Shown: piece after piece, positions 1 to 64,000 of the stretch
Position numbering within the stretch: position 1 is the stretch's first letter
Layout of the letters: the number at the start of each line of letters is the position of its first letter
Source of the DNA: Polytrichum commune
Lineage: Eukaryota > Streptophyta > Polytrichopsida > Polytrichales > Polytrichaceae
Assembly: GCA_950295325.1 (NCBI GenBank)
Contig: OX485808.1
Location: 14,138,501 to 14,202,500 of the forward strand
Direction of reading: 5' to 3'
Length of the DNA stretch: 64,000 nt
Made by a program: the position numbers and the translations under genes
Notes under the pieces: generated by a model
What the model was told of the DNA's origin: nothing
Seen by the model: only the letters and a program-made list of their open reading frames with translations
Databases searched by the model: none

Positions 1-1426
1 CTATGTCTATGACCCTATATTGTTCTACTGATTACTTAAAGGAAGGAATTATCCACCACCCTATTTCACATATAATCATGTAGGGGAGATATTTCCAATG
101 CTATCGTAGATCTAAGGAAATTATAAATGTTACCCTAAACGAATTAAAATTGACCCTACTTTTTTTTTATCTCACGTGGTTTTCTAAAATTCCAATAGTC
201 ACCTCCCCGAGTTTTTAATCACCCACTTTTGGTATATTTTGCATCCTAGCATTTTTGGAATGAAATATTGTCATGAATGATTGAAACTTGGATGGAACAT
301 CGCTTAGTAACTGACAATAATTGCAACACTGTAAATTTCTAATGCCCAAATTTGTTTATAATGAACCGCAAATAATGTTAGGTTTACGTTTAGAATTGGT
401 GACACTAAATACAATATTTAGTGTAGCGACTACACCACTAGGATTTTATTCTCTCATTGACACATTGTGAGCCCTACGATTACATGCATTAAAACTCAAA
501 CTTTACTGCTTGAAATTATTAAACAAGTACCTACCCTTTTCTACCTTTCCTTGGGAACGATTTTGTACAAACATGTGAGGTCCCAAGCTTAGAGAATTAT
601 ATTAGACAATGATTGCAATATTTCCACAACAATGTTGGTGCTCATTACAACAAGAGGTGGATGATGTATGATCAAAGAGTATCGATTAAGCATGAGATTT
701 GGGTTCCAAGTAGCCAATCTAGATGAGATGGTTTACATCTTTTACTTTTATTCTAAACTCAAAGTTCAACCCGGACTAAGATTCTTTCCATGGAAAAAGA
801 ACATGCTATCCTCACTTAGGTTACAATGTTATAGATGATTTGTCAACAAGAATCAAGGATGATGCTTGCAAATTGTTAGACAATATTGTTGATGCTTATT
901 ACGGTCCCACCCTCAATATGTGTTATCATGGTAAGTGTTAAAATTGCCTCTGTGTTAAGGAAAATTTGCGCTCCCCAAAAATAATGCAAAGACTTACATG
1001 GTAGGTGTTGATTGTTAAATGTTAAGAGGATTCATATAAAAAAAATCTTTTCTTTTTCGATGAATTCATCTTGATAAGTGTTAATTTGGATAAAAGTGAG
1101 GCTATGGAATTTTATAACTTGGATGAAATCGAAGTAGACATGTTCATGATGTGTTTGACTTCTACATAGGGTGAAATTGGACTTACTGTGAATGCACATG
1201 AGTTCATCAATTATGAATTGAAATTTGATTAAAAAAAAATTCCCACATACATATTGAGGAGGAAATAAAAGGTCTGCTTGATGAAATAGATGATGCAGTT
1301 GATAATGCACCCATTGAAGAAGCCCACAATGTGCAAATTGGTGATGTGGTGATAGATATAGTAGGATTTAAAGGATGTTGAAAGCGCATTAGTGACCTTG
1401 AAACAATTTTTGGAACAAAAAATATT
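1..1426. other. gene-free repeat-derived DNA
   Basis: No open frame looks like a gene. Positions about 240-430 are a partial copy of the repeat at 2867-3226, including the near-palindrome ACTAAATACAATATTTAGT at 404-424. Positions about 600-830 are a diverged copy of the repeat seen again at 2343-2585 and 3390-3620. The rest is AT-rich and unrecognised. Confidence 0.5.
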
Positions 1427-1434
1427 GATGTAAC

Positions 1435-2082
1435 CTCAGGGGGGGGGGGTAGTCATTGGTTGGAGTAGCAATATACGTGCGAACAAATGATAGGGTATTT
1501 TAAAAACATGGGGGCTAAAAATTATAAATGGAGTTAAGAGTAATATAGGGTATCAACCATGACACTGGACATCTTTAAAGTACTATAGGGTATGGAATAA
1601 TAGGTAATTTGGAATTATAAGTAATGCAAGCCATTTTTCTATTAACCCAAAGTAGAAATTTACATAATGATAGCATGTGAAAAAAGAAGAGAATTGAAAG
1701 TAATACCCCCCTATAAAATAGTGGTTGTTCGCACCTATATCCCTTGGGGGGGGTAGTCATTGGTTGGAGTAGCAATACACGTGCGAACAAATGATAGGGT
1801 ATTTAAAAAACATGAGGGCAAAAAATTACAATTGGACTCAAGAGTAATACAGGGTATCAAAAATGGCATTGGACATCTTTAAAGCACTATAGGGTATGAA
1901 ATAATAGGTAATTTGGAATTATAAGTAAAGGCAAGCCATTTTTCTATTAACCCAAAGTAGAAGTTTACATAATGATAGCATGTGAAAAAAAGAAGAGAAT
2001 TGAAAGTAATACCCCCCTATAAAATAGTGGTTGTTCGCACCTATATCCTTAACTTTTTAACACACTGCCCCCCCCCCCCGAG
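1435..2082 (+). mobile_element. head-to-tail dimer of a G-tract MITE
   Basis: Two copies of a non-coding element of about 336-341 bp lie head to tail. The first (1435-1742) is complete at its left end but lacks about the last 30 bases. The second (1743-2082) is full length. Only the outside of the pair carries a target duplication, GATGTAAC at 1427-1434 and 2083-2090. The left end is CTCAGGGGG and the right end CCCCCGAG. About 40 bases in from both ends lies GTGCGAACAA in inverted orientation, so the terminal repeat is imperfect but extends beyond the G tract. Other members are at 11330, 44248 and 61819. An 8-bp duplication fits hAT- or P-type elements; the superfamily is not resolved. Confidence 0.9.
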
Positions 2083-2342
2083 GATGTAACACCACTCATT
2101 TACAGTAATCGAACACTTGAAAAGGAAATAAGATCTTGGCGTGCACAATAATCTCATCAAACTACTTACAATTTTTCTTCCATTATGCTTAGATGTATAA
2201 TGACATTCATATCTTGTGTATTTTCATCATTTATTTATAAAAATGATACTATTTTGATTCCATAATAACATAAGTGTTATTCATATAATTGTTACAAATT
2301 GTCTATGTTACTGTAGTGATTGTTGTAGTGTTTACACCACAT

Positions 2343-3990
2343 AAGTGTTACAAGTTTCCTTGCTCCGAAGTGTTAACATATGTTGAGAGTGGACTGTACA
2401 ACAATTGATGGGTGATGCGTGACTCTAGAGAGCAAGCTTGAGATTTGAGTATTTTGGTGGTCAATTTGGTTGAGATCATTTTGCATCTTGTAACTCTTAT
2501 TCTAGAATCAAAGTCCAACCCCCTAGGATTCTTCCTCTGGAAAATTAAAGGACATGCTTTCCCCAATTAATAATGTTCATACACAAAGGGTGGCTTAAAC
2601 CCAAGGCCTTAATTTGGATCTTAAGGGAACTATGAGGTTAAGTTGCCTAAGGCTGGAATAGTACGTGGATGAGTAACCTTCTTAGCACTTGATTTCTGGT
2701 GCACCCCACCACTTATGATCCACCCAATCATTATGGGGGTATTCTGGTCAACTGGATATTTTCAACCAACCATGTGGGAACCTAAAGGCTTGTCCTTGGG
2801 AAAGATAGGTGTTGGTTGGCTTGTATACTCCCATTGAAGCTTCTCACCTTCAAAAGGAGGGTAAGTACACTAAATATCATATTTAATGTCACTATGGTAA
2901 CTTTCGGATGACACTTCTTGTGAATAAGTGAACAAAAATTGTCATGGATGATGTATGAGTTCATCCATTGGCCAAAACCCTACCTTCTCTTGTTAGCAAC
3001 TTGTGATGAAACATTGTCATGCATGATTGAAATTTGGATGAAACATCACTTGGTAAGTGGAAGTAATTGCAACACTGTAAATCTATAATCCCCCCAAAAA
3101 TTTACAAGGAATGACAAATAATGTTGGGTTAACATTTGGTGTTGGTGACACTATACCGCGGGTTACAATTAGTATTGAGCAAGACAATTAGAATTGGTGA
3201 CACTAAATATCATATTTAGTGTAATTGTTGGGGGCCTCTAATTCTCGTAATGCTTGTTTTAGGATACATATAGACTTTACACGAACTTGAAAATGAAGAA
3301 GCACCATAATTCGTGCCGGTGGCAACATTGGAGTCGTCTATCTTTCTTTGTTCATACACACAAATTGATGAGACCAAAATACAAAAGATTCTTGCAAAAT
3401 GTCAACATTGATGATGTTGGTGCTTATCACAACGACAAATGGATGATGTATGACCGCGAAGAGCAAGCTTGAGATTTGGGTTCCTAGTGGTCAATTCGGA
3501 TGAGATGCTTTTGCATCTTATATTTTTACTCTAGAATCAAAGTGCAACCAACCACTTAAGATTCTTCCTATGAAAGATTGAAGAACAAGCTCTCCCCACT
3601 TGATAATGCTCATATAGATGAATTTGATGTGACTTAATTGCACATGTCAACAATGTTGATGACTTTGGTGCTTATTCCAACAACATATACTAGATGATGT
3701 ATTGACCAAAAGAGCAAGCTTGAGATTTGGGTTCCTAGTGATCGATTTGGATGAAATGATTTTGCATCTTAAATTTTTATTCCAGTACCCAGGCCGATCA
3801 GGAATAGGTGCCTCCGCTACACATATGGAGTGATGAGACTTGATGGATTAAGCTAAAGATTCTTGCAACATGTCAACAATGTCGAGGATATTGATGCTTC
3901 TTACAGCGACAGATGGATGATGTATGACCAGAAGAGCAAGGCTGAGATTGATGATTAGGGTTCCGGGTGCTCGATCTGGATGGGATGATG
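2343..3990 (+). repeat. degenerate dispersed repeat, several copies
   Basis: The word AGCAAGCTTGAGATTTGGG and the text after it, ending near TTTTGCATCTTA, recur at about 2420, 3460, 3715 and 3930, with a more diverged copy near 690. Copies at 2343-2585 and 3390-3620 also share a downstream part ending in ATTCTTCCT. No terminal repeats or target duplications are clear, so the element class is unknown. The last copy runs towards the 5' region of the SRPBCC gene. Confidence 0.6.
2867..3226 (+). repeat. dispersed repeat bounded by ACTAAATA palindromes
   Basis: This segment of about 360 bp starts and ends with near-palindromes of the form ACTAAATATCATATTTAGT. It is repeated in inverted orientation at 53257-53607, sharing the text around the GATGAAACATTG and GCAACACTGTAAAT words. 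A fragment is at 240-430. Similar end palindromes stand at 44069-44091 and 44612-44633 around another insertion. Its class is not known; no coding frame is seen. Confidence 0.6.
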
Positions 3991-4136
3991 CAAAAGCTGC
4001 AACAAGAAGAATGCCGAAAAGCCATAGCTGGCTGGGTTAGGTGGCAAGAAATGCAACCGCAAGCTCTTCTACCTGTGCACCACCAGCACACGTCGCCCTA
4101 CTCCCTCTAAGCCTTAGCCTCGCAGCCAATCCACAT

Positions 4137-4776
4137 TTTTCTATATAAAATAATTCACTAAATTGGAAATATGCTGGCATCTTCAAACTTTCGAAACACC
4201 CTTGAAAGTTCGCATGTTAAATAGGTTATGCGACATCTCTCCCGGAGTTCATGTTATTAGAACAGCGGCGAAACCGTTTTGTAGTGATTCCTGCTTGCAG
4301 ACCATTGAATCCATCCTGCCTTCCATCAATATTTCAGCATTGTATGTGCCATCACGGGAGTATCTTTACTGATTGAGGTTGTGTCTCTTAATAAGAAAGA
4401 GAAACCAGAAATCAAACTGTACAGAAACTGCCTTCATACTTCCTTCTTATCGGAGGAGTTAAGGGTTTTGGAGCGAGTTCGGCCGTGTTGGTTACCAACA
4501 CCTCGGTCTAACATCTGGCTGAATCGCACTTCATTTCATTGATTCTTGGAGTTCGTCGAAGTTTAGCGAAATCTTGGGAGCAAGTTTCAGCTCCTCAATT
4601 TCCAATTGTTGTGAGCTAGGGTTTCAACTCTGGAGCTCAGGTGCTGGTTTGGGCGTTTCTGATGCTAACACCTCAGCTTAACATCCTGAACTGCATTGCA
4701 TTAGTTTGCTTTTGAATCTTGGAATTCCTCGAAGTGTACCGGAACTTCTGCGAGTAATTTCCAATCTTTGTGAGCT
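4137..4776 (+). promoter_or_regulatory. putative promoter and leader of the SRPBCC gene
   Basis: A TATA-like CTATATAAAA lies at 4141-4150, about 630 bases before the start codon, so the leader would be long or contain an intron. The stretch 4485-4620 is repeated imperfectly at 4655-4781 (offset about 166 bases), each copy running from an AACACCTC word to TTGTGAGCTA. The second copy ends in GAGCTATGG, which supplies the proposed start ATG at 4777; the first copy has GAGCTAGGG at the same point. Promoter identity is inferred from position only. Confidence 0.4.
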
Positions 4777-7231
4777 ATGGTTATGCTGGCGTCGTCATCA
4801 TCCACCACATCCGGAGTTGTAAGATGTGAAAGTTCCACATTCGAGACATGTAGGGGAAGGAATGTACTTAGGAAGTCACAAAAAAATGCAAGCCGCATCG
4901 GGATGGTTAGGTTCAATGGGATAGATGGTTACAGAAGCGGAAGAAGTCATTGCGAAAATGTGCAAGGGGCTGTAAGAGCAGGGTTGTTAGAGGGGAAGAG
5001 CGGAGGGGTTAGGGGAGAGGAAGCTATGAAGGATGACTACCTGGTGAGCATGTTACCCACTGGGTCGGCAGTGGCAGTGAACGTGATCAATTTGGGGAAC
5101 AACACGAGGAAAGTGGAGGCTAAGATTGCAATTCATGCACCTCTGGAGGCTGTGTGGGGTGTGTTGACAGATTATGATCGTCTTGCAGACCATATCCCTG
5201 GTCTTGCTGAGAGCCAGGTATTGGAGCGAAGGCCCCGTGGAGCTCGCTTGATGCAGGTAACCTTCCTTATAGTCCAATTGTTCGCTTCCGTAAGCAGAGA
5301 ACCCACATCATTCCACATAATTCCACATCTCAATGACCAGAAAATCAACTGAATTTGGGGGTGTTTCTCTCTGTGATTATGGTCTGGTGATGGCTGCAAG
5401 AGTTACTTGCTTAAGCAACCAGGACATTCACTCTTTCATGGAGTTAGGGTTTAGTCCAATTGTTTGATTCTGTAACCGGAGAATAACTTTCAACGTAGGT
5501 TATCCACATCTAAGTGACCAGAAAATCAACTGAATTCGGAGGTTTTTATCTGTCTGGTGTGGATAGGCCAATTGTTTATTTTTGTAGTCGGAGAACAACC
5601 TTCAGCCTAGGCCATCCACATCTCAGTGACCAGAAAATCACCTGGATTAAGAGGTGTTTCTGGTGATGGAAAGGCCAATTGTTTGATTCTGTAACTGGAC
5701 AATAACCTTCAACCTTGGCCATCCACATCTTAGTGACCAGAAAATCACCTGAATCATGCAGATTGGTGCTGCGTTATATTATTTGAAAACCCTATGATAA
5801 TAGTTTCTCCATGTAGTAGAGAATCTTCAATTTCTTGATGCTGTTCTCGGAATCATATTCATCAGTTGTGAATAGTGACGTGTCCTGTCAATACATCAAT
5901 AATGGAAGCACTGACTGCTCTGTCGATGGTACTTCAATTGGTAGAGTAGGTGGCAGCGGTGATTCTTGGATGGTCTGAATAACCAGTATTCGTCTCCAAA
6001 CATTGGTGAATCACAATGTAGGTTGCAATCTGTGGCAGTTGCAAATTCTCTTCTCGAATGCCATGAAATTCCGGCTTATGGTATTTCAGGGGGATGTGTC
6101 TTATCTCTGATAATCACTACACTGAGTGGCTAGATAGTCTGCTTTTGTAGGACTTTTTGCAATTGGTGAAGCTCTCACAAAGCCTAACTTGTCATTGACA
6201 ATACAAGATACAATGAACACTTCATGTCTTTTGTGTTCGAGCACTGGACATGTACAAATTCATTACATGTTGACCTCCAAAGACAGATTTTAGGTCTAAC
6301 TGACGTCTTGTCTTTGGAGAACAGATTGGACAGAAGAGCTTAGCCCTTGGAGTGAAGTTCAAAGCGAAAGCTGTTGTGGAAGTGACAGAGGAGGAACCAC
6401 AGGACCTGCATGACGGGGTTTTACGGGACTTGCACTTTGATACTGTCGAAGGAGATTTTCAGGTTTTCAAAGGCACATGGCGAATGCATCAGGTCAGTCC
6501 TTCTCTTGCCTTCCTTCTGTGATGTATGTATGTCTCAAACCAAGACTGTTCAATCTTCTGTGTATGAAATGTCATCTCATGATAGCTCTTGACTCACTCA
6601 ATGTTTTGAGGGTAAGATCTTTACACATCACAAATAACACGCAATGATTTCATGATCAATCTCTTTGGCCTGCAGTTGCAGTAGTGGTGCTGTTGTTACA
6701 AGCTGCTATGTTGGGGTTTTCTATCACTTTATGTCTTTCAGCTAATTCATCTACAGTGTGGTGGGAGGTGACATCTGTATAATTGGCTGTGTGTTTCCCT
6801 AGTGTTACAGCAGATATTATATGTGCTGAGATTACCTTCTTAGTATACTCAAACTCTAGTACAAAATAACTGGCTAGTTTTGGCTAATCCTACTTCTGAT
6901 CAAAGTAATGTCATCAATTTACATTCTGAATGGACTCATGTTTGTGTAGTTTCATGGATACATCCAATGACTAATGCAACCAAATGACTTATGCAACCTT
7001 TGAATTGTGAGATTGATTTTGAACTTTGGCACTCTCGCGGTGCAGGTGAATATGAAGCCCGGTGCTAAAGACAGGGTGCATACCTACTTGACATACATAT
7101 TGGAGGTGCAGCCTAAGAAGTGGATTCCGGTGGCTCTCATTGAAGGTGTTGTTTGTCATGAGATAACGTGTAATCTCACTTCTGTCCGAAATGTTGCACT
7201 CAGGCACAAACATGTCCATGGCTCTCACTGA
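4777..7231 (+). CDS. SRPBCC / polyketide cyclase-like protein, probably plastid-targeted
   Basis: Three exons join in frame: 4777-5256, 6325-6492 and 7046-7231, giving 277 residues. All junctions are phase 0 with GT-AG borders. The N-terminal 90 or so residues are rich in Ser, Thr and Arg, as in plastid transit peptides. A START-like SRPBCC domain then fills most of the protein: it opens with VEAKIAIHAPLEAVWGVLTD, continues with FIPGL-type DHIPGLAES, and the second exon carries VEGDFQVFKGTW. The final exon has the family's WIPVALIEG and a closing helix. The layout resembles plant cyclase/dehydrase and lipid-transport superfamily proteins (COQ10-like group), whose ligand is unknown; lipid or isoprenoid binding is inferred. 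The start at 4777 is the first ATG; Met3 at 4783 is an alternative. The C-terminal end is His-rich (RHKHVHGSH). Confidence 0.9.
5273..5760 (+). repeat. tandem repeat inside intron 1 of the SRPBCC gene
   Basis: Four imperfect units begin with CCAATTGTT at 5273, 5456, 5569 and 5674, and each carries GACCAGAAAATCA near its end. Spacing is 183, 113 and 105 bases. The first unit starts 17 bases after the splice donor at 5257. The array lies wholly within intron 1 (5257-6324) and does not enter the exons. Confidence 0.85.
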
Positions 7232-8500
7232 ATTATTCAACCAGATGTATGATTGAGAACTCTCTTACCTGTACCACATGTATCACATGTGAAACTGTAT
7301 TGTACATCAATATATGCAGGAGTTTATGTTTTATATAATGTGAGGCGTAACCTCTTAATTAGTGTTCGTCAAGATATAGGATACTGCACCAAACCTTGAA
7401 AGAAAAGGTTGATGAGGAATGTAACATGCGGTGAAGAAGAGGTTGCTTCTGCAGGTTTGCAGATCTGTAATTTATTCAGAGGAGACAATTGTCTCCAAGC
7501 TTTGCAGCCAAGGTTGGCTAAAACGCATCCAAAAGTGATATTTGTTCACTTGATTCATTTTTGTCAATTTTAGGGAGGAACTCCTATGAGCTTCCAGAGG
7601 ACATTGGTTATGTTGTTATCTGGAAGCTTTTACATCTGAATCAGCTTAGACATACTTTATACTCATGATGAAAATGCATGATGTGAATTCAATATTTAAG
7701 TATCACTCCACCAGAATCTTTTCTTGGTATTTGACTTCTATTCAAATTTTTGAGGGATATGATTCCCAAGGTTTGACAACTTGAACTGTTCCAAAATTAA
7801 GATTGTGGAACTCAGTGCCCACTTTGTCTGGTATGACAATCTCAACTCTTTCAAGCTGACCAAATCAATTCTTTCCTTGACGTCATTGGCATATGTCAAC
7901 GTGACCAAGTCTTTGCCTGCTTGCTTGCTGAATGTTCACCACTAAGAACTGGGGTTCTTTACATCACAAACCAAAATGGCCCAATTGACAGTGTCTCAAA
8001 AGGGGTGTGTCAAAGGGACCAGACTGTATCAAACTGATCACTTTTGACACTTTTGATACAAAATTGTAGTCCCTTCATGGTGTCGTTTGGGTCATTTTGA
8101 TTCATGTTGATAACAACTACGTTTCTTAGCAGTGTTGCTGGTGAGCAGCTATGTAATTTGGATTTGTCAACACGATCAACCCCAACATGTCTTTGGTAAT
8201 ATTTGGAATTATGGGGTCTCTGTGACTTGCTTTCTCTTCCACTTTCCATGCACATTGGGTTGATATTTCTCATTCACTTCATTACAGAAAGAGTGGAAAT
8301 TACCTAAGCACCTCATGACGAGAAAAAGTCTTCAGAGCGCACTCTAAAAACTCGAGCAACCAGACTCCCCAAGAATGTTGATACTGGAGTTCTCATATAT
8401 TAAGAATACTTTTTGATTTGGTAAATGACTTTTATCAATAATTTTGATCCATGTGCTGAAGGTTGACACGACTGGACAATTCAGTGTTGCAATCATTGCT
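7232..8500. other. 3' flank of the SRPBCC gene, no gene seen
   Basis: The first 100-150 bases are presumably the 3' untranslated region (AT-rich, with TATATAATG-type words near 7330). The rest has only short frames without codon structure or recognisable motifs. Confidence 0.45.
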
Positions 8501-8504
8501 GTTA

Positions 8505-8710
8505 AAAATTTGCAGTGATGACCAGTGACGCCTTGCTTCGTTCCTTTTATTCTTGACGACTGGCAATTGCTGACCTTCAGAAGACCTAAACATGCAACTT
8601 AACAGTAAACATTACATCATGATCACGTTGAGAGAATCATCTTCAGTGACATAACTTACTCCTGAGAGGATGATGTGGATGGTGATGAGAGTGGGCCAAG
8701 ATATCAATGC
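8505..8710 (+). repeat. diverged fragment of the 5-kb repeat
   Basis: The stretch starting TGCAGTGATGACCAGTGACG and running to a GGTGATGAGA word matches, with many differences, the inner part of the 5-kb units at about 18770-18955 and 23740-23920. It is the most upstream trace of that family. Confidence 0.45.
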
Positions 8711-9248
8711 AGTAAGATCCAAGAAATATCTGGAAGAGACTAAAGTGGGTATAATAGAGACTGTGAACCTACAATATTGTCTTTGTAAATCAAACGGTGA
8801 TTTCCACTGATAGAGTAAAACTACAACCCCAGAAAACAAAACTCATGGGCAGCTCATTTACCCCGAGTTGGAGTTAGGAGATAACACAAGAAGACCCACA
8901 CAAAGAGCATTGGTATCGATGTAAGAACACAGTCCAAAGGCAAACATTGCTAGATGACAAAAATTTGGACTCCCCTCTTCATAGAAGTGTGCATTAAATT
9001 TTCTGGAGAATGAGAATGGGTGGTTGGGGGGGTGACAAGATGTTTGAAGAGAGTTAGTGAATTGGCCAGAGATTCGTTGATATCAACAAAGTATTCACCG
9101 TTCTAGATAATTTACCCAATAATTTATGTAATGTACATAAATATAAGTCACAATGCATATAATGTATAAGTCACAATGTAATATATAAATATAAAATTTT
9201 ATTTTAAATCCTAATTACAAAACCCTCTTCAAATGGGATCCTTCAAAA

Positions 9249-10355
9249 TCATGGTTTATGTTCGTGAAACCTAGAACAACGTGCCTCTTCAAAGAGCGCT
9301 CTATATTTGGAAATTTCTCTTTGCATTGTATTTATCGTATTTTCAGCTTGAGCTATAAACTCTGCAACTTTTTCACATCCTGAACATGGCTCTCGACCTG
9401 TATGCTCAATCTCAGAGAAAACTGTACTTACAGATTCCGTCACTTTCAAGTCTATCTTTGAGGTGAACACATTAATTGATACGTGATGATTCCCTTCTGC
9501 AATCATGTCTTTGAGAGTTGATAACGGAATTTTTGGAAGAGCATGCTTGCCTAAACATGATGCAGATGTAGACTGGAGACTTGAGTCACTTTCACTAGTG
9601 AGCCCAATTTTTTCTTCGTTGGTTGTGGGAGAACAACTTTCATTTTCCTTCAGATGGTCTTTCTTCACCACATCATTTTCCTCCTGATCATGTTTTCCTA
9701 TGTAATTCTTTACCTTGGTTTGTTTCTTGTGATTGTCTGTTCTCTGTACAATTGTTTTGTTTGCTGTTGGAAGCAAATTGTAGGATGAAGCATCTGAAAC
9801 CTTGTTTGCATCGGTCTTACAATCTTTCACCTTTGCATCAGATGACACGTAAAAGTCCTCTGTAATTTCTCCCTCCTCAATCTGTTGGAAGCCCTCATAT
9901 CCTTCATCTGCAATTTTTGAAGATGAAACATTCAATGGTTGAGGATTTTCATGAGTTGAAATGTCTCTATCGCGTTTGTCGCTTTGAAGTCGAGGTGATC
10001 TACACCTTGCGTCAGAATATCTCTCTCTTACTTCTCGAGATCGAGAACGTTCCCGCCGGTTTCTTTGATAAGCTATGGATGAATTCCTTGAATCTTCATA
10101 ACCATGATAATCTTGTAACGAAGAATGTTTTCGTCCTCTATAATCAACTTCAAGCCTATTATTCCTTGCAGATTGCAAGTGAGGTGGAAAATAATCACTT
10201 ATGTTTGCTCTTTTTGGCAAATCATGAATGTTTTGAATATTGTACCTGTCCTGTGAGACTCTTCTTGTACCAAGATTATAATCTCCATGTGAAAACCTAC
10301 AATTTGGTCTTGAGCAATGCCCAAGTTGATAGTATTTACAAGGTATCTTCGACAT
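9249..10355 (-). CDS. CCCH-type zinc-finger protein (368 aa)
   Basis: A single uninterrupted frame on the minus strand starts at an ATG (10353-10355) and ends with TGA at 9249-9251. Residues 6-23 form one CCCH finger, CKYYQLGHCSRPNCRFSH (Cx7Cx4Cx3H), the kind used in RNA binding. An Arg/Ser-rich stretch RNRRERSRSREVRER follows, then an acidic EEGEITED patch and a long low-complexity region. The C-terminal 45 residues look helical and contain CSGCEKVAEFI. The arrangement resembles plant nuclear CCCH proteins linked to RNA processing, though no exact family can be named. The finger starts five residues from the Met, so an upstream exon may be missing, and another frame just upstream (to about 10463) is Cys-rich. 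An AATAAA-type word about 50 bases downstream (near 9195 on the reverse strand) fits a poly(A) signal. Confidence 0.75.
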   Translation of the reverse strand: MSKIPCKYYQLGHCSRPNCRFSHGDYNLGTRRVSQDRYNIQNIHDLPKRANISDYFPPHLQSARNNRLEVDYRGRKHSSLQDYHGYEDSRNSSIAYQRNRRERSRSREVRERYSDARCRSPRLQSDKRDRDISTHENPQPLNVSSSKIADEGYEGFQQIEEGEITEDFYVSSDAKVKDCKTDANKVSDASSYNLLPTANKTIVQRTDNHKKQTKVKNYIGKHDQEENDVVKKDHLKENESCSPTTNEEKIGLTSESDSSLQSTSASCLGKHALPKIPLSTLKDMIAEGNHHVSINVFTSKIDLKVTESVSTVFSEIEHTGREPCSGCEKVAEFIAQAENTINTMQREISKYRALFEEARCSRFHEHKP

Positions 10356-11321
10356 TGCTGATCTATTTGATGTATGCAATCAGGATTACATGTTGTTGGA
10401 CAATAGTGTAATCTATTTTCTTGTAAAGTCTTTTTGCAGTTGTATACACAGTCCTCTTTTACTTTAAGGTTTTTATTTTTACTTTATTTTTACTTTATTT
10501 TACTTTTATTTTATTCTTTTATATAATATTTTAATTCCAAACCAAGTTAGAGGATGAAAGACTAAAGTGAGGGTGTATAACTAACTAAGGCACTTATAAC
10601 TTAATGTAAAATTATTTATAAAATGAATATTGATTCATGATCAGGTCTCTATGTACATTGATTCAATAGAAAAGTAGAATCACAAGAAGACAATTTGGAC
10701 GATTCCAACCGCAAATATGACATACACTAGATCATAAAACTACACAAATATGATGGTTGGCAAACATGAAAGATAAATATTCATGTGCCTAAATGTTCTT
10801 GGAAGAAGAAGAAGAAGAAGAAGATGCCATTCTAATGTCAACTTTGAGCATCATGATAATGTATAAAATCCACAAATTGAATGTATTTCATAAGGTCATC
10901 CTGGGCACATCCCCATTCCTTGAGGTCCCCTCTTCCTTAGGGTATCCTCCCCATTCACGGGCGGACCCGCATCATAAAATATCCTAATGGAGAATTGTTA
11001 TGTTAAAATGATAAAAAATTAAACTAACATCATAAATATCCAATCAATGTCAAGATAATTTCATCATTATGTACTTTAATCTACAATATTCCACATTGTA
11101 TCACTATTTCACATAATTAATATATAAATCAATAAATTAATTATGCCATAATGATGTTATGCACCACTAGGTATATCAATCTATAACGTAATAAATTCAC
11201 ATTTGATGTTTGTGACGCAATTTCCGTCTATGGGCTTCCTACATAACCTTTCCACTCATGAAACCCTATCGGGCTCCGAAATTTGGGTACATGACTTTGA
11301 AAAATGTACACGACATTGGAA
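10356..11321. other. AT-rich intergenic DNA with a GAA microsatellite
   Basis: No gene is seen. A GAA run stands at about 10801-10823. Around 10440-10510 the plus strand is T-rich with repeated TTTTACTTTATTTT words, which could be promoter-proximal for the minus-strand zinc-finger gene. The remainder is AT-rich and unassigned. Confidence 0.45.
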
Positions 11322-11329
11322 CAAAGTTT

Positions 11330-11665
11330 CTTGGGGGGGGTAGTCATTGGTTGGAGTAGCAATATACGTGCGAACAAATGATAGGGTATTTTAAAAACAT
11401 GGGGGCTAAAAATTATAAATGGACTTAAGAGTAATATAGGGTATCAAAAATGACATTGGACATCTTTAAAGTACTATAGGGTATGAAATAATAGGTGATT
11501 TGGAATTATAAGTAATGCAAGCCATTTTTCTATTAACCCAAAGTAGAAATTTACATAATGATAGCATGTGAAAAAAAGAAGAGAATTGAAAGTAATACCC
11601 CCCTATAAAATAGTGGTTGTTCGCACCTATATCCTTAACTTTTTAACACACTGCCCCCCCCCGAG
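11330..11665 (+). mobile_element. G-tract MITE, single full copy
   Basis: This 336-bp non-coding element starts CTTGGGGGGGG and ends CCCCCCCCGAG. It is flanked by a perfect 8-bp duplication, CAAAGTTT, at 11322-11329 and 11666-11673. The inner sequence matches the copies at 1435, 44248 and 61819 closely. There is no transposase frame, so it must be moved by a protein encoded elsewhere. Confidence 0.95.
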
Positions 11666-11673
11666 CAAAGTTT

Positions 11674-13071
11674 AGGATATCATTAATTAAGAAACTATTG
11701 GTAAATTGCCTTCTATTCCATCGTCCTGTCACTTGCAACATAACATTATCCATCTAGGATTGTGCATTGGGTGAGACCAGGAATAAACCGAAATTTATTC
11801 GGAACTATACCTTGCTTATTCTCTCTATTCAACAAATTTAGCCTGATAAACTCGGGTGAAGAATTGTCCTTGATATTATTAGAATGGAAAGGCTAATATT
11901 AACTGAATAATGTTATGAATCAATCTTTCATGTTTCATGTGTTTGCAATTTAGTTGCCTCAAATTTGGTATTTCTAAGAATCTCCCAAAGGTGGCTTGAA
12001 ATTGATGTGTTGATGCACTTAGACATTGAAATTTTTGGTGGTTTTTTTTAAAATAAAAAATTATGAGTTTTTTAGCCGTCCCAGGCACAAGCCCCTTTTT
12101 CATTCCAATGTCTAGGGAGATTTTTGGGCATAATCGATTAGAATCTTAGTGTTTCCAAGTCCAATTGGTTACATTTGATGATATTTTGGTTCTTTTTTTA
12201 AAATTGAAGCATATTCCATAGATTCCTCTAAAATGATTGGTTATTTTTCCTAAAGTCTTGAACTTCAACCGGTTATTTTTCAGATTCAACCAGTTCATAT
12301 ATATGTGACTAGTGGTTGGTTCTCCCTGTTCATTGTTTTCTTCTCACCCCAAATTGTCAGTCAACCAACGTACCATAGAGAAAACTCTATTTCATCTTTA
12401 CTAGTGCTGGAATGGATTCCACATGGGATTCCAACCATTCTTAGCCCATGTTGAAATGACATGTGGTAAATCTTTGAAGGGATGAATTTTATTTATTTAA
12501 TTAATTTCTAAATTAAAAAAAGATTGGGGGGGGGGGTTTGGGGAATAGAGAGCCATGTATGGGACTAGGTATCAAGTCTCCCCTACCTTTCTATTCTAGA
12601 ACCCTATGCTTTTCTCCTGTTCTTTAGCCATTTTGCTTCATTTCACGGATTAGTAGCCGTTGCACTACAAACTAGTTCATCGGAGGTGTGTTTACACTAT
12701 GTTCCAAGACTAATGAACCTCCAAAACCGAGCAAACATATTGGTAGAAAGTAGAATTTCGGGCCCAAGGAGTTTACACTAGGGTTAGGGTCCAAGGTATG
12801 AAAAAAAAGAAATGGTGCTAGTGTGGTATCACTTTCTTGTCAAACCCTGCTGGTCCCCATTCAAGAAAACAATCCTTCTAGTTTGAAAAACCAATTTTTA
12901 AGTTTGGGTCCAATAGAATTACCCGTAAAGTCCCTCAAAGAAGGATGAAATCGTGGGTTTGATCCTACTTTGAGAAAACTTTCCATTGAGAGTTTGTTAG
13001 CTTATCATGCATCGGAGCCTATTTTGGAAGTTGGTTGAAACTTTTGGGACCTCCTCTTTCAACCTTTCACA
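11674..13071. other. intergenic DNA with a foldback-family fragment
   Basis: No gene is seen. Positions 12113-12328 match the repeat found in inverted and direct copies at 57929-58620: they share GGGAGATTTTTGGGCAT, TTCAACCGGTTATTT and related words. A run of ten G residues is at about 12525-12535. The rest carries no usable frame. Confidence 0.5.
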
Positions 13072-13225
13072 CTTTGAGAGAGTTTTAGGATCTAAAATAG
13101 GATATGCGCATGAGACCTATTGTCCTAAATCTTGGATCAACTTATGCAAGGCTAGCTAGGCCCACCACCCATCCTAGTAGGACAAACTTGAAAGCTGGTT
13201 TTCAATAACCAGACACCACTCTTTG
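13072..13225 (+). repeat. dispersed repeat, second copy at 54505-54650
   Basis: The stretch around TTTTAGGATCTAAAATAGGA, then CTTGGATCAACTTATGCAAG and a tail near GCTGGTTTTCAATA, recurs in the same orientation at about 54505-54650. No ends or target duplications could be recognised. Confidence 0.55.
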
Positions 13226-13655
13226 TGCATGATAATTTAAGAATTAAGAAAACATGGGTGACTTGGTGTTAATTCTCATGAACTCAACGCTTGGACTGAA
13301 CCCATGGTTTCATTTGCGTTACTTTATGAATAACTATAATGTCAAGCACAAAGGGTAGGTCCATTGATTGAGAGGTGTTTTGAACCCCAAGTTTTTGTAC
13401 CACAAACATGTTCATCAAGTCTTGATGAAAATGCGTGCTTCATTATCACGAACCATGGCAGTCGGAACTCAGAACACGATCTAGCTATCGCACTCTTCAC
13501 TTGCCCCAATTCTAAACCTTCCCATCCTACTGCTCATCGTAGTAGTCAAACTAAACAAATTTGCTAACACATTTATTCTTGATTGGATACAAGGAAACAC
13601 ATTATCACCCATAATGAATGATGACCTTGTCATGATTGACCAATACATCCAAGTA

Positions 13656-14143
13656 CAGTCCACCCTCGATAAATGTTACACTTATAAACATTAACTCATT
13701 ATATTTGTTAACAAAATCGTACTCCCCTCATATTGCTAACTAGAATGTTAACTATGTTAAATGTTAACAATAATTTACTCCCCTCTTTGTTAATTTGCCA
13801 CTTATAAATGTTAACCTACGAAATACATCCAATACTGTGTGATGACATCCATTACATTGACTCACAACCTTTCAAAGTGGCAAAAGCCACCAAATTTGAC
13901 TTTTGTGATCAAATTATTCATCTAGACTATATTGATTCTTATTTTGTTTCATAAAAATTAAAGATTGATTTGATACACATATTTTATATATGATAATTTT
14001 GCAAAACTCTCCCTCCATAATTGTAATGAATTTATATTTGTTAAGCATTCAAAAAGCTCCCTTTATAACTGTTACAATGTTACCTCACTATAAATGTCAG
14101 GAAAATTTTACTCCAGAGCCTAACATTTATAGAGGGTGGACTG
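13656..14143 (+). mobile_element. pogo/Emigrant-like MITE
   Basis: The element is 488 bp long, has terminal inverted repeats of about 23 bp beginning CAGTCCACCCTC, one internal mismatch (G/T) and continuing ATAAATGTTA, and is flanked by TA on both sides (13654-13655 and 14144-14145). This pattern is that of plant pogo-like Tc1/mariner elements (Lemi/Emigrant type, whose ends begin CAGT and have CTCTATAAAT). The inside is AT-rich, repeats TGTTAAC words and has no transposase. Confidence 0.85.
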
Positions 14144-14145
14144 TA

Positions 14146-16559
14146 ATGGACACATGCCGCCCCACCATCGATTGTATTAGGCACCCATAACTACCTTGCC
14201 GCTACTCATGTTCAGTAGGCTAGGAACCTACTACAGCTTGTAGTAGGGCTCATCGCATCCATTACCTAGCTCATAACGTGGACAATCCTGCCAAACTAGA
14301 GAGGTCCAAGAATGAACATCTCCCTGAAGCCATGATCGATCTCAAGTTTATCTATTCAAAGTAATCAAGTCAGAACATGCAATGGTTGAATACCTCCTCA
14401 ATCCCCAAACCCCGAATCCCTAAATCAATCTCTCCGTGGCATCGCCCTGGTGATATCTCCAAAGCTTTTTGTCCATGTCACAATTTATTGCTATACAATT
14501 TCTCCATGCACCGTCCGTTTGAACTGTTCCACGGCAAGTCAAAGCGTGACTTCGATTCATTTTCTGCATTCTTTTTTCCTTGCTGGTCTATTCGACTTGT
14601 TTGCAATGACAATCTCGATTTCTCGAGCCTCCAGCGGAATCAATGGTTGCCTCGACACCCATCATCAGCATACTGACGTCTCGCATACGTTGTGGGTTTT
14701 TGAGAACTTCAAGAGTATTCATAGACATAGCAACTGGTTAGAGAAATTTGAGAAAGGGTGTTGCAAGACGTGAGCGCATCAATGGATATCTGGGAAGCAC
14801 CAAGTCGCAGGAGGCCCATGTTTTTTTCAAGCATGACTCGAGAGATGTCGTTGCTAAGAAAGAAAACCAAATTGTCATCTGAAAATCAACATGAATGCAT
14901 TCTCGCGGTCTCTGCAGCCACATCTGCAGTGGTTTCGTTGACTAGTCACCTTCATATGGCATTCACTTGTGATCATACATGCGGTAGCAAATTGTATTAG
15001 GTAGCTATTTGGACTTGTCCAGCTATTCACGTGGGAGTTCAAGGGAGTTTTTGGGTTCCCAGATTTTCAAGAGGGTAGCTGAAAGTCCCACCAGCTAACT
15101 TACATCTGTTACGGTGGCTGATACAACCGATTTTGAGCCTCCACAAGCCATTGGAATGAATGTACATGAAGAGGTCCTAATGTTGATGTCCTAAATGCTT
15201 CTAAATGTCACTATCAACATGGTAGGTACAGAAAAATTTGGTAGGTAGGAAATAAGATTGTAGGAATTCTTTGCATATCTTCATAAAACAAATGCTGAAG
15301 GTTCTTGTGTTGAGGAACTCGTCCTCAATGCCAACCAAAATATGTGACATATCGGCGGGCGGTAGGCCAAAGTTAGCTACAACAGTCATGACAACAATGA
15401 TTTGATTAAGAACTAGATAATTAACAAGTCATCCTCGTCACTGAGCTAGTTACAGGTCATAATTGATCAACTTATAGATAAAATCTATGAATTACGGATG
15501 GTATTGTACCTCCATGATGCAAACTTGTGATGATTTTTGATAACCCTTGTGCTCTTGGATGAGCAATTGGTTATGGACTAGATATTATATGTGAAGACCT
15601 TGCTATGCATTGTAGCCAGGCAACACATTACAAATATGGGACATCGCGATGACCATGTCGCAAAGAAACTTACTGCAGTCTTTAATCGGCGTGCTCGTGT
15701 ATAATGAGGACATGACACGTCGGTGAGATTCAAGGTGCCCAGCACTATGTATGTTCACATGCATCTGTATCCATGATCAGTGCAATATCTATATTCACAG
15801 AAGCGCGTCAAACTGAAAAAGTATCGCAGAAACAAGGGTAAAGAAATAGCAGACTTGGCAGCAATTGGATACAGATTCCTAGCACACATGAGTCGATGCA
15901 GGTGATCTCCCTCGCCTACAATTCGAGTGCAATTCAAAGTCCCATCTGAATATGACTCAATCCATGACATAACTTGAGATTCACACACACCAATATCAGC
16001 CCTGCTACAAGAAGGTTGCATTATGACTGAAACTACCAATGCTGCCCATGACCTGTGAAGCAATATTGACATTGTCGGAGAGACAAGTAGATATGCATTG
16101 ATGAAAGATCGATGCGGGTCTTGGAGAAGAAAATATTCAATTCATGTTCAACGAACTAGAGTTGAGGCCCTCTGTAGCCCTTTTCACATGGCTAAGTGGA
16201 GATTCAAAGTACAAGCACAGCTCTACTGGTAATGCGGCCAAAAAAAGCTAATGAACTCAAGTGCTTCATCAGTTGAGGATAATTTCACTAATCATACTCT
16301 TCGTAGCAGAGTCGGGGTTCCCTAATTGCGAATTCACCTTGAGAAGAGGCCGCAACTTTGAAGACAATGGAATGCATCCAACGCCTTCATTCAGGATTTA
16401 GGGTTTAAGGTTTGGGGTAACTTTCAACTGTCTCCGTCGACATTCTGCACTGCGAACTCTGTTATGCATCATTTATGCCTGAAGATAGTCGAGCAAGCCC
16501 CGATCGATCCCTGATTCTCCATGTCGACGTCCCCTGAAGCTCCAGAAATAGAATGAAGC
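14146..16559. other. degenerate DNA, probably old 5-kb repeat material
   Basis: No intact gene is seen. Several stretches look like much-decayed relatives of the 5-kb units: 14620-14690 shares CAATGGTTGCCT and CATACTGACGTCT with 24230-24260, and about 15590-15750 resembles 18360-18600. Short frames here are broken and carry no motif that I recognise. Just before it, 13470-13510 (CTTCACTTGCCCC context) resembles the tail of the same unit. Confidence 0.4.
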
Positions 16560-17280
16560 TCAAACTGTAATTCCAGTTCGGGCGCCATGGAGATGCATTT
16601 CCCCTGCCATTTATCCTTTTCTCGATCCTCCATTACATCAAAATAGCTGCCGTAGACAAGACGATTGTCATCAGTGAGGTTCAGGAGGAATTAAAGCGTT
16701 TCCTAGAGCGGACCATGGAAGCAACCGCTTGGAGCATGGATCTGGCTATGGCGGCCTTCACTTGTCCTCGCCGCCTTCTCGGCCTCCCCATCCCGCCGAT
16801 CACCATAACATACCCCATTGCCATTTTCTTTTACCTGTGGATGTTGCAAAGTGCAGCACAACTAAGACAACACCGAGATATTTCGGGAAGGCACAGAAAG
16901 GTGTAGAAATTTGAACAGCTTGCAAATCATTAGAGTGGAGAGGCCAGAAGCTTGCACACGGAGAGGATATCCTTGAATGCGGCCCAGAGAGACTGCGGCA
17001 TACAAGGTTAAGGCAAGGATCGGTATACCGAAATTGGTACTTATAGGAGGAGTGGAATTGAATCGAAGTAGGTGGATGAGACATTTAGTAAGCCCAATGC
17101 ATGCAGGCAGACCCATTCTTCCCCACCTGCAGCCTCTGGATCGACGGTATTCATCAGGTCAGAACATTCTATTGACTCCACCCATCCCGAAGCTTTGTGG
17201 ATCTATATTCCCAATTGAATTGAGGACACGCTCAAGTGGAAATGCATGATGTAGATTTATTCTTTTAGTAACCCTAATCA
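16560..17280 (+). repeat. tail of the 5-kb repeat, diverged copy
   Basis: The run 16690-17250 is a diverged match to 21660-22270: both have a small frame reading ..LAMAAFTCPR.., then AATCGGTATACCG, then a GACCCATTCT/GACCAATTCT block and a TTGACTCCACC word. It marks the end of one unit, immediately followed by the next. Confidence 0.65.
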
Positions 17281-20200
17281 TGGGATAAAGCGCCACTCAG
17301 GGGGACCCAATGTGTGGAAAAAATGTATCATCTGTATAGACTTCAGGAGTGGTCCCCTGTGCAGCAGTTGTTGATAAAACTGTATGTAATCCGTAAGATG
17401 GCGATTTTCCACACCTTGGACTGAAACGAATGTGAAATCCCAGTCTCCTTGTCTTGTGAAATGTGAAATGTGAAATCGAAGTGTGACTTTGTCGTGGAGA
17501 ACTCTGCTGTTGAAAAACTCTACCTCTCGAGCAGATCAAATCAATAGGGGTTCTGAATTAGAGTTAAGACCTGCTGGTAGCTCAAATCTCCAAGTTATCC
17601 CTCACTTCCACTTTTCGAGATTGAAAGATGAACGAAGATGAGATTCATTAACTAAGTAATGGATGCGAGAACCTATTGACCCGCAGTAGTGGCGAGGTAG
17701 GTACAGGTCTTCTAAGAGAGCTGATGGCGTGCGGCATTTGTCCTTTATTGGATCAGGCCACAATATGGTCATCGATTCTGGTTGATAATGCGTCTCATGC
17801 TATTTAATGAAATAAATGAAATGAAATTGATTTGAAAATCCGGGAAGTCAAAAGGCTTATGGGATAAAAGCATATCAAGATGGTGTCAAACCAACTAATT
17901 CTCTAAAGTGGTGGAGTGCGGTAGCCTCCATGAGATCATATGTGAATTTTGATGTTGTTGCGTTGTCATGGGATTCTCATTGAGATAGACCCCATGATGT
18001 CTTCCACATGGTTGCCAATTCGTGCCAGGTGTCAAATCCTTGTTTAACAAGATGACGAGAAAGTGAGTTTGCTTGACCGACTAACGAAGAGGAGGGTTGA
18101 AAACTTATTATAAGTTCAAGAGCATATACTTCTATGGGAAATTCTTCAAATTCAACCAACAAAATATGATAGGTTGTCAAAGAACATACTTTAACACGAG
18201 ACAACATATGTATCTTCATGCCCTTCTCAGAAACTTTTCAGTGAGAGTTTTTCAAGTCACCTCCCCAAATCTAAGTACCATATGTGAAAGTTGGAAGACC
18301 AAAGCCTTGAATAGACATGTTAACAACATCAACAATATCTCATTTGACCTGACCACTATAGACCAAATATTATACGTTGGGAGTCCTACTACAAGTTGTA
18401 GCAAGGCATCCTGGTGCTACTTAACAAGTCGTGGGAGTAGCATGAGGAACCCTACTACAACCTGTAACAAGACGACATGTGTACAATATTAGACATAGCA
18501 ATGACCATGTTACGACAATAATGTGCTACAATTTATAATTAACATCCACGTGTCCAAAAAAGGACATCATACATCAACGGGATTCAAGGTGATTGGGGCT
18601 ACATGGTTCAATAGGGGAGCAGGGGATTCACAAGATGAGGATCTCAGTCAGTATTCAGCTCCGGAGCCCACAAATTGGTTGCCTTGAGGTCATGTATCAG
18701 CACGCTGAACGTGGAGATTCATGCACTCAAGTCTTCCAACATCCTTCACAAAAACTTGAATTGAAGAACACCTGCAGTGACCAGTCACGCCTTGCTATGT
18801 CTTTCAAATCTTTTAGATTCAAATTAAACAGCAGATTGCGGACCTTAGAAGACTCAGAGGTCTACGACTCAATAGTCATGAACATATCATGATCACACAA
18901 GCATCATCTTTGACCAAAGAATCCAGGAAATGGGTGGTGATGAGACTGAAGGGGCCCATAAGAAGAGAAAATCAGCACTGTTCTCAGTTGCAGTTCTGAA
19001 AGATTCAAACAACCATTTCAATATCAGAGGAAGCCCAAACTGATAAAGATGGACTTGCGTTTACGATGATGATGATGATGATGGGCTCTCGGATTTCAAT
19101 TGGATCATGTTCTTGTCGTTCAGATTATGGGGCTTAATTTGAGAGTTCTCATACCAGTGCCTGTACCCAAAGAAAAACAAATTGTGGTCTGCCATGCCAA
19201 ACCCACTTCCTCGAGCCAAACAAATAAATGGTTGCCTTCATGTCATTGGGCATACCAACGTCTTGCTCGACGTCCTCATTTGAGAACTTCATGTGAAGAG
19301 CAGATTTTCTGATGTCTTGCAATGACCAAATAACCAACCGGAGGTGAAGGGCTAAATCCTGATTAATGGCATGCACGGTCCTTTCTAGAAAGAGAAACTT
19401 ATTAATAGCAAGACATAACCATGACCAAGCGTGTGTCATCTTTGACGACAGGGTCAGGAGACAATTGAGGTGGGTGACGACTCGAGGGAACGGTATTAGA
19501 GAATGTTCAGAATTAAAACATCTGCACTGACCTCCTCCTGCGGCATTTTCTTCAGATTCTCAGAAATCCTAAATGAGATTACAAAGCCTACATGGGTACT
19601 ACGGGAATTTTCCACATTGCAGTTTCCTTGCACAGAAGCATGATATGCTTTTGATTGCGGTTGTACATTCTTGCCGTGCACACACAACAGGTTTGAAGTT
19701 TAGGGTTTAGGGTTTACAACAATGTTCAACCCGGATATCAAAGAGTGTACGTGCACGGGTGTAAGCTATCCAACCTGGGTGATGTCATATCTTTCAATAG
19801 CATTATTGATGCGCACTTTATAATTGCACAAATAAACCATTGCCAAATTCCATGGTTATCACCTCTGTACTCTAAAAGCCTTGGTCATTTTTCAAATCGT
19901 GTCAATACCATGACCCGCCAGGTACAGTTCTAGTTCAATACCCTTGTCCACTGGAATGTGAAAAACAATAGTCGCACAACACTGGTTTAGAACCTAAAAG
20001 TACAACTTTATCCACTATATTTTGCAACGCCCAAACCCCAATCGAATAACATAACATCCCTGCAGAGAGTGCAGTTATACCTGTCGCCTTCTTGACCCTG
20101 GTGCAATAAAAATGTGTAGTTCACAATTTTTTGTCCATGTAGAGAAACCCACCCTTCAGGACAAATGGCACTTAATAACCACCTCCAAACTGCATCACTC

Positions 20201-22500
20201 AACCACATGGCAGTTGATTTACTGAGAGATTGGATATCGAATGGAAAATGTATCGTACAAATACGTTCATGATAGAAAGGTCGCAGGTATAGCAGCAATG
20301 TTATTGAACTCCTTCCACACCCAAACAGCTAATTCACATGACATTACCAGCCTTCACATTGTGGATCTCAAGACGTCTTCGAAGACCAATCCAAAGAACC
20401 TTTAAACTTAGTTTACTATCAAGTGGTGCTGTCAAAAGCTGTCCACAACCGTTGGCCCAAAACTGAACGCATAAAGATAACTTGTGAAACAAGGCTTTAA
20501 CTGTGCGAGACGATTTTTGCACTGACAGAACGGGAAAATATGGGTTTCTTGGCAAAAAGATACAAAGACAATGTGGGTTTCTTGGCAAAAGATACAAAGA
20601 TGATCATCCAAAGGTTTGCATTTGAAAGCAGATTGATGTAGTTTCTGTCAAGCGAGGCAATTTCCAACTACCGTCCACAATCGATCACATTTGAAGAATT
20701 TGATAACCAAAAATCTACAGGATCACACCCCTACCAATGCATAGACATCCGAATAGGTTGACAAGCACATGGTGTCTTCATTTCGAAAGCAATCACCTAA
20801 CAATTTTACAGAGCTCTAGATCTAAGCTCATAATCAATGCAATTGTCAACAACCTCTACATGAATCCAGTGACACGAGACTGAGGTGAGGGAGAGACGAG
20901 CAACAATACATTGAGGTAAAAATGACAAATTTGGGTTTTCTTGTCAACAGAAGAAATACTTCATTTCATATCCAAGTACGTCGCCCGGCCATCAGAGGCA
21001 TCCCTCTGTGGCCCAGCACAAATTAAGTTGGCTGCTTGAGTGGAGAGAGAGTCAGAGTACCGAAGGCAAAAAGCTACAACCAAGCCGGCCAAATCCAAAA
21101 CTGAACTCATCAATCCAAGCACATGATGCTTCTGTGGAGTGCTGGCTTACTAACTAATCCTCATTCCAGCACAGATAGGAGCGGCGGTCATTTTGAGTAA
21201 TGAGATTCTCCAGAGACCTGTTGCCTTCATCATTGAACCAGTTCCTGAACTCCTGCTATTGTGCCTTTGCAATTTCTCGCTTATTAGACCTTATCGCCGC
21301 ATTCAGCAGCCTCCAGACCTCTGCTCTGCCAACATTGTGACCCGGTATGGATGCGTACTGCTGTACATCGTCTCCGAAACTTGCCCCTTCTGCAGCTGCA
21401 CTGACGAATGAGGAAATCCATGTCCTCCATGTCCACAGGCTCGTTCATTGACCAAACCTAGCATCAGAGAACTTCACAAATGCATCGCTCTGCCCTTCGA
21501 GTTGCTGACAGTAGAAGTTGGCGCTCAAACAGGGGACGCATCCAAATTGCATAACCTGTGGTGCATGCACTCCTCCCCTCATTTAAAGTAGGATCTCTCA
21601 TCCTTGCATGCATTCCTCACTTCAGCTGCTGTTGTAGTGCCACGATGTGCTTCGTCCAAATGACATAGAGCGCGCACCGGAGCGCACCATGGAAGCCATG
21701 GCCTGCATCACGGACCTGGCTATGGCCGCCTTCACTTGCCCGCGCCTTGGCGCTGCCTTCCTTGGCCTCATCGTGTTGCCGCTCACTGCAACGTGTCCCA
21801 CTGCCATCGCTCTGCGTTGAGATTGCGAAGAGAAGATGAACAAGAAGGCTAAGCTGAGCTCCAAGCGAGATGCAGAGGAGAAGGAATTTGCAATAGCAGA
21901 AGTAAGAAGGAAGAGCTTGCGGAAATTGAGCAAGTCGAGTAGTGAAGATTTCGGAGAGAAGAAGGTGTGGGAGAATTCTGAGCTGAGCTGGGGGTAGGTG
22001 AGCTGTGGAATGAATCGGTATACCGGCAGCAGAGACTTATAGGAGGTTGAAACATTCCCAACATGAGATCAGGTCGACCAATTCTACATCATCTTCTTCG
22101 TGTGGAATCTGGGCGGTCCCACCCCGGCTGGCGGTATTTCAGTCAAGACTTGTTGTTGACTCCACCTCCATGGATCGTAGCTAGGACAGGCAGCAGGGGG
22201 GGGCAGGCATGGACGATGGCGTGGCGTCCAAGCTCCCAGCCGATCGATCGATCGATCCGCTCACGTGTTATGCTCAGGAGTAATTAGGGTTAAAGAAATC
22301 TAGTGAAGTTGGGGAAGCTTCCCGAGAGCTTTCCAACTATGTCCCCGTGCAGGGGAGCCCGCCTGTTTTGGTGTGCTCATCTCCATGTGCTTGTATATAA
22401 TGACGATGCTCCCTCCAACAAGAATCTCTTGTTTACGCCCCACCCCCTTACACTAAGGCATGCGGGTGTTATGCGGTTTGGTATTCATTGTTCTCCATTA
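17281..22500 (+). repeat. 5-kb tandem repeat unit, copy 1
   Basis: This unit aligns end to end with 22500-27265. Landmarks in order are GTGAAATCGAAGTGTGACT (17470 and 23180), a GAT microsatellite (19068 and 24060), TGTCATTGGGCATAC (19240 and 24242), GTGACACGAGACTGAGG (20869 and 25700), AATCGGTATACCG and a GATCGATCGATCGATC run (about 22240). The part before about 20868 has diverged widely from copy 2, whereas 20868-22430 is nearly identical to it. Only short frames of 70-100 residues survive, on both strands, and none matches a protein family that I recognise. A telomere-like TTTAGGG pair is at 19700-19716. The unit may derive from a once-coding or transposon sequence; this is not established. 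Confidence 0.75.
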
Positions 22501-25500
22501 TCTATTGGTCATATTTGCGTCCAGAAAGTTGTTTTGCATTAGCAACTCTATGATAAAACATCAATAAAAACATGACTTGTCAATTTTCATTGTTGGAAGT
22601 ACATGTGTGTTGATTCTACAAATGATTATCTACATGGGTGTCTCTGAATCCAAGAGCCTGACTATGCTAGTTACAGTACATAGTGTGGGCCACACTAATA
22701 AAGAGCAATCAACACTAAAAACACTTGAGATAATATTGTGGGTGCACACTATTTACCAACACTATATGACATTGGAGGTCCAAGAAATATATGATGATAT
22801 ATCTTTCAAATCTTGCTCGTTTTGCACAAAAACTTAGTCTATCTTGTAGAGTTTCTTGTGCTCTTTCATTGACAACAAAAGCATCTCCTAACTTTTAGCC
22901 ATTTCACTATCATGACTGTTCAAAGATTAAATGCATATACCTTCAAGAAACATTTCTATGTTGATTTTTGATGGTTTCTCCCTCAGTATTTGGACTTAGA
23001 AAGTGAGTCTATCCTCTTTGAATTCACATTCTCAATGCTTTCAGTTGATTTGAAGAATATCCCTTGTGTACCAGTAATTCATGAAACCATATATAATTTC
23101 ATGAGCTGGCTTTTTTTTTTACACAATGCAACATCTTGAATTCAAGCACAATGTGAATTTCCAATGTCCTTAAGTTGTGAAATGTGAAATCGAAGTGTGA
23201 CTGTCTTGCAAAATTTTGGTGTTCTCAAATTTTCAAACTTTGGATAAAATCAAAGGTGAGACCTAGTAGCTCATACCTTGAAGTGTTCTCTTTGCTTCCT
23301 CTTTTTGAGATTCACAAAAGATCAAAGACACATGTGAGAGTTACAAACTAGATAATGGATGTGGGGAGCTTTGCCACAATCTGTAATAAGTGCCCATCCT
23401 ATTAAGCCACGATGGCGGTGAAGTAGGTCATGTTTAGCTATTATAACCGATGATGGCAAGGTGACATGTGACAAACACTGGACTTATTGGTCATGCCATG
23501 GCAAGGTCATCAATTACATATGATAATGTGCCTCCTCATATTCAACTAGGATTAAACACCTATTTTATTAGGGACGAAAGAAATCAAAATATGAGATTCT
23601 CAAGCTCAAGATTCAGCTCACAAATCAATGGTTACCTTGAGTTCGCTTATCAGCACACTGATGTGGAATTTCATATATTCAAGTCTTGCAACATCCTTTA
23701 TGAATACTTGAAGTGAAGCACAACTGCGCACACTAACCAGTTACCCCTAGCCATGTTTTACAATTTTCATTTAGATTCAAACTGGACTGCAGATCACGAA
23801 CCTTGGAAGAATCAGAGGTATAGCACATGATAGTGAACAAACATAATCACATCGGAGCATCATCTTTGACGTCAGAATCCAGGAATTCTATGAGGTGGCC
23901 GGGTGGTGATGAGACTGGAGGGGCCCAAAGAGAATGGTATCGTTTAACTCATGGGAAAAAAAAATATCTGTACAGTGCTGATCAGAAGTTCTTAAAGATT
24001 CAAACAACCCTTTCAACATGAGAGGAAGCCCAAACTGACAAAGATTTCGCTTACGTTTTATGATGATGATGATGATGATGATGATGATGTGCTCTTGGAG
24101 TTCAATTGGTTGTGCTTATCACGCAGATTATGGGTTTTGCAGAGTTCTCTTATCCGTGCCTTAACCCAAGGAAAAACAGATTGTGATCTGCCATGACAAA
24201 CCCAATCCAGGCTCGTGCCAAACAAACAATTGGTTGCCTTCATGTCATTGGGCATACTGACGTCTTGCTTTACGTCCTCATTTGAGAAATTCATGTGAAG
24301 CGCAGATTTTCTGACGTCTTGCAACGACCACACAGACCAATCGGAAGTGAAGGGCGAATTCCTGGTTTATTATTATGTCATGGACCGTCCTTTCCAGAAG
24401 AGCAACTTATTAATAGCAGTCTACATAACGATGACCCAGTGAGCGTCATCATTGACGACAGGGTCAGGAGATAATTGAGGTGGGTGAGGAGAGGGAACAG
24501 TATGAGAGAATGTTGAGATATCTGCAGTACTGTCCTCCTGCGGCAATCTTCTTCAGAAGTCCTAAATGAGATCAGAAAGCCTTCATGAGTACCGGTGGAA
24601 TTTCCCATGGTTATGACCTGTACACTCTATATCCTTGGACATTTTTTACATATTGTCAACACCATGGCCCCCGGGTATCAAGTTCTAAGGTTTATTTCAA
24701 TACCCTTTATAATCGGTATATGAAACATGCACAACCCTGGTCTAGAACCTGAAAGTTAAGATTCATACACTCGATTCTTGCAACATCCCACTGGAAGAAC
24801 GTAACAAACCTGCAGAGTGTTTGTTGACTCGTGATATTATACTTGGCTACCACTTCCTTTGGACAATAAATCTCTGCAGTTCACAGGTTCTTGGTCCACC
24901 TTGTAGAGAAACACCCAACCCTCAGTACACATGGCAGTTTATAACCACCTCTCCAAATGGCATCACTCAACCACATGACAGTTGGTGTACTGAGAGATTA
25001 AGCGCCACGAGTATTCACGATTTATATCCAATCAAATGGAAAATGTAATGCACAATTAGATTTATGGTAGAATATAGCAGCAAAATTCTTCCATATCCAA
25101 ACAGCTAACTCACCTGAAATCGCCAGCGGCTACGCTGGATTTCGAGATGTCCTCGAAGAGCAATCCAAAGAACCATCACATCTAGTTAATTTTCCTCTTG
25201 AATGGTATTGTTAAGACCTGTCTTCAACTGGTTCACCCAAAACTGAACAATAGGAGATAACTTGTGAAACAGGACTGTAACTCTGAGACGACTTATGCAC
25301 TGACAGAAGAATGGGAGATGCGGGATAGTTAGCAAAAGAGGTAAAGAAGAGCATTCACAGGTTTTCAATTGGAAGAAAATTGGTCAACTTTATATGAACC
25401 AAAGCAATCTCCAGCTACCATCCACAATCGATCACATTTGAAGAAATTGACAACCAGAATCTATTGGATCACATCCCTAACTCTTGCCCTTCTGCAATAC

Positions 25501-27265
25501 ACCGCCGAAGGACATCCTGACCTCATTTCGAACGCAATCACCTGAGGACCTTACGTAACGCCAAATCTCAGCTCATGACCAATGCAATTGGCAATCTCAA
25601 GAACCATGTTACGGAGACATCATCATATCATCAGGCCTCCTACTATACTTTCAAAACACGACGGCAACTGCAAAACCGCATGAATCAAGTGCTTATTCAG
25701 TGACACGAGACTGAGGTGAGGGAGAGACGAGCAACAATACATTGAGGTAAAAATGACAAATTTGGGTTTTCTTGTCAACAGAAGAAATACTTCATTTCAT
25801 ATCCAAGTACGTCGCCCGGCCATCAGAGGCATCCCTCTGTGGCCCAGCACAAATTAAGTTGGCTGCTTGAGTGGAGAGAGAGTCAGAGTACCGAAGGCAA
25901 AAAGCTACAACCAAGCCGGCCAAATCCAAAACTGAACTCATCAATCCAAGCACATGATGCTTCTGTGGAGTGCTGGCTTACTAACTAATCCTCATTCCAG
26001 CACAGATAGGAGCGGCGGTCATTTTGAGTAATGAGATTCTCCAGAGACCTGTTGCCTTCATCATTGAACCAGTTCCTGAACTCCTGCTATTGTGCCTTTG
26101 CAATTTCTCGCTTATTAGACCTTATCGCCGCATTCAGCAGCCTCCAGACCTCTGCTCTGCCGAAATTGTGGCCCGGTATGGATGCGTACTGCTGTACATC
26201 GTCTCCGAAACTTGCCCCTTTCTGCAGCTGCACTGACGAATGAGGAAATCCATGTCCTCCATGTCCACAGGCTCGTTCATTGACCAAACCTAGCATCAGA
26301 GAACTTCACAAATGCATCGCTCTGCCCTTCGAGTTGCTGACAGTAGAAGTTGGCGCTCAAACAGGGGACGCATCCAAATTGCATAACCTGTGGTGCATGC
26401 ACTCCTCCCCTCATTTAAAGTAGGATCTCTCATCCTTGGATGCATTCCTCACTTCAGCTGCTGTTGTAGTGCCACGATGTGCTTCGTCCAAATGACATAG
26501 AACGCGCACCGGAGCGCACCATGGAAGCCATGGCCTGCATCACGGACCTGGCTATGGCCGCCTTCACTTGCCCGCGCCTTGGCGCTGCCTTCCTTGGCCT
26601 CATAGTGTTGCCGTTCACTGCAACGTGTCCCACTGCCATCGCTCTGCGTTGAGATTGCGAAGAGAAGATAAACAAGAAGGCTTAAGCGGAGCTCCAAACG
26701 AGATACAGAGGAGAAGGAATTTGCAATAGCAGAAGTAAGAAGGAAGAGCTTGCGAAGTTGAGCAAGTCGTGCAGTGAAGATTTCGGAGAGAAGGAGGTGT
26801 GGGAGAATTCTGAGCTGAGCTGGGGGTAGGTGAGCTGTGGAATGAATCGGTATACCGGCAGCAGAGACTTATAGGAGGTTGAAACATTCCCAACATGAGA
26901 TCAGGTCGACCAATTCTTCATCATCTTCTTCTTGTGGAATCTGGGTGGTCCCACCCCGGCTGGCGGTATTTCAGTCAAGGCTTGTTATTGACTCCACCTC
27001 CATCGATCGTAGCTAGGACAAGCAGCAGGGGGGGGCAGGCATGGACGATGGCGTGGCGTCCAAGCTCCCAGCCGATCGATCGATCGATCCGCTCACGTGT
27101 TATGCTCAGGAGTAATTAGGGTTAAAGAAATCTAGTGAAGTTGGGGGAGCTTCCCGAGAGCTTTCCGGCTATGTCCCCGTGCAGGGGAGCCCCGCCTGTT
27201 CTGGTAAGTTCATCTCCATGTGCTTGTATATAATGACGATGCTCCCTCCAACAAGGATCAATTGT
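22501..27265 (+). repeat. 5-kb tandem repeat unit, copy 2
   Basis: This is the second clear unit, directly after copy 1. Its first part (22500-25025) is diverged from copy 1. The stretch 25025-27245 matches copy 3 (49268-51510) closely, and 25699-27262 is almost the same as copy 1. A GAT microsatellite is at 24058-24089. The same short minus-strand frame, ending ..EVWRLLNAAIRSNKREIAKAQ, is present here (26087-26296) and in copy 3, while copy 1 has lost one base of it near 21390. Similarity ends near the word CCCTCCAACAAGGATC at about 27250. Confidence 0.75.
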
Positions 27266-28084
27266 TTCCCCCCATCACCATCCATGGAACTGAACTGAGA
27301 AAGGGAAACCCAAAACTAAAGTTCATCGGAGTTCAGTTTAAACAGCATTCACTTGCCCCACCCACGTACTTGCTTTTCAGGGCAGGTTTAGGTCTATGAT
27401 GGGAAACCAAGTGAGAAGCAATTCACAACAATGACCAGTTCACATCTTTCGGGTTTTCTTTTGTAATTTAAAGTAAGTTCTCTAAAATTCTCTATAATAT
27501 TCAATATTTTTCCTGAAATAATGAACTTGTAGGTTTATGGCCAATGGAAATGTATTTAGACGGCCTCTTCTTTTGGGCTCTCACAATTTCAACTTTTTGA
27601 TTCCGGGAGTTGTGGGTTGCTTCATTTATGAATTTTTCCTTTTTTCTCAAGATAATTGGATTTACTAGGAAGTAAGTCCAAGAGTATTGGAGGGGTATAA
27701 TGGGTCTTGTCTTATTCATTGTGCACTGGAGTTCAGGTCATATTTTTGCATTGAAAACATGGGTTGTTTTGTAGGACAATGATGACCCTAAGGCTTCCCT
27801 TAGTGTTCGGTTCATCCAATTTTCAAACAGGTGGGGTTGTGTTCAACCGAACTGAACTAGTCTACATCCATTTTGCAGTTCAGTTCATTCACTGGTGGCA
27901 ATGCTCTAAGGCATGTTGGTGTTATGCGGTTTGGTTTTTTTTGTTTTTTTGTGACAAAAGGCCAACAAAGCCAACACCAAATGAATAAAGAACCAAGAAA
28001 ATGTGCCCACATCGAGGGGAGGTGGGGCCCTACAAACGCGAAACACCACCACGTAAAAATGACACCCACAAAACTCCACCATGG
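27266..28084. other. intergenic DNA, no gene seen
   Basis: Short frames only. The word AAGGCATGTTGGTGTTATGCGG at about 27908 also follows the 5-kb units at 22456 and 51543 with small changes, so part of this stretch belongs to the repeat flank. The segment is otherwise unassigned. Confidence 0.4.
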
Positions 28085-28092
28085 ACAACCCA

Positions 28093-28837
28093 CACGGGTA
28101 GATCACTCTAAGGCATTTTTGTGCACCACGTGCAGCTGGGGTTTTTTTTTGTTTTGGGGCTATTTACCTTCAAAGGTTGAATTAAAGCCTCCCTATAATT
28201 ACTTAAATTTCAAAAATGGCCCATTTTTGCACCCTTCCATTACTTATATTGTCCAAGTCATTGCAATTTTTTGTACTCTATATTCCTTTTAAGTAATAAA
28301 AGCTAATCTACTTCCTAACGCAATTGACGAGTGTTGAGGGCAAGCATGGAAACAAAGAAGGGTGCAAACAAAGTTATGAAGAAAACACATAGGAGACCAT
28401 AGCAAAGTAATACCATTGCAAACACTGTTATGATGAAAACACATAGGAGATGCCAGCACAAAAACACATAGCATAGTAAAGCGGGTTTAGAATTTACAAT
28501 TTAGGGTGGAGTCCACAATGTTACAGCGCGAACAAAATAACCATTTTTGGACAGACGGAAATCCCAATTATCATCCATCCCCATGAGTCCTAAACCCATT
28601 TACATACCATACTAAACATATCTTCTAGGATCCTTATCTTCAACCCCTGTATTAATTTTACAAAAAAAGAATGGTCCACGTTTTATGTTCATCTAACTTA
28701 CTTGTAATGGGATTGTTTACATTTAATGGCCCCTTCATTATTTGGAATTCCTTTATAATTTTTATTTCAAATGATTTTAATCCTCTCTATACTATGCCGC
28801 ACGTCGTTTTTAAAATGCACTAAGTAATCTACCCATG
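28093..28837 (+). mobile_element. MITE with CACGGGTAG ends, 745 bp
   Basis: The left end is CACGGGTAGATCACT and the right end is the inverted AGTAATCTACCCATG (two changes). The flanks carry a perfect 8-bp duplication, ACAACCCA, at 28085-28092 and 28838-28845. A shorter sister is at 33203-33701. The inside has a partial internal duplication around AAAACACATAGGAGA (28382 and 28436) that the sister lacks. No transposase frame is present. The 8-bp duplication fits hAT-type elements; the ends do not settle it. Confidence 0.9.
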
Positions 28838-28845
28838 ACAACCCA

Positions 28846-29099
28846 CCAGACCCACCAAGCAAGGACAACCCCCAACCCACTTGCCCAGGACAACCCTTAG
28901 GCCACCAACATCAACCAACAAAGAGTGAAGCTATCTAACTACGTTGTCGCTTCGAATTCCAGGTGAAATGTAAATTGTTCCTTCTATTGAGGACATTCCT
29001 AGCACCCATGTTTGGTCAAAACCTTGGAGCATGTCCGTAGTGGAGAAGATATTAATCTTAATTTGCTTGATCACCCATTCTCATGCCACCTTGGCGTAG
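28846..29099. other. short spacer before the LINE relic
   Basis: AC-rich words (CAACCCACC) near 28850-28900 and no coding frame. It may hold the lost 3' end of the LINE; no poly(A)/poly(T) tract is visible. Confidence 0.35.
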
Positions 29100-30620
29100 A
29101 TGATCAGTTCATCCCAAATCCGATGTTTGACCTTAGACTCATGCCATTATTCATGGTTGAACACTTTGTCGTTGCGTTCAATCTAGATGGTCCAAAGTGT
29201 AATACCAAGTAAAAGGTGCCAAATTCTATTTTTTTTAATCCGAGTTTCTTAGGAATCGTTTCCTCAAATAAAGCTTGCTTCCGATTAAAACTACCATAGT
29301 TACAGGTTCGAACCCCACAAAGTTCATGCATGATAAACATGGCCCATCTCCATACCCTCCTAATGCAATCCCATAATTTGTGTTTGATTGATTCACTTGT
29401 GTTCGGGAGGCAAGAGGTACATTGTTTGGAGATAGAAGTTGGCGCAATGCGAGCCCTCCATTTATTAACTACCACTGCTTTGTGCCAGATGAACCACATG
29501 AACACGGCTTCTTTACCAAACCGAAGCAATTCCCACACCTAAGATCAGTAAAACTTGTAGTTTTCCGGGAAATAGCTTTGCCATTTATCCACCGCGCGTG
29601 TGGTTCTTGGGTTCATGTTGATAACAAAGTCTCTACCAAACATAGTGGTATAGTTAAAGAAGCAATATTCGTCTATCCAACGCCAACAATCTAGGTCCTA
29701 GCTAAGGGTGGCCATTTTACCATAGTAAAAGATGATTTCTTCTTTTACGCCTCCCCTTTTAGGGCCTCTTGTAGTGTGTATGATTTTAACCTCATGGGAA
29801 AAACCAACCATATCCCTGGTGGGATTTTCCCATTGCCTAAGACATCTAGAGTAAGTGCCAACCATGAAGCATTGCACAGGGAGGTGCATAAAAAGGTGAT
29901 GTAATTGCATGCAAGACAAAGGTAGTATCCTCCCCCCCCCCCCCCCCTATCCATGTAAAACCCAATCTATTGTCCAAGGTAGGTGGTATTTGAATCAACA
30001 TCTAACAAATATCAACATTGTCCAAAACTTTTACTTCGGTCCAATCTCCGGCCTCCGTTGTTGTGAGGTTAAACTTCTCTAATGCTCTATCCCATATAAA
30101 CAAATCCATTTGTTCATCATCCCAAATATCTACCATGCATTGGATACCCTTGTGGTAAAGGTTGAGACATGTGAGAGTAGGTAAAACCTTTATAAATGAG
30201 ATCCACCACATAAGACCACCAGATGTTCGGATGCAGCAATTCCATCCAAATGCAAGGAGGATGTTGACAAATTCATGTCACCATAATATTCCATGCTTTA
30301 TCAATGTGGCCCCATATCTTGGACTCCGAAACTCCTTGCTAGTGTTTACTAGTGAACCAATCCAGGCTAACTCCCCAGTTTCTCCCTCTTTGAGGATTGA
30401 ACCTAATTGCCAGTCTAAATCTAAGCATGAGTTGGAGGTTAGTTTTGCTTGGTTCAATTGCCCTAACAATTAAATCACATAAGATTGTGGTTTTAGTGGC
30501 CTCCAAATTCACCAGTCCAAGTCCACCATTTTTTTTCTTTATACAACATTCCTTCCAACTAATTATAATGTGGGTGAGTTGCTCTTTCTCCAATCATGTA
30601 ACATGGGTTATTATTGGTAC
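29100..30620 (-). mobile_element. LINE retrotransposon relic, 3' part
   Basis: Read on the minus strand, broken frames give the end of a LINE reverse transcriptase. At 30339-30593 there is the motif KKNGGLGLVNLEATKT, the usual post-catalytic KKxGGLGxxxL block. At 30002-30211 comes DIWDDEQMDLFIWDRALEKF. At 29104-29538 comes a zinc-binding RT tail with FMWFIWHKAVVVNKWRARI and a Cys-containing stretch ending KLWDCI. Frameshifts and stops separate these blocks, and the catalytic palm is absent, so the copy is 5'-truncated and dead. A run of about 18 C residues interrupts it near 29930-29947. Confidence 0.8.
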
Positions 30621-30659
30621 ATGTTGGAGTAGAATTAGGATAACGGTAGTCTAGAATGA

Positions 30660-30790
30660 ATTTAAAATAAAAATAGAAAGTCCATTATAATTGAACTTGT
30701 TTTTACTTCAGTTAAACTCGAAGGACTTTAAAGTAAAAACATAGAGTTCATTATAGTTGAACTTGCTTTTACTTATGATAAACTTAAGAC
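30660..30790 (+). repeat. imperfect direct duplication
   Basis: Two AT-rich copies of about 60 bases, each with a form of GTTCATTATAGTTGAACTTG followed by TTTTACTT, lie side by side. Nothing else is recognised. Confidence 0.55.
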
Positions 30791-30854
30791 AACCGGGCAT
30801 GATGAGGAGGTATATAAAGGGTTCTTACACAAGAGTAAGAGTTTTCTATCTTAC

Positions 30855-31680
30855 CTCATGATAGTAGCAAGGATCTATGCTTACTTTGGATTTGCCAGTT
30901 CTATTTGATATTATGACACGTCCAACCAATTGGAGAGTGAAGATAAAGGATTTGGTTGAATTTAGTGATTAGCTCCAAGTGATTTCGGATCATGTAGTAG
31001 CGATGATCTATGCATGGATCGATAGTGATGAGAGGGGTCAATTCAAAGAGCAATAGTGATGAGAGGGACCAATTTAGGGCAAATATGGTGGAGAGGCTAA
31101 CGATTCCGTTGTGTTTGACTCCGACTTGCAGTACAGATAGCCACATGCTATCACGAAATCAAATCAATGTTTCTATGTTTGTCATGTCGCTGGTATTTTA
31201 TTTTTTAGTGGCCAGAATTTGTTGTGTTTCATTTTTTGGAATGAAATGACTGATTAGTGAGGCTGTGCCTATCCTAAACATGTTTATAAAACAGTATCAT
31301 GCGGCCTCTAAAAAATAAAATACCTGCAATATGACAGACAAAAAGACATTGACTTAATTTCATGATAGCGTGTGGCTATCTGTACTACAAATTGAATTCA
31401 AACTCAATAGAGTCCTTAGCCTCTCCACCAAATATGTTCTAAATTGATCCCTATTATCATTATTGCTCCCTGAATCAATATTTCTCACCACTATTGTTCC
31501 CTGGATAAATTCTCACTACTACATAATCCGAAAGCACATGTAGCCAATCACTAAAATCAACCAAGTCTCTTATCTTTACTCTCTGATTAGCCGGACGTAC
31601 CATAATACCAAATAAATCTGGAAAATATAAAGTAAGCATCATAATGCAAGTCCCATCAAGATCCATACAACTTGGTCATT
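30855..31680. repeat. long inverted repeat with arms of about 350 bp
   Basis: The left arm (about 30855-31207) is the reverse complement of the right arm (about 31300-31680), with many scattered differences and a central loop of about 90 bases. Matching pairs include GTGGAGAGGCTAA (31088) with TTAGCCTCTCCACC (31417), AGTACAGATAGCCACA (31131) with GTGGCTATCTGTACTA (31371), and GGTATTTTATTTTTTA (31191) with TAAAAAATAAAATACC (31308). The right arm, read on the minus strand, gives a frame with LTLYFPDLFGIMVRPANQ that the left arm has lost, so a coding-like sequence is embedded. Its family is not known. Confidence 0.85.
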
Positions 31681-31689
31681 CATATAAAA

Positions 31690-32334
31690 AAATGCTAAAT
31701 AAATATCGAGGCCCACTAACGGAAGAATTCTTTCTAAGGCATCTGACCTAAACATCGACAATGTTGTATGAGCAAATATTCGTTGAAAGCTAGATTCTTC
31801 TTTTACATCATCATCTCGTCATCTTTTTTTGTCCAACTAATGGCCTCTCAGAAAATACAAGAGGCGACATATATACATGTTATTTTTCCTCCTCTAATGA
31901 AGCTACATGAAACGCCATAGATATATACACTTCCTCATCATTCGTAATTCATCATCATCCTCCGACAGAAGCATCTGTAGTTCATCCTCATCCTCATCCT
32001 CCTGTTCTTATAATTCTAGCATGTTGTCATCCTACTTTTTTTCATCTGATCTCTTTAATCACAAAATTCTCATTTAAATCGCTAATGTCTAACGCTACAT
32101 ATGCCCTCATATACACATCACCAACAATATGTCGTAAATCAATGTAAAAGCCACTATAAGCACCCACTCATCCGTAAATTTTTATCGTTTTGCAAATTTC
32201 TAGAAATAAAAATGATATTAAAAAATTTAATACAATAAAAAAATGAGGAAAACCTATATATATATACACACATATATTCAAAAAAATGATTATGAAATAC
32301 CAATAAAATTTTGATTACACATTTATATGCACAT
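31690..32334. other. AT-rich DNA, no gene seen
   Basis: Contains a short CATCCT microsatellite-like run (about 31983-32004) and a TA run near 32256. No frame of note. Confidence 0.4.
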
Positions 32335-33960
32335 TAGAAAATCATTCAAAATACACCTAAGACACATGCGTAAGAAATAAGTTACCCCAAAAGTTATTAA
32401 ACTTTGAAGGTTATTGGGTTTAGGTTTATGGTTGATTTTTCATTAATTTTTTTGTGTGGACGTACCCATCAAAATTTGACATTAGGATTAGATGTCACTT
32501 CTCAAGGCGGACACAATGCATTTTAGAAACTTGCAAAACGAATAACAAATGCCAAAGATATTCAACTTTCAAGGTTGTTGGGTTAAGGTCTGATAATTAT
32601 TTATTATTAATTGTTTTAGGTGCCGCTAAACATTTGACACTTGGACTAGATTTTTTTTCTCAAGGCAAGCATAATGCACCTTAGAAACTTGCAGAAAGGA
32701 TAACAAATGCCAAAGATATTCAACTTTCAATGTTGTTGAGTTTAGGTCCAACAATCATTTTTTATTAATATTTTTTTTTGGAAGTACCCATAAAAAATTG
32801 ACATTTGGACTAGATGTTATCTTTCAAGAGAAAAAATACAAACTACAAACTTACCAAACGAATAAGAAATACCTTAAATATTAATCATTAAAGGTTGTTG
32901 GCTTGAGATGCAAAAACCATTACAAAAAACAATTTTAGGTACCCATCAAAAATTGATACTCGGACAAGATGTGTGATCTCAAGGCAAGCAAATTGCACGT
33001 TAGAAACTTGCAAAACGAATAACAAATGTCAAAGTTATTCAACTTTTAAGCTTGCAGAGTTTAGATCTAGCAACCATTTTTCATTAAAATATTTTTGAGG
33101 TATTCATAAAAAATTGACACTTGGACTAGATGTGCCTTCTCAAGGCAAGCACAATACACTTTAGAAACTTGCAAAAAGTGTAACAATTGCCAAAGATATT
33201 TACACGGGTAGATCACTCTAAGGCATTTTTGTGCACCGCGTACGGCTGGGGTTTTTTTTGTTTTGGGGCTATTTACCTTTAAGGGTTGAATTAAAGCCTC
33301 CCTATAATTACTTAAATTTCAAAAATGGCCCATTTGTTTGCACCCTTCCATTACTTATATTGTCCAAGTCACTGCAATTTTTTGTACTCTATATTCATTT
33401 TAAGTAATAAAAGCTAATCTACTTCCTAACACAATTGACGAGTGTTGAGGGAAAGCATGGAAACAAAAAAGGGTGCAAACAGTAATACCTAGGATCCTTA
33501 TCTTTAGCCCCTATATTAATTTTACAAAAAAATAATGGCCCACGTTTTATGTCCATCTAACTTACTTATAATGGGATTGTCTACATTTAATGGCCCCTTC
33601 ATTATTTGGAATTCCTTTATAATTTTTATTTCAAATGATTTTAATCCTCTCTATATTATGCTGCACGTCGTTTTTAAAATGCACTAAGTGATCTACCCGT
33701 GGATATTTAACTTTCAAGGTCACTGTATTTAGGTCCAGCAATCATTTTTCATTAATATTTATTTGTTTGGAGGTACCCATTAAAAATTTACATCTAGACT
33801 AGATATGCCCTCTCAAGGCAAGCAAAATTCACCTAAGACACGAGCAAAATGAATAAAATTAGGCAAAGATATTGAACTTTGAAGCATGTTGGGTTTGAGA
33901 TAAGCAAATGATGTTTGCCAATAAAAACTAAATTTGACATAATCACAAAAAAATTAAATA
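32335..33960 (+). repeat. tandem array of about 160-bp units, split by a MITE
   Basis: A unit with AAGGTTGTTGGGTTTAGGT, then ACCCATCAAAAATTGACA, then CTCAAGGCAAGC and TTAGAAACTTGCAAAACGAA recurs about seven times. The anchor word falls at 32406, 32571, 32729, 32891, 33048, 33716 and about 33882. Taking out the inserted MITE (33203-33701 plus one duplication), the spacing is 157-166 bases throughout. Units differ from each other, so the array is old. It shows no coding frame. Confidence 0.9.
33203..33701 (+). mobile_element. MITE with CACGGGTAG ends, 499-bp deleted copy
   Basis: Perfect inverted ends, CACGGGTAGATCACT and AGTGATCTACCCGTG, flanked by the perfect 8-bp duplication GATATTTA at 33195-33202 and 33702-33709. 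It is the sister of 28093-28837 but lacks about 250 inner bases; the join is near 33480. It sits inside the 160-bp array, so it is younger than the array. Confidence 0.92.
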
Positions 33961-34309
33961 CACTATTACGTGGATCTTCTTAAATGAACTAAAATGGACC
34001 TAACAAATGTCCCAATTAAATAACATAACTTCCACTAATTAAAGTTCAAAGTGCAACATGTATTTATGGTTAATAAAGAAACATAAAAGGATACACACCT
34101 TACACACGTCAAGCTAAAAAACTAAACCAACACACTAATTTTAGATACATAACTTTGGCTAGAGAAAGAACCATTATTTTTGTGTAAGGATAATATCAAA
34201 AAGGAATGAAACACAAGGACCTAAACCCTTTAAATATTCGTTTATAAAACACCCAACTAGACATTTTTTTATTCCAATAGCTTAAGATTAAGTAAAGTTA
34301 TCTAAATGT
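33961..34309. other. AT-rich DNA between two tandem arrays
   Basis: No frame or recognisable repeat is seen. Confidence 0.4.
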
Positions 34310-35000
34310 AAAGATACCTAGCTTTTATCCATAACATCAATACATACTTAATTCGAAGTAAATTCAAAGTAAAAATTAGTATTTTTTTATTCATAACGTC
34401 ATCGCATATGCAACCCATATTCAATTCAAAGTATCGTTTAACTTTAACATCCTTACATACTCAACATAAGTTCAACTCAAACTAAACATATCTATTATTT
34501 ATCATTATCATTAACACATATTTATCTCATATTCAACTAAATGTAAATAAATCTATCGTTTATCCATAAAACTATCACATATTCAATCCAAATTCAACTC
34601 GAAGTAAATATATCTATTGTTTATCATTTAAATCACTACATGTTCAACCCAAGTTCAAGTCAAAGTAAACATATCTATCGTTTATCCTTAACATCATCAT
34701 ATATTCAACCCAAGTTTAATTCAATATAAACATATCTATATTTTTTCATAAGGTCAACTTGTAGTCAACCCAAAATCAATTCAAAATTTTCTATCATTAA
34801 TCCTTAACATCATCACATACTCAACCCTAGTTCAACTCAAATTATATATCTATCGTTTATTCTTGACACCATCACATACTCAACCTAAGTTCAATTGAAA
34901 GTGAACGTATTTATTTTTTATCCATAAAGCCAACTCGTAGTCAATTCACATTCAATTAAAGTAAATTTTTTATCCTTTATCCTTACAGACAACACAACGT
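34310..35000 (+). repeat. tandem array of about 61-bp units
   Basis: The unit contains CATACTCAACCCAAGTTCAA, then AAGTAAACATATCTATCG and TTTATCC. The TCTAT word falls at 34491, 34552, 34613, 34674 and 34734, a spacing of 60-61 bases, and weaker units continue on both sides (about ten in all). After 35000 the sequence fades into AGTCAA/AAAGTCAACC-type repeats up to about 35230. It is AT-rich and non-coding. Confidence 0.85.
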
Positions 35001-35872
35001 CAACTTAAAGTAAATTTTAGCAAAAAATCAATCCAAAATAAAATTTAGCAAAAAATCAACCCAAGGTAATATTAAGCAAAAGTCAATTAAAGTAAAATTT
35101 AGCACATAGTCAACTCAAAACCAATTTAAACCCTAGTAAAAATCAATCAGATGTCCAAGTCAGCCAAAAAAGTCAAAATCAATCCAATAGTCAAAGCCAA
35201 CCAAAAGTCAAAGTCAACCAAAAATCAAACACTTCATATATTTAAAATGCCAGTTATGGATGGATGAAAATTGCTCTTTTTCATCCATTTGTAACTCATG
35301 CAAACAATGTCGTATGACCAATTGTCATACTATTCCGGAATGCCCATGACTAGTCCTACAACGCACTCAAATCCAAATTTCCAATATCAACTTTGGCCAA
35401 AAAAATCAACTCTTGGGGACCGAAATATCAATATGTCTTATATCTCACAAATAGGGTTAGTTTTTTGGAGGTTTTTTATTCCATCGTGTTCACAACCCTT
35501 GAAAATGAAGGGGTAGGTACCCTTGGATCCCCCGAATTCATTCACCTCGCAAAGATAGCCTTCTAAAATTGTCTTTTTAAAAATATTATAACTTCCACAC
35601 TTTGACTTTGTTGGAAAAACCAAGGGCACCATTGGATTGACAATACTCGTGAATAAGCAATATGTCTTAAACGAATTCCAAAACGTCTAGAAATAGCAAA
35701 AGTTAATTTGACCTCAAAAAATCAAACTTGTCATATCTCACAAATGACGATAGTTTTCAAGAGGTTTTTTGCACCGTTGGGTGGGCAATCATTTATAAAG
35801 GGGGCCTAGGCCAAAAAAATCCCCCCAAAAAATATGGCCATTTTTGTAACACTAAACCCTAAACCCTAACCC
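35001..35872. other. repeat-like spacer ending in telomere-type words
   Basis: The segments at 35320-35520 and 35640-35800 are diverged direct copies, both with ATATCTCACAAAT and GGTTTTTT words. The stretch 35853-35872 is CCCTAAA-type telomere sequence, nearly three units, ending at the ATG of the next frame. Confidence 0.5.
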
Positions 35873-36393
35873 ATGTTCTTCAGCAATGGAGATGTCCGTG
35901 AAGAGTTCGCAATGGACAAGCATTATATTGGTCCTACATGCAATTGGCTGGCATTATCATTTCGTGTGAGTGTTGATTGCCATGGAGGTTATATGGTCCT
36001 CGTACGAGAAGGAGATGAGGAGCACCCCAAGCCAATTTGGTTGGTGAAAGCATTGTCTTCACCCAATTTTGTTCGAACTAGCTCGAAGTTTTGTCAAATT
36101 GAAGTGAAATATTGCCATCCAAGCTCCAAAGACCAAAACAATCTCTGCACCTATTTATTTTGGGACACCAAAAAGATTTCAAGTGGACAATGGACTCAAC
36201 ATATGGACTGGTTTGGATAAACACGGATACCATAGTTTGCGCTTGGAAGCTGTGTAAGGGTTTCATTTCGGAAACAATGATAATCCCCCCAAAACATATA
36301 AATTTTGCCAAAGACAACTTGACACATATTACAACTGTGGAAAATGAAGCCAGTAATGGATATGAAGCGGAAGATGGAGACGGGAAAACATAA
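35873..36393 (+). pseudogene. frameshifted ORF of unknown family
   Basis: A frame from ATG at 35873 runs about 115 residues (WLALSFRVSVDCHGGYMVLV, then a KPIWLVKALSSPN block and CTYLFW), then stops at 36218-36220. A second frame, in another phase, continues from about 36190 to 36393 (GLVWINTDTIVCAWKLCKGF ...). Together they look like one protein broken by a frameshift near 36190. The sequence is rich in Trp and Cys and could be part of a transposon-associated protein, but no family is recognised. Its ATG follows directly after telomere-type words. Confidence 0.45.
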
Positions 36394-37169
36394 TGTAGGT
36401 TAGAATTAATGGCAAAACATAGGGGCACTTTATAGACTTGGTTTTATTGCAGCTATATTCAAATTTATACATATGTTTGGGATGTGCCATCTAATTCCAT
36501 AAGACCCTTATATATGGGATGCACACCTTACACTTTATAATGACATAAAACCATTTCTTTTGGGATTCAATTTTTGTTTTCCATGTGTAGTTCATGTTTT
36601 GATTATGATATAAAGACTTGCTATATTTAGTAATATGAATATTCTTTGCATGCGAATTTGTAAACCGCCATATTCCCGATGTTCCGTATGCTCACAATAT
36701 TGGCATCCCAAACTATGGGCGTATTTTATTTTGGGAGCTTCCATGCGGAGACGTTGGCTTGGCCCACGACAAGCGACGGCGTCATCCATCAAGGGCAACA
36801 CATGTCCCAACCGAACAAGCATTCCCTTCTCCTTGGAGAGGGGAGAGGGAAGAGGGCGACAGGGCGTACGCGCGGGCGACAACTCTGGGGGGTGGGTTGT
36901 TCACAATGTCGTCGTCGATGCCAACGTCCTGAGAGTAATTCACGACCGAGGTTGCATCCACCGCCGAGAACTGGTAGAAGGAGGGGATCTGGGAATCCGT
37001 CACGCCGTAGGAAGGGGAGCCAAGGGCCAAGGGAGGACGGGAAGGGCCGTCGAGGAGAGGGGTGACACATAAGGAGGCAAACTATGGGCAACAAAAAAAA
37101 GACACCCAATAATGGAGCAAACATTAGATTTGTGAACCACATGGACACAACCACATGCACGGAGATATT
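36394..37169. other. GC-rich segment, no gene assigned
   Basis: From about 36720 the base composition rises to well above the surroundings, and several overlapping frames are open on both strands as a result. One minus-strand frame (36782-37030: ..DSQIPSFYQFSAVDATSVVN..) has a plausible composition, but no motif. Nothing can be named. Confidence 0.4.
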
Positions 37170-38039
37170 TCAAATCAATTTATTGAATTTTGCGAGCCGC
37201 ACAATGCTCTTATATACATTATCGCGCGGGTTGAGTGCCGCATTGCCGATGGGGTTGGACCTAACAAAATTGGGGATGCTTCTGGGGTGGAGCACAAGCC
37301 TTCTAAGGTAAGGTGCTAGCATATGGACCAAAAATGTGTCGTTCCTATTGCCGGTCCACGGGTCGGGGAAGATGACGTTGCCCGGGGGGTTCAAAACGCT
37401 TTTGGTGGGGTTGTCGTTGATGAGGAGGGTGTTCTCAGGAGTTGGCCAACACTTGTCGGGTACCCCCTCCAACAGGGGGACGCCTCGCCACAGTCTGGAC
37501 CTGAGGACCTTGAGGAACTATTGTCCTCGGCCTCGACCACCAAATTTGGGCATAGGCAGACCCTTCTTGTTGAGGAGCTCATCGCATGCCTCTTGGCTGA
37601 GGATGAGGCAAAGGTTCGGGAGATCACGGAATAGGAAGTTGACGATGGGCTCTGTGTTCTCCATGACCATGGAGCTCCACAAGACGACGTGAGCAAAGTC
37701 GAGCACCTCGCGAAGGAAGTCTCGCAAGCCGGGACGGGCGTGGATAGCCTTGCGGTTTATGAGAGTGTCGAGCTCGCCGTCATAATCTCTCTCGTCAGGA
37801 TGACGGAAGGGACGCGTGGGGACCTTGGGAATGTGTTTGGTGTGACATAACACCTCGTTGAGGTCAAAAACTATGAATAGCTTGTTTTGGGTCTCAAGTC
37901 CACTAGCCAAGGTGTTGCGATCTATCTTGGGGGGTCCTGTGATTAACAATTTGACTAGTTTAATGTTATGATCTAGTAAAGAAATTTGCGTCAAACATGA
38001 AGACGATGCATTATGGAAAAAGATGAGGAGTGAGAACAA
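37170..38039 (-). pseudogene. HAD/FCP1-like phosphatase-like gene with an in-frame stop
   Basis: One continuous minus-strand frame runs from at least 37936 to a TGA at 37170-37172, interrupted only by a TAG at 37518-37520. The first part holds KLFIVFDLNEVLCHT, the HAD motif-I block with Asn in place of the second Asp, as in a plant HAD group that reads DLNGLL. Then come GLRDFL and VVLWSSM, the motif-II region. After the stop, still in the same frame, come FLKVLRSRLW, NTLLINDNPTKSVLNPPGN and IPNFVRSNP, which fit the C-terminal half of that same group. No in-frame ATG is seen upstream; an acceptor-like TAATCACAG ends at 37937, so an upstream exon may exist or be lost. The most likely reading is a recent pseudogene or gene fragment; readthrough is possible but unsupported. 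Confidence 0.75.
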
Positions 38040-39364
38040 GATTGTGAGGAAAATGTGCTAAAGGGTACATCTGCAAACGAGCGGTTGTGAATGAAGGCCA
38101 ATAGTAGCAAGGCGCATCATTCACGAACGCTCGTTCATGAGTGCGACTTAACCCCTAAGTGCCCAAGCCTTTCGGAATGCACTTTTCCTAAGAAATATGT
38201 GCATGGCTTTAATACAATCCCCAATGGAGGAATTTGTCTTTTATCCAAAATCTAACCGTATAGATGTTTAAAGAACTTGTTTATTAGTATGCATACCAAT
38301 TTTGAGATCGAGATTGCATAAGAGTTGTGAGATACAAACAGGAGAAATGTATACATTCTTTTTTTTGTATGCCGCCCCTCCCCACAATGTTGGTATGATT
38401 TGCTCATAAGTGTTTTTAGAAGTTTGAGGTGACATGAACAACTCCAACATGTGAAAGAATACAAAAATGTGATTCCAAAGACCCTATGTATGCATATAGA
38501 GCTATCCCAATCATTTCGCAATCCTCCTTGCAATTCTTGAAATGCATTTTCTTTATTTTAACACTTGACGATTTGATATTGCAAATTACTTCACATTGGT
38601 AATTGTGAATACTAATATTCAACGGTCAAAAATACGGAATTTTTTTACTCTTTCCACTACGACACTTTTCAAAAGAAATGAATAATGAGAACTCTTTGGA
38701 TGTCAAAAACAAGTACAATAGTCTAATTAGCTGAAACATTGAGGAAGTAGTAAAGCACTTTCTCCACCCATTCCCTACATCACGGACACATATGCCTTTC
38801 CGACCCTCTCTAAAATCGAATATTTACTCTTTTTGGTCAAAAATGCCTCAATCCAAAAGTTGCCCTTCCATACTGCCCGCCAAAAAAATTTACGCGGTCA
38901 AAGGAATTTTACCTGCCCACACACAAACGAGCTGAAATTTTTGATCAACCATATATGGTTGCTCGGGCACTTAGGGGTTAATGTACATTTACGAGCGATT
39001 GTTCGTGAAAGAGGTGGACACCCTTTTATGAGTGGTCGTTCGTGAAGGAGGTAAACGCGTGGTCATGCCCTTTTATGAGCATCCGTTCGTGAATGAGGAC
39101 GCAAATGAACCCGCATGAATATACACAATACAAGGAATGCGACATGATAGAAAGTTTGAGTGATCCACTGTAAAGCTCATTTGATCATATATTAATTTCT
39201 AAAAATGTACAACTTGTCTCAGGTGATAATCTATCACACATGTTCCTAAGGCAATAGGATGCCGTGTCCTACAAAACTAATCGACCTAAGGGAATACGCA
39301 AAAAAAGGCTCTTGCAAGTCTTGGATGTCGATGAAGAAAACGTACCAAAAAACAATGCAGGTGG
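38040..39364. repeat. intergenic DNA with inverted CGTTCGTGAA-type repeats
   Basis: The segment 38105-38168 is inverted relative to 38961-39010: both carry CTTAACCCCTAAGTGCCC (or its complement) next to a word of the form TTCACGAACGNNCGTTCAT. Further single copies of the word stand at about 39015, 39070 and 39858. No gene is seen between the arms. Clusters of short words in both orientations are known near the ends of some DNA transposons, which is one possible meaning. Confidence 0.6.
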
Positions 39365-40290
39365 TTAGAGATGATACGAATGTGTGTTCGTCAATGCATG
39401 TGGTATTCTCAGATAAGTAACCTCGTCATCAGGGGGAGGGGCACCGGCGCTGGACCAAACATCAGCTCCCTCCTCAACGATTAACGAAAGCTCGTTTGTA
39501 ATTTCATCGCTACAGACGCCTCCATCTCCATGACATTGTCCGACTGCCCGCCTGAGACGCTTGGGTCTATTGGATGCGTTCCGTGTCGTTGTCTTTGCCA
39601 TCTAGGTCAAGTGTCTCCATGTGTACATCCCCCATGGATGCGGAGGGATGTCGGTCCTATGTAGGGTTGTCCTCAACGTCCATCCTTTGGACCCTTGCCG
39701 TGTTAATCGGGCTACCCTGCGTGTCCTCCACAATAACCATGTTAGTGTGTCACACAGTATCATCGCCATGCCTATCTACCACCCTAGAGGCTGTGTCTGT
39801 GTCTGAAGGCAGTCCTACCCTTGGTGGGGGAGGGGTGAGGACTGCTGGACCTGAAGATTCACGAACGAGCGTTCATAAACCCTCGTCCTCTCGGATCGCC
39901 GCCGAAATCGCATTGTGGGAGGTGGTGGAGTCCGCCGGCACTTCAGGGGGCGGAGGAGTCCCCACCGGCATTGGGTGGGGCGTTGGGTGGTAGTAAGGTC
40001 CTTGTGGAAACGGGTCGTGCGGGGGTATCCAACAGGAAAAGGGTATGCTGGCTGAGGGGCCGCCACGAAGCTTTGCATCATGCTAAGCACCTCTATTATC
40101 GCGTCCATCTTCGCGTTGGAGGCCCTTAGCTTTTTTAAATGATGGACATCTTCCTGGCATTCTCCGTTGCAACTGCATCCATGTCCTCCTTCATCTTCTG
40201 CTCGAGCTTGGCCTTAAGCTCGGCGACAGAGAGCACCTCTTCCTTCACCCTCTTGTTCTCGTCGGTTTTGTTTCACCACCCTAAATCACT
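39365..40290 (-). pseudogene. broken coiled-coil protein relic, perhaps transposon-related
   Basis: On the minus strand, frames from 40290 downward give a Lys/Glu-rich helix (KRVKEEVLSVAELKAKLEQK), a frameshift near 40135, then SNAKMDAIIEVLSMMQSF and a Pro-rich stretch (APQPAYPFPVGYP). A third frame from 39601 reads ..NELSLIVEEGADVW... The base composition is GC-rich. Stops and shifts separate the parts. A coiled coil followed by a Pro-rich tail occurs at the C-terminus of several plant transposon proteins, but the assignment is a guess. Confidence 0.35.
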
Positions 40291-40574
40291 ACAAAATATA
40301 GTTCCTCACTATTACAAATACTTAGGTGTATTTGAAGCCATTAACATCACACAACCAGAAGTTCTTTAAAGTAAAAATACAGCGAGCACCTTTACAGGTA
40401 GGGACAATTGACTGAGATAAGTGAAAGTAGTGGCCATAACATCTGCATTGGAACTGACATGATGGAAACTGGATAAAGCTAGAACAACAACCTTTTACTA
40501 TCCATCTTTGATATAAGACAGATTTTGCATCAGTATTAACATTCAGATTTTTGAAAGGCCAGGAAACAACTTAC

Positions 40575-41395
40575 AAATCCGTCCAACTTAGCAATTGCCT
40601 CTTGTGCGTCCTTATTGGAGGACATGGTGGCGAAAGCGTATCCCTTACTTCTTCCGGTGTCTCTGTCATAGATAACCTGTTGGGTACATGCCACATTGTA
40701 ACAATTACTTCCCACAACGCACAGAAAAGCACAGATGGGATTACAAGATTTGCAGACATGGGAATAACACGTAATTTACTGAAATCGCTCTCAGACAGAG
40801 TGCAACCTATGGCCAGGACTGTAATGGCAATGCCCTCACTTCTCCTAAAATACAATATTACAAATCCAATATGAAACCCTACTCCCCCCTAGCACAGAGA
40901 TATCACATCTAAATTGGCATTGCTCAAGTTGTGAAGTGCATCCTCGGAAGGTAATATAAGCTGCCTGGTAGAAAGCCATTCCACATTTAATTGAGCATCT
41001 TGTACATCAACAATAATGTGTTGACAAGGGGAGACTGTTGGAAGAAAACATTGACATTCAAGATCCTGATTGTTCTTGCAGACAGAAGATAAGTGTATGT
41101 GGAGCATAATGTCGTACCTGGATCTTTGGTTCTGAATCCACTTCAGTTTCTCCTTGAAGGCTTTTTGGGCAATTCGTTTATCCCTTTCCTTCCTTGCCAG
41201 AACTGTGATGGTGGAAGTCGTTAAAGATGACTTGGAGAGGGCGATGAGGAAAATGGAGAGAAGAAGATTCCAAGCTGGTGAGGACGGTGCGCCTCTCTGG
41301 AAGAATGAGGAGCGCCGGAGCGGGGTGGAGCAGGCGGAGCGGAGTCGACGACGGGATGAAAGTTCATCCCGGTGGATGAGCGGGTGGGCGGCCAA
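40575..41395 (-). pseudogene. RRM gene fragment with one upstream exon-like piece
   Basis: The minus-strand stretch 40575-40676 is flanked by an acceptor-like ACCCAACAG and a donor GTAAGT. It encodes VIYDRDTGRSKGYAFATMSS and then KDAQEAIAKLDGF, which is the second half of an RNA-recognition motif with the RNP1 octamer KGYAFATM, close in style to plastid RNA-binding proteins. The first half of the RRM, with RNP2, is not found upstream. A frame at 41118-41395 ending in KLKWIQNQRS before a GTACGA donor could be another exon, but has no ATG. The locus seems incomplete. Confidence 0.55.
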
Positions 41396-41497
41396 GGCTC
41401 GGGACGGCCAGGGTTGGGGAGAGGGAGGGTCGGGGAGCGACGGGCTGCCCCTGCCCGCGTTCAGGCTCCGTGTTACGCTCGTAGGGGTACTATAGAG

Positions 41498-41675
41498 AGA
41501 CCCGTCCTTTCCAGAAGAACAACTTATTTATAGTAGATTACATAACGATGACCCAGTGAGCGTCATCATTGATGACAGGGTCAGGAGATAATTAGTTGAG
41601 GTGGGTGACGAGAGGGAACAGTATGAGAGAATGTTGAGATATCTGCAGTACTGTCCTCCAGCGGCAATCTTCTCT
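41498..41675 (+). repeat. piece of the 5-kb repeat upstream of the P450 gene
   Basis: The stretch from GACCGTCCTTTCCAGAAG-like text to CTGTCCTCC..GCGGCAATCTTCT closely matches 24384-24556 of copy 2, and more weakly copy 1 around 19380-19550. It ends about 125 bases before the P450 start codon, so repeat sequence forms part of the presumed promoter. Confidence 0.8.
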
Positions 41676-41689
41676 AGCTAGCACACCTC

Positions 41690-41800
41690 AACTGTACGTT
41701 TCTACATATATAGTAGCTGCAATTGCACCTTATTTCTGCACAGTTCTTGCTCCATTCATAGTTGGTGGTGGATACACTTTGTAGATTTCCAAGGACAACG
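41690..41800 (+). promoter_or_regulatory. putative core promoter and leader of the P450 gene
   Basis: A TATA-like CTACATATATAG lies at 41702-41713, about 90 bases before the start codon. No other element can be named. Support is positional only. Confidence 0.4.
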
Positions 41801-44800
41801 ATGAAGATGGAGGTTATTGGCTTCTTGCCACAATGTGCTTGGCATACTTTGGCCATGACCTTGGGGATACTTGCAGTGTTCAGTATTGCAACATTCCTTT
41901 TTGAGAGGTTCATGAAGAAAATCGTTCCCGGGAGGAGCATGGACACTGGGGATCAACCGATCCCACAAATCAAATGGACCATGCCGTTTATTGGAGAGGT
42001 TCTGAAGATATGGTGGAAAGGATCCCCCACCTTCTTCTATGATCACGCTGTCAGGTAAATCACTTTGGACCCATAGCTCTAAAAATCCACAAACGACTAC
42101 CCAACTAGGGCTTTGATACGCGGAAGGAAAACTAGATGTACGTATGTAGCTCTTTAGCTCCTTCACACAAAGGTTAACTTTGGGCAATTTCCCACCTAGG
42201 GAAACGTGCTGTGAGGTGGGCGACACCTCCCTGTGACATAAGTTTGTGAAGCTGATCTTGCAGGCTCCAAGATTCATTGGAGAAATCATAAGCGTAGCAT
42301 GCTGTGATCGTGTGAGCTCATCCACTTATTATCCACAAACGTATAATGTAGGATGAAGTGTTTGGACTTGATAATTCTGAGAAGTTGGAACTGTACCTCT
42401 GCATGGTTGCAGGTTGGGAGAGGTGTACCAAATGTCAATATTGGGCTACAATGTCCATGTTGTCAATTCTCCTGACTTGATCAAGCTGGTGTTGTCATCA
42501 CCACACAACATTATGCAGTATCCAGGGGCGATATTCAAGTTGTATCTGAGCCCAGACATGCTCACTCAAGAGCGGGTGCTGGAGATGCATGGGTACATGC
42601 GGAGGGCAACCTTGGCAACATACGCAGGCGAGAATCTTCACAACAACTTGTCTCTCATCAATCAAGTCGCTTCTGAAGCTGTTGACTCTTGGTTGCATCG
42701 CAAGAGTGTGACTGCTTCTGACGAGTTACATAAGGTACTAACAGGCATTCCAACTTCTACATGCGCCTAATTTGGATACCCTTTTCTTTGCACCCACTTC
42801 TACAAAGATATGAAGCACAGATAGATAGATAGAAACTCCGGTCCCAATTAAGGTTCCGGCGTGAATGAAGTGTCCGTTCGTATTGTCAAATGATCCGATG
42901 CCCGCCAGGCAAGGGGAAATTTGGACAGTACTACTCTCCCCTTTCGAGGATGGACACTATAGTAACCAGAAGACAAATAAGAGTAACCCACCGTAGTTGT
43001 TAGCAGGTAATTACGTTTGTGTTATGGTATAAGTTGTGGTTTGTTGTGGCGGTGGTCGCCAAGTCATGTTTCCTTGGTTGGTTAAGGGAGGATGTTTGTA
43101 CTACACTTAGACGATCTGGGTTCGATTCCCGTTGAGTCCGTCTGATTGTTTAGTGTGTTATACATGGCTTGGTGCTGCTAGTGCTTTATAGGCAGGAAAG
43201 TTGTATCAACCAACCGGCTCTTACCCATCTTCATGAGCTATTGATGTTCAAAATTGTTCAAATAAATAATGGTCTATGAAGCACACACTTAGTGTGAGAT
43301 AATTAGCAAATCCAAATCGTACCGGTAGCCATTGGCCTCGTAAATTTCGGAGCTCATATGAATATCTTATTCATTATCAAAGTTAAGATTCTCATGTTCA
43401 TCAAGTGGTCATATAAGTCCCTCCCAATTCTGTTGAATTTTGAAGTCAAAAGAGCTAGCATATTTTGAACACGTAGTTAAATCTCCTTTCTACAAAGGAC
43501 ACTTTTTGTTATCCGTTCTTAAATTCACACATAACCACATACTACTCAAATATAGGCATTCAAATTATTGCTATGCTTGAAATCAAGCACGTCTACCTTA
43601 GGCAATGTTACAAACTTTTTTAACCTTGAGAGCTAGGAGCCCGGTTGAGGTTATAGGACATAATTACCATTTGGGCAAGGTTGGGTGGCTTCCTCTGTGG
43701 GCCCTTCATTAATGAACATCAACATGCTAGATTGAGGATGAGGGAGGGTGAAGGTTATGTTTATGGGAAGTTATCTTCTTCCTCAATTTTGGAGTTGCTT
43801 TTGTATTATAAGCCATTTTGAAGACTGTGAGTTCCAAAAAGCTTCATAGAGTTTTTGAGAAGTGAAAAAGAATACATGGATGACTTTGGATGGTGATCAC
43901 TAGATTTTGGTTCCCAACTCTACGTTGGGGGTGAGGTAAAAACATGCCCCCTATAAGTTTCTTGTTGATTCATCCAATTGAAGAACAAGAAACTTATTCA
44001 AGGTCTTTGACCACCAGCTGAGGTGTTACTCTTCGATAAAAAATTATAGTTTTTATTTTGTTCATAGTGCACTAAATGTTGTATTTAGTTGCACTTATTA
44101 TTTGGAGTTGCACAATGCTATATCATTTTCTATTATTAATTAATTTTTTTACCAAGTTTAGATATAAATGTCTCATAATGTTCAAACAACGAATTTGATG
44201 TCTGCTCGCACAAAATGAGAAGTAAATAGTTATAGCATTGTGCAATTCTCGGGGGGGGGCAGTGTGTTAAAAAGTTAAGGATATAGGTGCGAACAACCAT
44301 TATTTTATAGGGGGGTATTACTTTCAATTCTCTTTTTTTTTTCACATGCTATCATTATGTAAATTTCTACTTTGGGTTAATATAAAAATGGCTTGCATTA
44401 CTTATAATTCCAAATTACCTATTATTCCATACCCTATAGTACTTTAAAGATGTCCAGTGACATTTTTGATACCCTATATTACTCTTAAGTCCAATTATAA
44501 TTTTTTGCCCCCATGTTTTTAAAATACCCTATCATTTGTTCGCACGTATATTGCTACTCCAACCAATGACTACCCCCCCCCCCCCGAGGTGCAATTCCAC
44601 CTAGCATGTGGCACTAAATACAATATTTAGTGTTGCTAGCATTTTCACCATCCCCATTCGTAGGTGTAGGAAGATTTACCCATGACTCCTGCTATAAGAA
44701 GATTGCGCATAATTAAATCTCAGAAAAACATTCGACAGTGTAAATATTTTCTTCACACACAACTGGTATCAATGGATTCCTCTCAACGCCCTGTTTTTGA

Positions 44801-47246
44801 GCACCTTGCTTCTCTTTGTGATTCTGTAAGTCATCGATTCATTAGAAGCATTAGAAGTGATTTAGAAACAACTGTTCTAGTGGTGAGATTTGCCACCCTA
44901 GATTTCACTTCAAACACCTATGATTCAGGTAAGTTCACGTACTAATCACAATCATTTCGAGAATTTTGTTGTGCAGTGTATTTTTCGCATTATGACTACC
45001 ATGGGGTGGAAGGACATGACGGAATTTGGAGATTTTGAGAAGCTACAAGAAGACATGAAGATGATCAATCAAGGGCTCTTATGTGCAAGAATCAACCTTC
45101 CATTTTGTAACTGGTATAAGGCGTTGAAGGTAACTGCAACTTGCACATTCAGTGTCCTTGGACCTCCTTGGCTAATTATTGAATATCGTTGTCCTTTGCA
45201 GTATTCATCTCATTTAATTTCATAAGTTTCTGTAACTTTTTTTTTAAGTTTTTGCTTGTTTGATTAGGCACGAAACTCCATTGTGCCATGCATTCAAAAA
45301 TGTATCACAAAGCGGACTGACGAAGGTCGCCACCATGAAGACGTCATTGGTAGTATGATGTTTAATGGTGGTGCAGTTAAATACACACCTGACAAACTTG
45401 CTGGCATGGTCCTTACCACGTTTACAGCTGGGACATTGACCTCGATTTCCTTGGTTACATGGATCATCAAATACCTTCATGACTACCCGAATGCACGAGA
45501 ATTCATACAGGTGACAGTGCCTACAAATCTACCATTTTCTAAGTGTTTATTTGAATATCACAATTGATTTCACAAAGAACAAATACCTACATAGACATAT
45601 GTATTTTGAAGTTGAGATGTGTGGACGTCAACATTTACTTATTTGGAGAAGAACAACATTAACTTAGTGGTGACCTAATAACTCATTTTCACTGAACTGT
45701 TGTGTCCATGTCATGTGTTGCAGGCTGAGAATGATGAAATACAGAAGAAGTTGCTCGAAGATGATACATTGAAATGGTTCAAGACCAAATCATCAATGCC
45801 ACTTACATTACAAGTAAGTGTTCGTACTTTGCACTCTATTCCAAGTATTTGACTTTACTGTCACATGAAACTTGATCATAGTGTGTGATTTTTAATGTGG
45901 AATTCATGATGTGTCTTTAGGTAGTAAACGAGGTCCTCAGGCTTTCAGGATCTTCAACCGTGCTTCCTAGGCGCGCCACAGAGGAGGTCCAATTCAAAGG
46001 TATATATGCAGGTTGTTCATGTTTTAATAAGCATTTGAAATTGTTGCTTATGTACCATCCACTACCACCATTCAAGTCCAATGCAACGTATCATTTGTCA
46101 CAAACAAATTTGGATATCTTCCACATTGGTGACAATGTGACAATGAACAACATATAGTCGTGGGTGGTACTATGATAGGATTTGTTGCATAGTCAAATAT
46201 AATCGTGAAGTAGCTTGAAATGTAAGATGCAATATCTAGTTTGTATGTTGGAAGAGAGGTATGCACAACCTTGTATGTATGAGAAATCTTTATATCAATG
46301 TCATACAGTTGGGGGCTTTATGTGTTATCAAATACTTCAATACTATGGAAGCATGTCTCTTCACTTGAAAAAAAATGACTATGTTTGTGTTTGATGTAAT
46401 TACAGGCTACACATTTCCCAAAGATTGTACTATGTGGGCATTAGCATCTCATGTCCACATGGACCCAAAGATTTACCCGGAGCCAATGTCTTTCAACCCA
46501 TTTAGGTTTCAGGTATGATATCTCTCTTGAAATACTTCGATCTGTACGCGTTGTGTGTTTGTACATAGTCATTACATTTATAACGTTAGAGTGTTCTAAT
46601 ACATAGTGTGAAATGGCAGATGTCACCTTTAAATCCCAACAACTTTGTGGCTTTTGGGGCTGGCCCTCATATGTGCCCGGGTCAAGAAATGGCATTGAGC
46701 ACGACACTCATTATATTGAACCACTTTGTCACTAAATGCAGGTAAATTGTTGGTGTTTTTTTCCAGCAATGACTGCTATAACATTATTGTTTTGAATCCC
46801 ATATATATGTTGTATGATTATTTGTTGTGACCTATGTATTCTAAGGAAGATTCAAAATAGACATCATAATGTGCTATGATGCATTCCAACAACATCATTG
46901 ATGATAACTAAGGAGACTTAAATATGAGAACTTGCACTTTCTTAAGCTCACATTTGTAGGGTTGGAGATCCACTATGACTTACTTTTGATCTTGTCTAAG
47001 CTTGTTGCAATAGATTGACAACTTTATTCTACAATCCAATTGGTTTCATTATGTCTAATACTTCTTTATGATTGATATGCAATGATGTTATATTAAACAT
47101 GTATTAATTTATGCAATCCGATCACTTTGATATTCCGAAGGTGGGAGCGATTGGGGCATGACGAGAAGTATATGTACAAAATCAATGCGACTAGCAAACC
47201 CAAAGATGGGTTCCCAATGATAGTTACAAGCCGTACAAGTCCTTGA
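41801..47246 (+). CDS. cytochrome P450, CYP85-clan type, 491 aa
   Basis: Nine exons join in frame with GT-AG borders: 41801-42054, 42413-42734, 44977-45129, 45268-45510, 45724-45813, 45921-45999, 46406-46512, 46620-46741 and 47141-47246. The product is 491 residues, normal for a plant P450. Residues 10-35 form a membrane anchor (LAMTLGILAVFSIATFLFERF). Further on come the I-helix AGTLTS (297-302), the K-helix ExxR as EVLR (358-361), the FNPFRF block (410-415) and the heme loop FGAGPHMCPG with Cys435 as axial ligand. Sequence style and exon pattern fit the CYP85 clan (CYP85, 90, 707, 716, 720 and relatives), which act on sterols, triterpenes, diterpenes and hormones at the ER; the substrate is not known. 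The usual acidic residue of the I-helix (A/GGxD/ET) is Leu300 here. Intron 2 (2242 bp) holds a SINE and a G-tract MITE. The start is the first ATG after the TATA-like word; a second Met follows at residue 3. Confidence 0.95.
42775..42965 (-). repeat. dispersed repeat in P450 intron 2
   Basis: The reverse complement matches 58622-58770: both have GGGCATCGG.TCATT, ACGAACGGACACTT.ATTCACGCCGG and GGAGTTTCTAT words. Nearby text (TTTGCACCCACTTCT at 42788 and 43290-43330) also matches 62920-63030 in inverted orientation. Element ends are not clear. Confidence 0.6.
43025..43215 (+). mobile_element. probable tRNA-derived SINE in P450 intron 2
   Basis: A perfect RNA polymerase III B box, GGTTCGATTCC, is at about 43129-43139 (within CTGGGTTCGATTCCCG). 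About 50 bases upstream lies TTGGTTGGTTAAGGGAGG, an A-box-like word. The sequence does not fold as a full tRNA. A tail follows without a clear poly(A). Only one copy is seen here, so the right border is a guess. Confidence 0.5.
44248..44588 (-). mobile_element. G-tract MITE in intron 2 of the P450 gene
   Basis: A 341-bp full copy in reverse orientation. The ends are CTCGGGGGGGG and CCCCCCCGAG, and the flanks carry the perfect 8-bp duplication GTGCAATT at 44240-44247 and 44589-44596. The host site lies between two ACTAAATA palindromes (44069-44091 and 44612-44633) and an inverted pair around GCACAATGCTATA (44110) and TATAGCATTGTGC (44231), so it landed in an older repeat. It sits about 390 bases before exon 3. 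Confidence 0.95.
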
Positions 47247-48779
47247 ACAAAGTTGGACAAGAGGCCTAATGTTGGGTTCCCAATGATGGTTATGAATTGG
47301 ACATGATCATGACCCTTGAAGTTGTGCAAGAACGAGGAGCCGTTAGATATTCTATTTAGAATTTTACATGGATATATATATATTCATTAATAAGCACGCC
47401 GATATGGTAAACCATGCTATGAGTTGGATAATCATGAGCAATGGATAAGCCTAGAAAGCAATAAACAACGTTCAGATATTGTCCTCTATGAAAGTTTAGT
47501 TACAATATATTTTGGATGGAATACCACCACTATTCATGCCATTCATTGTGTGCTATTCATAAGTTTTGTTTCCATGTCATTCATTGTGCCTTGCTATCAT
47601 TGGTTGGTATAACTTGATTTATGGATATTTATGGGACTTTTAAATTGACATACCTTACATTTTTCAACAACTCTTGTTTGTTTTGTGGGCCCCGAGGACA
47701 AAGATACATGATGCTTAAACTTTGACTTGGGATGCCAAAGTTTCCTGTTTCTTAAACTCGTTATGAGCGTCCTTACTTTATGTTGCTCTTGTCAAAGTGG
47801 CCAATACAATCACTACCGAGCTCATAGGAACTCAATCTTTTATCCCTAGAATAAGATGGGAGCATCCTTCCTTTTCTTTCTTTTTTCCTAACCTCCCTAC
47901 CCCGCAAATTTTTTCTACTTCAATTTATAGAGCTTCCAAGTCACATTCACATTGGACCACTTCTAAGTATTTTAGCTTAACGCCCATTCACATGGAAACT
48001 TTGCACGTCACAAGGGAGCCAATCGGATGTGAAGGTTCATGTTGCCTTTTGGAATGTAATGTTCTCTCTTTTTGAAGCTCAGGTTTATCAACTTTGTTGC
48101 TATTAGTGAAGCATACAAACTAGCAAAATTAGATTATATATGATAGGCAGAGTCATCAATTATTCAAACTTAAGTTGTGCTTTATTTTTTTACTCAAAAT
48201 GTCATTTTTTTACAAAGTAATGGGGTCTTATTAAAAATCTCTCATACATGAGGGAGAGAGGGAATTATTGCGTAAGAGTACACCTTTTAGCCATCCAACA
48301 ATTTACAGGCAGTCAATAAGCCGGTAGGTACGAAGTCGGGAGCTCCGGCCTCCTTGCCATATATCACCTACCCAACGGTATCTTAACTTACTAACCACAA
48401 GCTTTGCAACACCTACCTCAACCTTGGATACCCACACCTTAACCTCCGTAAAATCACCCTCCATAATGTCATTCCTTCTTTTATATCCCCAAACCCTAGG
48501 AAACGGATGTGCTCGGTTCAAGTCTCCCTCGTTGTTGTTACATTTCCCTCTCATCTATCATGGGTTTTGACATACCAAAGAATTCTAACCAACGCCGCAT
48601 ATATCACGTTGTTATCATTGTCATCATTGTAATGTTGACTTTGTGTGATACCCCTAATGTCACACATTACACTAAATTTTTATTATCACACATCCATGTT
48701 AACACTGCAGACCTCCTTAATATCATGTGCACTTTGGTTGCCACAAGCGTGATATCAAGGAGGTTAGAATGTGTATGAC
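47247..48779. other. 3' flank of the P450 gene and gene-free DNA
   Basis: The first 60 bases are an in-frame imperfect copy of the end of exon 9. A TATATATATA word and AT-rich text follow at 47370-47390, a likely 3' untranslated region. The stretch 47560-47620 shares TCATTGTGCCTTGCTATCATTGGTT-type text with 61455-61480. No other gene is seen. Confidence 0.45.
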
Positions 48780-51560
48780 ATGAAATAAAATGAAGTTGAT
48801 TTAAGTTCGGGAAGCCAAAAGGCTAATGGAACTAAAAAGTACGCCCATGATGGTTTCAAATCGGCTAATTCCCTAAAATGGCAAAATGCGGTAGCCTCAG
48901 TGAGATAAGGTTGAGGCACCTATAACCGATAAAATAAGAGAGTTTGCATACGTTTATGAGTGAGGAATTTTTTTTCTTGCGAAGAGTATCTAATTCTAAG
49001 GAGAATAGAACATAATTAATTAAATTTCAAGAATATGGAAATTGCTACAAATTTGAAAGCGGTAAAGTTAGGGTAAGACATAGTTGAACTTTAGGTTAAC
49101 CCATAAGCACTCATCTATATTCTTCTATATTCTAATGCTTGAAATGAGGAACACGAGAGGATGGGTCGAGCATTCGGCGAAGCTCTGGTGCACAACACAA
49201 CCAGAGATTGGCTCGGGTTTATGATTGATCCCCGAGGATCCTCCATAAATATGCACATTGGTGTGTAGTGTCTGGATCAAATGGAAAATGTAATGTACAA
49301 TTAGATTTATGGTAGAATATAGCAGCAAAATTCTTCCATATCCAAACAGCTAACTCACTTGAAATTGCCGGCGGCTACGCTGGATTTCGAGATGTCCTCG
49401 AAGAGCAATCCAAAGAACCATCACATCTAGTTAATTTTCCTCTTGAATGGTATTGTTAAGACCTGTCTTCAACTGGTTCACCCAAAACTGAACAATCGGA
49501 GATAACTTGTGAAACAGGACTGTAACTCTGAGACGACTTATGCACTGACAGGTGAATGGGAGATGCGGGATAGTTAGCAAAAGAGGTAAAGAAGAGCATT
49601 CACAGGTTTTCAATTGGAAGAAAATTGGTCAACTCTCTATGAACCAAAGCAATCTCCAGCTACCATCCACAATCGATCACATTTGAAGAATTTGACAACC
49701 ACAATCTATTGGATCACATCCCTAACTCTTGCCCTTCTGCAATACACCGCCGAAGGACATCCTGACCTCATTTCGAACCCAATCACCTGAGGACCTTACG
49801 TAACGCCAAATCTAAGATCATGACCAATGTAATTCTCAATGTGAAGAACCATCGTACGGAGACATCGTCATATCATCAGGCCTCCTACTATAATTTCAAA
49901 ACACGACGGCAACTGCAAAACCGCATGAATCAAGTGCTTATTCACTGACACGAGACTGAGGTGAGGGAGAGACGAGCAAGAATACATTGAGATAACAATG
50001 ACAAATTTGGGTTTTCTTGTCAAAAGAAGAAATACTTCATTTCGTATCCAAGTACGTCGCCCGGCCATCAGAGGCATCCCTCTGTGGCCCTGCACATATT
50101 AAGTTGGCTGCTTGAGTGGAGAGAGAGTCAGAGTACCGAAGGCAAAAAGCTACAACCAAGCCGGCCAAATCCAAAACTGAACTCATCAATCCAAGCACAT
50201 GATGCTTCTGTGGAGTGCTCGCTTACTAACTAATCCTCATTCCAGCACAGATAGGAGCGGCGGTCATTTTGAGTAATGAGATTCTCCAGAGACCTGTTGC
50301 CTCCATCATTGAACCAGTTCCTGAACTCCTGTTATTGTGCCTTTGCAATTTCTCGCTTATTAGACCTTATCGCCGCATTCAGTAGCCTCCAGACCTCTGC
50401 TCTGTCAAAATTGTGACCCGGTATGGACGCGTACTGCTGTACATCGTCTCCGAAACTTGCCCCTTTCTGCAGCTGCACTGGCGAATGAGGAAATCCACGT
50501 CCTCCATGTCCACAGGCCCGTTCATTGACCAAACCTAGCATCAGAGAACTTCACAAATGCATCACTCTGCCCTTCGAGTTGCTGACAATAGAAGTTGTCG
50601 CTCAAACAGGGGACGCATCCAAATTGCATAACCTGTGGTGCATGCACTCCTCCCCTCATTTAAAGTAGGATCTCTCATCCTTGGATGCATTCCTCACTTC
50701 AGCTGCTGTTGTAGTGCCACGATGTGCTTCGTCGAAATGACATAGAGCGCGCACCGGAGCGCACCATGGAAGCCACGGCCTGCATCACGGACCTGGCTAT
50801 GGCCGCCTTCACTTGCCCGCGCCTTGGCGCTGCCTTCCTTGGCCTCATCGTGTTGCCGTTCACTGCAACGTGTCCCACTGCCATCGCTCTGCGTTGAGAT
50901 TGCGAAGAGAAGATGAACAAGAAGGCTTAAGCGGAGCTCCAAACGAGATACAGAGAAGGAATTTGCAATAGCAGAAGTAAGAAGGAAGAGCTTGCGAAGT
51001 TGAGCAAGTCGTGTAGTGGAGATTTCGGAGAGAAGATGGTGTGGGAGAATTCTGATCTGGGGGTAGGTGAGCTATGGAATGAATCGGTATACCGGCAGCA
51101 GAGACTTATAGGAGGTTGAAACATTCCCAACATGAGATCAGGTCGACCAATTCTTCATCATCTTCTTCTTGTGGAATCTGGGCGGTCCCACCCCGGCTGG
51201 CGGTATTTCAGTCAAGACTTGTTGTTGACTCCACCTCCATGGATCGTAGCTAGGACTGGCGGCAGGGGGGGGGGGGCAGGCATGGACGATGGCGTGGCGT
51301 CCAAGCTCCCAGCCGATCGATCGATCGATCCGCTCACGTGTTATGCTCAGGAGTAATTAGGGTTAAAGAAATCTAGTGAAGTTGGGGGAGCTTCCCCAGA
51401 GCTTTCCAGTTATGTCCCCGTGCAGGGGAGCCCGCCTGTTTTGGTGAGCTCATCGCCATGTGCTTGTATATAATGACGATGCTCCCTCCAACAAAGATCT
51501 CTTGTTTACCCCTTCCCCCCCCCCCCCCCCCCCTTTATACGAAGGCATGTGGGTGTTATG
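48780..51560 (+). repeat. partial copy 3 of the 5-kb repeat
   Basis: The run 48780-48930 matches 17806-17945 of copy 1 (GGAAGCCAAAAGGCT-type words). Between 48930 and 49265 the match is lost. From 49268 to about 51510 it follows copy 2 (25025-27245) nearly base for base, then ends in a C-rich run at 51515-51533. The copy lies about 22 kb from the array. Short frames are shared with copy 2, including ..EVWRLLNAAIRSNKREIAKAQ on the minus strand (50332-50541). Confidence 0.8.
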
Positions 51561-52210
51561 CGGTTTGGTTTTCATTGTTCTCCATCTTCTACAGATTATT
51601 ATTGCGCAACCGTGAAGTTTGTGTTGCGTTGGCAAATCTTCAATGGAGTATCATTAACAATCGGATCTCTATGTATTTCAAGTATGGATATCAAAAGTGC
51701 ATGTTTGTTGATTCTTTATTGGATACACAGGTCCTCCCAATTGTGTTCACTATTGAGTGTGGAGTAGTTAATCAAATTTGAAGACTTAGGCCTGTATCCT
51801 TTCAATATTCATTTTTTTGGTGTTTGTTCGTTGATCCTCACCTAACTACACACCAATCAAATATAGGTGTATGATTTAGAAAAGTAATTGAATACCACTC
51901 ACATACCTTGATGGTGATGCTCCCTGCAAAAAAAGTCTATGGGTAGCCCCCCTCCCCTAAATTGCCTTGCACTAGAATACACGGGTAATGCTAAACTAGT
52001 TTATTATGTTCTCCATCTTCTATAGATCATATTCGAATAACAAAACTTGTGTTGCATTGAATGACTGCTTAGGTCCTCTCCCCCCCCCCCCTTCCCAAAT
52101 TGTGTTGATATTGAGTCTATAGTAGTTAATCAAATTTAAGGATATGGTCCAATCTCTTTGTGGCATGTGTTTCTTGCATGCCCATTCTTAGATCTACACC
52201 CAACCACAAA
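51515..52210 (+). repeat. C-rich tract and imperfect direct duplication
   Basis: C runs stand at 51515-51533 and 52080-52092. The text TTCTCCATCTTCTA.AGAT and then AATTGTGTT..TATTGAGT and GTAGTTAATCAAATTT occurs at 51578-51780 and again at 52011-52140. A related piece is at 22490-22560. There is no gene. Confidence 0.55.
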
Positions 52211-53119
52211 TCGCTCAAACATAATACTTGTCTAATCAAGAAAAAATATTGATTTAGGTCCGTTCACCTTGATTGGGAGTTTGAAGAAAGAGCTCCTTCT
52301 CATTGCCGGAAAAAGGGCCTCCTTAGTGACCCTCGTTTGTTCAAGTCCACTTTTACACTTGGGCTTTCATTTTGAGATCATGAACTTTTCACCATGCTAG
52401 CAACAGTCCCTTGATGGGTCCCATGTGAAACATCTACGACAAAATCTCAGTCGTTTTTGACAAGCCTCGTAGTCAAAATCCTAAGCTACCTCATGGACAA
52501 TCAGTTATGAATGTCGGGATTCTCATGAGGCTCTCATTTTGTAGGCCCCAAGCCAATGAACTTTTGAAGGATGCTTTGGCTTGTCATTAATTCTTTCTTT
52601 ATTTAGTGCCAATGCCCCATATCCCTCCCTTTTTACATGTGACTTCTTCAAATATGACTACTTTACACGTGCTCAAAGTATCAAGAGCTTGCAGCTTTCA
52701 ATAGTTGTGATTTGGATGAAAACTTGCAAAATGCCAAGTACCCAACTCCTAAAAATTGAAGGTCTGAGCTCTAAGCTTGAGTTTGGTGTTAAAAATTGGG
52801 CCTTAGATAACATCTCATCACCGGGCCATGGAGGTTAGTTGAATTCCAGCAGCACAGCATCTGAACGGTCGAAACACACTTTGTTCGATTTCCTTCACTT
52901 GAAGTGTACTCATTAGGGTTATCGTTTAGGTTTTAAAGACATCCCTCACTCTTTGTTTTCGAGGGGCTCTATATAAAGTTCACATCAAAAGATATTGTTG
53001 GAAACAGTGATCCCGCTGTTGCTTTGCAGAACATGGTGGATAGATAGAAACTCCGGTCCCTTTTTAACAAGGGGTTTTAACAAGGGGTTAACATGGTGGA
53101 TATTCATATGTGAGGCTTA
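52211..53119. other. gene-free DNA with an isolated TATA-type word
   Basis: CTATATAAAG at about 52969 resembles a core promoter, but no convincing gene follows. The word ATAGATAGAAACTCCGGTCCC (53039) also occurs at 42821 in P450 intron 2, so the segment carries a piece of that repeat. Confidence 0.4.
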
Positions 53120-53121
53120 TA

Positions 53122-53244
53122 CTCCCTCTGTCCCAAAATTATTGTCCTACTCCCCAAAGTTTAAAATCCCAAAATGTTTGCCTGACAAACATTTTGGGAT
53201 ATTAAACTCTGGGGAGTAGGACAATAATTTTGGGACGGAGGGAG
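53122..53244 (+). mobile_element. Stowaway MITE
   Basis: This 123-bp element is an almost perfect palindrome. It begins CTCCCTCTGTCCCAAAATTA and ends with the inverse, GACGGAGGGAG, and is flanked by TA at 53120-53121 and 53245-53246. These are the ends and target site of plant Stowaway elements (Tc1/mariner type). The arms match almost to the centre, near 53172, so the copy is very short and probably young or well kept. Confidence 0.95.
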
Positions 53245-53256
53245 TACTACACTTCA

Positions 53257-53607
53257 TATGGTATTTAGTGTCACCGATTCTAGTTGTCTTGCTTAATGCT
53301 AATCGTTAACCGCAGTATAGTGTCACCAACACTAAATGTTAACCCAACATTGTTTGCCATTCTTTGTAAATGTTTTAGGGGACTATAGATTTAGAGTGTT
53401 GCAATTACTGTCACTTATTAAGTGATTTTTCATCCAAATTTCAGTCGTCCATGACAACATTTCATTACAAGTTGCGGACAAGAGAAGGTAGGGTTTCAAC
53501 CAATGGATGAACTCATCCATCATCCATTACAGTATTTGTAAACTTATTCATCAGAAGCATCATCCGAAAAGTTGCCATATGACACTCAATATCATATTTA
53601 GTGTAGC
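53257..53607 (-). repeat. inverted copy of the repeat at 2867-3226
   Basis: The reverse complement carries the same order of words (CATATTTAGTGT, GATGATGGATGAGTTCATCC, CTTCTCTTGT, GCAACACT, AACATTTAGTGTTGGTGAC). The Stowaway lies 12 bases outside its left end. No coding frame is seen. Confidence 0.65.
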
Positions 53608-53656
53608 TTTTGGGGGAGTTCAATAATGTGTCTAAAGTTGTACTACTCTCTATTCT

Positions 53657-55980
53657 GTGCAGAGTCCAATACAACGTAGATATTTGAAAAAGGGACCGAA
53701 CTTCAAGTACGCGAAAAAGGAACACTATGATCAAGGTCACCTAGTGCTACAAATATCTATGCACCTCGATAATTTTGTGCTTTGTTACCACAATATTATT
53801 AAGTCATGTGAGTTTGTTCATGTGGGCCCTGATAATATAAACATGGGATGCCCCAACCTAATGCAGATTCAGACCTACTATGAGTCTCCTTGCATTAAGT
53901 TGGGGCATTCTATGGTTATATTCAAGGTCCACATGAACGAATGCACACTGCTTATTTAATAAATGTCATGACATCAAATGAGAGGACTTTCAATTTGTTT
54001 TTGTTGCATGATGAGTAAGATATGTGAGCCTAACGTGGTCACTCTCCTTATTTGGACACTTGCATTTGAGTGATATATGACGAGGCTTGTAGTTGAGAAC
54101 GGCCACCAAAAAGACATGTGCTACAAGAGATTGGACTATGTACTTTAAATAGTACACAAATTGTTCTCCTTAGTTTTAATAACGAGCAAATTTGGAAAGT
54201 CGTGCCTATGACATGGTCGTGTGAAGAGAAAGAGGATCTTCCCTTTAAATTTTTACAAATTCTGTAACTATATTATGATTCTCAAACTACAAATGACAAC
54301 CTTTGTGATATGCAATTGCTTATCAATAAGACACTTCCTAAGCCAGTCACTACTAGCACATGCATGAGACTTGAGCAACATGTTAGGTGTTGGGTTTTTT
54401 TGCAATTCTTCCATAATAGTAGGTTTACATAATTTTCAAAAACACAAAGTAGGAAGTACCTACAATTGATAGGGTTATGGGTTTTAGGTTTAGGGTTTAG
54501 GGTTGAGAGACTTTTAGGATCTTCAATAGGATATGTGCATGGGTCTTGCTATCCTAGATCTTGGATTGGCCTATGCAAGACTAGCTTGGCCCGCCCCTTC
54601 TAGTAGGGCACGGTAGAAAGTCGGTTTTGAATAGCCACTTCACACGATCATGTCATAGGCACATTCAAGTCCTAAGTCCCAAGGATGTCTACCTGGCAAC
54701 ACTTTTTGGAGGCGGGGTTTGGGAATTGCGTTAAGAGTTGAGTCATTCAAAAAGCTAATGCCAACTCTCAACTAATAATCAAGATCCGACTTTAGTGATA
54801 ATTAGCCATATTTTAATGAAAAAAATAAATGCATGTAAAATTTGAAATTAATCTTACATGTTGAAAGAGAAGAAGAAAAATGAAGAAATGCCCATCACAT
54901 GGAAAGGAAGGAAAAAATCAACCCATCAAAAGATTGGTCCTCTCAACCATCACCCATCAACCATATCCCATAACTATGGGCAAACAATGTTGTGTCCCAT
55001 AATATATATGCCACACTTCGATTTCATAGTGACTTAGTGGATACAAGTCAACTACTACACTTGTACATGACACCTAAATAAACCCAATTCGAGTTTATGT
55101 TGAGTTTTCGATGTGAATGTCATCACAAACATGAGTTGAACATCAATTTTGCAAAATTTGATGTTGTGTGCAAGGGAGCTTAAATATTGGTAATACTATC
55201 CAGGGGTGGAGGTCGAAGGTTTCATTAAAGAGTCTAAGAGTAGACTTGAGCTAATTGAAAATTGCAACAATTCCCATAAACTAAGACCCACTCATGTTTC
55301 CAAAAGCAATAGCAGATCTCAATGACAATACATTGTCCATCCTACGTTTATAGGAACAAATGCTAATTAAATAATGTCATAGATTAACAACTTGTGAGGT
55401 CAGTTATAATTTGGTGTAAATTTGAGTGTTTGAAAGCAATTGGTAGAGGGGTGACTAAAGAGGAGGGTGGCTAAGAAGGTCAATGACTTTTGCACCTACA
55501 CCCTACAATCAAATTAGATGTGGGCTACCACAAGCTGCCACCAAGATAAACCATAATGATGAGAGATAATATGTGCGTAGAAAAACAAATTACATGATCC
55601 TTAAAGGAGCAACTATGAATCACGTAAAAGTTACGGTTATAGTTTGGTGTCAAACGGGTGTTTAGAAGCAACTACTGAAGGCTAGCGGGGTTGGCTCAAA
55701 GGTTAGTAATCATTGTATCTTGCACCCTACAAATAAATTTGATGGGGACTACTATCAAGCCACTGAATTGGTTTTCAATCAGCTAAAATGTCATCATCTA
55801 TACGATTATGGTTCAAACTTGACCTGCGACGAACTCTTGTTGAAGAATTCATGCTCGATGGTTGTTCCAGAACTCTGGCCACAATACACGTGCAAATCAT
55901 AGCACATGATTTGTGAAATGCTTGTGACATCCACGAAGTTCTATTCTAATTTAGTGACTTTGTTGGTTTCTAATCCTCAT
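53657..55980. other. gene-free DNA with a telomere-type word
   Basis: A 100-residue frame at 53657-53959 follows an acceptor-like TGTGCAG but has no ATG at its head and no motif. GGTTTAGGGTTTAGGGTT stands at about 54488-54505, and 54505-54650 is the copy of the repeat at 13072-13225. The rest is AT-rich. Confidence 0.4.
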
Positions 55981-57214
55981 TCTACGAAGAGCGAACATTG
56001 AGAGGTGCCCCCACGGGTGGTGGTGACCCCATGTGGTGCCTTTTTCTTGATTCGACTGCGGTAACAAAATGTGATGATCATGTGAGTACCACCGTCCGGG
56101 ATAGAAGTGGAGAACATGAGTTGGAAGGCAGTATTCGAGTCATGGCACAACATGAGGAGTTGGAGAGCTCTTACTTCAGACCAAACATCATAAGAAGAAG
56201 CTCAAACTTCTCTACACTCCTATGTGCGGGGAAAACCGACGGCTAGTTCATTATCAGCCGATGGATTTTCTCTCATGGCCGGTCCAAATTTCCAACCATC
56301 GGATGGCAATCCGACTGTAATTTCAATCCTCCGGCAATTAGCCGATGGACTAGAAAATGTCCCGGAAATGTAGCCGATTCTTCTTGTGAGTTACTAGATT
56401 TCAACCGGAAGTATCCAAAGCGCTATTTGTCTGGGGCATATGATGATGCACTTGAGGAAGTACCCTAAACCTTAAACTTTTTGAATTATGCAACCTTTTC
56501 ATGACCAAATCCAATTGCTTCTATGAAGAATTGGGGGACCCTTGGCCTTCAAGCGGTGAAGGCATTGCTAGGTTCAATTCCTGCCAAGGATATTAACTCT
56601 TCAAATTTAAAGTTTTGAACATGCCTTTCTTTTCACTTACTCAAGATTTTGTACTAAGAAATGATTTCTAATAACTTTTCATACATTTTTTAAACAATTA
56701 GTGCCGATATGAATTCCATTTAATCGGATATTGGCCAATGAAAATATAGGCAATTGGCCGATTGATTTTACAAAAGACCGGCTGTTGCCAATGTAAATTG
56801 GAAAAAATCCGACCCTTCGTAGCAACTACCGTCAATTAGCCACTAAGGCTTCAAAAACTTCCCGAACTCTGCTACACTCCACCTTGGAAAAGAACACGGA
56901 TCGATCTTCAACGTTGTATGAAAAATCAAGGTTTTGTCCACCCATCGTTCGAAAGATAGTCCGTCACATGAAACGAAGGCGGACCCGTCCCAAAGGAGCA
57001 TGGGCCACCCCCACCACCACCCGTGTTTCCAAAAGAGCACATGGGAGAAGAGAAGAGAAGAGGAGAGAGGAATGGTGACGTTGGGCTCCTGAGAGGTGTC
57101 AGACTCCAATGAAGCACGTGACCATGAAGTACACTAATAACTTACACAAGCCTAGCATTGAGTTAGAGGACCGAGTCACGATGAACTGGTGATGCAGATC
57201 GATCATGTGGTGAT
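55981..57214. other. gene-free DNA with CCGAT-type and tRNA-like words
   Basis: A frame at 55998-56246 has no ATG support. Around 56230-56420 and 56700-56840 CCGATGG/CCGATT words recur, suggesting a degraded element. At 56571-56584 TAGGTTCAATTCCT resembles a B box with CTTCAAGCGGTGAAGGC upstream, a second possible SINE fragment. GA-rich repeats are at 57040-57072. Confidence 0.4.
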
Positions 57215-57216
57215 GA

Positions 57217-57241
57217 ATGGGCTGGGCTGGGCTGGGCTGGG
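57217..57241 (+). repeat. CTGGG pentanucleotide microsatellite
   Basis: Five nearly perfect GGGCT/CTGGG repeats in a row. A C run (57316-57325) lies about 75 bases further on. Confidence 0.9.
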
Positions 57242-57928
57242 CCACCATGTGACCTATTATCATCACCACTGTCGCACTCTCGCATCAGCACATGTTATAG
57301 GTGTAGTGTACTAGTGCCCCCCCCCACCCACCTGGCTTTACCAAATAACCAACGTCTTTTCTAAAAACCGGGTAAAGCTTCCTCGGTTCTAGGGGAGGCA
57401 TCCGGCTATCCCCAATGCACCTGCAAGAACTTGCTCCGGAGATTTTTTAGTAGGTTTTAGTTCAGTAGCTTTCACACATGGTCATGGTTTTATCTACCAA
57501 GCGATGAAGGTTGGATTAGTTTTTGTCCCATCCCCAAGTTCCATACTACTCGCTTATCTTACCATCGATTTTTTTGTTAATGGGGCTCCTTGTGCCCTGG
57601 CAGCTAAGACTAAAAAGCAACCAATGACAAGGGCGGGGGGCGACACTTTTAAAGGTATGATATTCTTGCCTCATGTCTAGGTACCGATGGGAGGGTTGGT
57701 GCTTGAGGCTTAAAACCTCCACTTTTAAGCCATGCCACATCACTTGCCAACTAGTCTCGGCACTAGATAATGTCGATGGGCTGAAGGCCGTGCCTTTAGA
57801 ACCAACTTTTAGGCTTAGCTAAAGTCGGGTGGGGAGGGGGCATAAGTTATTGATGAGTGACTTGGCTGACTGCACGGTGTTCCCGAATGCTCAAGGGAGC
57901 AGGTAAGGACACCGATGCATCGATCGTT

Positions 57929-58620
57929 GGGGAGATTTTAGGGCATCATCGGTTGAGATCCTAGTGTGTGCAAGTCCAGCCTGAGCCGGTTACATGTTGA
58001 TGACATCCTCCGGTTTTCCTTTACTAAATTGGGGTATATTTTGTAAATTCCTCTAAACCGATCGGTAATTATCCTGCAGTCTTGATGAACTTCAACCAGT
58101 TAGTTCTTTCTCAAACTCAACCGGTTCATCTGTAACTAACTTACAGATGAAAATTACCGCTTAGGTGCAGTTGCACCGGTTGAGTTTGAGAAACCGGCGG
58201 TTGAGGTTCAACACTTTGGGAAAATTGTCCATCGGTTTAGAAGAATCTGTGGAACATACCCTTAATTAATAAAGAAAAACCGAAAGATGTCAACATGTAA
58301 CCGGTTGGGATTGGACACACAAGCATCCCAAGCAGTGCCCGGGAAGTGTTTGGGAATGCATAGTGACCGGTCGAGATGCTAGTGATTCTAAATCCAGCCG
58401 GTTGGTTACATGTTGACATAATCTTCCGGGTTTGCTTTATTCATTCATTTGAGGTATATTCTTGTATAGATTCCTCTATAAAATGATCGGTAATTCTCCT
58501 TCCTACAGTCTCCAACTTCAACCGGTTATTTCTCAAACACAACTGGTTATATCATCTGTAACTAATTGCCGGTTCTCCCCGGACAGTGATCCCGAGAAAT
58601 TATGCCCAAAAATCTCCCTG
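57929..58620. repeat. foldback repeat: inverted pair plus a third direct copy
   Basis: The arm 57963-58126 is inverted at 58177-58322: both contain GCCGGTTACATGTTGA / TCAACATGTAACCGGTT, CTCTAAACCGAT / ATCGGTTTAGA and CTCAAACTCAACCGGT / ACCGGTTGAGTTTGAG. The 50-base centre itself folds (CATCTGTAA / TTACAGATG). A third copy, in the first orientation, follows at 58345-58600. The whole is framed by GGAGATTTTAGGGCAT at 57931 and its inverse ATGCCCAAAAATCTCC at 58602. A related single piece is at 12113-12328. AACCGGTT words recur through it. No coding frame is present. Confidence 0.85.
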
Positions 58621-58621
58621 G

Positions 58622-59616
58622 ACACTGATTGAGGTACAACATGTCCAACCTTGAGTAGTATTTGTCCCAATGTCCCCTTGTCCAGTGGGCATCGGGTCAT
58701 TGGCATTACGAACGGACACTTTATTCACGCCGGCCCCTTGCTTGAAAGGGGTTGGAGTTTCTATATGTCCAACCTTTCTAACGTCACCGGTCCGTTGGAA
58801 AGGGTTTGAAAGGGCAATTGCTAGATATTTGATGAAGAAGAGAGAGAGAGGGGGGGGGGGATTATCACACATGAGCGTATTTCTTATTCATCCAACATAA
58901 AACTCTCGAAATGGTATGCATCTCAAATGTTGATATTTTTAGTCGATTTGACGTTGGAGTCGGCTTTGTAAACATAAAAAACACAATGCAAGCAACTTAT
59001 ACATCCGAGGAGTAGAGGGTGCCGTCATAATCCGTCCCGCTTCTAGTACACCGATTATCCCAATTAGTAATTGTTACTCTTTGAAGTTACGTAGTGCTAC
59101 AACTATTTAATGAGAATGCAATATTTGTACCAAGCAATGTCATTTATGTCATGTGATGTTCGAACAACCTATTGAACCACTGTTAGTAAAACATTGAACT
59201 CATGTGTAAGACGTTATCGTCATGTGGTAACTCCGAATAGGTACACGCGCTAATTGGGATAACCAGTGCAGTTGATTAGTTACATAATTCCCATATTGTT
59301 ACGTTATATTGTAAGACCGTGTTTGTTATAGCATATTGTTTTTCCCAGTGTTCCAGATTGAAGTCTTCAATGCCCTTCAAACGCAATTCGACCCTTCCAA
59401 ATATACCTCTCTCAAAAAAAGCCTTCATAACATTACCCCAAATTGAAAATGAAGACGTCACTTGAAGTCTTCAATATAATATGCCCGTCAAGCACTGATC
59501 ATACGAAAATATATCCAAGTTGCAGATGTCGACCGAGATGCTGCGAACTTTTCAGGACATGGTTTGTGCACGTGATTGGGGATTTGGATTGGGGCCTGGC
59601 CTCCTTCTTCTTATTT
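58622..59616. other. repeat fragment and gene-free DNA
   Basis: The run 58622-58770 is the inverted relative of 42775-42965 in P450 intron 2. A GA/G-rich tract lies at 58840-58860. No gene is seen in the remainder. Confidence 0.45.
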
Positions 59617-59619
59617 TTA

Positions 59620-59940
59620 GGGTCGCTTTACACTAGGAGTCAAGGCCGTGAAATCTCGGGGCCAACTTAACCAATATTTGAGTTCTTTTGAAGCTCGAGC
59701 CGGCCTCAAGTTTGTGTACTCGTTGGCCCCAAGGCCCTTTGTTGCCCCCCCAATCCATGAGGGTTCTTTTTGTGCCTTTGGGGCCATCTCAAGGCCAACA
59801 TTTCATAGATTAAAATATTCAATTAATTGTTGGCCTTGACTCGTAGTCTAAAGCTCTTCGGGTTGGCCTTTAGCTCTCAACCAATAGGATCGTGAGATTT
59901 CCCTCAGCCCTTGGCCTTGACTCCTAGTGTAAAGTGGGCC
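59620..59940 (+). mobile_element. Tourist-like (PIF/Harbinger) MITE
   Basis: The element is 321 bp and its ends are inverted: GGGTCGCTTTACACTAGGAG and, read from the right, GGCCCACTTTACACTAGGAG, both followed by TCAAGGCC. TTA flanks it at 59617-59619 and 59941-59943. A TTA target and GG-start terminal repeat are typical of PIF/Harbinger MITEs. The inside is rich in TTGGCC words and non-coding. Confidence 0.88.
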
Positions 59941-59943
59941 TTA

Positions 59944-61810
59944 TTATACTCTTTCTTCACTATCCATATGCTCACGTGGGTCAATTGCAAACGGACCATG
60001 TGACCGGGTCGTAGCTAACAAGAAGGCCGAGAGGGAATGGCTATGGGATTCATGGTGTCTACCTAAACTCATTCAATGAAATATATTTGTAAATGATTTT
60101 TTATTCAATTTGACTTTTAAAACGGAGCTAGAGATCCCAAATTAGTCTTCTAGTGCTGAATTGGAATGAATCAATCCTAAATCTGGTAGGGGTTTTGTTA
60201 CTAGAACCCTTTAATTCATAATGGATGAAATTTATATAGATGTTAGGAAATCCCAAGCCAGAGGAAATTGCTACATACGAACATACCAATATTCAACTAG
60301 TATCATATAGGTGAATGCATGGGTATTGATACTCAAAATCAACAATGATATTAGAGAACCTACCTATGGGTATCAAAATTGTGATGTTGATCACCTATGA
60401 TATTGGGTGAGTATCTCAAGGTGAGAGAATTCTTTTTGTAAATCCAAGTTGGTTTTTTTGGGTCAATAACATTCTAACCCTTATTCGTTTATTAGAGACT
60501 TTGGAAAGTCTCAAAATAAATGCAAATGGTCTAATATCTAGTTCAATTTCTTATTGTGATGACATGTATTTGTGCCAAATTGGTTAGTGCCGCCCATGCA
60601 AATCACTTTATTAAGTCACATTGAATATATTTTTGTGTTTTTCTTGTTCTTTATTTAGAAAACTACGTCCTTCAATAGTCTCAAAATCATGAAAAAATCT
60701 CCGATTACTGAATATAGTGATTAACACTACAACAATTTAACCTAGGTATGAATTAATTGCATTGGCATGGGAAATATAAGTAATGGTAGGGTGCAAACAA
60801 ATAGGTCGTTTTGGAGAATTAAATAGTGAGTGGACTGTATATAGTAGCGCATGCCGTCCTCACTAATACTCCTCCACAAAATATTAATGGCCGTAGGCTG
60901 AAGGCTATAGGGAACCTTTAATTAATGCCTTGGAAGTAGGTAACCCCTAACCAAATACCCCTTTGTTGCATGTGGTGCACAAACATCCTATAAAGTGGCC
61001 CACCCGTAGTTTGAGCACGTACTTCAACTCTAATAAACACATGTCTTTTGTGTATGTCCTTAGATCCACACCTAATTAACCACTCACCACTCATATATTA
61101 TATAGGCATTTGATTAAGATGAGTAATTAATTCATGCATGCTTGTCTTATTGTGAGGTGAGAGTGTCTAATACACCACTCACACATGAGGGCTTGCCAAC
61201 TTGAAATGATGACCAACCATTATTAGTGATCGTCTCTTGTTCTTTTTGGCCAATGATGACCATCTCAAGAAAAAAGAAATAAAAGACATATGCCTATTAC
61301 TTAGCACAAAAACCGCCACATTTATGGCCTTCCTTATCCGATACATATCTTTCTATTTTAGTTTCAATGGTCATAATTATCCACTACACGTGCACATGAC
61401 CTAATAAGTCCCTACCTCAATTCTTCTAGTCTTATATGTAGCTTCCATGCCCCTCATTGTGCCTTGCTCTCATTGGTTTCTGCTAATCTATCTCCAAATA
61501 TGGATGCATCTTGGGACTCCTTCAACCAATGACTCCAAATGGAACAATGCCCACATCATAGGCTAAACTATACACATGAATGTTTCAATATCTCAACCCC
61601 TAAAAGACAAGTTATGCATTTCAATGTGAATTTGCACGGCCACGTGACATTTGAGGCCCTTAAACATTGAAGGACTTGGTAAAAACAAGGATGGATTGGG
61701 CCATCAACCAACGCAACATATCCCACTTGCCCATGTGGAAGTGTGAGACAAGGATGGGTGCAATTTGTGAAGATAAATTGTTAGGTACAATTTTGAGTGG
61801 CTCTCATCGT
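59944..61810. other. AT-rich gene-free DNA
   Basis: No frame of note. Small shared words link 60960-61130 with 51790-51920 and 61419-61480 with 47540-47600, so part is dispersed repeat. Confidence 0.45.
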
Positions 61811-61818
61811 CAAACGTC

Positions 61819-62159
61819 CTTGGGGGGGTAGTCATTGGTTGGAGTAGCAATATACGTGCGAACAAATGATAGGGTATTTAAAAAACATGGGGGCAAAAAA
61901 TTATAAATGGACTTAAGAGTAATATAGGGTATCAAAAATGACACTGGACATCTTTAAAGTACTATAGGGTATGGAATAATAGGTAATTTGGAATTATAAG
62001 TAATGCAAGCCATTTTTCTATTAACCCAAAGTAGAAAATTTTATAATGATAGCATGTGAAAAAAAGAAGAGAATTGAAAGTAATACCCCCCTATAAAATA
62101 GTGGTTGTTCGCACCTATATCCTTAATTTTTTAACACACTGCCCCCCCCCCCCCCCGAG
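61819..62159 (+). mobile_element. G-tract MITE, full copy
   Basis: A 341-bp copy, starting CTTGGGGGGG and ending in about 17 C residues plus GAG. The flanks are CAAACGTC (61811-61818) and CAAATGTC (62160-62167), an 8-bp target duplication with one change. Inner sequence as in the other members. Confidence 0.93.
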
Positions 62160-62167
62160 CAAATGTC

Positions 62168-63118
62168 CCAAGCATAGTTGAAGTTGTTGGATTGTCCATT
62201 GTCAACATGTAACTTAATTTATTGGTGCAAAAGTCAAGGCAAATTGCAAGGTTGAAGGTACCCACTATGTATGCTTAAAGAGCTCTCACACTCAAGCCAC
62301 GTTCACAATGCACCCAAAGTTGCAAGGACAATCGGTCATGTTTATTTGGGCAAAAGTTCATGGTAAGGTATGTGGCCCTATAGTGGGTAATCCCAACCCC
62401 ACAAATAATTTATGACCATTGGATCAACTTGGAACTTGTATCATGTGGTCAACAATAATCTATCAAGTGCAAGTTGCAAGCATGTAAGTGTAAAGTATTT
62501 TTGTTAACACACAATCATAGATCACACTTGTACGGTTGAACCTTATAGTTTGGTTCATGAGTTCCATGTAAGAATCTAAAAAGTCAAAACATGAACAATA
62601 AGTTAAAGAGTGCAACAAATCAAGAGTACATCCCCCCCCCCCCTCTTTGCTAAACCTTTTGGCATGGAAGAGGAGCATCAAGGCATCAAACACCTATATT
62701 TGCGTGGCCTTTAGTTAGGTTTGGATCTAGAAACATGCACTGGAAAGACGTGTGTTTAAGAAAGGATCCAAATACTATGTGCTCAAAACATGTTAACCGA
62801 TTTGAGCTCAAAGTCAACATAATTGGAGAGACATGTATAACCACTTAATGGGCACACGAATATTCTCTTTGATATGGAATAAGATAGATAGATAGATAAA
62901 TAGACAAGTTTTTGAACTCCAAAAACTATGAGAAAAGTGGCTACGGTCAAGATTTAGATTTGCTAATCATCTCACACTAATTGCATGTTGCATGATGCAT
63001 CATATATACGAGAAGTGGGTGCAGAGAAAAGAGTGTCCGTTTAATACCATTAGTGCTAAATGAATCAAGGTTCAATCATAGGAGGCTCATCAACAATAAT
63101 AAATGAGACGACAAGGGG
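62168..63118. other. gene-free DNA with microsatellites
   Basis: A C run is at 62633-62643 and a GATA run at 62883-62899. The segment 62920-63030 is an inverted relative of parts of P450 intron 2 (42785-42830 and 43290-43330). No gene is seen. Confidence 0.45.
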
Positions 63119-63530
63119 AGTATATAAAACGTGGAAGCCCGAGATGTAGGTAGGGAAAATGCCTTGTAGGCAGGCAGAGCAGCAAGCTTGAAGCCCAAGT
63201 CGTTTGCAGTCAAAGTGGAGGCTTCATTTATTGTTGTGGGCGACCGAGTGCATCAATCTCCCAAGAGAATATACCCCCATAGCCACCTGCTCGCTTGCCC
63301 CCATAGCCACCAATTTTGTACACGAGAATCATATACTCACTCTCCTACAAGATACATACATACATACATACATGCACGGTCCCTACCCTCCTTTGCAATA
63401 TGGCACGTGTGGGAAACGGGAAAAACCCATCCGATTATTGAGGTGTCACATATTCAATAAACAATATGACGAATTGGACTTCTTTGTCAAACTAACGAGG
63501 CATGCGCTTCGTGAAAACACACATTAGATA
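63119..63530 (+). promoter_or_regulatory. possible promoter with an unassigned transcribed region
   Basis: A good TATA-type TATATAAAAC stands at 63121-63130, and the sequence after it is less AT-rich than around. Two overlapping frames of 90 and 107 residues (63188-63460 and 63204-63527) are open but lack a recognised domain, and the first ATG after the TATA (63160) gives only about ten codons. An ACAT microsatellite is at 63353-63373. It may be the 5' part of a gene or RNA that cannot be identified here. Confidence 0.25.
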
Positions 63531-64000
63531 TATTGTCACGAACATGAACTGAATGTTCTTTCGAATGTCTTTACGGAGATGTAAAGTTCTCTCACGAAAT
63601 CTACCATCATAAGAAGCGCGATTTCAATAGCTTTTCAACGATGTGTGGATGAGAAAGATTGGATTAGGGTTGACCTCATAATTTGCAAAAGTAGATCAAT
63701 GTCTAGAAATCAACTGTAGAAACTTAACATGCCTTCAAATGCTTGTAACTCTCCCAATACGACTTTGATTTGGGGGGAAAAGAAACACTACCACCAAAAG
63801 AAGTGAAAATTCAAGAGCTTTCTAATACTATGCAAATCAAAGCAATTTGACAGATATTGAATTCGAAATGCTCGAAAACAGATTGTTTAGGGTTTAGGTG
63901 AAAAATTGTTATGAAAGAGACAAAAGCTAATGAGTCTCTTGGTTAGGTTTTGAGATATAGAACCTAGTTCCCATGTTTTAGCATCAGTTCACATTGGAAA
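63531..64000. other. AT-rich window end
   Basis: No gene seen. GTTTAGGGTTTAGGTG at 63886-63901 is a short telomere-type word. Confidence 0.4.

Follow-up and report, generated by a model that had tools for sequence, protein, structure and literature searches.

A moss cytochrome P450 without the conserved acid of the I helix, and its relatives in the same genome

In a conventional cytochrome P450 the threonine of the I helix holds Fe-OO(H) and a neighbouring acid helps to pass protons; this acid-alcohol pair belongs to the textbook account of how oxygen is activated and has been studied mostly with mutants. A P450 gene of Polytrichum commune that keeps the alcohol and has leucine at the place of the acid raises the question of what such a gene is: a copy in decay, an artefact of the gene model, an enzyme that has left oxygen activation, or one that activates O2 by another proton route. 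We lean, with a confidence only modestly above even, towards the last of these, namely a complete and probably ER-anchored P450 of an acid-free lineage, likely still activating O2 by way of Thr301 and water or through a proton route provided by the substrate.

The gene and its I-helix site

By the window we mean the whole stretch of 64,000 nucleotides that was analysed, C6:14138501-14202500, in a genome of 407.8 Mb and 64 contigs (contigs are numbered C, loci L), of which C1-C7, of 77.9, 70.3, 59.2, 59.1, 52.9, 44.7 and 42.1 Mb, together make up nearly the whole. The P450 gene runs from 41801 to 47246 on the plus strand, and its nine exons (Table 1) are predicted from the DNA to encode 491 amino acids. 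All junctions are GT-AG and the joined frame is open up to one terminal stop, and on this point the initial annotation, which had described an open gene of nine clean exons, was correct. The protein matches PF00067 (Pfam p450) over residues 60-464 (8.9e-48, 163.6 bits) and possesses both the ExxR and the heme-loop Cys that mark the superfamily, and the hydrophobic stretch encoded by exon 1 is, by inspection, a probable ER anchor. The P450 search of the genome listed no second match inside the 64-kb window. Intron 2 contains an open stretch of 91 codons (44670-44945, plus strand), which lies outside the gene model.

Table 1. Exons and motifs of the P450 gene, in positions of the window
Feature	Positions	Strand	Evidence
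Exon 1, aa 1-84/85, hydrophobic N-terminal stretch	41801..42054	+	homologous exon 1 in L005, L006
Exon 2	42413..42734	+	gene model, relatives' exons
Helix-C HxxxR, HGYMR, aa 144-148	42588..42602	+	aligns with HRDMR of CYP90B1
Exon 3	44977..45129	+	gene model, relatives' exons
Exon 4, holds the I helix	45268..45510	+	homologous exon of 237-246 nt in L005, L009, L020, L021
I-helix motif AGTLTS, aa 297-302	45427..45444	+	translated exon 4
Leu300 codon TTG, usual Asp/Glu position	45436..45438	+	translation, alignments
Exon 5	45724..45813	+	gene model, relatives' exons
Exon 6	45921..45999	+	gene model, relatives' exons
K-helix ExxR, EVLR, aa 358-361	45930..45941	+	translation
Exon 7	46406..46512	+	gene model, relatives' exons
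PERF-like motif FNPFRF, aa 410-415	46492..46509	+	translation, alignment
Exon 8	46620..46741	+	gene model, relatives' exons
Heme loop FGAGPHMCPG, aa 428-437	46653..46682	+	translation
Exon 9, stop codon TGA	47141..47246	+	gene model

Inside 45420-45446 the codons GCT GGG ACA TTG ACC TCG read A297 G298 T299 L300 T301 S302, which departs from the conventional acid-alcohol motif, [AG]Gx[DE]T[TS]. Leu300 falls on the Glu of AGHETS in CYP90B1 (PDB 6a17) in an alignment that is gapless around the site, so that translation and alignment together confirm the missing acid first reported for this gene. The motif has a role in proton delivery and is described, in an excerpt of PMC8110760, as generally valid in the superfamily, CYP20 being one of the known exceptions, and because of these exceptions AGTLTS is compatible with P450 membership. 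The accompanying statement that everything else is intact can be kept for EVLR, FNPFRF and the heme Cys, but has to be corrected for the heme loop, whose ten residues include His where FxxGxRxCxG usually has Arg. We see no connection between this His and the odd I helix, because the position varies among the relatives (His in L020, Tyr in L021, Lys in L009) and because L018, which bears the acid, has His as well.

Some other features of the assembly may be recorded here. Three 300-nt stretches of the window recur, with their order and spacing unchanged, at 20864-22221 and 25695-27053, 4.83 kb apart and 96-100% identical; together they probably form a single direct repeat of some 1.3 kb, which would be either a tandem duplication or the two ends of a retroelement. 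The open reading frames at 4774-5352 (plus), 9249-10379 (minus) and 37518-38057 (minus) gave Polyketide_cyc and NIF-phosphatase matches above the Pfam cut-offs and CCCH zinc-finger matches below them. Contig C8 (146,561 bases) carries rbcL, tRNA-Arg(CCG) and accD (315 aa), in that order. Features of this rbcL and accD point to a non-seed plant, most likely a moss, although moss plastids are usually smaller than this.

The lineage and the control loci of the same genome

Neither Asp nor Glu is present at the acid site in any of the eleven readable loci of the lineage, that is, the window gene, L005, L006, six copies on C3, L020 and L021. The two close copies on C1 read AATITS, with Ile in place of the acid and Ala in place of Gly298 (L005), and AGTLTS, with Leu as in the window (L006, C1:32.995-33.001 Mb). 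The array L007-L012 comprises six near-identical copies at C3:10.00-10.80 Mb which read FVGTTIKF; one residue of their I helix is deleted and they are without the acid whatever the placement of the gap, which is uncertain (in one alignment Gly298 and Thr301 are kept and Thr stands at the acid site). L020 (C5:38.38 Mb, AGYITT) and L021 (C3:27.18 Mb, AGYATT) are more divergent members with the same exon plan. Some of these paralogues have diverged as far as 34-35% identity and still show Leu, Ile, Ala or a deletion at this place. Thr301 is invariant in the seven aligned sequences and present also in L005 and L006, ExxR and the heme Cys are kept in the members that were read through, and a hydrophobic N-terminus is found in L020 too. 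Because only the top candidates are scored in the genome searches, the lineage may have further members, and acid-bearing ones may have been missed.

Since close relatives in the same genome are likewise without the acid, its absence looks like an old trait that a small gene family has retained, and not like a random defect. A loss private to the window gene, or an annotation error, was rejected as the main reading, because the same exon of the paralogues also lacks the acid. That a wrong exon 4, a misaligned site or an assembly error should account for the motif seems to us very improbable indeed: L005, L006, L020 and L021 each have a homologous exon that gives the motif in the same frame, the alignment with CYP90B1 shows no gap around it, and the homologous exons 4 of 237-246 nt listed in Table 1 make a different exon 4, which the initial annotation had named as a way in which its claim could fall, unlikely.

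Among the control P450 loci of this genome, 51 of the 52 that were readable have Asp or Glu at the site, and one has Asn. The control sample consisted of 55 loci, namely L027-L065 (39 exon hits, taken in rough rank order from the hit table, with C3:11105970 and lower hits left out), six clan-85-like loci (L016-L019, L022, L023), L024 and L025, and L068-L075; the I helix was unread in L024, L025 and L074. Thirteen of the control loci, including L065 and L073, were read by eye from translations, and some of them, such as L029/L030 and L045/L046, are near-duplicates of each other. The only non-acidic case in the 52 is L062 (C1:29556540-29557140), which reads GGTNTVA. At the neighbouring position the usual Thr is missing from L065, which does bear the acid, and is replaced by Ala in L056.

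In a tree of 16 rows (eight of the lineage, the six clan-85-like loci of this genome, CYP90B1 and taxadiene 5-alpha hydroxylase; L007, L008 and L011 were left out as incomplete or near-identical, and L026 as broken) a single branch with support 100/100 parts the acid-free from the acid-bearing rows, and the label changes once. The simplest reading would be one loss of the acid in the common ancestor of the lineage, which is not a proof, because the tree is unrooted and samples a single genome and two PDB sequences.

Selection and decay

The case for a pseudoenzyme, or for a gene in early decay whose odd I helix came from relaxed selection, is made by the most recent copies, and we think that it is an improbable one for the window gene. 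The trio formed by the window gene, L005 and L006 evolves fast, with dN/dS of 0.67 for window-L005 (90% bootstrap 0.46-1.1), 0.74 for window-L006 (0.55-1.04) and 0.82 for L005-L006 (0.57-1.38); constraint is possibly weak there and, given these values with upper ends of 1.04-1.38, the trio may be drifting neutrally or decaying. With the long intron 2 left out, the coding sequence differs from that of L005 at 86/1476 sites and the introns at 68/1710, a coding divergence greater than that of the introns, as decay would have it; for L006 the figures are 107/1476 and 100/1710. There are also lesions among the relatives. In L006, intron 4 has lost its AG and ends in AA, and because of this damaged splice site exon 4 is called with 249 nt (243 nt with the borders of the relatives); its coding sequence has three 3-nt length differences, and L006 is possibly a young pseudogene. 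In the array, the same stop interrupts exon 3 of two of the six copies, L007 and L008, and exon 1 of L009 was not found within 5 kb upstream when the first 90 residues of the window protein served as query. The AG loss of L006, the stops and the missing exon suggest that some members of the lineage may be in decay. L026 (C3:45754000-45763900) is a broken remnant whose exon 3 contains a stop; neither an I-helix exon nor a convincing match to later exons was found in it. Against all this, the window copy itself has no lesion, with its nine exons and splice sites intact; 86 random substitutions, as between it and L005, would have left no stop with a chance of only 0.044, and a single coding indel, of 3 nt, separates the two copies where the intron rate predicts about 10. 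L020 and L021, moreover, are acid-free and yet under purifying selection, with a dN/dS of 0.21 (bootstrap 0.14-0.29) that is rough because dS is 1.9, near saturation. The initial annotation was right that the odd motif does not look like simple decay.

Three smaller observations belong to these copies. The donor of intron 5 is GC in L005 and L006 and GT in the window copy. The distance from exon 2 to exon 4 is about 13.5 kb in the array copies at 10.63 and 10.71 Mb and about 1.7 kb in L009, which suggests a shared insertion before duplication. Over the first 463 residues, 6 of the 54 amino-acid differences to L005 fall within residues 285-304; the idea that the changes within the trio gather in the I helix was rejected, as the densest 20-residue stretch was matched in 728 of 2000 shuffles.

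Proton delivery and the comparison with known P450s

If the lineage still activates oxygen, as we prefer to think, its enzymes would take electrons from P450 reductase and bind O2 as before, Fe-OO(H) would be protonated through Thr301 together with an ordered water, or by a polar group of the substrate, with no Asp/Glu relay, and turnover would as a result be slower or gated by the substrate. It is also conceivable, and in our opinion unlikely, that O2 activation has been given up in the lineage, and that a peroxide is either rearranged, dehydrated or isomerised by its enzymes or drives their reaction; the acid relay would then be unneeded. The absence of the acid from every lineage locus that was read would agree with this, and there are precedents, since CYP152 peroxygenases replace the acid-alcohol pair (excerpt of PMC10750395) and thromboxane synthase functions with Ile at the Thr site, in AGYEI (excerpt of PMC13049297). 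For peroxide or other O2-free chemistry one may also quote the NO reductase P450nor (CYP55A1, PDB 1cmn), where Ala occupies the acid site in AGNAT, as it does in the AGYAT of L021. However, the window gene has kept Thr301, which thromboxane synthase and CYP74 lack, and a heme loop without insertion and a hydrophobic N-terminus are what reductase-dependent microsomal P450s have. With ExxR and the heme Cys kept as well, and the signs of CYP74 absent, the unusual chemistry proposed in the initial annotation comes out weakly supported; because the window gene fits neither the thromboxane synthase nor the CYP152 pattern, peroxide chemistry is less likely but possible, and the same word, possible, is the one we would use for O2-independent chemistry in the lineage generally. 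We are equally doubtful of a broader proposal, by which a P450 lineage of non-seed plants would have lost the acid permanently and kept the Thr, and would act on a lineage-specific metabolite by O2-independent or peroxide-driven chemistry or with a dedicated substrate-assisted proton relay, the recent C6 and C1 copies diverging quickly in new directions.

A natural lineage that has the alcohol, and Leu, Ile or Ala instead of the acid, offers ready-made enzymes for testing the need for the acid, and it marks a group of plant P450s with a chemistry that is not predictable from the motif. In the literature on plant P450s, as far as the titles and abstract openings of the listed papers tell, we found no description of an acid-free lineage of this kind.

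Among known enzymes, CYP90B1, which we take to be the brassinosteroid C-22 hydroxylase, is the best PDB match both of the window protein (6a17, 1.4e-40) and of L020 (6a15, 1.4e-45). It is 28% identical to the window protein and has the framework of I helix, K helix and heme loop in common with it, but bears Glu and groups with the acid-bearing rows across the 100/100 branch. The second PDB family, again for both proteins, is taxadiene 5-alpha hydroxylase (PDB 8x1w, presumably CYP725A4), which has Asp in ASYDTT and likewise lies on the other side of that branch. We assume that both enzymes are members of the CYP85 clan; the window lineage appears CYP85-clan-like, with these two as its nearest solved structures (PDB chains being the only named references), and is probably microsomal. 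The heme approach of L020 and L021, PKPNTFMPFGNG, is presumably common to CYP707A (ABA 8'-hydroxylase). The I helix of CYP707A is AARDTT, with Asp. A table of PMC6433873 assigns three Physcomitrella genes to CYP707A.

As for enzymes with an altered I helix, the PDB matches give no sign of a close relation to CYP55, which was absent among the best 60 of 330 for the window protein and among the 58 listed for L020; its resemblance to L021 is confined to the kind of residue that replaces the acid. CYP51 has His at the acid site of its I helix. His is found there also in CYP3336A1 (AGHHTS; excerpt of PMC8110760), and P450nor is described as a fungal NO reductase fed by NADH (excerpt of PMC5691058). 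The window protein differs from CYP74 in its Thr301, its ten-residue heme loop and, by inspection, its hydrophobic N-terminus. CYP74 has no Thr in the I-helix motif, an enlarged heme loop and no membrane anchor. Allene oxide synthase (CYP74) and thromboxane synthase (CYP5A1) both have altered I helices and act on peroxides; the axial Asn of CYP74 is absent from the window gene, and thromboxane synthase has kept the Glu and lost the Thr (excerpt of PMC13049297), which is the reverse of what the window gene has done.
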